A stretch of DNA of 64,000 bases from Lineolata rhizophorae (Eukaryota; Ascomycota; Dothideomycetes; Lineolatales; Lineolataceae). Made by a program: the position numbers and the translations under genes. The stretch lies in assembly GCA_010093515.1 (NCBI GenBank), contig MU001682.1:677196-741195 (forward strand), given 5' to 3'. Below, in pieces: positions 1 to 64,000 of the stretch (positions are counted from its first letter, which is position 1; every line of letters begins with the position of its first letter). The notes below the pieces were generated by a model. It saw only the letters and a list, made by a program, of their open reading frames with translations, did no database searches and was not told where the DNA came from.

Positions 1-1
1 A

Positions 2-253
2 GAGTTTGAAACACAAAATAAAAGATTAAATAGTCAACTTGAGGCTCTTAAGCCTCAACAGCCACGAAAGAAAGTTCGTGTTAATCCAAATCAACGATTT
101 GCAGATATAGATACAATCATGGTTGCTGTACAGGCCTCACAACTTCTTGAGGCACAACGGGATGCCGACGCTGAGGAACGGGCAGCAGAAAGAGTAGCAG
201 CTGAAACAGCAGCTCAAACACTTCAGTCTATGTGTACAGAGTGGCAATTGTAA
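2..253 (+). CDS. Pogo/Fot1-type transposase, C-terminal end (partial)
   Basis: An open frame enters from the left edge and stops at 251-253, giving the last 83 residues of a protein. The tail has a basic patch (RKKVRVNPNQRFADID) followed by an Ala/Glu/Arg-rich helix (AEERAAERVAAETAAQ). Both are typical of the C-terminus of fungal Tc1/mariner transposases of the pogo/Fot1 group, behind the DDE domain. The catalytic domain and the N-terminal CENP-B-like DNA-binding domain would lie outside the window. A terminal-repeat-like sequence follows within 100 bases, which fits the end of one element. Whether the element is intact cannot be judged here. The visible part has no stop or frame break. The family call rests on tail composition and context, so it is moderately sure. 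Confidence 0.6.
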   Translation, partial: EFETQNKRLNSQLEALKPQQPRKKVRVNPNQRFADIDTIMVAVQASQLLEAQRDADAEERAAERVAAETAAQTLQSMCTEWQL

Positions 254-346
254 CTACGTTGAGAGAATAAACACGATTTTTCATGAGGATGGGTGGTTTC
301 GGGTCAGTGAGTTGGAACCCCGGGTGACTCGGAACCCGGTCAGCTA
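254..346. repeat. Right terminal region of the pogo-like element
   Basis: The stretch directly after the transposase stop holds two related GC-rich blocks, one beginning GGGTCAGTGAGTTGGAACC at 301 and one GGGTGACTCGGAACCCGG at 322. It ends next to a TA dinucleotide at 345-346. Short repeated blocks near the end and TA target sites are usual for pogo/Fot1 elements. The matching left repeat is outside the window, so the exact end is inferred. Confidence 0.45.
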
Positions 347-808
347 GCTTTAGTCCAATGGCATTGTTGTCTCATCAGGACTCGATGGCTTTCCTTTGTG
401 CAATGTTACATTGTTTCCATGCCATGCCCCTCTCACAGCGGAAATTGGACAATGGGTACCCGCACGTCGTCAAAACTGCCTATATTTTGCTTGTTCCTTA
501 TTACTCCGGTCATTGTAGATCTGTCATTTGCCTATTGCCTAGCAATGGGTCGACTTTGTTCCCGGAACTGCGCGTTGTGGTACAATGCTTTTGAAAATTG
601 CGGTCATATATATATCGCAGAAAGCTTTCGAATTGTAATGGAGCACGCCCTCAAGAGGTGGTTGACACCTACCTCACCTGTACAGTTGAACGTAACCGTT
701 TCTGCGGTGCAGCATTACCAATGCGCTCCTAGCTGCTCAAGGACAATAACCCCTGCTAGACAATATACTCCGCGTGCAACTAGGAATATCCATGCGGGGG
801 TTATTGGT

Positions 809-1225
809 ATGTGCTATATGGAACATGTATTTCACACGAAATGTTCTCACTGGGGTCGGGATCGCTTCTATGGTGATCCTTGCATACGCTCGACAGTGTC
901 GGACAGCAAGCCCCAGCCGTGCGACTATCCCATCGATTATGGTACTGCAAACAGCGACGAATACTGCCAGAAATGCAGGAAAAAACAGGAACAGGATGCT
1001 AAGCCGTGGCAACCTTTTGCGAAAATATCCGACAAAGGATGGGAACAAATTGTCAAGTGCCGAGAAGAAAGAAACGGAGAAATGTCTCGCCCGGACTCCT
1101 TCTTCGCGCAGACCCCTTCGATCGCCTCAGACGCGAATGTTGATTCCGTTGAGAGTTCAAACGCTGCTGGGTACCAGCCAAAACGTCCGTCCAAACTGGC
1201 AGTCTATCCGAGGTCTCTATGCTAG
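809..1225 (+). CDS. Small Cys-rich hypothetical protein
   Basis: A 138-residue frame that I do not recognise as a named family. The first 60 residues carry regularly placed Cys and His (C2, H6, H9, C12, H14, C25, C38, C53, C56). They include HWGRDRFYGDPC and a CQKC pair, which could form a small zinc-binding fold. The rest is polar and low-complexity (many Ser, Asp, Asn) and looks disordered. The frame stays open upstream to 398, but that part has no protein-like character, so I start at the ATG at 809, just before the Cys-rich segment. An upstream exon is possible. Small fungal proteins with a similar N-terminal Cys/His pattern are common, but no function is known to me. Confidence 0.5.
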   Translation: MCYMEHVFHTKCSHWGRDRFYGDPCIRSTVSDSKPQPCDYPIDYGTANSDEYCQKCRKKQEQDAKPWQPFAKISDKGWEQIVKCREERNGEMSRPDSFFAQTPSIASDANVDSVESSNAAGYQPKRPSKLAVYPRSLC

Positions 1226-2348
1226 AGAAGTAACAACCGATAGCTGCGTCCCTTCAACAAGGCCTAGTGATTTCCAATTAGCCCGGAGGGTGGTAAAAAG
1301 TTACAATGTTAGGCTATTGTAGGAGGCTTATTATTGAGGCTTGACTCAGCACTGCACGTACGTATGTCTCGTGACTGTAGTGCTCGAATTTAGGTTCTAG
1401 AATGCCGATTTGCACTATACCGAGATATTTTATGCTTATTAGGCCGGAAGATTCATCGATAATATGTATAAGCACCCTGTTTGTAGCTTATATGATATAG
1501 GACAAATAGATCTCATTGAGAATCGTAGCTACAGAACAAACACTTGGATAATTCGAACAAAACGAATTCCTTTGTCGAATTGCGGATTCACCGAACGGGA
1601 GTAATTATTCCTATCTGTTTGCAAGATTCTGTTCTAGTTAGCTAGAAAGTAAGAATTGTTTACTGAAAGAGCCTTGCATATATTTTTCTGTAATGCTGTT
1701 TACTAGGTCACTCGAAACAATATCAGTAGCTAATCAAAAGTGGATATGCGTTCCTAGCTTAAAGAGTAGGACACCTACATATGCTTTAGAGTCATGCATC
1801 TTCCAGTAGCTGATGCTAAAGCCAATGAGAATAAATTCTGTTTGCGATGATTTCTGTACAAGAAGCTGTTGGGCAAGACGTTCTTAATGTGCAGAAGTAA
1901 ATCCGAAATAAGGGAATTATGCGATTGCTCTATTACGTGTTGGCAGCCACATAAAGAAAATGGGAGAAAAGTAGGCGAATTGATAGGTGTTCACCCGTTA
2001 TATGCAAGATAGTTCCATGAAATGACAGCCATAGGCATGAATATATATGACGGAATACCCAATACCTTTAGAGATATTGCTGTGCACTAAATTTCACTCG
2101 TAGTCCGAGTACCCTCGGAAATACCCCGGGATATTTATTCCCGGCTACGTCACAGGAAGCTTCACCAAGCTGATCTGAAACAAAACAAGCTTCAGAAGCG
2201 TCTCGTCTTAACCCCGACAAAGCCATATTGAACATCTTCAGCTCCTCGTCCTCGACATCACAACAACTTATGTGCTAGCATTACCACCGGCAGCTATATC
2301 AACTCATCACTACAAACTCTACAACACCAAAAGCTCGCACAACCAACC
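1226..2348. other. Intergenic, AT-rich
   Basis: No open frame of protein-like quality was seen on either strand. The segment 1320-2100 is clearly AT-rich compared with the genes around it, rich in TA and short A/T runs, as in sequence decayed by RIP-type mutation. The last 150 bases become pyrimidine-rich and probably hold the promoter and leader of the gene starting at 2349. Confidence 0.5.
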
Positions 2349-2957
2349 ATGTCCGTCCCCCCAAGCACTTCCATAACCCTCCGTCCTCCCTCCACCTCCT
2401 CTGCCTCCAAACCCCTACCCGCGACCCTCACGCCCCCTCCCCTAACCTGGCTCGCTGGCCCCTGGCACGTCACGCATTCGACGCTGTCAATGTGGAAATC
2501 CAAGCGCAACGTGCGCATCACATACACGCCGCTAGCGTCGGACTCGACGGGCGGGCCTGTGCGCGTCGACGACCTGGTCGAGTACCAGACGAGCGGCAGC
2601 GACAAGGTGAAGAGCGTGCACGGGGTGGACACGGCGGAGGCGGGTACCAACGAAGGGTGGGCGTGGAACTGGCGGGGCAAGGGCTGGCTGGTGATTGCGA
2701 CCAGTCGGTGGGAGACGCTTGGGTACGGGACTGAAGCTGTCGAAGAGGGGAGTGAGCCGCAGAACACGGGAACTGACTGGGTGGTTACGTTTTTCTCGAA
2801 GACGCTGTTTACGCCGGCGGGAGTGGATATTTACTCGAGGAAGAAGGAAGGGCTAAGAGCGGAGACGGTAGAGAAGATCAAGGAGGCGTTGAAGGGGTCG
2901 GAAGACGACGGGGTCGCAAAATTGGCGGAGACATTGTTCGAGATTGAGCAGGAGTGA
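2349..2957 (+). CDS. Calycin/lipocalin-like protein
   Basis: An intronless frame of 202 residues. After a Pro/Ser/Thr-rich N-terminus of about 30 residues comes a segment read as a beta-barrel: LAGPWHVTHSTLSMWKSKRN, then VRITYTPL, VDDLVEYQT, GWAWNWRGKGWL, IATSRWETLGYG and TDWVVTFFSKTLFTPAG. This layout, with a GxW near the start of the barrel, is that of small fungal calycin-like proteins thought to bind a hydrophobic ligand. No signal peptide is visible, so it is probably cytosolic. The C-terminal 50 residues form a charged helix (ETVEKIKEALKG). The ligand and biological role are unknown. The start ATG follows a CA-rich leader and is the first in frame. Confidence 0.7.
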   Translation: MSVPPSTSITLRPPSTSSASKPLPATLTPPPLTWLAGPWHVTHSTLSMWKSKRNVRITYTPLASDSTGGPVRVDDLVEYQTSGSDKVKSVHGVDTAEAGTNEGWAWNWRGKGWLVIATSRWETLGYGTEAVEEGSEPQNTGTDWVVTFFSKTLFTPAGVDIYSRKKEGLRAETVEKIKEALKGSEDDGVAKLAETLFEIEQE

Positions 2958-3121
2958 AGGCCAACGTGCGAATCGGTTAGATGGCTGAGTTAGACTAAAA
3001 GCGAGCGGTTGGATATTTACATCGAAACCAAAATGGCAAATCTGGTTGGAATAGACGAGAGAGGCCGGAGTGTTAGGAATGCAGCGGATACCATATCGAT
3101 TAACCCGGCCGCATCAACTCG

Positions 3122-4754
3122 CTATTCCATGAACATGCCGTCCTTCGCATCGCCGCCGCCACCGGGCCCGCCGACAGACGCCCTCACAAACCCCTGCGCC
3201 ACCTCCCCGACCGTTGCATGTGCCTCTAGTGCTTTGTTCAACCCCTCACGTTGCACGCACTTGTCGAAGTGGAAACTGCGCGCGCACTCCTCGAGCTCCT
3301 CGAAGCTCATATCCTTGAATAGGGCGGCGAACTCATCCTGCACGCAGGCCGACAGCCACAACTGGTTGATAAGTCGAGTGATCTGGCGTTCCGTGGCCCA
3401 ATTGGTCGGGTACATGTTCTTACTAGCGGGCGCGACGCTGTCGATCCAGGCGACGAGCGGGTCGATGACATCTTCGACCTGCTTGGACGGATAGCGGCCC
3501 CAGGCATCGAGCTGGAGGGCGCGCTTGCGCGCCGCGAAGGGCGCAATTGTCCGGTTCCATTTGCTGTTCGGGTCTGTGTGGATCATGCCCTGCACGCCCA
3601 CGTCCTTGTACAGCCAGATGCTCCAATGGATCTTGTACTTGTCGTACAAGCGCAACTGCTGGTCGAGCAGGTTGTAGCGGCGCTCGTTGGTCTCGGCCGC
3701 GACTGCAGGCCCTCCGTCCAATTCCGGGTTCGCGTACACGGGCCCGAACTCGCCGTTCCAGATGGGCGTCTCGTGCTTGTTCATGAACTCAGCTTTGCGG
3801 AGAAACTGTCGCTCTAGCTTAGCGTTCTGCTCCGCCGTGCCTGCGTATTGCTCGCCTTTGGGGAACCCCATGGAGGAGTAGTCGTGCAGCGCGTACACGC
3901 AGTTGGGCAGCGTCTTGTCAAAGAACTTCCACTCCATGGCCCATGTGTTGCCGTCCAGCCATAGGATGTGCTCTGGATCAATGGCCCGGATAGCCTTTTC
4001 GATGCGGTCGTAGAATGCCGGCAGGCGGTAGTGCAACGGGTCGCACGGCTCATTGATCGGGTTGTATCCGGCTACCCAAGGGTTGTCCTTGTAGCGTTTG
4101 GCTAGCTCCTCCCATAGCCAGATCGTGCGGTCCTGGAAGTCCTTGTGATCCCAGAAGGCAGCATAATTGGTGAGGTTGTCGGAGTGCCAGTCGGGATTCT
4201 GGCAGCCTGGGACGGTGTGCATATCCAGGACGGTGTAAACCTTGTGTTTGGCACACTATGGGACCAACGGAATATTAGTGAACGTTCGAACATTCTCCTT
4301 GTAGATTCCTCGAAACATACCGCATCAACTACGCGATCAAGGTGCTTGAACCCTTCAGTTTTGAGCACTCGTGGATTCATGTCGTCTTCAAAGTGATGGT
4401 AGTTGAACGGGATGCGGAGGCAATTGAGACCCTTGCTGGCGAAGAACTCGGCGTCGGCTTCGGTAAAGAAGTATTCGAGCCACTTGTCGAAGAAGAACTC
4501 GTAGCGTTCATTGCCCAAAGCTTTCCGCATGGCAGCTCGGTGTTGCGATTCATGGCCTGGGTAGCCTGTGATGAAGTTCTCCATGCTGTGAAGGGTTAGA
4601 TGAATTGCTCAGTTTTAGCAGTCTAGGCAAAGGTGCGCAATTAAGACAAGTCTCACTTCATCCAGCCGCCGAGTCCCGCGCCACGTAGAATGACGGGCTT
4701 GCCTTCATTCCCGACAACATTCTCGCCCTCGACTTTGAGGATTCCAGTAGCCAT
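3122..4754 (-). CDS. Glycoside hydrolase family 5 protein (glucanase-like)
   Basis: Three exons on the minus strand (4754-4657, 4585-4321, 4255-3122) keep phase and give 498 residues. The N-terminus (VILRGAGLGGWMNMENFITG) and the barrel motifs match fungal GH5 proteins usually annotated as exo-beta-1,3-glucanase or cellulase-like. The acid/base Glu lies in NPINEP (about E190) and the nucleophile Glu in WNGEFGP (about E290). HxxTVPG and the aromatic WLYKD motif are also present. There is no signal peptide, so an intracellular enzyme is likely. The tail after about residue 410 is an extra helical region ending in a Gly-rich stretch. Introns are 71 and 65 bases. The substrate (beta-glucan or a glucosylated lipid) cannot be settled from sequence. 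Confidence 0.9.
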
Positions 4755-5502
4755 TGCGGCAGCAAGGGTCCTCCAATCAGTGACAATTCAGCCCCGAGTG
4801 AAGTAGAATAGACTGGGTCAGAAATCACACTGGGAATAAAGAGTGGAAAATGGGGGCCCTCATTCACATGGCGCGAAGAAGGGTCCATTTATGTGCTCGA
4901 GCAAAATTTCTAGCTCCGCCAGTAGCTTCCAAGCTATCGATCGTGGGGTAGCTTCGAGCTCTGACGCGGGTAGCCCGACGCGCGGCGACGTCGTTGGCTG
5001 GGCGCGACGTCCGCGCCGCCCCGTTTAGCCTAAAGCCCGCCGCAAAATCCCGAGAGGCGGACCCCGGCGCCCAAGAGTCTGGGTCGACTGTCGCCTTGTC
5101 GGAGACACGATAAAAGCCCACGGCATTCGTCAAACGCGTCCGGACATGTTGATACCAAGCGCCTCCTGCCCGCCACGGCACACTAGAGATGTGTTCGACG
5201 CCGCTTTATCGTCTGCGCGCTCCTATCCGCGCTAATGTCCACAGTCTTTGCCGCTGGTCGAGGTGCCACGACACAACCATGCACCCATCGCGCCACCAAA
5301 TCCTACTCCCGCAGTCGCTGAACGGGGCACGAGAGTGAGAGAGACCAACCCGATCATGAAGCCTGCTCCAGCTTTATGCTTCCCCGCACCTGTCGTCCAT
5401 TTCAACCGCACAAGTAGCAAGCGGAGCCGACGGAATCCCAACTGAATCGCGCCTCCTTTGGCAGAGCCAACTATTTCCGAGCGCACCGCGGGTGACGCCC
5501 CC
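4755..5502. other. Intergenic between GH5 gene and SSN8
   Basis: No convincing gene. It contains the upstream region of the minus-strand GH5 gene and the 3' flank of SSN8. Short open frames on both strands have no recognisable content. Confidence 0.5.
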
Positions 5503-6686
5503 TCACTTGTCCAAGCCCCGCGCCTGCACGAATCGCAGAACCGCGTCCTTGCACGCCTTCTCGTTGAACTGGTCCCACACCTCGTACAGCGAGATGAGCT
5601 CCTGCGTCGCGTCGACGACGGCCTCCATGTCGATCCTGCTCTCCGCGAGCCAGTTGACCACCTTTACGATGCGGCCCTGGGCCGCGGCTCCGGCCGAGCC
5701 GCTCGCGCCCGCGCCCGCGGTGGGCCCGTGGACGCCCGCCTGAGTCGCTATGGCTGCTGCCGACTGCGGGCTCGTGAGGGATTGCAGCGCGCCGGCCAGG
5801 TTGCCCGCGTGGTGCTGGTGCTGGTGGGGCAGGAGGGCGTTCTGCGCGGGGCGGATGACGACGGCGAGGAAGACGGCCGTCACGGCGATGACGTGCGGCG
5901 GGTAGAGCAGCGGCAAGTCGGTGAGGTAGTGGTCGTTGATGATGTGCCAGGCGGTGCTGAACTCGTCGTTGGGCAAGCTGAAGGTTTGCTGCAGCTCGTA
6001 GAGGGTCCGGTATGGGTGGTGTACGATGAGCTGCGAGTTCAGCTCCGATATCAGAGTGAATTCGCACTCGCCCATTTTGGATTGGTCGGGGATGATTTCG
6101 GCTGCGTGGTTGGGATGAGGTCAGTTTGGTGGGATGAAACATATGCCGAAATGGAGTAGCGGGCGATAATGAATTATCAAAAGGGGGTGGGCGGTTGAAG
6201 AGAAAGAAGGATGCTCGATATATGGTACATTATTCTTTTTGGATAGCTTACCTCCCCAATTGTTCCTTCCTTCGGCTAGGATGACGCGGATATGCTGCGG
6301 TGATTCTTCCGTCTTGCAGGCTAGATAGAATGCAGTCGTGACCACAAGGAACGGATTAGTGCGGCGAATCTCCACCTTGGTGTAGAACCGCCGGATATAA
6401 ACCTGAGCCGTGGCAATGATTTGCTGCTTATAGTTCATCCGCTTGGCCAGCTTGTTGACCTCTGTTGCGGGCACCTGTCAGCAGGAAGTAGCTTCAACTT
6501 GCATTTTGCAGGAATAAAGTACGTACGATGCATGAGAAATATGCTGATAAGACGCTGCTCGGGCAGCGGGTACTGCTTGTGCAGCGCTTTCTCGTTCTCT
6601 TCCATCTGTCGTCGTGTTTCGGCCAGACCGGGCTTGGTAAACGTCCAGTGGAGGCGCTGGCTCGAGGCCCAGTAATTGGCCGCCAT
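5503..6686 (-). CDS. SSN8: RNA polymerase II Mediator kinase-module cyclin (cyclin C)
   Basis: Three exons (6686-6527, 6461-6252, 6101-5503) keep phase and give 322 residues. The N-terminus [10 protein letters not shown] and the cyclin box ([23 protein letters not shown], here 364-base scale, then [21 protein letters not shown]) are diagnostic of the SSN8/cyclin C family. The second cyclin fold continues in exon 3 ([24 protein letters not shown]). An Ala/Gly/Gln/Ser-rich insert of about 50 residues separates it from a conserved C-terminal helix ([11 protein letters not shown]). The protein pairs with the kinase SSN3/CDK8 in the nucleus and controls transcription through Mediator. The first intron's acceptor was chosen at AACAG because it restores the family sequence MHQVNKLAKR. 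Confidence 0.95.
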
Positions 6687-7352
6687 GCTGTGAAGAAGCT
6701 TTAATGCAGAAACGTTGATAAGTAAGGGGAAATTACAGCCGAACGTCAAGGGAAATATGACCCAATAAAGAACGCATAGAGGCATACAAAATGTAACCTC
6801 AGTGCTATATCAAAGGGGCGAACCAGCACTGAGTGCGTTGGAAGTGAGTGAAATGAAGGCAGGACATGCAGTCACTTCGGGATCACCGACTCGTTTGAGC
6901 AGACTATATGGGCACGCAGATATCGTAAGGACACTATCGACACTTCGTCCGCCGATGTCCAAGACGTCGCGGAGTGGAAGGCGTCCCTCCCCATCGCCGA
7001 GAGCGATGACCCGGAAAATCGTCAGTCCGGCAGCCCGGCCGATGGAGGCCGGGCCCGCAAATGACCCGCAGCCGCGTGCCAAGCCTTTCTGCATGCACCA
7101 GCCACGGGCCGAGACCCCAGTCGCGCCAGGATCCCTCCGCCGCCAAAAAAGTCCGCCGCGGGTCAGCACGGCGCGCCACACGGGGAGGCAGCTGGGTTTG
7201 CTCCACGCGTCCTCAACTCCATCGATCAGCCGCATTCTCGGAGTCCTTCGCTTTTTCGGTTTCGGGGCTTCACCTCATTTGCCGTCCTCGCACGTTCCTT
7301 TTTCCCCTTCCCTTTTTCTCTCCCTGTTCGGTTACATGTTCGCTGGCGGACC
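6687..7352. promoter_or_regulatory. Divergent promoter between SSN8 and the receptor-like gene
   Basis: The two flanking genes are read away from each other, so this 666-base segment must hold both promoters. A pyrimidine-rich tract (about 7280-7325) lies just before the ATG at 7353, common in fungal leaders. No clear TATA box was seen. A 184-residue open frame across the segment has no recognisable protein content. Confidence 0.5.
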
Positions 7353-8602
7353 ATGAAGTACGCTCCCTCCTTTGTCGCGGCCGCGCTGCTTGCCCTTCTC
7401 TCGCACCCCTTGGCTGTAGCCGCCTCCACCTCCGACGATGGCTCCAAGCCGCACAAGCCGTGCACGATCCGCTCGCCTAGCACGGACCGCTTTTTCGACC
7501 TCAACTCCATCCGAGTCGCGCTGCCGGCAGCGGACGAGTCGACGTCGACCAGCGGCGGTAGCAGCGATAGCGACGATACCAAGGTCGAGAGCTGGCACGC
7601 TAGAGGCTACGACTATGGGGCCAACTTCACGCTGAACTTCTGCGGGCCGGTGGTGGAGTCGCTCGAGGACGTAGTGGGCGTGGACGAGAATCGTTGGCGC
7701 AACGTCAGCGCCTTTTACGAGAAGGGCGGTCACACGTACTCTATCGGGCAGCAGAACTCGGAGCTTGTGTTCCGCGGCCGCAAGCTCGTGCTCAACTATA
7801 CGGACGGCTCGCCGTGCGAGGCGGGTGGTGAGGAACGGAAACGAGAGTTAGCACCGACACCGTTGGATCCGAGGGAGCTCTACGGAAGTGACGGCAACAA
7901 GAGCAAGGGGGACGGCGGCGAGCATGGGGAGGATGGCTACGATCGCCCTGAGGGCGATGGATACGGCAAGCCGAAGCAACTAGCGTCCGGGAAGAGGCGC
8001 AAGAACACCATCATCTCCCTCCTCTGCGAGAAGGACCCGCTTGCGCCGCAGGCTGCCGTGTCCTTTGTCGGCGCCAGCCCTGACGAATGCACGTATTTCT
8101 TCGAGTCACGCTCGGGGGCGGCTTGTGGAGGCATTGAGAAGGAGATACAGACGTTGGGACCGGGAGGCGTGTTCGGCGTTATGTGAGTGTCAATATGCGA
8201 CGGACTGTCGTAAGTATTACCTACTGTGAAGAGTGCTGACGAGCGTATAGTGTTCTCGTGGCCGTTATTGTGTACCTAGTCGGTGGCTGCGTTTACCAGC
8301 GCAACGTCATGCACCAGCGCGGATGGCGCCAGCTTCCCAATTACGGCTTTTGGGCCGGTATCGTGTTCTTCCTTAGGGTAAGCGTTCATTTCAAAATCTT
8401 GCTGCTAGACATATGCTAATTCGAACTACCATTGTAGGACGTGGTCATTATTCTTACATCCTCATGCGCGCGCCTAATTCCACAACGGCGTGGGTACAGC
8501 AGGGTAGCGTCGTCAATAAACGGACGTGGTAGAGGTCGGGGAAACCATTCTGATGATGAAAACCGGCTGATAGATCAACTAGATGAGGAATGGGATGACT
8601 GA
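7353..8602 (+). CDS. Mannose-6-phosphate-receptor-like membrane protein (Mrl1/Atg27 type)
   Basis: Three exons (7353-8182, 8251-8377, 8438-8602) keep phase and give 373 residues. A signal peptide (residues 1-24) is followed by a lumenal MRH-type domain with spaced Cys and several N-glycosylation sites (NFTLNFCGP, NVSAFY, LNYTDG, SLLCEK, ECTYFFE). Then come one membrane span (VLVAVIVYLVGGCVY) and a short cytoplasmic tail. The tail motifs RGWRQLPNYGFWAG, RRGYSRV and ENRLIDQLDEEWDD are typical of the filamentous-fungal Mrl1-like family. These receptors cycle between Golgi, endosome and vacuole and are linked to vacuolar enzyme sorting or autophagy. The Gly/Lys-rich insert around residues 170-210 is variable. 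Whether it counts as Mrl1 or Atg27 is open. Confidence 0.85.
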
Positions 8603-9477
8603 GTCCGGTCCCGCCGTTCGCTAGTGATGCTACGGCCAGCGTGTCTACATCCTTTCCGCATTTCTCCTAAGAGATAACGGCGTTTTCTGGTGTTTCCTCC
8701 ATGCCTTTTGTTTGGGAAAGAAAATGGGTGCCCCCGAGTGCTGGATCTTTGGCGTTGGATTGGTTTCTCGCGTTCTGTATTACTCCGTATGAGGTGGGAA
8801 GTTACTATACGGACTAGAGGAATGAGAAGGCAATAGAATTGACTGCACTAGGAAGCTCGTACCGTATTTTCATGTGATTGAACGGTTAAGATTAAGAATA
8901 CGGGAGCTTTCAAGCCTAGCTAGAACCGGCTAAATAATGACCACACCTGGACAAGAAGCCTCATCTAAGGGAGGATTGTTAGTCATTTTAAAAGCTTCTA
9001 TTTCTCAATCTTCATTTGAACCCAGAATCCAGTACTCAGAGCAGTACATTCCGAAAGAGGTAGCCCAGAATGCTGATGATACTAGGGACCGTCTGATTCA
9101 GGGTTATGACAGCTTATCCGGAACCAGACTTTATGATTTAGAGACGTCATGCCGTATCAGCGAGCTATGATATCTCCAAGTCCGTTTCACACAGTCGAGC
9201 CTTACCTAATGTGTAGGGCTGTCACTGAGTTAAGTTCGAGAGCACGTCAGCAGCTATGGGGGAAGAATTCTGCAACGTAGACTGACTAGAAAAGGACAAA
9301 GAAAGCGACCCTACTAATAACCAGGTCGTGACAGTGCAAGGTGAAATATTGAAATGAGGCGGTGCTGGAAGTCTCCGGCTCCTCTCGGAAGGTTTGCCGG
9401 CCCTTGGCGCGGGTCTACCCCACAAGGTCGGATCGCGACCTCAAGCTACAGGTCAATGTCCGCCCAACTCGTAAATC
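8603..9477. other. Intergenic
   Basis: 3' flank of the receptor-like gene and promoter of the UreF gene. A 77-residue frame at 8937-9170 has no recognisable content. Nothing else stands out. Confidence 0.5.
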
Positions 9478-10515
9478 ATGGGAGATGCGCATGACCCGGG
9501 GCAGCTTCGAAATGAAATTGCTGACCTCAAGCAGCGGCTTGCCGCAGCAGAAGCCAAGCTCAATTCTTCAGTTGAATTGAGCCCAGCATCTCCTACTCCT
9601 GACTTCGGCGACGACTGTATGCCCCAACCCTTGGACATCACAATCAACATCCAACACTAACTCCTTTCCCTAGCTCTCCGCGCCATCCTCCTACTCGCCG
9701 ACTCTGCCCTTCCACTCGGCTCCTTCGCCTTCAGCAGCGGCCTCGAGTCCTTCCTCGCGCACCAAAAGCAGCGCCAGTACCGCACGCCGATTCCGACACC
9801 AAACTCCAACAAGCCCGCGACCCTCCTCCAAGCTTTCCACCACTTCCTTTCCCTCTCCCTCTCCTCCCTCGCCACCACCTCCCTCCCCTACGTCCTCGCC
9901 GCCTACCGCGACCCCGCTGCCCTCGCCTCCCTCGACAACGCCTGCGACGCTAGCACTCCCTGCACCGTCGCGCGCCGCGCCAGCACGGCGCAAGGCCGCG
10001 CCCTCCTGGCCGTGTGGGACAGGAGCTTCAAGCCGCACTACGGCGCCGCCCCAGTGGCCGCGGCTAGTAGCGGCGATGCTAGCAGCACTGACGGCGACGA
10101 CGGCGGAGCGGCGGCCGTAGCCGTGGCTATCGACGCCCTAGCCGGCTTCTCGACCCTGCTGCGCACGCCTCCGTCCGCTTTCCCGACGCCCGCGCACGCC
10201 TTCCCCGCCTCGGCGCACTTCGCGCCGCTCTTCGGCGCCGTGACGCGCGCGCTGCGGCTGCGGGCTTCGTCGGCGGCGTACGCGTTCCTGTTCGCGCACG
10301 CGCGGACGGTCGTGAGCGCGGGGGTGCGGGCCAGCGTGCTGGGGCCGTACCAGGCGCAGGCGGTGCTGGCGGACGGGCGGCTGGGCGAGAGCATCAGGGC
10401 GCTGGTGCGAGAGATGTGGGACGTGGATGTGGAGGACGCGGGGCAGTGTGTGCCGGTGCTCGATCTGTGGGTCGGAAGGCATGAGGTATTGTATAGTCGG
10501 ATTTTTAACTCGTAG
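9478..10515 (+). CDS. ureF: Urease accessory protein UreF
   Basis: Two exons (9478-9616, 9674-10515) with a 57-base intron give 326 residues. The short first exon encodes a coiled-coil-like segment (IADLKQRLAAAEAKL). The UreF core starts right after the junction with LLLADSALPLGSFAFSSGLE, followed by a helical bundle. It ends with the conserved fungal tail LDLWVGRHEVLYSRIFNS. UreF works with UreD and the GTPase UreG to load nickel into urease and is thought to gate GTP hydrolysis by UreG. No other urease gene is in the window, as usual in fungi, where these genes are scattered. An Ala/Asp-rich insert around residues 160-190 is a family-variable loop. Confidence 0.93.
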
Positions 10516-11597
10516 ATGAGGAGCGGGGGGAGAGCGGGTGTGCTTCGCTCGCTGGTTGCCGGTGGCGGAAGTGATATCGTGTAATCGACGCGGTCGCGGG
10601 TGCAACGGTCGCGGGAGGATATTGTTGTAGAGGTCGATTGTCGTCGTAGTGGAGGCTTCTGGTGTGCAGTGGCGGCAGCTTGAACCACTTGGGAATTCTT
10701 GTGGCAATTCCGTCCGCCACAAGGTCTTAGCAACATGTCCCGGCCTGCGGAAGGAAGCTCTCCACCGAAGCATCCAGCCAAGTAGAACATGACGCGGAGC
10801 AGTGTTGCAGATGCGTGCCTCGCTAGGTTCGGTACTGCCAGGCTGACGGGTCGGCGCGAACGCGTGAGAGACAGACGCCTACGCCCAAACACCATGGCTC
10901 TGAAAGGGCGGACCGCAACGCATGTGGTACAGGCAGGATGTGTTTACAAGAGGACCGCCGATATATCATTAGGAAGTCAACATCAAGGCAACTACAAACC
11001 GCATGTCACGACAATATAATAGGCAGGTATGTGGCAACCTCAACACCAAGCTACCATGGCGATACATACGCGCCACACATGGATGCAAGCAGCGATAACA
11101 CTCACGCATAACATCCATGGGAAGGCTGACAGTGAGATAGGGCACATCAGAACATCAAAGTCTAACACCAAGAAGACAACACGGAAGGGGCATCACAGAG
11201 CACGATGAGACAAATTCCTTTTTGACTTTTTCCTCCCGGGCCCGGGGAATTCTATTCTTGCTATTCTTTGATGCCGTGGACTTAGGTTCTTGTGGTACTA
11301 GTCCCTATCTACCTGGGATGCGCCTGTCAAGCAGCCTTCATTAAAAACCCCACCGGCAATTATGGGGAAAAGAGTGGCCTCCAGGTCGAGAAGGTGTCTA
11401 AATGAGTAGACCTCCACACCGCATCCAACCCACAACCTCCAACCCATAACCTCCATCCTCCAACTACACCTACAGCCTACAACTACAGTCTACGACCTCG
11501 ACGAGGAGGGAAGATGAGAAGAGAAGAAAAGGTCGGATGGTAGGCAATGCAGGGGGATTTATATACTTTTGCCGACGAAGTTTCGCGAGCTCAGGGT

Positions 11598-11694
11598 CCG
11601 CTTAGTCATGGCCCGCTTAGTGATGAGGTTGTTGCGGTGGAAGCAAACAACGGGCACCATTCACCCCAGGTTGTTTGCTGGGCCTGCTAAGCGG
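11598..11694. repeat. Compact inverted repeat (possible MITE remnant)
   Basis: Inner arms AGCAAACAAC (11642-11651) and GTTGTTTGCT (11670-11679) are perfect reverse complements with an 18-base loop. Outer arms CCGCTTAG (11598-11605 and again 11613-11620) pair with CTAAGCGG (11687-11694). Two nested arms in about 100 bases could form a hairpin or be the collapsed ends of a small DNA element. No coding capacity. Confidence 0.5.
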
Positions 11695-12299
11695 CCGAAG
11701 GTTAACGGTGAATCATGTGGCAGAGTGCCCCCAGCCAGCCATCACACATGATATTTGGGGCATCACACAGTGTACGCCTTGCATGGAACCCTAGACGTTC
11801 GGTGCGGCGTGATGCCAACACTACTTCGCTGCCTGTACAGAATGTGTGATAGCTATCGTGAAGCCACAGGTATCACGTGGCTGCCTGAGCCACAACGCGG
11901 ACGCGCACGGCGTGTCGCCAAGGGCCCGCGCCCAGCGCGTGCAGCCCCGCGGCCCCGCTCGTGGAGGGACAGCAACTGAAGAGCTGCGCCTTCAGGGTCC
12001 TTTCCAGAAGACTTCGCCCTGCAATCCCCGCGCCTGTTGCAGGCCAAGCCAATACCCGCTAGCCTTCGTCATAGTCGAACTTGTTGAAGCCTTGGAAGCC
12101 TGGCAGCGCATTCACCGCCCCTCTTGCGGTGATCAACGCCGTGTGAGCAGTATCTCGGCAGCCTGACTGCTCAGCCTCATTCTCCCCAAGACTCAGCCGT
12201 ATCAACACCAACCTAGTGAAGTACGCCTGTTGCTCAGCGAACCCCGAAGTCGGCTTGTCGGCCCTGCTCTAAGGAACTCGGTCTTGCTCCTCGCCAGGC

Positions 12300-12306
12300 T
12301 ATAAAG
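12300..12306 (+). promoter_or_regulatory. TATA box (TATAAAG)
   Basis: TATAAAG lies about 200 bases before the ATG at 12507, in a suitable position for transcription of that gene. It is a sequence match only. Confidence 0.45.
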
Positions 12307-12506
12307 GGGCTTTGTCGCGCAACGCGATACCCCTGTTCATTCCGCATTCCCACATACCTCTCCTTGCTTCGCCAGCCATTTCTTTGAGGACAAAGCACTT
12401 TCCCTAACTTAAAAGCCTGAGGTATCCCAATTGCAACTCTGCCCTCAGTCAGCTTTTCAGGCTCGGTGCAGACAGGTCAAATTCATCACTTGCCGCCACC
12501 AAACCC

Positions 12507-13025
12507 ATGAGTGCCTCTCTCAACATCGCGCCTGCCAACGGCGGCGAGAGGAAATGCCACGTCTGCCTGCCCACGGCGCCGCCGGTCATCAAGGGCAAGT
12601 CCATCTTCCTAGCCGGCAGCATCGATATGGGCATGGCCGTGAACTGGCAGACGGCCATCACGTCTAAGCTAGCGCACCTGCCCGTCACGATCCTGAACCC
12701 GCGCCGCGACGACTGGACCTGGGACTGGGTCCAGGACATCTCGAACACGGTCTTCCGCGATCAGGTCGAGTGGGAGCTCGACTGCCAGGACCGCGCCGAC
12801 GTCATCGCAATGTACTTCGACAAGAACGGCAAGGCGCCCATTAGTTTGTTGGAATTGGGCCTCTACGCCGCCAGCGGCAAGATGGTCGTCTGCTGTCCGG
12901 AGGGCTTCTGGAGGCGCGGTAACGTCCAGATCGTCTGCAAGAAGTACGGTATCAAGTTGGTGGACACGATAGACGACCTTGTCGAGTGCGTGGTCGGGAA
13001 GCTCGGGCAGGTATCTGAGAAGTGA
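12507..13025 (+). CDS. Nucleoside 2-deoxyribosyltransferase-like protein
   Basis: An intronless frame of 172 residues. The Rossmann-like core of the nucleoside deoxyribosyltransferase superfamily is visible: IFLAGSIDMG near residues 33-42, LNPRRDDWTWDW near 63-74, FRDQVEWELDCQDRADVI, and PISLLELGLYA, where E116 sits at the nucleophile position. The GFWRRGNV segment is typical of the fungal/bacterial type 2 subgroup. Such enzymes cleave or exchange the N-glycosidic bond of deoxynucleosides, but fungal members are uncharacterised and may act on other nucleotide-like substrates. No targeting signal is seen. The first ATG in frame was used. Confidence 0.8.
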   Translation: MSASLNIAPANGGERKCHVCLPTAPPVIKGKSIFLAGSIDMGMAVNWQTAITSKLAHLPVTILNPRRDDWTWDWVQDISNTVFRDQVEWELDCQDRADVIAMYFDKNGKAPISLLELGLYAASGKMVVCCPEGFWRRGNVQIVCKKYGIKLVDTIDDLVECVVGKLGQVSEK

Positions 13026-13437
13026 GTGTGCGTTGGACGCTCTGGGGGATTGAGCCATGGGATTTTGGAGAGTTCATATGGTTGGGTTGGGCCTGTTTCC
13101 TTTCCCATTGTGGCTGGCATATTAATGCCCGTGATTTGACTTCTGGGTTTTAAATGCCTTGGGATGCCCTTTCTATTTCATTTTTTGTATTTCCTATTTA
13201 CCTTTCTGGCGACAGTTTAGACCCGATCACGCCACAATATGTACGCTCATATCTTGATCGATGGTCTAGAAGGGTTTGCGGCACTAAACTCACGGTAATA
13301 GAAATGCCGTGGAATTTTATTTTCTCTGTGTATCGAGTAGTCTCAGCTCCTAAATATGACTCAATTAGAGCATCAAAGGCCAGTCGTGGTCTCACACCCA
13401 GCATGCAGCCGTATTAAATTAGTGAATTCAAATTCCT

Positions 13438-14706
13438 CTATACCCTCGTCTTTGCCGTCCCCTTGACCGCCATCCCGCCATCCGGGTTCTCCACCCAGAG
13501 CTCCCAACGGCCCGGTTCTAGCGCATCAGGTACCTCCCGCGCGCATAGCTTCATAGGTTCATTGACATACAACGGAGCAAGGTTACGGTACTGGACAGAA
13601 AAAATGCGCGGCTGCGGCGCTGATGTGGACGAAGACACATGCTGGAGATGTTGATACAACATGGTGACGAGCAAGGTGAACGAAAGCGGGCCATGGACGA
13701 GGAGGTTACGATGGCCCTCAATGGCGCGGCAATACTGAGGGTCGAGGTGGATGGCGTGGGCGTTGAAGGTAAGAGCGCTGTAGCGGAAAAGGAGTGAGGG
13801 CGTGGGGATCAGCTTGTGGAATACGGTTGGCAGATTTTGCGCTACAAGTCTCCTCAAATATCAGCACTCTCCTTCACAAGCCAAATGTATCTCAGAAATA
13901 ATAGGCGTCGATGACGATGGATTCGGGCATATCGAAGCTGTGCGCCCACTAGCAGAAGCAGGACCCTCACGTTTCAACGCCTTTTTAGTCCGCGCCTCAG
14001 CTGCCGCTTTGGCCGCCTCCTCCGCCGACCGCTCCCGCATAAACACCAAATTCCTCCTTTCCACAAGTTCCGCATCCCCCCATTCCTCCTCCACCTCCGT
14101 CAACAACCTCCTCCTCAAGCTCTCCTCTCCTTCCCGTCCGTCCTCCTTTACCGCACCAAACCGCCGCTCAATTCCCACGTATACCTTCTCATCCCCCTCC
14201 ACACCTTTAATATTCACATCGCGAACCCGCTCCACGCACGCCCACCGTCTGCGATCCATGACGATGCCCCTCCCCTCTCCCTCGCCCGCCTCGCCTCCGC
14301 TCCGCCACCGCACCCCCCCACCCGCCCACATCCGCCGCACAAACGGCTTCCCGGGGCTCTGCAGCGGATCCGTGCCGTCCTTCAACAGCCCGTCCGCCGC
14401 GATCGCCGGGTTGAAGTACACGAGGTGGTGCGCGGGGGGCAGCGGGGCGGGGCGCGTCGGCGGGACGCTGTCGCGCGAGGTCGAGGCCGTGCTGGCCCAG
14501 GCGTGCGGCAGGAACGCGGACAGCGATTGCGTTAGGCGGTACGAGGGCATGGGGACGAGGTCGTCGTAGATGATGGGGAGGCGGCGCGATGGCAGGGAGG
14601 TGAGGAGGTGGGCGTGCGTGGAAGAGAGGCGCCGGTGGGAGAGGTGCCGGGTCCGAAGGCTCCATTGGGTACGGGTGGGAGCCGTGAGGCGGTGGGTAGG
14701 GGTCAT
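13438..14706 (-). CDS. HTD2: Mitochondrial 3-hydroxyacyl-thioester dehydratase
   Basis: Two exons (14706-13971, 13841-13438) with a 129-base intron keep phase and give 379 residues. The N-terminal 30 residues are rich in Arg, Ser and Thr and lack acidic residues, as in a mitochondrial presequence. The first half is a degenerate hotdog domain (PMPSYRLTQSLSAFLP). The C-terminal half holds the dehydratase hotdog with the family signature LFRYSALTFNAHAIHLDP and LLVHGPLSFTLLVTML. HTD2 dehydrates 3-hydroxyacyl-ACP in mitochondrial fatty acid synthesis, which supplies lipoic acid precursors. The splice junction restores KPQNLPTVFHKL, matching the family. An Arg/Glu-rich insert (about residues 190-240) is variable. 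Confidence 0.88.
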
Positions 14707-15156
14707 AGTGAGGGTAGATGTATCGAATAAAAAGGTCGAAAGGTTACATGATGTACGGGTTCGTGCTGATGTGGAGTGGAGTGCTTGAAGCTACCTCCGT
14801 CGGACCTCGGCCGGAAATGTTTCCGCGAAGTGGAGAGGAGCGCGTGCACGTGGTCGTGAGTATTCGCTTGCACGAGACTTATTTCAACCTCTTAACTTCC
14901 TCAGGACTCTCAAGTTAGTCTTCAAAATTTTAGGCGACATAGAATTATGTTCGTTTCTCTCTATACTCTACTTCTTGTGTGGCTAACTTGCTGCTAGCCC
15001 AAACGGAGGCCTAATACTTCTCGACCAAACACGATATCTAGACCCCCATAGCATCGCAAACCGCACGTGAAACTCGTTAAATCTAACACTAGCTGTGCTC
15101 CTCATAGCATTTCTAGATTTGCCAAGTGAAGCAACCATGTCGGGTCGCCGCTTTTC
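14707..15156. other. Intergenic, AT-richer
   Basis: Upstream region of HTD2 (minus strand) and 3' flank of the next minus-strand gene. No gene seen. Confidence 0.45.
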
Positions 15157-15687
15157 TCAAAAGTGTACATACCATCCATACTCCTCAAGTATGCCAGTGT
15201 CCTGCGATTTCAACGTCATCCTCCTCAGTGGGGTCATCAACTTCTCGAAAAGCCACTTCAGCCATTCCCAAAAGCGATTCCGGGGCTTCTCGGCGCGACG
15301 TCTTGCTTTGCGTGCGAGGAACGCGAGTTCACGCAACGACATGTCTCTTGGGACTTGGGAGGATGCATCGCTGGGCTCCACCGCGCCGACGACTTCGTGT
15401 TCCACTTCCGGGTCTTCCGTTTGGTCGAGAATTCCACTTTCATGAAAGTGCACGCCGTCAAAATCTGAGAAGAGATTCTGGTCGATGGTGGACTCAGGGG
15501 TGTGGATGAGCGGAGCCGTCGATGAGTCGGTACTGCTTGTGTCGCTACTCCCATTAATGACTACCAGGCGCCGTCGTAGTATTGGCTCCCAGTGACCGTC
15601 ACCCGGGATCGTCATACTCAGGAACGAATCATGGTTGCTATTAGGCGTTCCGTACTCCGGACAAGATGTCGAGTCCAAGGAATCCAT
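15157..15687 (-). CDS. Hypothetical protein
   Basis: A 176-residue frame of no family known to me. The N-terminal 110 residues are acidic and Ser/Thr-rich and look disordered. The C-terminal part is a strongly basic, aromatic amphipathic stretch (LAFLARKARRRAEKP, then RFWEWLKWLFEKLM) that could bind a membrane or nucleic acid. The stop follows a GTATGT sequence near 15165, so the last codons may belong to an intron and another short exon may exist. Composition is protein-like and unlike a random frame, but expression is not shown. Confidence 0.45.
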   Translation of the reverse strand: MDSLDSTSCPEYGTPNSNHDSFLSMTIPGDGHWEPILRRRLVVINGSSDTSSTDSSTAPLIHTPESTIDQNLFSDFDGVHFHESGILDQTEDPEVEHEVVGAVEPSDASSQVPRDMSLRELAFLARKARRRAEKPRNRFWEWLKWLFEKLMTPLRRMTLKSQDTGILEEYGWYVHF

Positions 15688-16828
15688 AGTGGCGCTAAAG
15701 CTAGGCCCGCAGAGCGCGAGGCGAGCAGAAGCCTTGTATTGCGGGGACTTTTTCGTAAGACAAGATGATTCTTAAAAATCGAAGTGTGGCTTTAGCTGGC
15801 CCAAAGAGTAACTAGCCATAGGCAAATGCAGCTGCGGCTGCAAGTTTGAGGGAGGCGTCGCCGAGAGCAAGAGGGTACATCTTTATATGTGGTCGATGAA
15901 AAGTGGATTTCGACCTTCTGCTCAACGAAGTCTTGCGGCGGCCCTCTTTAAAAGGACAGAAAGTTCTCCCTTCAAAGCATGTCTGTGGTTCTCTTTATCT
16001 TGCCGGACCGCTCTACTGAGGCGCCCTCGCGCCGTGTACTACGCTGTAAGGTGTCGGACGGCTCGCCAATAGCACGTGGGTTCGTTGGCCCCGGTTCAGA
16101 ACGATGGCAATCCATGGGGCTCCAAGCCACTGGCTGTACCTGCGCTAGGGCGGATGCCTGGGTCCCACAAACGTAACACCTTTGTCAAGGTATCTAGAGA
16201 TCCACCTATACCACGTATGCGAACGGGGTGGGGCCGTCATCTACGGTTGGGGGCCTTGCGAAATAGAAGTGTCCCATGTAATACGCCGACTGTCGACGTC
16301 GACGGCCTAGTAGTCCTTAACCTTCCAATATATTGTCACGCAGGGGCCTATAAAGTACGTCGTCACTAACCCTTTTTCACTTTAGATGTATAACACGGAA
16401 GATAACGGCTTAATACTCAGATCAGGACAACTTACTACGTACTCTAGAAAACAGCGCTCGCTAAATGACTGTGCAAATAGGGTTTTGAGGGCTTCTTGTC
16501 AGCCCCTCTACTAAATGCGGGAAAACAATTAGCTCCAATAAACTAAAACGTATGGTACGTCGGTTTCGATGCATGTCTACCGCACACCGTATTCGGAGGC
16601 TTTGGCAAAGGCGGACCTCGCTCTAGGCAGAGTAGACGAACAACAATATTAGGTACTGAGCACAACTCATAGGACGAACATTTCACATGGTTGCATAGAA
16701 AAAACTCAACAGATCCGTCAAACATGACTTCATTAAGCCAATAAATATTAGATTACATACGACGAGCTTTTACCAGGTATGATTCCACGCTGTACAAATG
16801 CTCTCATCCTATTTCTCACATATCCTTC
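15688..16828. other. Intergenic
   Basis: No recognisable gene on either strand. The part 16340-16800 is AT-rich. It holds the upstream region of the hypothetical gene and the 3' flank of the But2-domain gene. Confidence 0.45.
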
Positions 16829-17506
16829 TTAGGAGATTTCGACGTAGAAGCCAATCGGGCACTTCATGCCCGAGGTCTGCAGGTACTTAAACGTAGAGTC
16901 GGAACTGCAGAGCGCACCCGAAACGGTGAACTTCTCGACGCCCTCTGGAACGAGGCAAGGGCCCGCATTGATGATGTACGCGTTGCCGGGCTCCAGAAGG
17001 GCTGGTGGTGTCGGCGGGTTTGGGCCATCCTCCGGCTGCATAGCGTACGTAGTCGAGGTGTCGGCGCCAACGCCAGGGGCGTAACCGTTGAAGGTGAAGT
17101 GCATGCCGCCGTCGATGTAGTACGGTGCTGACGTCTGGGTGTGGTCGGGGAAGAGGAACTTGAGGGTGCAGGTGCTGTTGCCGGCGTCGCCCGGCAGGTC
17201 GAGGTTGAAGATGGTGCACTTGTCGTCCGGCGTGATCTCGGGCCACTGCGTGCCGCCGAAGGCCGTGTCCGGCTCGCTCGCCGAGATGACGACCATCAAC
17301 GAGGGCTCAATGGCGCCCGGGGCGAGAGTGCCGTTGGCAGGGCACGACAGCTCGCCCTCGTGGCCCCCGTGGCTGCCGTGCCAGCCGTGCCAACCACCCC
17401 AGAAACCTCCCCAACTGCCCCAATGACGCGGCGCGAGGCTGGAAACGGGGCTGCCGACGACGGCGGAGGTGAAAATGGTGGCGGCGAGAGTGGACGCGAC
17501 CTTCAT
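16829..17506 (-). CDS. Secreted But2-domain protein
   Basis: A single exon of 225 residues starting at the ATG at 17506. A longer frame upstream exists but is leader sequence containing the TATA box. Residues 1-19 form a signal peptide (MKVASTLAATIFTSAVVGS). A Trp/Gly/His-rich linker follows (GSWGGFWGGWHGWHGSHGG). The rest has the pattern of the fungal But2 C-terminal domain: SLMVVISASEPDTAFGGT, CTIFNLDLP, CTLKFLFPD and a closing GMKCPIGFYVEIS. Proteins of this type are secreted or wall-associated in filamentous fungi. Their biochemical role is unknown. Paired Cys in the C-terminal half suggest disulfides. Confidence 0.8.
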   Translation of the reverse strand: MKVASTLAATIFTSAVVGSPVSSLAPRHWGSWGGFWGGWHGWHGSHGGHEGELSCPANGTLAPGAIEPSLMVVISASEPDTAFGGTQWPEITPDDKCTIFNLDLPGDAGNSTCTLKFLFPDHTQTSAPYYIDGGMHFTFNGYAPGVGADTSTTYAMQPEDGPNPPTPPALLEPGNAYIINAGPCLVPEGVEKFTVSGALCSSDSTFKYLQTSGMKCPIGFYVEIS

Positions 17507-17689
17507 TCTGACGATGAAGTCCGGAATAATCAAATACTCTACGACTTGAAAGCGAGTGGCAATGGATCGAACGAAGGAGGTTGTATCGTACAGCAAGCGA
17601 GCGCTTGACTTGAGCCGCTTGAGAGGGGAGGTTTGGCAATTCCTCTGTAAAGATTCGAAAAGGTTTCCACGACACCGGCTCTGCAGGCC

Positions 17690-17698
17690 TTTTATATA
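17690..17698 (-). promoter_or_regulatory. TATA box of the But2-domain gene
   Basis: On the minus strand the sequence reads TATATAAAA, about 185 bases before the start codon at 17506. The strong match and spacing suit a highly regulated secreted-protein gene. Confidence 0.5.
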
Positions 17699-17737
17699 CG
17701 GATGAACATGCAAACACTCACCGGCAGACGCGGCCAA

Positions 17738-20700
17738 GGCACTAATCGCCGAGGCTCATCTTGACTTCACTCTTAGGCTGCCCTCAGATCGGCGTTCGTG
17801 TTCGGAAGCGCTAAATGGGCGGAAGGGCTCTCCGTAGTGTGCGTTGTTGGTGCGAACATTTTACTACCCTAGAAGGATCCAGTTTGCCTCATAGGCCGCG
17901 ACACATCCGAATGGCAGATGTATGAACGCCCGAGGCAAGCCACCGAAGTCATAAACACGAATTCAGGTCATCCAGTGGGCCCTAATCTCGAATTCACACG
18001 ACTAAAGCACTTTGTCAACTTGTGGAGGCGCGGCTCAACCGTAAAGCTCCACTCAGCAAGGTCGACTCCTAGCTCTGATTCAGGTACACACCCAGGTCCG
18101 TACGAGTTCTCTTTCTTTTTCATGGCCTCGGATTCGCCGTGTGCCACTGTGCCGTGCCCAGTTATCCAGATGCATACCAACGTATCGGATGCCTGACCTT
18201 GCCGAAGTGTATTGAGCTACTGCAAGTAGAGCCTTAAGCTTACCGGAAGCAGCGCATGCCTCCACCACCTGTGGAGTGGTAAGAATGCACAACTCGCATG
18301 CAGCCTTGCAGTAGTGCCTGCTCGGTGCTCTCCGTGCCGTCTAGCTATTTTCAGATAGGTCAGACCCAATGGCACGATGTGCCGACGAGTTACATGCACT
18401 CGTCCAAGGCAGTTGCCCATGGAGTGGAGCTGCTGGGGAGTCCTAGCCAGCTGCCCTAGCGGGCCACTGTGGGTGGGTACCAACGGTAGGTTTCTCATCC
18501 GACGATCTACATCGTATGGTTGTTCAATACTCCGATCCCATGGGGTTTCTCCCAATGACTGCACAGTTCCCAACAACTTACCCGTAAGTTCCATGGATTC
18601 CGATCAAGTTCCTTCAAAAATTTTGTGTTCTTACTCTCGCCCTGAATATGCAAGTAAAAATTGGACAGGGAACGCCGTGCGCTGGTCCCGCCGAGCAGCT
18701 GACATCTAGGTATGTACGACTCCTCGGGGAAAGAGTGGGGCTGTTCCGTTCTCCACAGTCTAGCCGCTTGACGCTAAACGGATGAGGGTCGCCCAGGCAC
18801 GGCGAGAAGCTTGGTACGGACTTTGGAGGTTCTACAGGGTCCGGGGCCCACGACGGAGGCTCCGGGCTAGCTTATGCTTGTGTACGTCCTACGCCTATTT
18901 TTGCGTTTCGGTGACTTTTTCATTCGGCCGTCGCACTTCTGGACATGAGGATTCTCGCTGCGCGCAACCGACGTGGTTAGCAGCTTTCCATTTGCTGACA
19001 TGCATGCGTCGAAAAGCCTGGTTTGCGAGCGGAATAAGAAGAACGACGTGAGTCCCTACGAATTTCGCCCCCCAAACGTGCAGAAGAGATGCAAATCGCA
19101 TCCCCTACTGTAGATGGTCCGGACCAACGCGGTCCTCACGTTCCTTTCATTTGCTCTTCCCATGGGCCAGACATCCAGCAGCGATTCATTCTCAGCAAGC
19201 CACGGTCTCCACGGCCCACGATATTGCGTAACGACATCGCCCAGTCGCCTTGCGCGGGCGGCCACAACGCCAAAGGTCGAAAGGACGGCATCGGCCATGG
19301 GGTTGGGGAGCCGAGCACCCGGGGAGAAGTACAGGGGTTACAGGGACGCTAGGCTGCGCCTCTGCGGTTCGATTTGCCTCGAAGGGGAAAACAGCTCGAC
19401 GCCTTGTCCGCCAAGAGTCAGGTTCCCCGCGGGCCACTTGCAAACGAGTCCGCACTACGGAGTACGGAGGGATTTGTCAGTGCTTTGCGTCCCTTCGAAG
19501 CAGGGCACTTTTTATTTCCGTTCGAATTGGGGTCCCTCCGGACCAGTCTCGTACGAAGGATGCTCGACATCTCTATTGCCTGTTCCTGGAGTGATGTGCA
19601 GGCGCTCATTTTCTGTTTCGATTCATGGGTCTCCGGGTGGTAAAAGCTCCACATGCGCTTCTCCTGGGCCCCTTGACGACAGAGGCGCTGTTCTCCAGAT
19701 TTTTGAGGCCCGTTGGAGAGCGGCGCAGATCACACCGAGACATTTTCTCCCCCGGCACGCATGGCCCGAAGAGTGAGTGCTGCACGATGACTGTGCTGGC
19801 AGCAACGCCCGACAACGCAGCAAGAACGGATGGGCTGATCTCGCCTTCTACTAAAGCCTTTGAGAGTCTGAATTGCCACAGGTTGGTGACAAGTTTTCAC
19901 GGCCCTAGATTCGTGGTGCTTCCACAACATATTCGTTGGTTACCGAGAGCCACGAGGGTCGCACGCCTCGCATGCTACAACCGTCAGTTGGATGTCCAAT
20001 CTGCAGTGAGACGTTTATTCCGGGGTTCGCATTTGCCCCGAGACTAAAGTGCCCGGCCAGCAGCGCTGTTGGCGTCTGGGAGGCGCTGACCCATCGGGGA
20101 TATTCTTCGCACATCATCTCCACAACAAACCGCCATTGCGGGGAAGCTGCTCGAAATCGTTAATTTAAGAAATGGGGAAACGCGAGGCACGCGCGGCCAG
20201 GTCTCCAGCCACACAACACAAAGCCGAGGGAACAGGATGCTCTCAGGGGCCAAGTAACAGAGGCGCCGTGCCCACGTGGCCGAACAGCGAGTTGTGCGTT
20301 AGATGCAGTCGCGCAATCAATATGTCAATATAAATGCCATCTGGTTCCTGGCATACGGTGCCGATATTTTACCCGGTGTTGTACATGTTTCCAAAAATTC
20401 GGGCTCAGCGTCTCCTCGTTTGCCAAATGCCTGGGAATAAAGGACCATGGGCGGCTGACTGGTTCCTCGTCGCAATTCGAAATGATCTACAATGAACCAA
20501 AGTCGCAAGGCCAGACAGCTCAATATCCGTTACTCCGTAGCTGCATTCGGTTAGAAAGGCATATTGTCAGGAGAGCTTCGGGGTGTCGTAAGATCTATAT
20601 GCTCTTGCTACTGCTGCTCCGTGCTGAGGCGCCTATTTCCAGGCGAGCTGTATAGTGCTGATTTGCGGAGGTCAGCCCATTCAATAGGCCACCAAGTGGG

Positions 20701-21305
20701 CGGACTCAATCGGAGGTTCGTCCCTGGCCAGTAACATTGTTTGAAAGGTTGCTCTTACGTGATGAATATTGATCAATGTCAAGTGCGGCTGCAATGTTCA
20801 TAACTTAAGTAGGCGACAAGATACGGACTTGATCTATTCTCGTTATCGACAGCAAAGGGGAGTTATAGGATTTCATTGCCACTCCTTTTGGACCGCTATT
20901 CTATTGGAGGTGACGATCTTGAGTTTCCCGTCCTGGAGCATGGTGGACTAAAGAGGCGAGCAGACGAATCTACATTTCGCATTATTTATCCAAGCTTATT
21001 TTCCATGTCATAAAAGGAGAAGGAACATACTGGACGTTCTCGCGGGCAACCTCGAGTTGGGAAGTTGCTGGTTCCAAGGTGTACTACGTAATTCCGTAAG
21101 TTGCACATCGTGTCATAGCAGACTAAGACGTTTACATGCCGGCAATATATATCATGGATAGCTTGAATCAATGTAGTCATGGCAGTTGGCTTTCTAATTC
21201 TATCGGGAGAGGCATGCTGGGATCTCTCGCACGGAGGGATATGACGTCCAATACGCGCTAGGCCTAAAATCATTCAACTTTTCCTAGGACTCCAAAACGG
21301 ACACT
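17738..21305. other. 3.6-kb stretch without a recognised gene
   Basis: Many medium open frames overlap on both strands (the longest about 220 codons at 19114-19776), but none shows a known motif, signal peptide or sensible domain composition. Base composition is near 50% GC between 18.7 and 20.2 kb and AT-richer after 20.3 kb. No tRNA or 5S rRNA pattern was found by eye. It may be spacer or the remains of lost genes. Confidence 0.45.
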
Positions 21306-22785
21306 TCAGGCGCCCCCGGCTATGACCCCATTTAGAATTTTAATCTGTTCCAACACTGCATGCTTGCTCGTGCCTCCCACCGCATTCTTCATCTCAACGC
21401 TCCTCTCATAATCAAACACGCTTAGCACGTCATCACCAAAGCGCTCGTCCACGGCCTTCAATTGCCCCAAACTAAGCTTGTCCATGGGAATGTCCTCGTT
21501 CTCCGCCAGCGCCACCACCCTGCCCGCAATGTGATGCGTTTCCCTAAAGGGCACTCCCTTCCTGACCAAGTACTCGGCGAGGTCCGTCGCCAGCATATCC
21601 GGCGTGAGGGCGGCGAGCATCTTGTCCGGGAACACCGTCAAGGTCGCCAGGACCCGAGCTGCGATCTGCAAGCTGTCCTTGAGCGTCTTGACGTGCTCGA
21701 GCATCGGCTCGACGCTCTCCTGGAGGTCCTTGTTGTACGTCATGGGGGTGCCCTTGACGCTCATCATGAGGCCGGCCATCTGGCCGAAGACGCGGCCGCA
21801 CTTGCCCCGCAGCAGCTCGAGGCTGTCGCAGTTCTTCTTCTGTGGCATCAGCGAGCTGCCCGTAGTGTAGGCGTCGGCGAGGCGGACGAAGCCGAACTCG
21901 GCCGTGCTGTAGCAGATGAGATCCTCGGACCAGCGGCTGACGTGCAGCATGAGGGCGGCGCCCCACTGCATGGCCTCGATGATGAAATCGCGGTCCGCGA
22001 CGGCGGCCATGCTGTTGGGCACCAGGCCGTCGAAGCCCAGCTCGGCGGCCATGGAGGCCCGGTCGATGTTGAAGGCGTTGCCCGACAGCGCGCCGCAGCC
22101 CAGCGGGCTCTTGTTGACGTGGCGGATCACGTCGCGCAGGCGGTCCAGGTCGCCGGCGAAGAAGGCCCCGTACGACAGCAGCCAGTGGCTCCAGCGCACC
22201 GGCTGCCCGCGCTGCAGGTGCGTGTAGCCGGGCATGACGAAGGCGACGTCCTGCTCGGCGCGGATGGCGATGGCCTTCAGCAGGTCCACCAGCAGCGCCT
22301 CGACCTCGCGCAGCGCGTCGCGCAGCCACAGCCGCAGGTCCGTCGCCACCTGGTCGTTGCGGCTGCGGCCCGTGTGCAGCTTGCCGGCCGTGTCCTTACC
22401 GATTATCTCGCCGAGGCGCCGCTCGTTCGCCGTGTGGATGTCCTCGTCGACGCCCGGGTTGATGGCGAACGTACCGGCCTCCCATTCGGACCGGACTTGC
22501 TGGAGCCCGGCCTCGATGGCGGAGAACTCGGAGGGCGTGAGGATGCCGGTGGCGACGTTGGCGCGCGCGTACGCGATCGAGCCCGCGATATCTTGCGCGT
22601 AGAGCGCGCGGTCGAAGTGGATCGATTCGTTGTAGGCCATCATCAGCGAGTCGATTTCGCCTGATGTGCACGATTCGTGTCAGCTGGGGATGTAGTTCTA
22701 CGGACGGGGCTGCCTGACCCGTGAAGCGGCCGCCCCAGAGCTTGCCCGAGGCGGCGTTCGAAGGTGGCTGTTGTTCTGAAGCCAT
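21306..22785 (-). CDS. ARG4: Argininosuccinate lyase
   Basis: Two exons (22785-22719, 22660-21306) with a 58-base intron give 473 residues, the normal family length. The small first exon ends in KLWGGRFT and the junction restores RFTGEIDSLMMAYNES. The fumarase/aspartase superfamily motifs are present: TGRSRNDQVATDLRLW, GYTHLQRGQPVRWSHW and the signature GSSLMPQKKN with the catalytic-loop Ser. The enzyme splits argininosuccinate to arginine and fumarate, the last step of arginine synthesis. The loop after the signature reads CDSLELLRGKCGR, with Cys at two places. ADE13 elsewhere in this window is a member of the same superfamily. It shares an upstream region with ADE8. Confidence 0.97.
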
Positions 22786-23780
22786 TGAGTGGAGCAAATG
22801 CTTTGCGCGGTCTCAATTGCTGTACTGGTGGCTCGAGAGGCCTTGACGTAGGGTGTGGTGGTGATTGTCCACAGCCAACCAGATGGAGGAAAAAACTAAA
22901 AATAATGATAAAAATCGATTGAAACAGGCGGCTCGACCCAAGAATTTTATTGCTCCGATTCTATTGACTCTGGCCGAAAGGAAAAATAAAAAAACCCCCC
23001 CAAAACTTCGCAAACAAAATTCCGTCCAGGTATTTAAACAGTCTTATTGATAGTGAGATTCTTCTTGAAGGCAATTTTTTTTTTCTCAACTGCAGAGGGA
23101 TGACGCCAGTTCAAGCTGCTCCGACGCTGCGTCTGACCAATCACATGCTCCTCCTGTGCCCCGCTCTGGGAGGCTTTTCCACGCATGTGATATCCTGCTT
23201 TTTGCGGAATTGCTGAGCAATTGGGTCTGAATTGTGCGTTATGGATAGTTTACGAGAACTGCTTTGGACGTCTCTCGTTGCTGAACATTGTGGCTCTTGA
23301 GCTTTTCTGACGCGAGTGTTGGCTCAATACCTCGACCTGCAGAGCTCGATGGAGCCGCGAACGTGGGGCAGGACGATGCCAGGGCAGGCAGCTCCAGCGC
23401 AAGCAAGGGCACAAGTGGTCAGAACAGAACTCAGGTAAACTCAATTTCACTAAGAAAGTCCGAAACTTGAACTATGGAACCCAGAAGCCATGATTTCAGT
23501 GAAGGAAGCAAAACTAGAGTGTATCTTGCGCCAAAACCGTTGATTCCAGGGATTCTGTGGCTTGCCAAGCCCGACATAGGATCGACAACCCCACGTCACT
23601 CGCTCAACTCTTCACCACCTCTCCTCTCACACCTATTGCCTCGTACAGCTTCCACTCCGCCTTGCCGGCTCACCGGACGCTCTCAAGTATACTAGAGACA
23701 AATTGTGACTCGAGCCTCTCAACCAACGCTGGGAAGAAATTGATTTCACTAAACTGCGCGCCGTTCCAAGGGCACCAAAC
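22786..23780. promoter_or_regulatory. Shared upstream region of ARG4 and ADE8
   Basis: ARG4 and ADE8 are divergent, separated by 995 bases. The part near ARG4 is A-rich. A TGACTC core (22965-22970), 180 bases from the ARG4 start, matches the binding site of the Gcn4/CPC1 amino-acid-starvation activator. A run of T at about 23078-23088 could keep the promoter open. The site assignment is inference from the motif alone. Confidence 0.45.
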
Positions 23781-24446
23781 ATGCCCGCATCTGTCCCCAT
23801 CACAGTTCTCATATCCGGCAACGGGACCAACCTGCAAGCCCTCATCGATGCGTGCGCCTCCGGCTCCCTCCCCGCCCGCATCGTGCGCGTGATATCGAAC
23901 CGCAAAGCAGCCTACGGCCTGCATCGCGCGTCCTCGGCCGGGATCCCGACGGCGTACCACAACCTGGTCGAGTACAAGCGCAAGCATGGCGAGGGCTCCA
24001 TAGATCAGGCGCGTGAGGCCTATGACGCGGACCTGGCGTCGCTAGTCCTGGCCGACTCTCCCGCGCTCGTCGTCTGCGCGGGCTTCATGCACATCCTGAA
24101 GCCGGCGTTCCTGGAGCCGCTGAGGGCCGCGGGCGTGCCGGTGATCAACCTGCATCCGGCGCTGCCGGGGCAGTTCGAGGGCGCGAACGCCATCGAGCGC
24201 GCGCACAGGGAGTGGAAGGCCGGCAAGATAGGCGAGACGGGCGTCATGGTGCACTATGTGATTGAGAAGGTGGACGCGGGCGAGGTGATTTGCTCGGAGC
24301 GGATCCCGTTTGTGGAGGGGGGGGACGATGAGCTGGAGAAGCTCCAGGAGCGCTTCCACGAGGTCGAGCACGGCATCATTGTCAAGGGGACGCGGATGGC
24401 GATCGAGCGGCTCCAGGAGAAGGAGGCGGGAGGAAAGCAGCCTTGA
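23781..24446 (+). CDS. ADE8: Phosphoribosylglycinamide formyltransferase (GAR transformylase)
   Basis: An intronless frame of 221 residues. It has the PurN fold throughout: ITVLISGNGTNLQALIDA at the N-terminus, VVCAGFMHILKPAFLEPL in the middle, and the active-site segment VINLHPALPGQFEGANAIE. There Asn and His are the family catalytic residues, with the partner Asp in VDAGEVI. The enzyme transfers a formyl group from 10-formyl-THF to GAR, step 3 of purine synthesis, in the cytosol. The length is usual for fungal ADE8. ADE13 and an AIR synthetase domain lie 15 and 30 kb further on. Confidence 0.96.
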   Translation: MPASVPITVLISGNGTNLQALIDACASGSLPARIVRVISNRKAAYGLHRASSAGIPTAYHNLVEYKRKHGEGSIDQAREAYDADLASLVLADSPALVVCAGFMHILKPAFLEPLRAAGVPVINLHPALPGQFEGANAIERAHREWKAGKIGETGVMVHYVIEKVDAGEVICSERIPFVEGGDDELEKLQERFHEVEHGIIVKGTRMAIERLQEKEAGGKQP

Positions 24447-25365
24447 GAGGGCGAAGCCGTGCCGAAGTCGGGCGCAGGCGTGGTTGTTGCGATGGCTAGG
24501 GAAGACGCGACGGGGGCGCCTGCCACATGAGCGCGCCGCCGGCACCGTCGCTTCTCTGGCAAATGTAGAAGCCACGCCCGACGTCGCTGCCTCTTGCAGG
24601 CGTCCCAGCCGCCTCAGTAAGCGCGTCGACAATAGCACAATAGGCAGTCTCGGCTCAAACGCCCACGTGCACCATTTTCGCGCACAAACTCCTCCTCTTC
24701 CTCCTCCTTCTCTCTCAAAATTCTCTTCCGCACCCTCACCACTCTCATCGCGCGCCTGACGCCCGTTCTTCCAGACCGGGATCTTTTGCGTGTCCACCTC
24801 ATCCAAGCATTGCACTCCACAGCATCCGCTCCACATCGTCAAGCATCTTGGTTATCTGCGCCCTGCGCGCATTGGAACCCCACCGCGCGGCGCTTTGCTC
24901 AGACTGTGGGCCTTTGCTCTGCTTTTTGCAAGGTTGCGAGAGTCTTCGCACCAGCATCCACCTCACAGCCTAGCACCTAACCCAGAGCATTGGCTTCCTT
25001 CTCATTCTGCGTCTTTTGCCCACCGCCACCATCCAATTTGCTCTCATCATCGCTTCTAGAGTGGCCTTTGTGCGCCTGTCTACGTCTCTGAACGGCACGC
25101 TTCTCCGCTTTGTTGCGAAACATCAGATATTGAGGATTTGTGGCCCTTTCCTGCTTGTCCTGTGCATTTCGCTTTGCACCGTGGCGCACATCATTCAGCT
25201 CTGAACTCCGCCACGTCACCTGTCTAGTTCTGCTGGACACCGTCACCATCTCCGATCTCGTCCTTGGCCTGCGCCTTGGGCGACGTCGCTCAGACTTGTC
25301 AGCTTCATTACAGCATCCCATCCTTTCTTCTTCAGCCTTTTGCTACCCGATCTCTGCTTTACGCC
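24447..25365. other. Intergenic between ADE8 and the DUF7730-like gene
   Basis: Pyrimidine-rich over much of its length, which is typical of a long 5' leader/promoter of the gene starting at 25366. Open frames here lack protein-like content. Confidence 0.45.
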
Positions 25366-25479
25366 ATGGCGAAGGGCAGGTACAACAAGAACTGGCCCAA
25401 GAACAAGACTGGCGGCCAAAATTCGGCTACTAATTCCAACAACCAGTCTTCGAGCTCGCGCAATCGCGCCTTCTACAGT

Positions 25480-25514
<35 letters not shown>

Positions 25515-27051
25515 GAGGCCAGCCGCTTTGCGTAGGGACTCGAAGCTGCCCACCATCGCCGAAGAAGCGAATGCCACCACGGGCTCCAAGGACTCGAAGC
25601 CAGCTAATGCTATCGCCAATGCTAAGACGACCAATGTCTCTGCCTCGACCAAGGTCACCGAGGAGCCGAAACCCGGACTAGAATGCTACATCATGAAGCT
25701 GAGTGCCGAGATTCGCAATCAGATCTATGGCTATGTCTTCGACGATGCCTCCAAGTACACGGTCGAGTTCATGGGTCGGAAGGACGAGTACATCGTCGAT
25801 AAGCCTTCTGCTAGGATTGTCAGTCAACGTGTGGGCTTCCAGGACCAGATGACCTTCGTTCAAAAGCCTCGCCACACGCTCCGCTATATTGGGCATTTAG
25901 GTACCCGGCATGACAATGGCGAGCAGAAACGCAAGGCCCAGGCCGCGAAGCGCGCTGCCAAGCTTGCCAAACCCAAGCCGAAGAAGAAGGATATCTTGGA
26001 CCAGATGTACTGGGGCAGCGAGGCGTGGGGCCCTATGGATAATCCGAATCCTACAAAGTTCCAGTTGGGCCACAATCGGAAGAATTCCGCCAGTTCGTCG
26101 GAGTCGAACAAGAACCCTAAGAAGGGCAAGGCGACTACTGACAAATCGGACGAGAAGACCCCTATCGCCATTTTGGATAAAACCAGGGACCTGGCCCCAG
26201 CGAAGGCTGTCACTCCGTCCACTCCGAAGCCTAAACCCGTGTCTGCTATCCAGCGCGAGTTCCCTCGCTCTAAGTGGGCGACCTCTATTCCTGGCATTGG
26301 CCTTGCCCTCAGCTGCAAGTTCTTCTTCCGCGAGACGATCAATTTTCTGTACTCGCGTGTCACGTTCCGCTTCCAGTCTCTCCGCCGCCTAGAGGCTTTC
26401 TGCACCGTCGTTGACCCAACCCGCCTTGCCGCGGTGCGCAAGATGCGCGTTGCCCTCCACACGTACGGCCAGCCACACAATTGGCTCGACCGCCGCTACC
26501 AGGACCGCCACATGGCCCGCCTCAACAGCACGTTGGAGTTGTTTGCGTCGCGCATGACGGGGCTCGAGAAACTCGACTTCTGCCTCGTGGTCGCCGGCCA
26601 CGCCTCTCTGCGCTTTGCCACCGATGAGCCTTGGGTCGCTGCGCTCTTGCACCTGCGCGCTTTGTCCAAGTCGACTAATGTCAAGATCCGCGTCCGCTCC
26701 TCCTGGCACCACGGTTCGTTGGCCGACTCAGTCAATGGCCTCGACCAGGCCACACTGGCCGCTCACAGCTTCCATCAATACTTCGCCGAGGCCATCGAAC
26801 ACGCCATTCAGGGCTGGGACGATGAGACGGCCTTCGCGGCCTTTTATGGCGCCGTCAAGACGGCGTTCAGGTCCTGGCCGCAGCTGAGGCGCAGCTTCCA
26901 CATTCCTGCCGCTGGCCCGGCCGGCTTGGGCTGGGGCGACGTCGAGGCGGCCACCATGGATGTACATGGAAATGTGGCCGGTGGCTTGAAATCGTCGGAC
27001 AGGCAGCTTGAGCGGTCTTGGATTCAGGGGTTTAGGCGCGTTGGGAACTAA
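25366..27051 (+). CDS. DUF7730-like (F-box-related) fungal protein
   Basis: An intronless frame of 561 residues from the ATG at 25366. The frame is open further upstream, but that part looks like leader. Residues 1-37 are basic. A run of about a dozen Asn encoded by AAC repeats lies near residues 39-50, followed by a Ser/Thr/Lys-rich disordered region. From about residue 104 the sequence KLSAEIRNQIYGYVFDD gives the signature start of the F-box-like domain found in fungal DUF7730-type proteins. Later segments (ALSCKFFFRETINFLYSRVTF, then FTVV/FLVVAGH-like strands) fit the same family. Lys/Pro-rich linkers separate the blocks. Function is unknown. A role in substrate recognition is only a family-level guess. 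Confidence 0.7.
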
Positions 27052-27124
27052 CTTGGGGGGGGTTGGTGAGATGGTTGGGATTTGGTTGGTGAGTACAGGA
27101 TCATGGTGGGCAGTTTGAGAGGTT

Positions 27125-27327
27125 GAGGAGATTACTGGATAGAGTACGGATATTGAGAGGTGTTGGAAACCTGGGGTGGTGAAGAGTTTACTGGGAGCAG
27201 GTCAGGCCTACAGGAGATTCTGATTATTGAGGGGCATCTTGGGAAGCTGGAGAGATTACTGGATAAACTACGAATTCTGAGAGAGGTTGGAAAACTGGAA
27301 TGGTAGAGAGCTTACTGGTAACAGGTC
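27125..27327. repeat. Diverged direct duplication of about 80 bp
   Basis: The blocks 27125-27203 and 27249-27327 line up with an offset of 124 bases. Shared words include GAGATTACTGGATA, TACG, CTGAGAG/TTGAGAG, GTTGGAAA and CAGGTC. The duplication lies directly after the stop of the DUF7730-like gene and does not code. Confidence 0.6.
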
Positions 27328-27582
27328 TGAGCACTGAGGCCTGTGGTGGGTTGATAAAGGCGGTTTCATGGGAATGATACCCAGTCCCTAAATGGACCAG
27401 AGGCCAACAGGATAACGTTGAGCCCAGTTTTTGCTTTTTCTTTTTCTTGTTTTCCTTCCCCTTACTACCCCTAATACAGTTTCCCAACAGAATGTCAAAA
27501 AAACATAAAAAAAAGCTTCCTCCCTTCACTACCCTAATCACATTTCCCAAAGATTTTCAAATTCCCAAAAAACAAGTTCTGG

Positions 27583-27607
27583 TTTTTTTTTTTTTTTTTT
27601 TTTTTTT
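27583..27607 (+). repeat. Poly-T run of 25 bases
   Basis: An unbroken run of 25 T marks the left border of an AT-rich block. It could be a simple mononucleotide repeat or the trace of a retroposed poly-A tail on the minus strand; no element is recognisable beside it. Confidence 0.6.
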
Positions 27608-27774
27608 AATACGATGGCCACGAGAGAATATCCACTCTTTTTGCGTAGGTAAGATAAAAGTTGAGAATGCAAATCAAATACTGTCTTTAATATCGGATTT
27701 GTCTTGCTTTGCTGTGATGGTGAACATGAATAATACGTAATACTGTGACCTGTTCATGGACTTCGGATGCTATG

Positions 27775-28325
27775 ATCGACTTTGCCACGTAGGCCACACG
27801 CTTTATAGCATCCTTGTCTCTGGACATGGAATGGTAGCACTTTGCTATTGTTGGATGCCGTAGGTAACACCATAATTATATATACATTTTTGAATGAGTT
27901 GACCATACTTTGTTGGGCTCTTGGAACTCGATATAGCAGTTAGACGCATTTCTACAAATCAGTTTTGCAATACTACATAGATATGTTTGCTATTATTATA
28001 GTTCAAGATAGAGGGCAAAGGCGCTATTATAGGTCTATTAGTAAATACAGATCGTCGTTATAGTTATAGGTGATATGCAGAAGCATACTATGTATTCGCT
28101 TTTTAATACAAATAAACTATACTTTGTTACTATTGTAATTCGAAATCATAAGTGAAAGTCTTATTATATATCGGCTTTAGGACAAAGGATAAGCATACTT
28201 TGCTATGTATGTAGCTCAGTATAGTAGGTAAAAGCATCATTATATCTCCCTTTTTTTGCCCATCAATTGAAGATGCCCTACTGTTATCATGCTTAGACAT
28301 GATAGAATAAAGCGTTATTACCTTT
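27775..28325. repeat. Decayed tandem repeat, 75-bp unit, about 7 copies
   Basis: A 36-base core recurs at 27850, 27925, 28000, 28062, 28137, 28213 and about 28290, with a weaker copy near 27775. Spacings are 75, 75, 62, 75, 76 and about 77 bases. The core resembles AGTTCGATATAGTAGG followed by TAAAAGC and TTATTATAT. Between cores the words ATACTTTG and CTAT recur. Copies differ mostly by C/T and G/A changes, as expected for repeats altered by RIP-type mutation. The block is non-coding and AT-rich. Confidence 0.6.
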
Positions 28326-29959
28326 AAGGAGCGGATAGCGTAGAGAAATGACCAAATAGGATGAAGTATCTGCATAACGTCCTATTTTTAAACAGCTTCA
28401 TTGACATCTTTTCGCTGCATATGGTGCTAAATACATCGGATACTTCGAGAGGTGTCTTGTAAGCTTAAACATAAGAATACTTTATAGACCTATCGGAGCT
28501 TAGTTTACAACAATTGTAAGTACAGCCACAAGTAATACTACTACTAGAGATTGAAACGTCGAAATTATATAGAGCACAATGGACAATTTCCATATATTTC
28601 GTTTGATTTGGCGTTCTTGTACTACCCTCCAAGTTATATATAGCTATGACGAGAATAAAATGTTCCTGACTATGGATTATGGCGTACAACAACCAAGATA
28701 CTACCAAAGAACTGCATGTTTGAGTTGTATTTTACTCAAGCAGGTATCTACCTATTTGCAGAGCACAGAAGAACGTTATCAACAGCGTAGTGCAGATTAC
28801 TTTAGCTAGGATTGAACAAATCCAATTATGTTGCTTTTACGTAGACAAATATCTAGCAACATCATTAACAATACTTACAGATCTGGACTTTACTTCGTGT
28901 GATAAACTCTTAGAAGGAAAGTAATGGATTCTTGGCCAGCCGTGTTCCGCTGCTCCACAAACATGAACAAGAGTTTGTAAGGTTGGGTAGGGAGAACGTG
29001 GCAAAAGATGCTCGTCTTTCTTCTTAGATATAGATACAGCCAAATTCTGGGGGAATGTTGCGGTTAAAGCTTAGCATTAGACCTCGCCTTTGACCAGTCA
29101 AAACGCACGCCAAGGGTGCAATTCAAGCCCGGGCACCCAACCAGGAACCGAGAATATCGTGTTGGGCATGAACAGTTCGCGACGCATGCAAAACTGCAAG
29201 ATAGCACGGACTTGAGCCTCCAATTTCCCCAATTTACATGGCGAGGGCTGTATTCTCGTTTCTCGCCCGGAACGAGCTGGCGGGCGTCCGGCAGGCCGCA
29301 CAACCACAGATCGGGCCCCTGCCGGAGCGCCATCACGTCCCACGGGAGGCTATGTACTTTCACGCCGCGGGGCGGCACACGCTTCACGAAAGAGCAATGA
29401 AATCTCCTCTTCCTCGTCGTCTTCTACCTCCACCACCACCACCATCACCACGACGTCGTCGACAGAGTTCGAGCGACGCTTCGAGGCACACTCCGTTACG
29501 ACATCGAACCACGCAGAGGCATTTTCCGATCTCTTCCTGTTACGTGCGGTCCCGTTCCCCGCTCCGCGCGACTCACGCAGCAACGGGCTCCACCAGTCCA
29601 ACACACGGCACGGCACCGGCAAGCCCTGCGACGCGATCCGTCTGCCGCGGCGGCCACTCGTCGACGAGGAGCCCCGTTCCTTTTGTACGACCACGGGGCG
29701 TTATTTTCCCTTGGATTCCCTGCGTACAGCGGGCTCCCGGCCCGGCCGTGGTCGCCAAGGCCTAGGAAGCCTATCAAGACGTGCTCAGGTGGCTAGAAAG
29801 TCGCGCCCGCGTTTCCCCGCGATCGCGCGGTCGGCCGACCTCTCGTGTGCGCGTCTGGTGCCTGCTGCGTTCCCGCATCGTTCCGATAAGCGATAAGTGC
29901 CCGGCAGGCGGGCGGGCGCGCGAGAGCGAGAGGGAGAGCAAGAGAGACGGAGAAGCGCG
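28326..29959. other. Intergenic, AT-rich turning GC-rich
   Basis: AT-rich sequence continues to about 29050 without a gene. From 29100 it becomes GC-rich, and the last 600 bases probably hold the promoter and leader of the aminotransferase gene. Open frames there lack known motifs. Confidence 0.45.
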
Positions 29960-32618
29960 ATGGCATTGGTAGCGGCGGCGACACGACCATCGTACGACCG
30001 GCTGGTCTCCGCCGGCGGCGTCGTCGGCGTCGCCGCCGGTGCCGTCGCCGTTGGCGGCGGAGTCAGCCATGGCCGTCGCGGTATTAAGCCGGGCGCCGCT
30101 GCTGCTGCCACGGCCGCTCTGGCCGGCGCATCGACGCTGCCGCGGCCGCATGGTGCCATTGACGGCCTCTGCATCCCCATCTCCGAGCTGAGGCACTTCT
30201 CGCGGCACCATCGCCGCTCTTCAGGTACGTTACGACAGCTTCTGACGCCGGCGCCCGTGCTCAAGCTAGGAGGAGACAGGGAGGGGGGAAGAGACCGGAC
30301 CCACTACCATCCTCCTAGTCGCAGCGAGCCCGGAGTCGGACGCATTGCAGACTATTCCTTTTGCATCAGAGACTTTTGTCCGATCCTTTCTTTTCTTGTC
30401 TCCAAAAAAAAAAAAAAAAAACGAAAAGAAATCTCGAAAAAGGCCGCAGGACGGCCACGAGACAACCTAGACTTGTTCGCGTAAGCTTTGTCCAGCCAAG
30501 AGATCAGAAGCTAGGACCTAGCCGCTGCTGCTGCGTGTGTGGTGGTTGCTCCCTGCCAGCAGAGAGAAAAAAAAAAAAGTAATTGACGCAAAACAACATT
30601 TTTTTTCTGCAAAAAGCAATCCTCCGAGTCGCTCTGATAAAACCACCCCTCTGATAGTGCGCGTGGTGGTCTCGCCCCTTCACTTCGTCCTCAATGCCGA
30701 CGCTTTGATTTGAACTGGTCTTTATCATTATTCTTTCCTGTGAGCTTCGTTCGATTCAATTCCTGTTCTTTTCTGTTCTAAGAGAGAGAGAGCGCGGGGA
30801 CTCACAACAGCCGTCTTGGTTGCAGGAACACAACACCTAGTCCGGAGCACGCGACGCTCTAGCCCCACCACCGCCAGCTCGACTACCCCGCTATCACCAC
30901 CGCTCTTTCAGCCCCGCCGACCCTCCCAGCAACTCTACCAATCCCGCACCATGTCGTCCTCGGCGCCCCTCCGCAGCCTCTGCCTCGACAACATCAACCC
31001 GCGCGTTAAGGCGGCTAAGTACGCGGTGCGCGGCGAGCTGGCCGTCCGCTCCGAGATATACCGGCAGAAGCTGGCGCGCGGCGAGGGCGGCGACCTGCCC
31101 TTCGACACGGTCATCAGCGCCAACATCGGCAACCCGCAGCAGCTGGACCAGAAGCCCATCACCTTCTTCCGCCAGGTGGCCAGCCTGCTGGAGAACCCGA
31201 CGCTCCTCGAGCATGCGGACCTGCTGGTCGAGAAGTGCGGCTACAAGGCCGACGTCGTGGCGCGCGCGAAGAAGCTGCTCAAGGACGTCAAGAGCGTCGG
31301 CGCGTACAGCCAAAGCCAGGGCGCGCCCGGCATCCGTGACAGCGTGGCCAAGTTCATTGAGAGTGAGTCTCGCGATATATCTCCCCCAACAATGGCTGCA
31401 GGAGCAGCTGCAGGAGCAGCAGCAGCGAACGACCGAGAAGAAAAGCCGCCGGTCCTCTAACCCCCTCCTCTTCATACTAGACCGCGATGGCTTCCCCGCC
31501 GACCCGGCCTCAATCTATCTGTCCGCAGGCGCCTCCTCCGGCGTCAACACGATGCTGCACGTCATCTGCTCCAAGCCCGAGACGGGCGTGCTGGTGCCGA
31601 TCCCGCAGTACCCGCTCTACACGGCGACGCTATCGGTGCTCGGCGCGCGCTGTGTGCCGTACTACCTGGACGAGGCGCACGCGTGGACGACGGACTTGAG
31701 CGCCATCGAATCGGCGCTGGCCTCGGCCCGCGACGCCGGCACCGACGTGCGCGCCCTCGTCATCATCAACCCGGGCAACCCGACGGGCGCGTCGCTCCCC
31801 GCGGAAGACATCCGCAAGGTCATCGAGTTCGCCGCGCGCGAGAAGCTCGTCCTCATCGCCGACGAAGTGTACCAGACCAACGTGTTCCAGGGCTCCTTCG
31901 TCAGCTTCAAGAAGGGCCTGCGCGAGCTGCAGGCCGAACGGCCCGGCGAGTTCGACTACGTGGAGCTGGTGTCGCTGCACTCGATCAGCAAGGGCATGGT
32001 GGGCGAGTGCGGCCATCGCGGCGGCTACTTCGAGCTCGTCGGCTTCGACCCCGACGTCGTGGCCCAGATCTACAAGTTCGTCAGCATCAGCTTGTGCCCG
32101 CCCGTGGTGGGGCAGTGCCTCGTCGAGTGCATGGTCAACCCGCCCAAGGAGGGCGACGAGAGCTACGCGCTGTATAGGAAGGAGTACGATGGCATCTACG
32201 AGGGCCTGATGAAGCGGGCCTTCGCGCTGTACGAGGCTTTCAAGGAGATGGAAGGCGTCGAGTGCCAGAGCCCTGCCGTAAGCTTTTCTTCTTTCCCCTT
32301 TGCACCTTTTCCCCGATCTTCCTCGATGCGTAGACAGAGACCTCTTGCTGAAGCTAGGTTCAGGGCTCCATGTACCTCTTCCCGACCATCCACGTGCCGG
32401 CCAAGGCCGCCGAGCAGGCCGCCAAGGAAGGCCGCACCCCGGACGAGTTCTACTGCTTCCGGCTGCTGGACGCGACGGGCGTGTGCGTGGTGCCGGGCTC
32501 GGGCTTCGGCCAGAAGGACGGCTCGCTGCACTTCCGCACCACCTTCCTGGCTCCAGGCACCGACTGGGTCGGCCGCATCACCAAGTTCCACAAGGACTTT
32601 ATGGACGAGTTTAGGTAA
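29960..32618 (+). CDS. ALT1: Alanine aminotransferase
   Basis: Exons 29960-30224, 30826-31362, 31481-32277 and 32364-32618 keep phase and give 617 residues. The core starts at residue 131 (ATG 30951: SLCLDNINPRVKAAKYAVRGEL) and alone would give 487 residues. PLP-fold landmarks are IIGNPQQ-type ANIGNPQQ, INPGNPTG, ADEVYQTNVF and SLHSISKGMVGECGHRGGY, where the Lys of SISKG binds PLP. The enzyme converts alanine and 2-oxoglutarate to pyruvate and glutamate. The long form adds an Arg/Ala-rich leader split by a 601-base intron, which could direct mitochondrial import, while the ATG at 30951 could give a cytosolic form. The core is certain; the first exon is inferred from matching phase and splice sites. 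Confidence 0.88.
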
Positions 32619-32956
32619 GGGTGGTGAGCGGGGGGTTGGGTCCGAAAAGAGGAGGGGAAGAGAGGTGGGAATGGGATGAGTGGTTGTTAGGTTCGCATTC
32701 AAGTGGGATTTGCGCCTCATTTTCTTGCAGTTGGGGGATAGTAGCTTGGCCTCGGTCCGGTTTGGATTTGACGGGCAAGACACGAACATGTTGGGCAGCG
32801 GCACGCAAACAAGCATAGAATAAAATCAAGATTCCTATAATCAAAGGATCTCATGCAATGACGCCGTAGCTGGAGATTCCTTCGCCCAATGCAGCCAACA
32901 TCCCATCTAAGTTTAATACCACGCCTCTGGAATCCATAACAACCCCCATGTTGGCT

Positions 32957-34675
32957 TCACGCCGCAATGCCCATCCCATTAGCCTTCGTACTCCCCTTCA
33001 CCCTTGCCGGCCCCAACCCGCCCCTAATCTCATCCAACTGACTCAACCCCACCTGCCCACCGCCCCTCCGTCCGCGGCGCCCCTTCCCGTTCGCCCTAGC
33101 CGCCTTCGCCGACCCGCCCCCGCCGCACCCAGCCAAGAACTCATCCATGACGGCGTCAAAGTCCTCGCGCAGCGGCGGACACTCGCTGCTCTGGGAGAAG
33201 ACGCTGGCCTTGCTCACCCTGCTCAGTGCACTGGCGCCGCTCACGCCCGTCACGCCGCTGACGACGCTTGCGCCGCCGTCCCACTCGTCGTCGTCGTCGT
33301 CGTCGTAGGCCTCCTCGCCGATGTGCCCGAGCGGGTCCCCCTCGTTGCCGGCCGCGTACGCCGCCTCGTACTGCTCGTAGCGCGCGTCGTACGTGGTCTG
33401 GGCGTCTGTGCGGGCCAGCGACGACGAGGTCATGCTGTAGGAGGTTGTGCTGGTGCGGGCGCCCTTGCGCTTTTTGCGGCGGAGGGCGGAGCCGGTGGAG
33501 ACGGAGGTGAAGGAGGGAGCGATGGAAGGCGAGGCGCTGGGGTGGGGGCGGGCGGAGGTGTTGAAGGACGGTGGGGATGTTGTCGGTCCGTCAAAGGGGG
33601 AGAGGGCGGGGGCTTCGGAGGCAGATGTGTCGCCGGGGGTTTCGGTCGAGCGCGGAGCGCCGGGGAGCTTTGCGAACTTGGACTTCATCTTGGGCGTGAC
33701 GGTATCGTCGGTCTCCCACCCGTCGTCATCCTCGACGCGCACCTCGTCCGTCCCCGGCGCCGGACCCAGCCCCACCTCCTCCTCAGTCCCCAAGATCCAC
33801 CTCCCCACGGCGCCGCCGTCGCCTGCGCCCCCGAGACTCACCCCGCCGCCCTCGCTCAGCCCTTCCGCCGCCATGCCCTCCCAAACCTCCTCGTCCACCT
33901 CCTCGTCCGCCGCCAGCTCCTCGAACATGCCCTCCTCATCCACCCCTCCGTCCACGTACGCCTCGTCCTCGAGCGCCGCCAGCACCTCGCGCAGGCGCGG
34001 ATCCATGTCCGGCCGGAACCCCGCCAGCGCGTCCGGCGTGTCCTGCAGCGCCTGGTAGTCGAAGGCGCGGCTGGCGCTCGTGGGCGCCGCGCGCGCCGTC
34101 GCGGCCGCCACGTCGTACTCCTCCGTAAGCGCCGAGTCCCGCGTCTTGCTCGTGGACGCCGAGACGGCGTCGTCGAGGCCGAGTCCGCGCAGCGCGTCTT
34201 CCAGCCTGACGCCCTTCCCCTTCCCCTTCCCCTTCCCCTTGCCCTGCTTGTCCGCCGCCGCCTCGACGAAGGTCACTTCCCCGCCGCCGCCGCCGCCGCC
34301 GCCGCCCAGGTCCCGCAGGTGCTGCATGTAGTCGTACGCCGAGTCGTCGAAGTAGACGCCGTGCTCGGCCGCCTCGCCCTCGTTCGCGCGCACCCGCCCG
34401 CCGAACTCGGCCGCCAGGTCGTCTAGCCGCTGCACCGCCGCCTTGTTCGCGCCGCTGCGCGCCGAGCGGCTCGCGGACGCGGCGCTCGCGGCATCGTCGG
34501 AGAGAGGGCCGCCGTCGCCGCTGCCGCCGCCATGCTTGCGCGCCTGCGGCGCGTCGACGGGCTTGAAGAGCGCCGAGGGCGCGTCGGCGTCGTGGATGAG
34601 CGGGTCGTTTTGCGCGCGGTGCACGAGCGTGTAGGTGGTGGCGGATCTCTTGTCGATGAATTTCCGGCGAGGCAT
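32957..34675 (-). CDS. LTV1: Ribosome biogenesis factor LTV1
   Basis: A single exon of 572 residues from the ATG at 34675. The N-terminus MPRRKFIDKRSATTYTLVHR and DPLIHDADAP are diagnostic of LTV1, an export/assembly factor of the small ribosomal subunit. Further family blocks are GVYFDDSAYDYMQHLRDLG, ALPEAF-position equivalents, FRPDMDPRLREVLAALEDEAYVDG (given in part), the acidic ELAADEEVDEEVWEG, and the near-C-terminal REDFDAVMDEFLAG. Low-complexity inserts are strong here: a run of nine or so Gly around residue 130 and a Lys-Gly repeat (KGKGKGKGKG). The protein shuttles between nucleus and cytoplasm with pre-40S particles. Length is at the long end for the family because of the inserts. 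Confidence 0.92.
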   Translation of the reverse strand: MPRRKFIDKRSATTYTLVHRAQNDPLIHDADAPSALFKPVDAPQARKHGGGSGDGGPLSDDAASAASASRSARSGANKAAVQRLDDLAAEFGGRVRANEGEAAEHGVYFDDSAYDYMQHLRDLGGGGGGGGGEVTFVEAAADKQGKGKGKGKGKGVRLEDALRGLGLDDAVSASTSKTRDSALTEEYDVAAATARAAPTSASRAFDYQALQDTPDALAGFRPDMDPRLREVLAALEDEAYVDGGVDEEGMFEELAADEEVDEEVWEGMAAEGLSEGGGVSLGGAGDGGAVGRWILGTEEEVGLGPAPGTDEVRVEDDDGWETDDTVTPKMKSKFAKLPGAPRSTETPGDTSASEAPALSPFDGPTTSPPSFNTSARPHPSASPSIAPSFTSVSTGSALRRKKRKGARTSTTSYSMTSSSLARTDAQTTYDARYEQYEAAYAAGNEGDPLGHIGEEAYDDDDDDEWDGGASVVSGVTGVSGASALSRVSKASVFSQSSECPPLREDFDAVMDEFLAGCGGGGSAKAARANGKGRRGRRGGGQVGLSQLDEIRGGLGPARVKGSTKANGMGIAA

Positions 34676-35333
34676 TTTGGGCGCACGGGTTTGTGGGGTT
34701 GAAATGGAGCGGGCTGAGCTGTATGCGGCCGGGGGGAGAGTGGAGTTGAGTTGGTGACGGCTGCGCTCAACGGGCACTTTTTTCGCCGCACGTAAATTCG
34801 AAGTGGGGTTTGTGCGGGCGGTGAGGCCGGGCGGTGAGCGACAATGCTTTCCTTCGTCTCCCGCCCGCTGCTCTCTTGTCGCCGTGCATCACTTGAAGTC
34901 CAAACACTTCACGGCCTCACGAACATTGAAAATGCCATGCACTAACTCATTCCAGTTGGTATTAAGATCAAAAACTATCAATGAACGCCAAACTCCAAAC
35001 TTTTGCCAGAGCGAGCTAGGACCCCGGCGCGTGGGCTTTCCCAGTCTGTGCTCTAGGGCGGGAGGATGCAAAGGCCACTATATCCTGACGGGTCTTTGAC
35101 ATGCCGAAGGGCAGGCATGTTGAATTTCGTTTGCTGATGAGACGTCATTTCCGTCATCTCGTCATCTCGTCATCCTCCGGCCTGTCGAGCCTTTCGTTTC
35201 CATCATCGCGTTCCTGTCGTGCCCAGTCTCCCGGAATCCGGCTCGCCGAAGACATGCAAGGGCGCTTCGCCGAGAAGTCTGCAAATATGGAGCCCTTTCA
35301 AGCCGGGGAACTGGACACGACGCCCTGTTCGAC
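34676..35333. other. Intergenic
   Basis: Upstream region of LTV1 and 3' flank of the transporter gene. No gene recognised. Confidence 0.45.
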
Positions 35334-37327
35334 CTACTTTTCCAGGTTCCGCACCTCCACCTGTTGCTGCGCCCACAGCCCTCCTTGCTGAGTGTTTGAC
35401 GGTCCCTGGCGCTGCTCGTCCTCCTCACGATGCTGTGCGATCTGCTTGGCGAACTTGGACCTCTTGCGAATTGCGGGGCCAAAGAAGTAGAAGATGAACA
35501 GCGGGATCGTGACAAAGACTCCCAACACCGAAAGGACCGTTGATGCCCAGTTGAGGTGGTATTTCTTGCCGATGTTTTGATACACTGTAACTGTTGTTAG
35601 CACTGTTTCCCCGGACCAGTTCAGCGGGAGTTACTCACGGGGCTTGGCGTAGAGCGCAGAGATACCAGCTAGGAGGTCTCGGGCAAAGCCGTTACCGCCG
35701 GTCGCAGACGACGCATATGGACCGTACGCGGCAACCATGTAGTCGATAGTGCCCATGTAAATGGCGTAATTTGCCATTCCTACAGGAATGACAAAGAACT
35801 GGGTGCCGATCCAGTGCACTGGAGGGCCCACGCTAGTCCATGCGAAGCCGATGAGACCAATACTCAGCAAAGGAGCCACTGTGAAGACACAGTTAGCAAA
35901 AGCGTCACCACTAGGCGTAGTCGGCGAGGACGTACAAAACAACAGCAGTTTGAGTCGCTTTTCCGGCTTCAAAGCGTGCTTTCCATGCTGTCTCACAAGC
36001 GCGCGCTGGCGCTTGACCATCGGGATGTACATTGCGTAGGCAAGGAAGTACCCAATCGGAAGTCTTAACACATGAATTAGTAAGTGACATAGCAGCACGA
36101 CTAACAAAAGAAGACTTACGGCAAAAATGCCAGGCCCCGCTGGACCGTCGTGAATCCCCATTGATCGTAGACCGGCTTGAAGCTCTCCAGGAACGTGAAG
36201 ATCAAAGCGTCGCTGAAACCACTAAGAAGAGAAAGGAACGTAACGATGGGCTCAGTGGTGAGCATGATGAATGGTCGGGCCCAAATACGGCAGATTTCTT
36301 TGAGCGATATCTTCGACTCGGCCGTTTCTCCGGGGCCATAGCAATCGTCGATCCCCATGGCACGTCGCTTCCTTGCCTCCCGTTTGCACAATATAGAGGA
36401 TCTCGTCTCAGGCACCATCAAATGGGTGAGCTCCACGACGAATCCGAGGATCAGGCAGATCCAAAAGGTCCACCGCCAGGGCAGATACTCTTCGATGAAA
36501 CCGCCAAAAATGGGCGCCACCACCGAGCCAAGCACGGAAGACAGACCGCAAAAGGCGACAGCTAGCTGCTGTTCCTCGGGCTCCCACATGTCGGCGACCA
36601 TGCCGAGCGTGACGGAGCCTCCGGCCGAGAACAAGCCGCCCAGGAAGCGCATCGCGAAGACGGTCTCGAAGTTGGGCGCTATAGCGCAGCCGACGCAGGT
36701 GATGTTGACGAGGAGCAGACTGGCCTGCATGACCCACTTGCGGCCCCACTCCTCGCTCCAGGGCGCCCACAGCTCGCAGCCGAAGGCGTACGTGACGAGG
36801 AAGATCATCATGCCGAGGGCGACCCGCCCGTGAGAGAGGCCGAAGTCGGCCGCGATGCCGCGCTCCGCGTTGGGGTACACGGCCGCGTTGAAGTTCATGG
36901 AGATTTGCACCCCGAAGACGGCCCAGAGGACGGCCCATTTCTTCCGCGAGTGCCAGGACACGGCGAGCACGGACCGGCAGTCGGATTCTTGGAGCAGCTT
37001 CTGGGTGCTCGTGCAGGGTCTGGCGGGGTTCCATTGTCGGAGATCTGGGGGGGTGCATGGGTTCGAGGGAAGACGTTGGAATTCATCCCATGCGAGAATC
37101 TTTTTGGTGAGGTCCGGAGCTGGGTCCTCTATTGATGGTTAGTGAATGAATGTTCTCGATGAGATGAGAGTTGAGATGTTGTGATGGTAAGTGAAGTGTT
37201 GAAGAACTGAACTGTCATTGCTACGCATTGAAAATGGACTTAAGTGAAACTAAGGTGATTTCGAGAGACTCTTACCGGACGTGTTTTGGAACTGCCCAGG
37301 GAGAGCATGGCGAGGTGAATCGTCCAT
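35334..37327 (-). CDS. MFS transporter, DHA1 drug/polyamine type
   Basis: Five exons (37327-37276, 37128-36120, 36063-35936, 35878-35639, 35584-35334) keep phase and give 559 residues. After a cytoplasmic N-terminus of about 80 residues come 12 predicted membrane spans. DHA1 marks are the first-loop motif WSEEWGRKW, the motif-C-like GSVVAPIFGGFI in helix 5, and the central-loop RREARKRR-type basic stretch. Proteins of this group export drugs or polyamines by proton antiport at the plasma membrane. The acceptor of the second intron is TTAAG rather than CAG/TAG; it was chosen because it restores PLPIGYFLAYAMYIP. The substrate is unknown and no biosynthetic cluster lies next to it. Confidence 0.87.
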
Positions 37328-38796
37328 AGTGAACAGATGGCGACACTACTACCAAATCAACTTTGGGATGATGTGAGAACAGTTTGGAGTGAAAAAGGTA
37401 TGATAGCCGGATTGCTCAAAAGAATGGCAATGATGGTTACTTTGACGGAGGTCGATCAGAGTCCGGAATTTGGAGAGGCACTGGGAGGCGGGAAATCTGG
37501 GGTTAAATATATAGGTAAACAGAAGACTCGGTTTCCCGTGTGATGCGCGGGGTAAGGACATCTTTACCAGGTAGGTTAATACCAATTAGTGTCCCCGCTA
37601 AACACAACCGGCAAGGTATTGAAAGAACCCGTGGTACGGGGGTTAGGCTAACCCCGAAGTCTGGAGCCATTTCTAGGAAGTGCAACTGACTTCACCAACT
37701 TCAGCTAACGTTTGGTCTGGAGCCCTGGAGCTCTCTCCATTGAGATTGCCTTTCACTAGGGCCTACTAGCAACTGACTTCTCTGACACTTCCTGAGAATA
37801 CTCGGTGCTCAAGATATTGAAGAGACAAGTGAAGTGGTGGACAGTCGAGCGGTAAGGTCCTGACCAGGATGGGTCAGGTATGACACCGGTACAAAAACGA
37901 GCCAGATTTGACCTCATAGTTGCTCTCTGCGCTCGCTTTTGGATCAAGTGCGGGGTAGACCACCTAGTTAGAGGAGCAATTGCGGAGGTCAGCATTCTAG
38001 GATCCCTTTCATTTTAGCAAACCAGCCGAAGAATTGTTTGTTCTCTCCGATCTTAGATCTTGCGGGCCATGTGAGGGCTTGTTCTCTTGTTCAGCATACG
38101 GAAATCTACTACAAGAAATCACCTAGGACGGCCCCTTCAGGCAGACGATGCATTTTCCATAGTTGCGGGACGAAGTCAGTCTGTGCATTTCAACTATGTA
38201 CTGAAACTCAGTAAGGTCTTCACTCGAGCTTACTAAAATCCCACAGATGCACATATCAGTCAGACCCAATTCGCTAATACATGAACTTATCACCACAGTA
38301 TCAAATTTAAGAGCCTCTTGGCCAGGGCGAAGACCAAGTAGATTCTGCCAGAGCTATTGGATTCTGCCAGAGCTATTGAGAAGTTCATGCTGGTGGTATT
38401 TGCTTCGATCTGCCACCTACTGCGAACGGCTTAGCGGCCGGCTTGGCCTTCACGTGCTTCCCCATTCGGCAAACTTTTCGATCTGCACACGGCGCAGGTA
38501 CTCGACCACGGCGCAGCAAAGAGCCCGATCCCACCCGGCTCACGTCGCCGACGTACGCCAACGGAACCTGGAGTTCGAGAACTTCTCCGCCGCCCCGCCT
38601 TCCAGCCTCCGGTTGGGTCCGAATCGCGTGACGAGCGGGATTGCCCGAACCAGCTGGCTTGGCACGAAGCTTTTCTTCTCGTCCTCTAAATATTTTGGTA
38701 AAGCCGGATCGTTTCCCACACCCTTTTTGAAGGGCGAGTCTGGCAAAGGCCTCGAAACCTTCCTTGTTTCAATCGGACCATTCTTGCCCTCCAACT
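37328..38796. other. Intergenic between the transporter and ADE13
   Basis: Divergent spacing of 1.47 kb that must hold both promoters. No gene recognised. A perfect 19-base tandem duplication (GATTCTGCCAGAGCTATTG, 38341-38359 and 38360-38378) lies within it. Confidence 0.5.
38341..38378. repeat. Perfect 19-bp tandem duplication
   Basis: GATTCTGCCAGAGCTATTG occurs twice head to tail with no difference, which suggests a recent slippage or duplication event. It lies 420 bases before ADE13. Confidence 0.85.
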
Positions 38797-40759
38797 ATGT
38801 CCGAGAACGATATTTACCAAACTCCGTAAGCGGCCTGGACTTTTTCTTGGTGCCCTTTTTGCGTTTGGCCCCATTGGGTTTTTTTAGCTTTGCCTAAAGA
38901 ATTCTCTTTTCCGGATTTGGCGCAAGTGCCTCACCGAATTTTGCTTTTCGTGGTTTCGTGGCGATGTTGGAGAGTGCAGAATTAGGCCGAGAGTAGTTGC
39001 TCGGGGCCGGGTCTCAACAGTTTGTCTGAAGACTTTGGCTCATAATAACTTCATTAGTTTTAAAACATGGCAGAGTTGACTGCTTTTTGTCCAGATTTTC
39101 CTTAACTTGTCTGCTGGGAAACGTTTTGTTAAACCTTCATTTAAATGGTTGACAATTTAGGCATGACTAATGTTTGAACAGACTCAACTCGAGATATGCG
39201 AGTAGGTCCTGGATGATAAAATGGAATAGAACATTGAGGTAACTGAAATCTCAGGTTTGCCTATGAAACAGTTGTTCTCCGCGAGGACACGGTTTTCAAC
39301 ATGGCGCAAGCTCTGGATCTGGCTGGCCGAGGCGGAGAAGGAGCTCGGCCTCAAAATCACAGACGAGCAAATCGAGCAACTGCGCGCACACGAGCAAATC
39401 ACGGACGAGGAGTTCAAAACCGCCGCCGAAGAGGAGAAGCGTAGACGGCACGATGTCATGGCCCACGTCTACGCGTTTGGCCAGGTGGCGCCAACGGCCG
39501 CCGGAATCATCCACCTCGGCGCCACGAGCTGCTTCGTCACGGACAACGCGGACCTGATTTTCCTGCGCGATGGCCTGGACATCTTGTTGCTCAAGCTTGC
39601 CAAGTGCATTCGCAACCTCGCAGAGTTCGCCAAGCAGCACCGTGCTCTGCCTTGTCTCGGTTACACTCACGGCCAAGCTGCGCAGCTCATTACGGTGGGC
39701 AAGAGGGCCTGCTTGTGGATTCAAGATCTTCTCATGGATCTTAGGAATCTCGAGCGCGCTAAGCAAGACCTCCGATTCCGTGGATGCAAGGGGACGACTG
39801 GCACGCAGGCTTCGTTCCTTCAGATTTTCAACGGCGATCATGGAAAAGTTGAGCGCTTGGACGAACTGGTGACGAAGAAGGCGGGCTTTGCAGATGCATT
39901 TACGATCTCGTCCCAGACTTACAGCAGGAAAATCGATGCTGATGTGATCAACTATCTGGCCTCTTTCGGAGCGACCTGTGAGAGGATCGGAGGTGATATC
40001 AGGCACTTGGCTATGTAAGCACCCACCTCTCTTACCGGTGGTGAACTCGTACTGACTTCATCAGGATGAAGGAAATCGAAGAGCCATTCGAGAAGGACCA
40101 AATCGGCTCGTCCGCCATGGCATACAAGCGCAACCCCATGCGCTCCGAGCGCATGTGCAGCCTCGGGCGCCACCTGCAGACCCTCCCCGCCAACGCGCTG
40201 CACACGTATTCGGCGCAATGGTTCGAGCGCACGCTCGACGACAGCGCCAACAGGCGCATCACGATCCCCGAGGCCTTCCTGACCGCCGACGCGTGCTGTC
40301 TGATCCTCGACAACGTCTCGAGCGGCCTGGTCGTCTACCCTAAGGTGATCAAGAGCAGAGTGGACCAGGAGCTGCCGTTCATGGCGACCGAGAACATCAT
40401 CATGGCGCTGTGCGACCACCACAACGTCAGCCGTCAGGACGCCCATGAGGAGATCAGGGTCCTGTCGCACGAGGCCGCTCAAGTTGTGAAGGGCCAGGGC
40501 GGCGCCAATGACCTTACCGAGCGCATTCGCAAGTCGAAGTTCTTCGAGCCGATTCATGGCGAACTGGACAAGTTGCTTGATGAGCATACGTTTATTGGAC
40601 GCGCGCCGCAGCAGGTGGATAGGTTTACAGGTAAGGATCCCAAGATCTGTGTGTTTGAACGGAACTGACGTCCTGGTAGCTCCTGGTGGGGAGGTGGAGC
40701 GTGCTGTGGCTCCCTATGCGGAGAGGACTTCCGGTGGCAAAGTTGACCTTCATGTCTAA
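38797..40759 (+). CDS. ADE13: Adenylosuccinate lyase
   Basis: Five exons (38797-38825, 39182-39201, 39255-40014, 40065-40630, 40680-40759) keep phase and give 484 residues, the usual length. The first two exons are only 29 and 20 bases. They encode [10 protein letters not shown] and LNSRYAS, exactly the conserved N-terminus, and are separated by a 356-base intron. The 20-base exon has a good branch site before it (GACTAATG) and GTAGGT after it. The body has the superfamily motifs [31 protein letters not shown] and the signature [14 protein letters not shown]. The enzyme acts twice in purine synthesis, releasing fumarate from SAICAR and from adenylosuccinate. It is cytosolic and homotetrameric in the family. 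Confidence 0.95.
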
Positions 40760-41367
40760 CTCTTTATTGGAGGAAAAGTTACTATCCTGTGGAGTGTAGA
40801 GGGCTGAAAAGGTGTTTTGCGAGCATGTTCGAATTTCTTGCATGACCCGCTGGAAAAAGATAGGTTCAAATATAAGTGCAGCCACGAACAAGACATCGGG
40901 AAGATCATCTGAATTATGAACTGTACGCGTAATCGTAAAGTTTACATGAAGCTGCGCTGTAAGATATTCCGGCCAGTATCTTTGCTGTTCATCGTTTGGT
41001 CGTCTCAAACAATACAGGGTAGTCAGGCCACAGCGGCAACTACAAGCAAAAAGGGCCTCCGCGAGTAACTTGGGCTCCTATCCATTATAGTTCGGGCCAT
41101 GGCTCAACGGAACAGAAATTGAAGCTTGTCCCAATGGTTGCCAGAAGTGCAATCGACTTTGCTCCAAAGTTCCCTTCTTCGGCAAAGCGCGGGGTTCCGT
41201 GATTGGCTGGCCGGTCGCAGAGGCGCAAGCTTTCCCGAGAAGAACGCCCGCGCCAGTGTCCGCCGCCGCCGTCCCGGAGACGCATTCCTAAAATCTTCAT
41301 CTCGACGAAGCAGGCCTGCATCGAACGCCGCACCGCCGCGCCCCTTCCGCCCCGAACGGCCGCAGAC
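40760..41367. other. Intergenic between ADE13 and the CCDC90-like gene
   Basis: 3' flank of ADE13 and GC-rich leader of the next gene. No gene recognised; open frames on the minus strand here are shadows of the coding region to the right. Confidence 0.45.
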
Positions 41368-42196
41368 ATGGCCGCCGCAGCCGCCCGCGCCCTGCGCGCA
41401 TCGCGCCCCGGCCTCCAGCAAGCCGCATGCGCGGCGCGACGCTCGCCGCTCCTCGCTTCGCCGACGACGACGCGGCCGCCAGGGCCGCGGCCGCCGCTCG
41501 GCGCGCTCGGCGCGGACGGGCCTCGCGCGGGCTTCTCGGCCAGCGCGGCGCTGGCGCGGGTGCACCACTTCGACACGCTGAAGTTCGTGCAGCGGCTCAA
41601 GGACGAGGGCTTCACGGAGGAGCAGGCGGTGGCGATGATGCAGGTGCTGGGGGACGTGATCGAGGAGAGCATCCAGAACCTGACGCGCACCATGGTGCTG
41701 CGCGAGGACCAGGAGCGCGCGACGTACACGCAGAAGGTGGACTTTGCCAAGCTGCGCTCGGAGCTGCTGACGGCGGACTCGACCGAGTCCGGGCTGACGA
41801 GGGCGAGCCACGAGAGGTTGACCAACGAGCTGGCGAAGCTGAACTCGAGGCTGCGGGACGAGATTCAGAGGACCCAGGCCAGCGTCAGGCTGGATCTGAA
41901 TTTGGAGAAGGGGAGGATCAGAGAGGAGGCAAACGTGCAGGACCTGAAGATCAAGGAGACGGAGACGAGAATCGAGCAGGAGACGGCGGTGCTGAGGGAG
42001 AAGCTCGAGGCGGTCAAGTTCCAGACGCTGCAGTGGCTTGTGTGAGTACTACCAGATTGCCCTGCCCGTCTTCTTCCTCCATGCTACAGGATGGTAAATG
42101 CCTCAAGGTGCGCGAAGTTTGGCTGATTCTTGCCGCAGCGGCGTGTGTACGGGTACCGCGGCGCTCATCCTGGGTGCTTGGCGCTTGCTCATGTGA
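41368..42196 (+). CDS. CCDC90/DUF1640 mitochondrial inner-membrane protein (Fmp32-like)
   Basis: Two exons (41368-42041, 42139-42196) give 243 residues. The N-terminal 60 residues are Ala/Arg/Ser-rich without acidic residues, as in a mitochondrial presequence. The conserved core begins with HHFDTLKFVQRLKDEGFTEE and continues as a long coiled coil (ERLTNELAKLNSRLRDEI, then EETETRIEQETAVLREKLE-like). The second exon supplies the membrane anchor TGTAALILGAWRLLM at the very C-terminus. This is the layout of the DUF1640 family, which includes yeast Fmp32 (linked to cytochrome oxidase assembly) and animal MCUR1/CCDC90. Which role applies in this fungus is not known. The start was placed at the ATG beginning the presequence. 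Confidence 0.88.
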
Positions 42197-43598
42197 AAGT
42201 TCCGTGGGTGGGTGCCATCTGCTGGAGTCCTCCGAGTAAAGCTGTTTTGTTGGGTTGGGAATGGCGTGATTGCAGACACTGGGCCGGCCGAACCGTATCC
42301 TTCCAGGTGAACGAGGACCTTGGATCGAGTTCGGCAGTGACGGCGCAGAGTTTTTTTGCATCGAACCGGGTGGTGCCGTCTAGGAAGCGAAAAGAAGCTT
42401 TGAGAAGTTGGAGCCACATTGTTCGAAAGTTGCTTCTTCGTTGGGCGGGATTGTTGAGCTTGAGTTTGCCTCCTCTCGAGCGTGGTCTCCTCGTTTGAGC
42501 GAAGGATCCCTTCCTCGTCACGCACGGCACGAAGTCTGTGGTAGTTAGAGATGGATGAGATACTGATACGCTTAGGCGGGGAGTAAAACTGCCTTCCGTC
42601 TCGCATTCGTTGCTCCATGCCGACGTTGGCCCTCCATCCGTACCCCATGGTGTCTTCGACGAGATGGCCGAAGGAGCCGGTGAGTGTCGATGTTGCTACA
42701 AGAGGAGAGTCTCTCGGGTAGATGACAGCAAGAGAGATGATCTGTGCCGTGTTTGGTCTTGTATTTGCAAGGCCTCGAACCGACATTGTGTACATATGGC
42801 CAGCCAATACCCGTGATTTCTCATGTCGTCAACATACAACTGAGCGGTTCATTATGCACAGGGAGGCGCATTAGGTGTAAAGGCTAGTTATGTTTATTGT
42901 TGTAGCAATGAGTTCTAATCGACCTGAAGATGCGTAGCCTCCCGGGTTCGAACAGCAGAGCAAGGTCGGCACAGGCGCATCTCGGAGCATGCGCGAGGGA
43001 TGCAGCAGCGGTTATGCACTCGACGCAATCACTGCCCGTCTGCATCGCAAACACTGATGCCCAGGCGCATGCGAAGAGATTGGAGGAGCCGCGCCCCTGC
43101 TCCCCGGGCAACGAGCCGATCGCCGCCGTCGCGCAGGGCCGGGCCCGGCCGCGCTATGCCCGATGCGGCTCGCGATAAACAGCTGCGGCGCCGCCTCAAA
43201 ACACGCCCGCCCCGGCGCCGCCGCTCCGTCCTCCCTCTGCGACGCCCGCCCGGACGAAACACTCCTCTGCTTGCGCTCCACCTCGAAGCACACGCAAGCA
43301 TTTTGTACCGCCGCGGCTGGAACAAGAGCTGCACAAGCCCACCGTTCCGCCCCCTTTTCGTTCGCCCGGGCTATACTATACCCACGAAGCCCTATTATAC
43401 CTCGCGCCGCAGCTTTTATCGACTCTTCTGCTTAATCTCCGAGGTGTGCGCTTACGCCCCGTCCGCGCGCCCGAATACGGCAATCCGTCGCGCCTGCGCC
43501 TGCGCCTCACTCGCGCCCTTTCTTTTTTCCCTCCTCTTCTTGACTCTCGTACCTACCCACACGTCTTTCTCTCTCTCTCTCTCTCTCCTCCGACAAGC
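42197..43598. other. Intergenic, with a CT microsatellite
   Basis: No gene recognised. A minus-strand frame at 42103-42807 overlaps the coding exon of the previous gene and has no protein-like composition. A CT repeat (about 43567-43588) lies directly before the ATG at 43599, typical of a fungal leader. Confidence 0.5.
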
Positions 43599-45926
43599 AT
43601 GCCGCGCAAAACGCGTGCAGCCCTCCGCGCCCAGGAAATCCTCGCCGACGAGCCTGCCGGCGACGAGACTGCCCACGACCTCTTCGGCGCGTCCACCGCG
43701 ACAGAGCCCGAGACCCGCGTGCCGCTCAAGAACGTCGAGCTAAACGTTGTCGCCGTCGCCGCTTCGCCGACCCCAGACGACATGGCCGCCTCGACGACGA
43801 CGAAGAAGAGCGCCAAGGGCAAGAAAGGCAAGGCCGGCGGGCGCAAGGGCAACCAGAACAAGGCGGCCGCGGCGGACGAGCAGGCGCCAACCGCGAGCAA
43901 CGAGGAGGTGGTGGAGGAGCCCGCGGCCGTGGTGGAGGACGAGGACAGGGCGCCGGCGTCGCCGGCGTCGGACGAGGCGGCGGAGGGATTGAAGAATGGC
44001 AAAGGTAGGGTGGGCGCGATTTCGGCGGCCTACGACTCGCGCGCGACGTTAAGAGGCTAACACATTGGCGTGGACGCAGACGATGCGGTGAAGCCGCCGG
44101 CCGAGGACGAACGAGCTGCGTCGGCGTCGGATCGCGCCGTGCGCAAGACGAGGCGTCAACTGGCGAAGGAAGCAGAGGCCGCGGCCAAGCAGCGAGAAGC
44201 CGACGCCGCAGCTGCCGCCGCCGCTCCGGCTTCTGCCGTGGCTACCACCTTCGCATCCGGGCCAGCCGAAGAGGCCACAAGCGCCGCGCTCTCGCCGCGC
44301 GCCGAGATCCAGGCCGCAGACGACGCCACGATGCTCGCCGCACACGCGGAGGTCCCTGCCTTGGCGGCCGCCACCGTCACCACCAGCCTCGACGAAGCCG
44401 GCGCGGAGCCCTCCCAACTCCTCCCGCCGGGCACGACCGCGCCCGCCGAGCCCAAGTCGCCCGCCAGCGTGCGCACCGCCGCGGCGACGCCGTCGCCGTC
44501 CTCGCGGCCCCGCGGCGCGCCCCGCCCCGAGGACTCCATCGAGGCCATGGACCGGCTTGAGGACGCGCTCGAGGAGATCGGCCGCGCCCTGCCCGAGCTC
44601 GAGTCGCCCAAGCCGCCCGCGAAACACAGGAGGCGCGCGCCGGAGGAAGGCGGCAACAAGACGGCCACGGCCGCCGCCGCCGCCGCCGCCGCCGCCGCGG
44701 GCCCGCTGCAGCAACAGACTCAGCAGCACCAGCACCAGCAGAACCATCACCAGCCCCAGCAGCACCAGCACCAGCACCAGCACAAGCCGAAGCCCCAGCC
44801 CACCCGCCACGCCGCCCCGGCGGCGCCCCAGAAGAGCGCCGCGCCGCGCGCTTCCGGCGGTGCCCCGGGCGCGAAAGCGGGCCCCGCCCTGGCCCGCTCG
44901 CAGAGCGCGCGCGCGGCGCCGGCGCGGGGCCCCGCGGCGGTCGGCGCGCGCGACAAGGCGACGGCGGCGGCGGCGGCGGCAGGACCCAAGGACGGCAACG
45001 GCAGCGGCGCCGAGGTCGCCAGGGAGGGCGGCAGGCCGGCGCCGGCCGACTACCTGGCCTCGAGGCGGCGGCCAGTGTCGCTGTCGTTTGCGGCGCCGGG
45101 GCCGGCGCCGCGGAGCGGTAAGGCGTTGACGAGGCCGGCGTTCGCGCTGCCGGGGGAGGCGGTGGCGGCGAGGTTGAAGGCGGCGAGGGAGGAGAGGGCG
45201 AGGAGGGAGGGGGAGAGGGAGAGGGAGAGGGAGAGGGAGAAGAAGGGGGACAGGGAGAGGAAGGGCGGCGTGGGAGGGGGTGGCGGAGCAGCGGGGGCTG
45301 GTGTGGGCACGGCGTTCAAGGCCAGGCCCGCGCCGGCGCAGAGGCGCGAGCCGGTCGTCAAGCAGACGGCGAAGACGCTGGCGCGGCAGAGCATGCTGGG
45401 CGGGGGGGAGCGAGAGGGCGAGGTGGCGGCGGCGGCGGCGGCGGCGCCCCCCCAGCAGGCCGGCGTGAAGCGCGCGTCGTCCACGTCGCTGAACAAGCGC
45501 TCCTCGACGCTGCCGAACCGCGCGCCGGCCGCCACGACGACAACGGGCACGACGACGTCGTCGTCGTCGCAGGCCTCGTCGTCGGCCACGGCCACGGCCA
45601 CGGCCACGGCCACGGCCGCCCAGGCGGCCGCCAAGCCCGGCCCCGTCACCAAGTCGCAGCTGACGCCGGCGGACGTGACGGCGCAGCGGGCCAAGGCGCG
45701 GCTCATCTTCAACCGCGACCGGCAGGAGAAGGAGGCTCGGGAGAGGCAGCGGAGGGAGAAGGAGGAGGCGGCGAGGAGGGCGAGGGCGGAGGCGGCGGAG
45801 CGGGGCAGGTTGGCGAGCAGGGAGTGGGCGGAGAGGCAGAGGAGGAAGATGGGCGGGGTGGGGGAAGGAGGGGAGGGCGGCGGGCGGGGCGGAGGGGAGG
45901 GGAGGCAGGGCGGGGGAGGAGGGTGA
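43599..45926 (+). CDS. Low-complexity hypothetical protein with charged C-terminal helix
   Basis: Two exons (43599-44004, 44080-45926) give 750 residues. Almost all of the protein is low-complexity: Lys/Gly runs near residue 75, long Ala runs, a Gln/His-rich tract (QQQTQQHQHQQNHH near residue 345), Arg/Glu repeats and Ser/Thr runs. The recognisable parts are two charged helices, RRQLAKEAEAAAKQREAD near the start of exon 2 and KARLIFNRDRQEKEARER near the C-terminus. The latter is a motif I associate with a Pezizomycotina-specific family of unknown function. The splice junction (GGCAAAG/GTAGGG to GCAG/AC) and branch site GGCTAACAC are good. It may be a scaffold or cytoskeletal protein, but nothing shows this directly. 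Confidence 0.7.
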
Positions 45927-46791
45927 GACGGACACGGCGGTAGAAGCGTGAGGGTGTGTTTGTTGGCGGGGAGCTGGAGGCGTGGTAAAAGGGACCTGGG
46001 TCTTGTTATTTCTAGTCTTCTCGATGAAGCGTGTGTGTTTTGGCGTTTCTATTTTGTCATCGTGGAGGCCCCTTGTGCTGACATCCTTTCAGTCTTGATC
46101 GGGAACCTGGGAATCTGGTTTGGCGTCTTCTTTAGCTTGTCACTTCTCCCGCACGTAGACTGGAGGCGCGCCGTCGACTCCGGTCTGCCCAAGGGCGAGT
46201 GTCTTTGACTGTACGCATGTGTTCGGGATGTGTTGAGAGGACTTGGCTGAGGAACCTGTCCCGGATCGTGTTTTGCCCTGGCTTTTCCTGGACGTGTAAT
46301 TGAGCTCCTCTGTTATGTATTGTCGAGTCTCGAGGAGTGCTGATACCATGGGCAATTGATAATCAGTACATTAAGAACAGAGTCCGTGTCGGATGGGGGG
46401 CCCTGGAGCGGTGAACAATGAACGGAGTAGCGCTGCCGCGATAAACAGCATCCACAGGTAACCGAATAAGCACTCTACGCAGTGTTGCGCATTCCCGACT
46501 TGGCCAAAAGGGGCCCTGGGGAGCTGATCGCGGGCCGTTTTATTGCCGCCGCCGGCGCATTCCGCGCCCTTTGTCATCACACGCCGCCGGTCGACTGAGG
46601 CTGCATCGCCCGCGCGCCCATTCGCTCGGCAGCGGCGCGCCGGGCGCTCCGCCCGCGCCCACTCGACGCCGTCATACCTCAGCGCGAGGCTATAATTGCA
46701 CGCGGCTCGCTCCACCACGCTCCTCACGACGCCTCGCTCCCGCATATCCTTCTTGCGCCCTGGGGCTTCGCACGCTCGGACATCGCCCGCC

Positions 46792-47191
46792 ATGGCCTCG
46801 CCGCAGCGCTCGCACCCGTTTACCTGCAACTCGTGCCAGGTCGCCTTCCGCTCGAGCGAGCTGCAGCGGGCGCACATGCAGAACGACTGGCAGTAAGTAC
46901 CCGCGGCCCCAACCGCCTCGGAAACGTCGAGGCTGACCCGCGCCCGCCGCGCAGCCGCTACAACCTCAAGCGCCGCGTCGCGTCGCTGCCGCCGCTGTCC
47001 TCGGAGGTCTTCGCCGAGAAGGTGCTGGCCACCAAGGCGTCGGCCGCCGCGACGGCCGCCCGCGCCGCGTACGAGAAGGCCTGCGCCGCCTGCCACCGGA
47101 CCTACTACTCGGAGAACGCGTTCCTGAACCACGTCAGCAGCGCGAAGCACCGGGCGAACGTGGCGGCGACGGCGCAGCGGACGGGCCGGGG

Positions 47192-47226
<35 letters not shown>

Positions 47227-48881
47227 TCGGCTCCATGGCGGGCTCGGCCTTCTCGTCGGTGCCGCCCGACGCGGCGAGCGCGGCCGCGGCCCCGGACGAG
47301 GACGCCGAGGACGAGTTCGCCGACGTGGTGGAGAACCTCAAGGACACGAAGCTGGACGACGAGGACCCGGCCGATCCCGTGTCGCGGCGGCCGAGCCGGC
47401 CGCACCACTCCGGCGCGTCCGATCGCGGCGCCCACCCGCTGTCGACGACGATGACGACGACGACGACGGAGCCGCTCTCGGCCGCCGACCCGGCGAGCAC
47501 GTCGGCGTCGGCGGTGCCCGCCGGCGAGATCCTCACGTGCCTCTTCTGCAACTACGCGTCGCCGACGTTCCCGCTCAATATCGCGCACATGGAGCGCATC
47601 CACGGCATGTTCATCCCCGAGCGCGACTTCCTGGTGGACGAGGAGGGCCTGATCAAGCACCTGTACAAGAAGGTGGGCCTGGCCCACGAGTGCCTGTGGT
47701 GCGGCAAGGTGCGGCACACCGCGGGCGGCGCGCAGACGCACATGCGCGACCAGGGCCACTGCATGATCGCCTTCGACACCGAGGAGGAAATGGTCGAGAT
47801 CGGCCAGTTCTACGACTTCCGGGCCACGTACGAGGACGCGGGGCCGGAGCAGTCGGACGACGAGTCGTCGGCCGACACGGTGTCGACGTCGCGGGCGGCC
47901 GCGGGCGCCAAGCTGGGGGCGCCCCGCCAGGTCTCGACGGCGACGGCCGGCGACGCCGCCGACGACGAGGGCGCCGACGACGAGGGCTGGGAGACGGACA
48001 GCACGCTGTCGAGCGTGCCGACGGACGAGATCACGGCGGTGCCCATCCAGGACCGCAGCCACCGGTACAAGCAGCTGAACCGGCACCGGCACCACTCGCA
48101 CCACGACCCGCGGCCGCACCGCCACGCCGACGGCTGGCACTCGCACGCCCACGCCACGCCCGTCGCCGTCTACCACGACGACTACGAGCTGCACCTGCCC
48201 TCGGGCAAGAGCGTCGGCCACCGCTCGCTCAACCGCTACTGGCGCCAGAACCTGCGCGGCCACCCGTCGGCCGCGGAGCGCGAGGAGCTGCAGCAGCTGC
48301 AGCAACAGCAGCAGCAGCAACAACAGCAGGACCAACAACGACGAGGGCGTGGCCGGCAGCAGCGCGTCATCGAGGACGGCGCCGAGGCGTCGGCCTCGGA
48401 CGGCGAGCGCACCGACGGCACCGACGGCGCCGATGCCCCGGCGGCGGAGGAGGAGCAGCGGCACCAGCAGCTGCAGCTGCAGCAACGGCGCGATCCGCAC
48501 CAGCGCGCACCGGCGACGAGGGCGGACGGCGGCACGGGCATGGTGGGCGTGACGGACGCCAAGCGGCGCGAGGTCCGGGCGGTGGAGAAGCGCGCGCGGC
48601 AGAAGGAGCAGCGGGCGCAGACGCGCATGCAGTGGGCGGTCGAGAAGAAGGGGAACAGCCAGAAGCACTTCAGGGTAAGTCGTGGCGGGATCGGTCCATC
48701 GTCGTCTTGCTTTTGCTGTTCGAGGCCCGGAGCGCCAAGGCTGGCCGGCGCTGCTGCATGCGATGCTCCGCGGGCATGTGACGGATGCCTTGGCGGGCGT
48801 TTTGTGGAGCCCGTCTGCTTTTTTGTCAGACGTTGCTAATCAAGATTCTCTCGCACGATTTAGGATCCGCTGTTGCAGTAA
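46792..48881 (+). CDS. REI1: Pre-60S ribosome factor REI1 (C2H2 zinc finger)
   Basis: Three exons (46792-46892, 46955-48674, 48864-48881) keep phase and give 612 residues. Four C2H2 fingers are seen: FTCNSCQVAFRSSELQRAH spanning the first intron, CAACHRTYYSENAFLNH, CLFCNYASPTFPLNIAHMERIH and CLWCGKVRHTAGGAQTH. The basic YNLKRRVASLPP after finger 1 is a family hallmark. The last exon is only 18 bases and encodes DPLLQ and the stop, the conserved end of REI1. It is supported by GTAAGT before the 189-base intron and by TTGCTAATC and TTTAG at its end. REI1 works in the cytoplasm on late 60S particles to release the export factor Arx1. Inserts of poly-Gln and acidic repeats lengthen it relative to yeast. 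Confidence 0.93.
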
Positions 48882-50721
48882 TTTCGACAGTTGGGTTGCT
48901 GCTTTGGGGAGCGGGTGGGTGGAGGATCCTCGACAGCTTGCCCGTCCGGGTGGGGCCCAGGGCCGCAGAAAAAGGTGATTTGGAATGAGGCTCGTGTCTT
49001 TTGCAGGGTGGTCTTCTTGCTCGCGGCGATCAAGGGGAATGAATAGGCGGCCAGAAAAGCCAATAGACGGCCCTGGACTTGGAACACCTTTGTTGCGACA
49101 TCGCTCGAGGGCGACGCTAGCGCCTAAGAAGCAGGCCGGCCGGGGAATGACCTAATGACTAATAGAACTCCGGAAGCTACTTAGGTACAAGTTGCCCTTT
49201 TTTTCTGTCTGCTCTGGTGTGATTGCTTCATCTTAGAGAATGTTTCGAGGCTCCCAGGTGCCAGTGCGGCGCCGTTGGCAAATCAACAGCCCGGGAGCAT
49301 GTTTCTTGTGATACGAAGGCTGATAGATTAGTCCGAGACATGGGGTCGTTGGAATGGCTTCAGGGAGTCCGAGCGAGCCGCGTTGCTGGACTGTTGAGGG
49401 AAGTCCACGCCCGCTTCGGTGCTCTTTCAGCTCTGTTCTGTCTGGGGCCCTGCGCTCCGACGACCCATGTCCTCGCTCCCCGTCTCGTCTCGTTCCCTCT
49501 CGCCGCCAAAACGGCCTGAATTAATTTACCCGTCGGCCCCGGACCCGGGCCGGGGCTCATATCGATTTGCTTTAGAGTGCACAAAAACAACAAAAAGAAA
49601 AAAACCCCCCCCCCTCCCTCGTTCCTAGCCCACGGCCGGCCATTATCTGCCCTGGATCATTTGGCCGTTACTTCTGTTCGGAATTTCAATTTGTCTGTTG
49701 TTTTCATTCGCCTCTCAGTATGGCCGGGAGTGGTGGGCATGGCGCCACGGAGCTTCCTGTTCCATCGAAGTTACCGGCACCCCGGTCAGTCATGTGTGCT
49801 TTTCCTTTCAGACAGGCCGATTCATGGTCGTGGGATGCACATACTACGTAGAGGAGCGACAAGGGCATGGGGTCGCGGTGCAAACGCAACTAACCTGCTC
49901 CGACTGTGGGGAAACCCGGTCGATGCGCCGTTTCCCGCAACGCCCGTCTGCCGCAGCTTGGCTTGCTTGCTTGCTTGCACAACCCGTAACGCTGATGGGT
50001 AGCTATCACGCTATCGTAGATTTTTAATTCGCATAGGTCCGACCCCGGGAATCGCTCGACCCACATGCGTGGGACAAGGGGAGGGATGTGTGTAGTAGTT
50101 CTCGCCCACCGCTTTGTTTTTCAAATCTTCTATCGGCCGCGAGGGTCTGCAATATAGCTTTTGCTATACCTTGCCCGCCCCGGCGAGCGCACGAGCATTT
50201 GCCGAGAAATCGGAGCAGGCAAGGGACTTTTCTTTCTCGAGTCCCAATACTTCTGCCACGCGAGAGAGGAGACCGACAGGCAGAAACGGAATTTGAGATT
50301 CTGTTCATATTGCTGCGGGCCTTCGCGACGAGCTTCTACTTTTTGTCCAAGAAGCCGCACGCCCAGAACCCCCCAGAAACGCCCCCACCAGAACCCGGTA
50401 CAAGAGCATCATTTGAGATTCTGTGGATATTGAGCGTGATGCACCTTGTTTGATTGAGGTGATCTGGGGTTTGTTTCCTGGATTGTGGCCATGGCTTCTC
50501 CGCCGTCCCCCATCTAGCGTCTATATAGCTCCGAGACGGGACGCGCCTCAAGCTTTCTTGTTTCTTCTGTTCTGTGTCTCTCCATTGACGGCCTGGTTTA
50601 AGTCCCAAGCTTCCGTTTCCAAACATCTCGTCTTCCCTCGGGCGTGAAGCTTCTTTCTCTGTTCTCTTAGAGGGAGACTCGGTAACAATCGTCGCTCAAT
50701 TGCCTGACCCGCGTATCTACC
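48882..50721. other. Intergenic, 1.8 kb
   Basis: No gene recognised. Features seen are a C-run (about 49605-49614), a TTGC tetranucleotide run near 49962-49978 and a repeated phrase TTTGAGATTCTGT at about 50292 and 50413. The right end is the promoter of the esterase gene. Confidence 0.5.
50522..50527 (+). promoter_or_regulatory. TATA box of the CE16 esterase gene
   Basis: TATATA in the context TCTATATAGC sits 200 bases before the ATG at 50722, fitting an inducible secreted-enzyme gene. Motif match only. Confidence 0.45.
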
Positions 50722-51716
50722 ATGCGCAACTTCGCTATCGCCGCGGGAGCGCTGCTCGCCGCCTCAAGTGCCAGTGCCCAGTTCACGCAATGCGGCGGCA
50801 TCGAATATAACGGGGCAACAACATGCAGCGCCGGCCTCACCTGCGCCTACATCAACGACTATTGGTGTAAGTTGCCTTCCTCCGCAATACCCATTGCGCC
50901 TCTCCACGACGGACAATGGCAGCTAACATTTTGCGTTCGGCAGGGAACTGCATACCCACGAGCATGACGACGCTGCTCCCGCTGCCGCCTACGGGTATTA
51001 CGGCGATTCCTACGGGCAATCCGCCTTCTGTGTCACTCCCGGATGCGCCATCGCAGACTCCGAGGCCACCGGCGACAGGCGTCACGTCAATGCCGTCCGG
51101 GCCGACGGGCACCACGAACTACCTCGTGAGCTTGTAAGTAGTGTTCTGCTCTCCGAGCCTTTTCATCCGGCCCCTGTCCTCAAGAAGCACCGATTGACTC
51201 ACGCGATCCTCACCCTAGCGGCGACTCGTACTCGCAAACGGGCTTCGACCCGGACGGGACCCTGGCCAACGACCAGAACCCTCTCGGCAACCCGGAATTC
51301 CCGGGCTGGACGACGTCGGGCGGACGCAACTGGATCGGGTACCTGCTGAGCGCCTTCAACAGCAGCGTGCTGTGGAACTACAACTTCGCCGACGGGGGCG
51401 CGACGACGTCGGCGGAGCTGATCGAGCCGTACGAGCCGACGGTCCAGTCCTTCGTCGACCAGGTGCAGCTCTTCCGGCAGGGCGTCAGCGCGCATCCGTA
51501 CGAGGCGCCCTGGAGCTCCGCCAACACGCTCTTCGCCGTCTGGATGGGCGTCAACGACGTCGGCAACGGCTGGTACCGCGACGACTGGGACGGGCTCGTG
51601 CCGCAGATCATGGACGTCTACTTCGACCAGCTGGACCTCATGTACGACGTCGGCGGCAGGAACTTTGCCCTGCTGAACGTGCCGCGTGAGTTGCAACGCG
51701 TTGCTTCCTCGTCCCC

Positions 51717-51750
<34 letters not shown>

Positions 51751-52124
51751 GCTAAATTCCCATGGGCTGATCAAACGGGGGCCTAGCCATCAACCGCTCG
51801 CCCATGATGCAGGAGCAAGGCGCCGCGTCGGCCGACTCCGAAGCCGACGCCATCACGCAGTACAACGCGGCGCTGAGCGCGGCGGCGGCGGCGTGGCAGT
51901 CGGAGCACCCCGGCACCAACGTCGTGATGGTGGACACGCAGCGGCCGTTCAATACCGCCATGGACGATCCGAGCGCGTACGGCGCCGAGAACGCGAGCTG
52001 CTACGACGAGGACGGCGAGACCTGCCTGTGGTGGAACGATTACCATCCTGCGATGGCGATCCACAGGCTGGTGGCGGGGGCCGTGGCTGAGGCGTATGGA
52101 GGGCCTTTCTTCACGGCGGAGTGA
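50722..52124 (+). CDS. CBM1-linked CE16 acetylesterase (GDSL)
   Basis: Four exons (50722-50866, 50944-51133, 51219-51685, 51787-52124) give 379 residues. A signal peptide (residues 1-19, ending SASA) is followed by a fungal cellulose-binding module CBM1 (TQCGGIEYNGATTC, LTCAYINDYWWNC) with its four Cys and aromatic face. A Pro/Thr/Ser linker of about 55 residues leads to a GDSL hydrolase. Its block I is FGDSYSQTG, with the catalytic Ser at about 115; a GVNDVGNGW block III and a WWNDYHPAMAIH block near the end complete it. CE16 enzymes remove acetyl groups from xylo- and other oligosaccharides outside the cell. The third intron contains a T run of more than 20 bases. The exon 1 junction restores the last CBM1 Cys. 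Confidence 0.92.
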
Positions 52125-52479
52125 GGTGCGGGCTGAGATTATGGGATCGCCGTTTTCCTTTGTAAATAAAGAACATGTAGGCAACGAACTGAGAGAGAAA
52201 TGGAGCTGGAGGAAACTAACGGCGGAAACTTACGGGTTGATTACTATCGTTTGATCTAAACTGGAGGGAGTAATGGAGCGGGACAGCGGAATAACGACGG
52301 CAGGAAACCATCATGACTCAGGGCTAAGAAGGCTATCGTAATGCATTTTTCTCTTTTGTTATATAAACAGGCAACGCAATTGGAAAAGCTCCGAATCCGA
52401 AGGGAATGGAGGTGCAATCTACGCCTTTACGGCGTGCCGTCTCGAATGAGAAATTATCCGCACTTTTGACAACATCAAC

Positions 52480-53746
52480 TCAGAGCTTCTGCCCCTCCAC
52501 AGGCACCTCCACGATCTGATCGATGCCCTCGTACGGCGGCAAATCCAGGCCATACTTCTCCGCCATAGCGGGGCTCAAGAACCTGCAAGACCGTTATCGT
52601 CAGCACTCAAATCCGAATCCTCGCCCCACACCCTCAACCCCCCGGCACCCTCACGCCGCACGCATCCCGCACACCCTCGTCTCCAAAAGCGGCAACCAGC
52701 TACCCCCGCAATTCCAAATCCGCCCCCTCCCCTCCGCATCCAAGCAAACCGTGTCATGTATCCACACCGACAAGGCCGCAAGCACTCACCTGCCGCCGAC
52801 GAAATGCCTGCCCCCGAACCACTTGACCAACGGCTTGGGGGCGGTCAAGCTGACGAGGGCCTGGGGATGGAAGGCCTTGCCGGGCCCGTCGGGCGGCGGG
52901 CCGCGCTCGATGTCCCACGAGCTGGGCGCGTCGACGGAGAGCACGGGCACGGGCGCGGCGGCCAGGGCCGCGATGACGGCCGGGAACGGCTCGCGCACCT
53001 CGCCCGCGAACGAGAAGCCGAAGACGGCGTCCACGACGTGGTCCGTCTGCGCGAGCGCCGCGCCGAAGTCCTGCGCGAACGGGATGTCGAGGGCGTGCAG
53101 TTGGGTGGTCAGGCGCTGCGGGGAGCGCGGACGAGGACGAGGTCGACGCCGTTAGTTCTGCGGCGCTCGCGGGCGTGCGTGTGTGCGCAGAGGAGGGCCC
53201 GACGGTACCTGGTAGAGCTCGTTCTTGCTCTGCTTCGGGTAGTACATGGTGGGCTGGTATCCGTAGTGCCACAGATGGCGGGCGGCGACCAGGCCGTCGC
53301 CGCCTGTTTGCGCGTCGGGCCCGGCCGGGCAGTTCCCGTCAGCATCTGGCACCGCCGCAATATACGGCCGCAATCAAACGCCACGTGTGCGTGTGTGTGT
53401 GTGTATGCGCCCGGTATACAGGGTTCCTTCGTACCGTTGTTGCCCGGTCCGCACGCGACCAGGATGCGGCGCCCCTTGTTGAGCGGCTGCAGCTTGTGCA
53501 CTGCGGGACCTTCAGTTAGGCGCGCGCGCGGGCCGGCGGCGGTGCTGGAGGCGTACCCGCTTGCGAGACGGAGAGGCCGGCGAGCTCCATGAGCTGGTCG
53601 ATGGAGAAGGCGCCGGCGCTCATGAGCTCCTGGTCGAGCGCGGCCGAGCTCTTGGCCGAGAGGACCTGGGGCGGGCGTGGTCAGCGCGAGGAGCGGTGAT
53701 GGTGGCGGGCCGGATAGGACCGCGCGGGACTCACTCGCAACGCCAT
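52480..53746 (-). CDS. NAXE: NAD(P)H-hydrate epimerase (YjeF_N family)
   Basis: Six exons (53746-53735, 53665-53557, 53500-53435, 53303-53209, 53115-52790, 52582-52480) keep phase and give 236 residues, close to the yeast protein. The first exon is only 12 bases (MALR). Family motifs in order: [38 protein letters not shown] (shown in part), [51 protein letters not shown] and the end [14 protein letters not shown]. The enzyme interconverts R and S forms of damaged, hydrated NAD(P)H so that the companion dehydratase can repair it. It may act in cytosol and mitochondria. It is divergent to the homoserine kinase-AIR synthetase gene across 489 bases. Confidence 0.93.
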
Positions 53747-54235
53747 CGCTGTGGTTCTTCTGTTGGGGGGGATGTGGGCGGTGGTGAGCGCTGTGTTGTT
53801 GAGGCTGTTGTGGCCGCGGGGAAGCGCCGTGACGATCGAAGTGCGCGGCGGGGCACGTCAGAGGGAGACAGGGACTCGTGCGCTCTGGCGGCAATTGCCG
53901 GCATTGGCTCGGCGGAAAGCGGCAGTGGCCAGACAATTGCTCAGTTACTGCACTCGACACTTTGTTTTCCGTTTTTTTGTTTTTTTTGTTTGTTTGTCTG
54001 TTTTTTTTTTTCTTTTTTTCATTTGTCAAAACGTGTGCCAGACCAAGCGCCGATACCGCCGCCGCCGGCAATCTCTGCCCCGCCATCGCTCTCACTCGAC
54101 CCCCGCTCAACACCAACAATCGGCCCCGTCTCCGCCGTCGTTTCTCTACAATTGGCCGCGAGCGCAGATCCCAATCCCCTCGAGGGCGCCCTGCCGACCA
54201 TCCCCCGACCGCGCGCTCCGACGGCCGCCGCAGCC
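53747..54235. promoter_or_regulatory. Short divergent promoter with T-rich tract
   Basis: 489 bases separate the NAXE start from the homoserine kinase start, so the segment serves both. A tract of T broken by single G and C (about 53971-54024) could exclude nucleosomes and drive both genes. No clear TATA box was found. Confidence 0.5.
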
Positions 54236-56420
54236 ATGGCCGCGCGCTCCTTCACGATCCGCGCGCCCTGCTCGTCGGCCAACATCGGCCCTGGCTTCGA
54301 CGCCATCGGGCTCGCGCTGTCCATCTACCTGACGCTGCACGTCACCATCGACCCGGCGGCGCCGGCGCCGTCGCCGCACCCGCTCAACTGCGCCATTGCG
54401 TACGAGGGCGAGGGCGGGGCGGCGGCGGTCAGCACGCGGCCGGACGAGAACCTGGTGACGCGCGTGGCGCTGTACGTGCTGCGCTGCCACGACGTGCGCG
54501 CGTTCCCGCACGAGACGCGGCTGCGCATCGCCAACGCGATCCCGCTGGGCCGCGGGCTGGGGTCGTCGGGCGCCGCCGTCGTGGCCGGCGTCGTGCTGGC
54601 CGACGAGTGCGGCCGGCTGGGGCTGCCGCGCGCGCGCATGCTCGACTTCTGCCTCATGGTCGAGCGCCACCCCGACAACATCGCGGCCGCGCTGCACGGC
54701 GGCTTCGTCGGCACCTACCTGCGCGAGCTGGACGCCGCCGACGGCGAGCGCCTCGAGATCCCGCTGTCCGAGGTGCTGCGGCCGGCGCCGGCCGGCGGCG
54801 TCGACACCGGCCTGCGCCCGCCGGCGCCGCCCTTCGGCATCGGCCACTACCACCGCTTCCGCTGGGCGCCCGAGATCCGCTGCATCGCCGTGATCCCGCA
54901 GTTCGAGGTGGCCACGGCGAAGGCGCGCGCCGTGCTGCCGGCCCACTACGCCCGCGCCGACCTCGTGCACAACCTGCAGCGCATCGCGCTGCTGCCGACC
55001 GCCCTGGGCCAGTCGCCGCCGGACCCGGACTTCATCTACCTCAGCATGCAGGACCGCGTCCACCAGCCCTACCGCAGGGCCCTCGTGCCCGGCCTCACCG
55101 AGATCCTGCAGTCCATCACGCCGCGGAGCCACCCGGGCCTGCTGGGCATCTGCCTGTCGGGCGCCGGCCCGACCATCCTCGCCCTGGCCACGGCCAACTT
55201 CGACCTCATCGCCGGCCACCTGGTCGCCCAGTTCGCCAAGGAGAACATCGACTGCAAGTGGGCGCTGCTGGAGCCCGCGCTCGACGGCACCACCGTGTCT
55301 CGTCCCGGCGACGACCACGACCACGACCACAACCATCACGACGACCACGACCACCACGACGTCGTCCCGGCCCAGGAGGCGGCCGAGGAGCCAGCGGAAC
55401 AAGGGACGAGAGAGGCGCTCACGTACGCCGCCGCCGGCGTGTCCATCGACGCCGGCAACGCTCTCGTCGAGGCCATCAAGCCGCTCGTGGCCGCGACGGC
55501 GCGCCCCGGCAGCGCCGCCTCCATCGGCGGCTTCGGCGGGCTCTTCGACCTCGCCGCGGCCGGCTTCGGCCCCGGCGCCCCGCGCCTCGTCTGCGCCACC
55601 GACGGCGTCGGCACCAAGCTCAAGCTCGCGGCCGAGCTGGGCCGCCACGACGCCGTTGGCGTCGACCTGGTGGCCATGAACGTCAACGACGTCGTCGTCC
55701 AGGGTGCCGAGCCGCTGCTCTTCCTCGACTACTACGCCTGCGGCGCGCTGGACGTGGGCGCGGCCGCGGGCTTCGTCGCCGGCGTCGCGCGCGGCTGCCG
55801 CGACGCCGGCTGCGCCCTCGTCGGCGGCGAGACGGCCGAGATGCCCGGCCTCTACGCCGGCTCCGACTACGACGCCGCCGGCACCGCCGTCGGCGCCCTG
55901 CGCCCCACCGACACCCTGCTGCCCGACACCCCCGCCATGCGCCCCGGCGACGCCCTGCTCGGCCTCGCCAGCTCCGGGCCCCACGCCAACGGCTTCAGCC
56001 TGATCCGCCGCGTCGTCGAGCGCGCCGGCCTGAAGCTGACGGACCGGGCGCCCTGGGTGGAGCCCGAGCCCGAGGCCGCGGACGGCGAGACCAAGGACGA
56101 GACCGCCGCCGTCTCGGTCGGCGAGTGCCTGCTCGCGCCGACGCGCATCTACGTCCGCGCCGTCCGCGCGCTGGCGGCGCGCGAGGGCTTGCTCAAGGGC
56201 GCGGCCCACGTCACCGGCGGCGGGCTGCTGGACAACGTGCCGCGGATGCTGCCGGCGCATCTGCGGGCGGAGCTGAGGGCGGGCGCCTGGGAGGTGCCGG
56301 GAGTGCTGCGCTGGCTGAAGCGGGAGGGAGGGGTGAGGGCGGAGGAGTTTGCGAGGACGTGGAATGCGGGCTTGGGCATGGTGGTGGTGGTGGGGGAGGG
56401 GAGGGTGGAGGAGGCGAGGG
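54236..56420 (+). CDS. THR1: Homoserine kinase fused to AIR synthetase (PurM), C-terminus in gap
   Basis: One frame without stop or clear intron gives 728 visible residues before the N run. Residues 1 to about 352 are a complete GHMP kinase of the homoserine kinase family: SSANIGPGFDAIGLAL, the ATP loop PLGRGLGSSGAAVVAGV (about 103-119), VERHPDNIAAALHGG and LSGAGPTILALA. It phosphorylates homoserine for threonine synthesis. A His/Asp-rich linker (359-375) follows. From about 394 an AIR synthetase starts: TYAAAGVSIDAGNALV, ATDGVGTKLKLA (about 453), LVGGETAEMPGLY (about 528), SSGPHANGFSL, LLAPTRIYVR and HVTGGGLLDNVPRMLP. It closes the imidazole ring in purine synthesis. No ATG occurs between the domains, so the second has no start of its own. 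In fungi this domain is normally part of ADE5,7 behind GAR synthetase, which is absent here. The last 30-60 residues are unseen. Confidence 0.88.
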
Positions 56421-56600
56421 NNNNNNNNNNNNNNNNNNNNNNNNNNNNNNNNNNNNNNNNNNNNNNNNNNNNNNNNNNNNNNNNNNNNNNNNNNNNNNNN
56501 NNNNNNNNNNNNNNNNNNNNNNNNNNNNNNNNNNNNNNNNNNNNNNNNNNNNNNNNNNNNNNNNNNNNNNNNNNNNNNNNNNNNNNNNNNNNNNNNNNNN
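56421..56600. other. Assembly gap (180 N)
   Basis: A run of 180 unknown bases interrupts the end of the AIR synthetase domain. The last readable residues (GLGMVVVVGEGRVEEAR) lie about 30 residues before the usual end of the family, so the stop codon probably lies inside the gap. If the N count were exact, the frame would run on to a stop at 56621-56623. Confidence 0.98.
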
Positions 56601-57162
56601 AAAACAAGGGGAAGTGGAGCTAGCTTTGCATGGACGGGCGTTTTGGGCGTGGCTAGATTGTGTGTGATTGATACCTGGGCTGGGCATTAGAGCGAGACTA
56701 GACAAAAGTTCAGATTGGATTGCATTCCTGCTATTGTTTTCACTGCGAAGACAAGAGTCAATTGAGTGGAGTCGTCTGTTGTTCAGTGCTCGGGAGAAAC
56801 ATAAGGGTACTTCTTCACTATGGTAGGGTTGAAAGAATTGAACGTGTGACTCGGTACAGGCAGATAGACGGTAGAAAATGATTCCGCAGTGAATACCAAC
56901 ATGAAGCTCAATTGATTTGCGCATCCACCGCACTGCGGACCACGCTGATGTTTGACTGAGTTGAGTCGTTGAAGCTCCCCCAGCGAGTGGCTCGGAAGCA
57001 GCGTGCCGTGGCCCCCGCTTATCGGCGGCCGGCCCGGGGCTTTATCGCATACGTCCACGCCGACCTCCAGACGTAGGTCATCCGCACGTGTTTGAACATC
57101 ATCACCACCACCTCTTCCGCTCTCCTCCCCATGGGCCCGCGACGACACTCCCCACCACGACA
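56601..57162. other. Intergenic after the gap
   Basis: 3' flank of the fused gene and promoter of the nodulin-like transporter. No gene seen. Confidence 0.5.
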
Positions 57163-59673
57163 ATGGCAGACAAGGCGCACTTCAAGACGCGCGTCGTGTC
57201 CGTCGTCGCCGCCACCACCATCTCGCTGGCCTGCGGCACAAACGTACGTTTGCTTTCTTTTACCCCCTTTGCCCGTTTGCGCGGTCATAGGAGAGGGGCG
57301 ACTGGCATGCTTCCGAGGTTCGGCGGGGGGGCTATGAACGACATGGCTGGCGCGCTTTGGAAACCCTGGAGCTTGCGGCTGGCATGGTGATGATGATGGA
57401 GAGGATGGTGCGCTGACGACGAGACGATACGCAGTACGCTTACTCGGCATGGGGCCCGCAATTCGCCGAGCGCATGAAGCTGTCGGCTACGCAGAGCAAT
57501 TTGATCGTGAGAACGCCATCTTCTCCCCTGCCGGCGCGCGATGCTACGTGCCCTCCGCACTCTTCCATCCGAACCATGCACCCCGGCCGAACACACCGAA
57601 GCTTAGCAGCTAATACCTGGCCGCTGTCGTGAACAGGGCGCGGCTGGCAACGTCGGCATGTACGCGTCGGGCATCCCCGTCGGGCTGCTGGTCGATTCGA
57701 AAGGGCCGACGCCGTCGGTGCTGCTGGGCTCCATCGCGCTGGGCGCGGGATACTTTCCGATCAAAAAAGGTACGGCCGGAGTGGGCGGATCGAGCAAAAT
57801 GGATACAACTCGAGTCCGAAGCCCGGAAGAGATTTGCCACACGTGGGTGCTGATACACGAACTGTGCTGTGGCAGCGTTCGATGGCGGGGCTGGCTCGAT
57901 GAGCGTGTCGCTCTTGTGCTTCCTGTCGTTCTTGACCGGCATGGGAAGCTGCGCGTCCTTTTCCGCGTCAATAAAAACGAGTACGTGCCCGTTCCACGAT
58001 CTCGTCTACTTCGCATCTGCATCGTTTTTGCTCATGAGGAACTTTCCAACAAACTCAGGCGCCCTCAATTGGCCGCACCACCGCGGCACGGCCACCGGTC
58101 TCCCGCTCTCCGCCTTCGGCCTCTCGGCCCTCTTCTTCACCCTCATCTCCCGCCTCGCCTTCCCCGACGACACGTCGAATCTGCTATTGTTCCTTGCCAT
58201 CGGCACTTTTTGCATGGTCTTTGGCGGCATGTTCTTCCTGCGCGTGGTGCCGCAGCCGCAGACGGCGTACGCGGCGCTACCCACGAGCGACTCGGACGTG
58301 TCGGGCGTCGAGAGAGGGTTCAGACGAGACTCGAACCGGCTGAAGCGGACAAAGTCGGGCGGGAGCAAGAGGAGTTTGGCAGGGAGTGCTCAAGGTAAGC
58401 TCTAGCCACGATTTCCTATTTCCATCTGGTGGCGTTCCACTGCGTTGGCTCGTCTTGTGTTATCATCTACCCTTTTTCATTATTGCCTGCCCCTCCTCTC
58501 TATGGCGGAGCACAATCGGCCGACGACGCGCTCGCGCATAAAACTGCAGATGATCCAGCCGCGCCCGATGATCGTGAGAATGTGACTGTCGTCCCGGCCG
58601 CCGGCGACGACTTGGACGAGAGGTCGTCACTCATGTCGAAGTCGTCGTCGGGCCCGGGCGACATCGAGGCCGACGAGCGACCCGCCGGCAAGAGCACCCA
58701 CTCACACAAACCAGATGTCACAGGGCTGGCCCTGCTCAAACATCTCGACTTCTGGAAGCTGTGGGTCATGATGGGCCTGTTGACGGGTGTTGGTTTGATG
58801 ACGATTAAGTGAGTTCATGCCCTAGTATATCTGCTTGAATTGCGGCTGTGTTTGCTGATCCCGGTGATGCCTGTTTTTACCAGTAATATTGGAAACGATG
58901 TGAGTTCGGCAGCCGTTAGAGACAGTTTTGAGATTGGTTTACTCATGAAGAGAATCTTAGGTGAACGCTTTGTGGAGCCACTACGACGATAGTGTGTCCA
59001 AATCCTTCATTGTCGAGCGCCAGCTCGACCACGTCACCATTATTTCCCTCATGAGCTTCATCGGGCGCCTTCTCAGCGGTACGTCTGTGCATCCAGCCCT
59101 CCTCCTCAACAAGCTACTCATATCTAACCAACCCCTTTCCGTCCCAAACCAGGCATCGGCTCCGACCTCCTCGTCAAGCGCCTCCACCTCTCCCGCTTCT
59201 GGTGCGTCATCACGTCGGCCTCCATCTTCGCGGGCGCCCAACTCGTCGCCATCAACCTCCTCAACCCGCACCTCCTCTTCTTCCTCTCGGGCCTGACGGG
59301 CCTCGCCTACGGCGTCCTCTTCGGCGTGTACCCGGCGCTCGTGGCCGACGCCTTCGGCGTGGCGGGCCTCAGCCTCAACTGGGGCTTCATGACGCTCGCG
59401 CCCGTCATCTCGGGCAACGTGTTCAACCTGTGCTACGGGGCCTTCTTCGACGCGCGCAGCGAGCGCGAATCGGGCGGGAAGCCGGGCGATGAGGGCAAGG
59501 GCCAGGGAGAGCTGGTGTGTAGGGATGGTAGGGAGTGCTACAGGCAGGCGTATGTGGTGACGTTGGTGAGTAGCGTGGTGGGCGTGGCCGTGGGGTTGTG
59601 GTGCGTGCATCATGAGTGGTCGGTGAGGAGGAGGCTGGAGAAGGAGGAGGAGGAGGAGGCGCATAGGGCGTAG
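57163..59673 (+). CDS. Nodulin-like MFS transporter
   Basis: Nine exons (57163-57243, 57435-57506, 57637-57769, 57876-57980, 58059-58394, 58511-58808, 58884-58899, 58961-59078, 59153-59673) keep phase and give 559 residues. The N-terminal ISLACGTNYAYSAWGPQFAE (exons 1-2) is the signature of the Nodulin-like MFS group. It is followed by GNVGMYASGIPVGLLVD, a central acidic/Ser-rich cytosolic loop of about 120 residues, and a second six-helix half that begins LLKHLDFWKLWVMMGLLTGVG and INNIGNDVNALW. Exon 7 is only 16 bases. Yeast YMR155W and Mch1 are distant relatives, and a vacuolar or plasma membrane monocarboxylate-like role is possible but unproven. The exon 6 acceptor is GGCGGAG rather than CAG, chosen on phase and lack of alternatives. 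Confidence 0.87.
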
Positions 59674-62030
59674 GTTGATGGTTTGGAGCGCGGCGGGCGG
59701 AAGGGGATGGGGTAGGAGTGTCGGCATTGGTGGGTTCTGAGTACTATAGCCGGTGGGCCTTTGACTATGCCCTTGTGGACTCGTGAGGTGAGAATCCAAG
59801 GCTTTCGTTTAATATTGGGCCCTTTTTTTTGGACTTGTCATTATTTTATTTCGGGCTCTTTTTCGCGGTCATATAGAATTTTGGGTCTTGAGGCCGTCAG
59901 CCGTGGTCGAATAGCATGCGTGTGGAGAATAGATGCATTAAAGCAATTGATTTTCCTTACAGAGGGTTTTGATTTGCATGGCTGGACAGAATGATTTGGA
60001 TAGAAAGAATTCACTCGGCGTTGCTGGGTTTAGGGTGCGTGTGGTTTTTCTGCGTGGGAGTTTTGCGCAGTGCGCAGTTCGTAGACTAGATTGTTTAGTC
60101 TGTAAGCCTAGCCCACAAGCCCACCTACACCAACTGACCAAAAGGGTGGTATCGTGTTGCACCTTGGTAGCCTGCGCTAATTAGCAGCTACATAGTTGCT
60201 AACAGGTACTTAAATGCAATTTGAGGGTGGAGCACGCTGTACGAACACACTGCCCATTTATGATCCTAAACCGTTTTCCCGAGCGGCTAGCCTTTGGCCG
60301 CAAGCCTCCTTCTCTGCCACAGCATCGCAAAGCCACCGCCCGTTTTTCGCGGGGGACTTGCTCGCAATGAATTCTCTCGTGCCTTCAAGCAGATGGCGTT
60401 CTCGGAGCCGGCAGATCGGGAGTCACTGTAACGGCTACTGACATCCGTAGGAGGCCTCGATCCTCACGCGTACGCCAGTGGCCAATGGCTTCACCATGAG
60501 AAACTGGAACTAGACGCGCGCTACGTCAAATTTGATTTTGATTCTCTCTGTCGGCGAGTTGTCCGACTATACCCGGGGGCCACCTCGATTGATCCCTCTG
60601 GCAAGAAGGAAGGAGGCTTCAATGGCAGCTTTTTTTTTTTTTTTTTAACAACGGCAAACGGATCGTGGCAAAACTTCCGTTGTCTTTAGCAGGGCCGTCT
60701 CGGGGCCGCCACGGTCAAATGTCGTAGGTGCAAGCTCGTCTCAAATCAACGACAACTTGGAATGCGGACCATCCGATGCATTGCTGTTCAATCCAAGGCA
60801 AGCATACCCATTCGAAACATGATTTGGCCGGAATTATGACCCTCTCAATGCTGTGGGCAGCGAGTATATCATCGCGGAGCGTGCTGCAGGCACTCAGCTA
60901 CGTCAACAATGGCCATCCATCTCTAGGGGAGACAAGATCAGATTCGTAGACGCTATTTGCCATATGATCAAGGAAACGGCCGAAATCGAATTCCCAGCCT
61001 GTACTTCAAGAGTGACTTGACGAGCAAGGAGCACTTCGTACCCTTTGAACGACGAATTCTGTATTGGTCTACACTGTGGGTCCAGTGCTCTGGGGCTGCA
61101 ATGTGGGACAGCGCCGACATTATTACAACTCGGCGCCTAATTGAGGACCGTACAATTGCTGCCTCGCTTACGCTGTAATAACACTCTACTCATTAGTACT
61201 AAAGGCTGGATCTTGCCGCCTACTGCGACTGTCTCATCGATGCCGGTATCTCCGGGGTACCACCTGCCAATACAGAATATACACACGTGACTCATTTTCT
61301 TTGACTGTTTGTATTTAACCTTCCCCTTTCTCCCTTACTGAAGAAAACAACACAACATCCTCAACACACACACACAAAAAGTTGCCTTGCTATTGCCACT
61401 TCACATTCTTTACTTCCCCTTTGATTCTCTACCTTAGTTAGGAACACAGCAGCTACTCCCACGTTGAAGCTACGATGCCGTGATTCAGTGATATCCGATT
61501 GCCTCACGTTCCTGTCTTCCATTTCCAGGCAAAGTGTTCTGCCCTGCTACAAAACGAGCCCGGCTGCGCCCGTAGAGTGCCATTTGGACGCATCTGCCTT
61601 TCCAGTCTGCGTATCGTCCTGGTTCTAGGCTCGTTCGCGCGGACTGGCGGGCGGCCTCCCTTGCTAGCCTTGTCTGCGAGAGTGGTCCAGGGAGCCGGCG
61701 TGGGGTTCCGAGCACCACATCATGACACTGGCAAAAATCAAGGGCTGAGTGTTCGTGGAGACTCCTGACTTTCCACCGGGCTGACAAAGTACTACGCTAG
61801 CGTAGCAGGGTAGAACACTTTACCTGGGAATGGCGGACAGGAACATTGGGTAGTCAGGGTGTTACTGATTCACAACATCGTAGCTTCAACTCGGGAGCAA
61901 CTGCTGCATTTCTAACCAGCCGAGGTGAAGAATGAAAAGAAAATAAAGAGGGTGTAAGTGTAGTGGCAAGGCAAACTTTTGGTATGTGGAGCCTCTTACT
62001 CTACTACACTGGTACCTGACCTCTATGCTT
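59674..62030. other. Intergenic, 2.3 kb
   Basis: No gene recognised on either strand. A T run (about 60630-60646), a CA repeat near 61360-61376 and several palindromic scraps were seen. The part 61300-61450 is pyrimidine-rich like a leader, but no protein-like frame follows it. Confidence 0.45.
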
Positions 62031-62179
62031 TTATTCTGCAGCATGCCTCTTCCTCGGTTTCTTGAAAGGTCCAGGTGGTTGATTTAGAGCTGTTAGGGGT
62101 AGCATCTTGCAGTCTAGAAGCACTTCCTTGACTACCCTCTTGGAAAGATAGAGTCGGCACTCTGCGAGAGAACGTAGTC

Positions 62180-63549
62180 TTACAGCCCCTGGGGTAGCGC
62201 AGAGTCTTGAAACTGTAGCTTTGATTGCTCGGGCAACTCAAAACTGAAGCCGGCCGGTAGCTGATCAATGGCCGAACAGAGCCTCTTGAAATGCTCAGGC
62301 ATCCAGACATCATAAACGTTCTTCGTGAACTTGTAGGCCGTCCATTTCTCTTTGCCATCGTGTGCTGTAGAGTCGAACGAGTAGATAGGATAGCGGTAAT
62401 AGGTAACCATCTCTTCAATTACCGGATAATGGCCGTAGATCCTGACGGTCCGTTGGTCATAGGATACTAAGAAGGCGAGAATCTGCCGGTCGAGTTCCTT
62501 TATCCGTCCTACCAAATTGAACAGTTGAACGACACCGCTTACAGCAAGCACCGTGCTGTGCGCGTTCTGCCGGTCGGCGATGTCGAGTGTTACGGTTCCG
62601 CCCTTCACCTCACACGTAAGGAACGGAAAGTGCATATAGTACGTGGCCATGAAGAAAGACTTGTTAGTCGGCTCGCCGACGAACGGTCGAGGCTTATTGA
62701 GCTGCTCCGCGGCGAACGCCGACCTACCGAATCCAACGGCGTAATCAGGTTGCGGGCGAGTGATATCTGCCAAAGGGATAGAATTGTTCCAGCCTTCGTT
62801 GACACTTTCAGTGAGCACCTTAGGTTTCTCAACGCCACGGATGGCCAAATGTCGAGCGGATGGAACGATCAATCGAGCAATATCTTGGATGACCTTGGCT
62901 TCGTTACTGTTCTGCAATTCTTCACAAGTGGCCTCGAACAGGTCGTCGCGAAACAATGAATCCTCAGGGATTTCCTGGTCTGTCTCAAGGAGAGTTCGGC
63001 AAAAGTCTTTGCTCTCTTGCGACACACCCTTTCTATCTCTTCTCATAAAGAATCCCCTGGTCTCTAGCATGGTTGGATAGTCGGGATGAGTATATTGTGT
63101 ATTCTTCACCTCCCTCGGTTTCCGATCGCTCGGCGTTGGGCTGCCTTCCTGCTTGCAGAGAGAAGATGACGATCTCTTCCTGGCGAGGAGAGCCTTCATG
63201 CCCTCCTCGCATATCTTGCACTCCAGAGGCACGGGGCGATCCATGGCGTCTGAGAGCTCGAGCCAGTGTTCTTCGTCGGGATCTCGGGTGGTATATGCTT
63301 GGGTCTCCTCGTCAAGTTCGATGTGCGTGCAGGGCCAGCGTCCCGTTTTCGTCCAATAGCCGATAGGGTTGCTCTCCCCGACGCTAGAGCCCAGCTCTCT
63401 CAAACCGGGTGATCTTGGCTCGGGGCTCGTCGAGTGGGAACGGGGTCTCTTTTCAGGCGGTGCAGGACTGGCTTCGTCCTGTTCGTGCTGTCGCTTCTGT
63501 TTCCGTCCACTGACTTGTGGGCTGGCTGAAGGATGCTGAGGGAACAGGT
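62180..63549 (-). CDS. DUF7924-like protein, main exon (5' end unresolved)
   Basis: The frame from about 63549 to the stop at 62180 encodes about 455 residues of a fungal DUF7924-type protein. A basic, disordered lead (RSHSTSPEPRSPG) is followed by IGYWTKTGRWP, SSSSLCKQ, TLLETDQEIPEDSLFRDDLFE, NEAKVIQDIARLIVPSA, ESVNEGWNNSIP, RPQPDYAVGFGRSAF and TYYMHFPFLTCEVKGG with DIADRQNAHS. The E-x-K and nearby Asp resemble a PD-(D/E)XK nuclease core, but this is inference. The upstream exon is uncertain: joining to 63828-63585 keeps phase but needs a 35-base intron, while an acceptor at 63535 would need another frame. After the stop, tail-like sequence of the family can be read to about 62031 in broken frames, so the C-terminus seems truncated. 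Confidence 0.72.
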
Positions 63550-64000
63550 CTGAGCTTCATCGTCGAGAATGCAGACCGCCATACCTTGTTGTCTCGACTT
63601 TGCGGAGATGGGACTGGATCGCTTTCCTCGCAGCCCTCCCGGAGAGCAGGTGTTGTACTTGGGCGTCCGCTTTTGCGAGGTCTTACAGCTTTTTTCTCGA
63701 TGCCCCGACGAGAAGGCCCTGTCTTCGGTCAGTGTCGTCGTCGCGGCAAGAGATAGAGCCCACGCGCCTGTGGTGGAAGAGCGCTGCTCTCCTCTTCGAT
63801 TGCCGTGGTTCGTGTGGTATTTGGCCATGTCGGACGTTGACGGGAGAGGAGTGGTATCGATGTGTCTGACAAGAAGCAGAAGACTTAGGCGGTGTTGCTT
63901 GTCGGGACGACTCCGGGAAGCGGGCAACCGCGCCTTGCAGCGGTGCGTCACTCCCAACGCCCTCCTCCCCCAGCACTTCATCCGTCAGGGAAGCGGAGAG

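Follow-up and report, generated by a model that had tools for sequence, protein, structure and literature searches.

To our knowledge, a bifunctional protein uniting GAR synthetase (GARS) and AIR synthetase (AIRS) is general in fungi and animals. In Candida albicans a single gene is listed as GAR synthetase/AIR synthetase (PMC5488104). Enzymes from different pathways are joined in the basidiomycete SPDS-SR chimera, a single-copy fusion of spermidine synthase and saccharopine reductase, from the polyamine and lysine pathways respectively (PMC10051792), and this precedent shows that cross-pathway fusions can be kept by fungi. The locus analysed here lies in a window of 64,000 nucleotides from a draft assembly of Lineolata rhizophorae. 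Its open reading frame (ORF) resembles the fungal ADE5,7 gene in that AIRS again forms the C-terminal half of a two-enzyme chain, but it carries a homoserine kinase (HSK) where ADE5,7 has GARS, and searches of the assembly found no GARS. The locus shares with SPDS-SR the character of a single-copy fungal one-chain fusion across two pathways; the chimera, however, has the backing of ORF cloning and of a survey that covered more than 80 fungi, whereas HSK-AIRS is backed by one draft assembly and involves other enzymes.

An ATG at position 54236 opens a plus-strand frame of 728 codons that is free of stops up to an assembly gap at 56421, and which encodes, in order, a complete HSK, a linker and a near-complete AIRS (PurM) domain (Table 1). 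The gap hides the last ~20 positions of the PurM model (313-332) together with the true stop codon. The original prediction, that a complete HSK is followed by a near-complete PurM in a single open frame, was borne out, as both halves score above curated cut-offs and no stop separates them.

Table 1. Features of the HSK-AIRS locus and its surroundings, and positions of purine-pathway genes on the contig that contains the window (C13)
Feature	Position in window	Position on C13 (kb)	Strand	Basis
ADE8 / PurN (GAR transformylase)	23799..24413	701-702	+	TIGR00639 182 bits, over cut-off
ADE13 / PurB (adenylosuccinate lyase)	39260..40626	716-718	+	exons 39260-40015, 40066-40626, TIGR00928
Upstream neighbour, divergent, YjeF_N (NAD(P)HX epimerase-like), several exons	52480..53550, bounds approximate by reading		-	PF03853 on 52786-53148
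Homoserine kinase half (THR1/ThrB-like, GHMP kinase)	54236..55300		+	TIGR00191, PF00288, PF08544, conserved columns
Linker, 37 codons, Asp/His then Ala/Glu-rich, imperfect GACCAC array	55301..55411		+	tandem repeats, codon composition
AIR synthetase (PurM / AIRS) half, cut by assembly gap	55412..56420	733-734	+	TIGR00878, PF00586, PF02769, conserved columns
Run of 180 N, taken as assembly gap, over end of AIRS half	56421..56600		.	sequence
Downstream neighbour, transporter-like (Nodulin-like), several exons	57163..58402, bounds approximate by reading		+	PF06813 on 57854-58402, likely start ATG
IMP dehydrogenase		384-386
SAICAR synthetase		448-449
PurA		612-614
PurL		614-618
GMP synthetase		619-621
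ADE2		625-626
PurF		647-648
PurH		818-820

The HSK half was recognized by the NCBIfam profile thrB (TIGR00191) with 311.8 bits against a cut-off of 168.25, residues 6-355 aligning with model positions 1-302 of 304, and by the Pfam families GHMP_kinases_N (PF00288) and GHMP_kinases_C (PF08544). It matches 45 of the 50 columns that are invariant among all nine prokaryote ThrB loci compared, departing from them at I17, G112, I149, I267 and C306. Also conserved are the E-R-HPDN stretch and a nucleotide loop rich in glycine and serine (PLGRGLGSSGAA). Like stand-alone THR1 or ThrB, the domain is complete and exceeds the TIGR00191 cut-off, but in the ORF its C terminus is extended by a linker and then by an entire second enzyme. 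The AIRS half scores 345.2 bits with the NCBIfam profile purM (TIGR00878; cut-off 236.35), residues 395-727 covering model positions 1-312 of 332, and contains both Pfam subdomains, AIRS (PF00586) and AIRS_C (PF02769). It retains 72 of the 80 columns that are invariant among 10 reference PurM loci, which were picked out of 40 fetched from viral contigs. Over the common region its identity is 54.1% to PDB 7lvp, 50.6% to 5vk4 and 49.8% to 9jzw; we take 5vk4, 9jzw and 1cli to be stand-alone PurM proteins of bacterial origin. With such stand-alone enzymes it shares ~50% identity (5vk4 and 9jzw counted) and nearly all conserved columns, but in the ORF the domain sits behind HSK in one chain. Direct reading revealed an L-x-D-x-APW stretch that is common to the AIRS half and 7lvp and absent from the three other chains compared. 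The AIRS half is likely to derive from the host's own ADE5,7.

The argument for a joined gene rests on two full domains lying 111 bp apart in the same frame, neither of them truncated at the join, and less on the missing stop codon. The forward frames contain no stop between 55250 and 55676, but this is weak evidence because the GC content of the ORF (74-77%) makes open frames cheap. When the ORF was shuffled by mononucleotides the longest stop-free run had a median of 263 codons, reaching at least 727 in 1 of 500 shuffles, and shuffled linkers were open in frame in 73% of 5,000 cases. A chance frame was rejected for both domains by their curated scores, although the openness of the linker alone stays weak evidence. 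The expectation that the linker would lack an ATG was upheld on the plus strand, where none occurs in 55250-55450; the next, at 55676, is in frame and falls within the conserved AIRS fold, such that initiation there would cost the first 88 AIRS residues. A crude consensus scan for the branch-point-like motif YTRAY was negative across 55250-55450, a region that also holds two weak donor-like sites and two CAG sites.

The linker itself is rich in Asp, His, Ala and Glu, and its imperfect GACCAC array extends over ~55311-55361, tandem repeats being called at 55311-55354 and 55314-55361. No long repeat was seen at the join, where the best one measures 22 nt (91% identity), any lost sequence being unsearchable; by direct reading, the linker contains no recognizable trace of a GARS C terminus. 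The third-position GC content (GC3) of the linker is 0.838, compared with 0.992 for the HSK half and 0.976 for the AIRS half, the two halves being the highest of 17 chosen segments (0.60-0.94 for the others). For the remaining purine genes of the contig, the segments measured lie at 0.60-0.88. A compositional neighbourhood common to the HSK and AIRS halves is therefore possible. Of the 38 codons in 55298-55411, 7 end in A or T, against 10 among the 690 outside this stretch (p = 8e-6 by Fisher's test, for a region chosen after looking), and this odd composition is compatible with DNA that was once non-coding, with a relaxed linker or with a false join.

Searches were extended to the whole assembly, which comprises 30.97 Mb (30,968,845 bases) in 48 contigs. 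The purM profile found one place, the AIRS half of the ORF. Over the same 31-Mb assembly the thrB profile found a single locus above cut-off, the HSK half, its second match (21 bits over 55 model positions) being far under the threshold. The assembly yielded no other PurM and no other HSK over cut-off, so the ORF is not a spare copy. It had been proposed that the AIRS half could be a moonlighting duplicate of the ADE5,7 half; this was rejected, because the searches found neither a second PurM nor a further HSK over cut-off. An intact ADE5,7 elsewhere in the genome was likewise not found, as no GARS domain was detected.

Searched at E <= 0.01, the whole assembly gave no match to GARS_A, a family that this search did recover in 13 of 14 control genomes; since the genome search scores best candidates only, the absence is strong but not absolute. 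The purD profile returned a single match of 32 bits, the translation of which reads as the biotin-carboxylase part of pyruvate carboxylase, and a query with E. coli PurD returned that place again together with a 19-bit match of 78 residues in another ORF. A diverged GARS was rejected as the explanation of these matches, because the 32-bit place reads as pyruvate carboxylase and the 19-bit ORF does not read as GARS. Of the 12 purine-pathway activities sought, 11 genes (AIRS included) are present and GARS alone was not found. PurL, PurN and PurF were found by the same method that missed GARS, and six enzymes of a seven-enzyme E. coli query were matched, including PurK/PurE, PurH, GMP synthetase, IMP dehydrogenase and PurA, PurC being unmatched. 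SAICAR synthetase was located by a separate search, and PurB is also present; the identifications of IMP dehydrogenase and SAICAR synthetase come from one search each. The proteasome family, used as a completeness control, gave 24 matches that group into 14 distinct loci, which is presumably the number to be expected. Since AIRS and the other purine enzymes are conserved, purine synthesis, and with it a need for GARS, can be presumed in the organism. The absence of GARS most likely lies in the assembly. Within ~260 kb (the window and 20 further stretches) there are gaps of 180, 1060 and 1540 N, and a GARS domain of 1.3 kb could be hidden in an assembly gap elsewhere.

For every one of the 11 purine-pathway genes found there is a copy on C13, the contig of the window (C13:677196-741195), which accounts for 1,036,171 bases of the assembly (3.3%). 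PurA, PurL, GMP synthetase and ADE2 lie within 14 kb. By comparison, the 14 proteasome loci occupy 10 contigs, with 3 of the 14 on C13. The chance of ten further genes landing independently on C13 is ~2e-15, by simple arithmetic done after the fact. Both PurB exons in the window score highest with TIGR00928 (231 and 164 bits), neither reaching by itself the 326 bits set for the whole protein. At 274 bits, the strongest single match to PurB lies on C24, not C13, weaker lyase matches occurring on C9 and C13. The C24 sequence (C24:396845-398116) is a second adenylosuccinate-lyase-like gene, a single open frame of 441 codons that scores below the curated cut-off. The PurF search gave an extra weak match of 38 bits on C20 which, like the C24 gene, speaks against a strict confinement of the pathway to one contig. 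An argininosuccinate lyase-like gene (Lyase_1 and ASL_C2; 21309-22679) adjoins PurN. Also in the window is a 2-kb tract at 44001-46000 with 76% GC and an AT skew of 0.39, in which a reverse-strand ORF of 679 codons matched no Pfam family at E <= 1e-4. Rfam at gathering scores matched nothing in the whole window. Its neighbourhood suggests that the AIRS half is at home on C13, HSK being the newcomer or neighbour.

In filamentous ascomycetes genes stay on one chromosome while their order is shuffled, a pattern termed mesosynteny (PMC3219968). A survey of fungal metabolic clustering reports that nucleotide-metabolism clusters are over-represented in Saccharomycotina, and that lipid and amino-acid genes are those over-represented in clusters of Pezizomycotina (PMC4256263). 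The gathering of purine genes on one fungal contig is undescribed among the literature matches listed, as judged from titles and the beginnings of abstracts. On the same material, drawn from a limited open-access literature, the matches listed include no protein that joins threonine and purine synthesis, in line with the original prediction that none had been described. When the AIRS half was compared with viral contigs, HSK was present in none of the 40 PurM loci in the DNA around them, and in a prokaryote scan PurM was absent from the flanks of all nine ThrB loci. The HSK half gave two pattern matches to viral contigs, neither of which was confirmed.

It could be argued that the ORF is the product of assembly: from a tandem or falsely joined THR1 and ADE5,7, the assembler or gap closer would have dropped the GARS half together with the spacer and the THR1 end, so that the tail of HSK came to meet the GARS-AIRS linker. 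This explanation is a serious contender, to which we give appreciably less than an even chance. The attraction of such an event is that it covers both oddities, the missing GARS and the HSK-AIRS join, in one step: GARS alone of the 12 activities is missing in an assembly that retains all 14 proteasome loci and, with GARS and AIRS forming one chain in fungi, the missing piece belongs exactly at the join. The locus is also of a kind that is hard to assemble, being a GC-rich gene that ends in a gap, the smallest of the three noted above, and the short GACCAC array sits at the join itself. The codon use of the linker is unlike that of either half, and chance alone would give a linker open in the right frame in roughly one case in four (one third multiplied by the 73% of open shuffles). 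A false join, however, requires that both breakpoints hit short, non-conserved stretches, in frame and leaving the domains whole. It also requires either that THR1 and ADE5,7 stood in tandem on one strand or that two equally GC-rich loci formed a chimera. The lack of a long repeat and of any recognizable GARS remnant in the linker likewise counts against it. For a real fusion it can be said that the domains are essentially full length and joined in frame at domain boundaries, that a best repeat of 22 nt is short for a repeat-driven false join, that the two halves have the most extreme GC3 of the 17 segments compared, and that conserved columns are kept in both halves while the other purine-pathway genes are present.

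Two further explanations appear improbable to us, and to much the same degree. The GARS half could truly have been deleted between THR1 and AIRS in the sequenced strain, leaving an in-frame HSK-AIRS in a purine-requiring organism, and the presence of AIRS and the later steps in the absence of a detectable GARS would agree with this. Such an auxotroph, however, would depend on outside purines, and the conserved columns kept by AIRS, together with the normal scores of the other pathway genes, match what ongoing selection for purine synthesis would be expected to maintain. Alternatively, HSK and AIRS might be made apart through splicing, an alternative start or processing, in keeping with the different composition of the linker. 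The linker, however, offers neither a forward-frame stop, a plus-strand ATG nor a YTRAY motif, and a start at 55676 would remove part of the conserved fold. We lean slightly towards a real fusion over an assembly artefact, the two readings being close; the weights given to these, and to the other explanations that take up the rest, are judgements and not computed values.

The ORF is tentatively read, at close to even chances, as a real single-copy gene for a bifunctional HSK-AIRS protein. In the proposed rearrangement the breakpoints would lie near the 3' end of THR1 and within the GARS-AIRS linker of ADE5,7. ADE5,7 would have been split and its AIRS half placed behind THR1, while the GARS half would survive elsewhere in the genome and be absent from the draft by accident. 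The HSK half would convert homoserine and ATP to O-phosphohomoserine in the threonine pathway, and the AIRS half would convert FGAM and ATP to AIR, the imidazole ring closure at step 5 of purine synthesis, the two being tied by a flexible acidic and His-rich linker. The sequence shows two conserved domains in one open frame; we infer that a single mRNA is made, that both domains are active, that the rearrangement took place and that GARS is encoded outside the assembly. As both enzymes use ATP but share no common intermediate, substrate channelling is unlikely, and joint expression in a fixed ratio is to be expected. Threonine aldolase converts threonine to glycine, which is a substrate of GARS, and a metabolic tie of threonine supply to purine synthesis through glycine is therefore possible. 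The fuller proposal, in which one co-expressed HSK-AIRS protein from a broken ADE5,7, encoded amid gathered purine genes, is the sole source of a threonine step and a purine step, is held with rather less than even confidence.

Currently the two favoured readings differ in what they would mean. If the join is an artefact, a clean, in-frame and domain-perfect 'fusion' in a GC-rich draft can accompany the loss of an essential domain, a problem exposed here by checking the whole assembly for the missing domain, and hence a useful warning. If the fusion is real, the GARS-AIRS arrangement would have been broken in this fungus, and two pathways without a common intermediate would be tied together. 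With one PurM and one HSK over cut-off in the assembly, selection should act on both halves of the protein, and the ORF looks to be the single copy for both functions.
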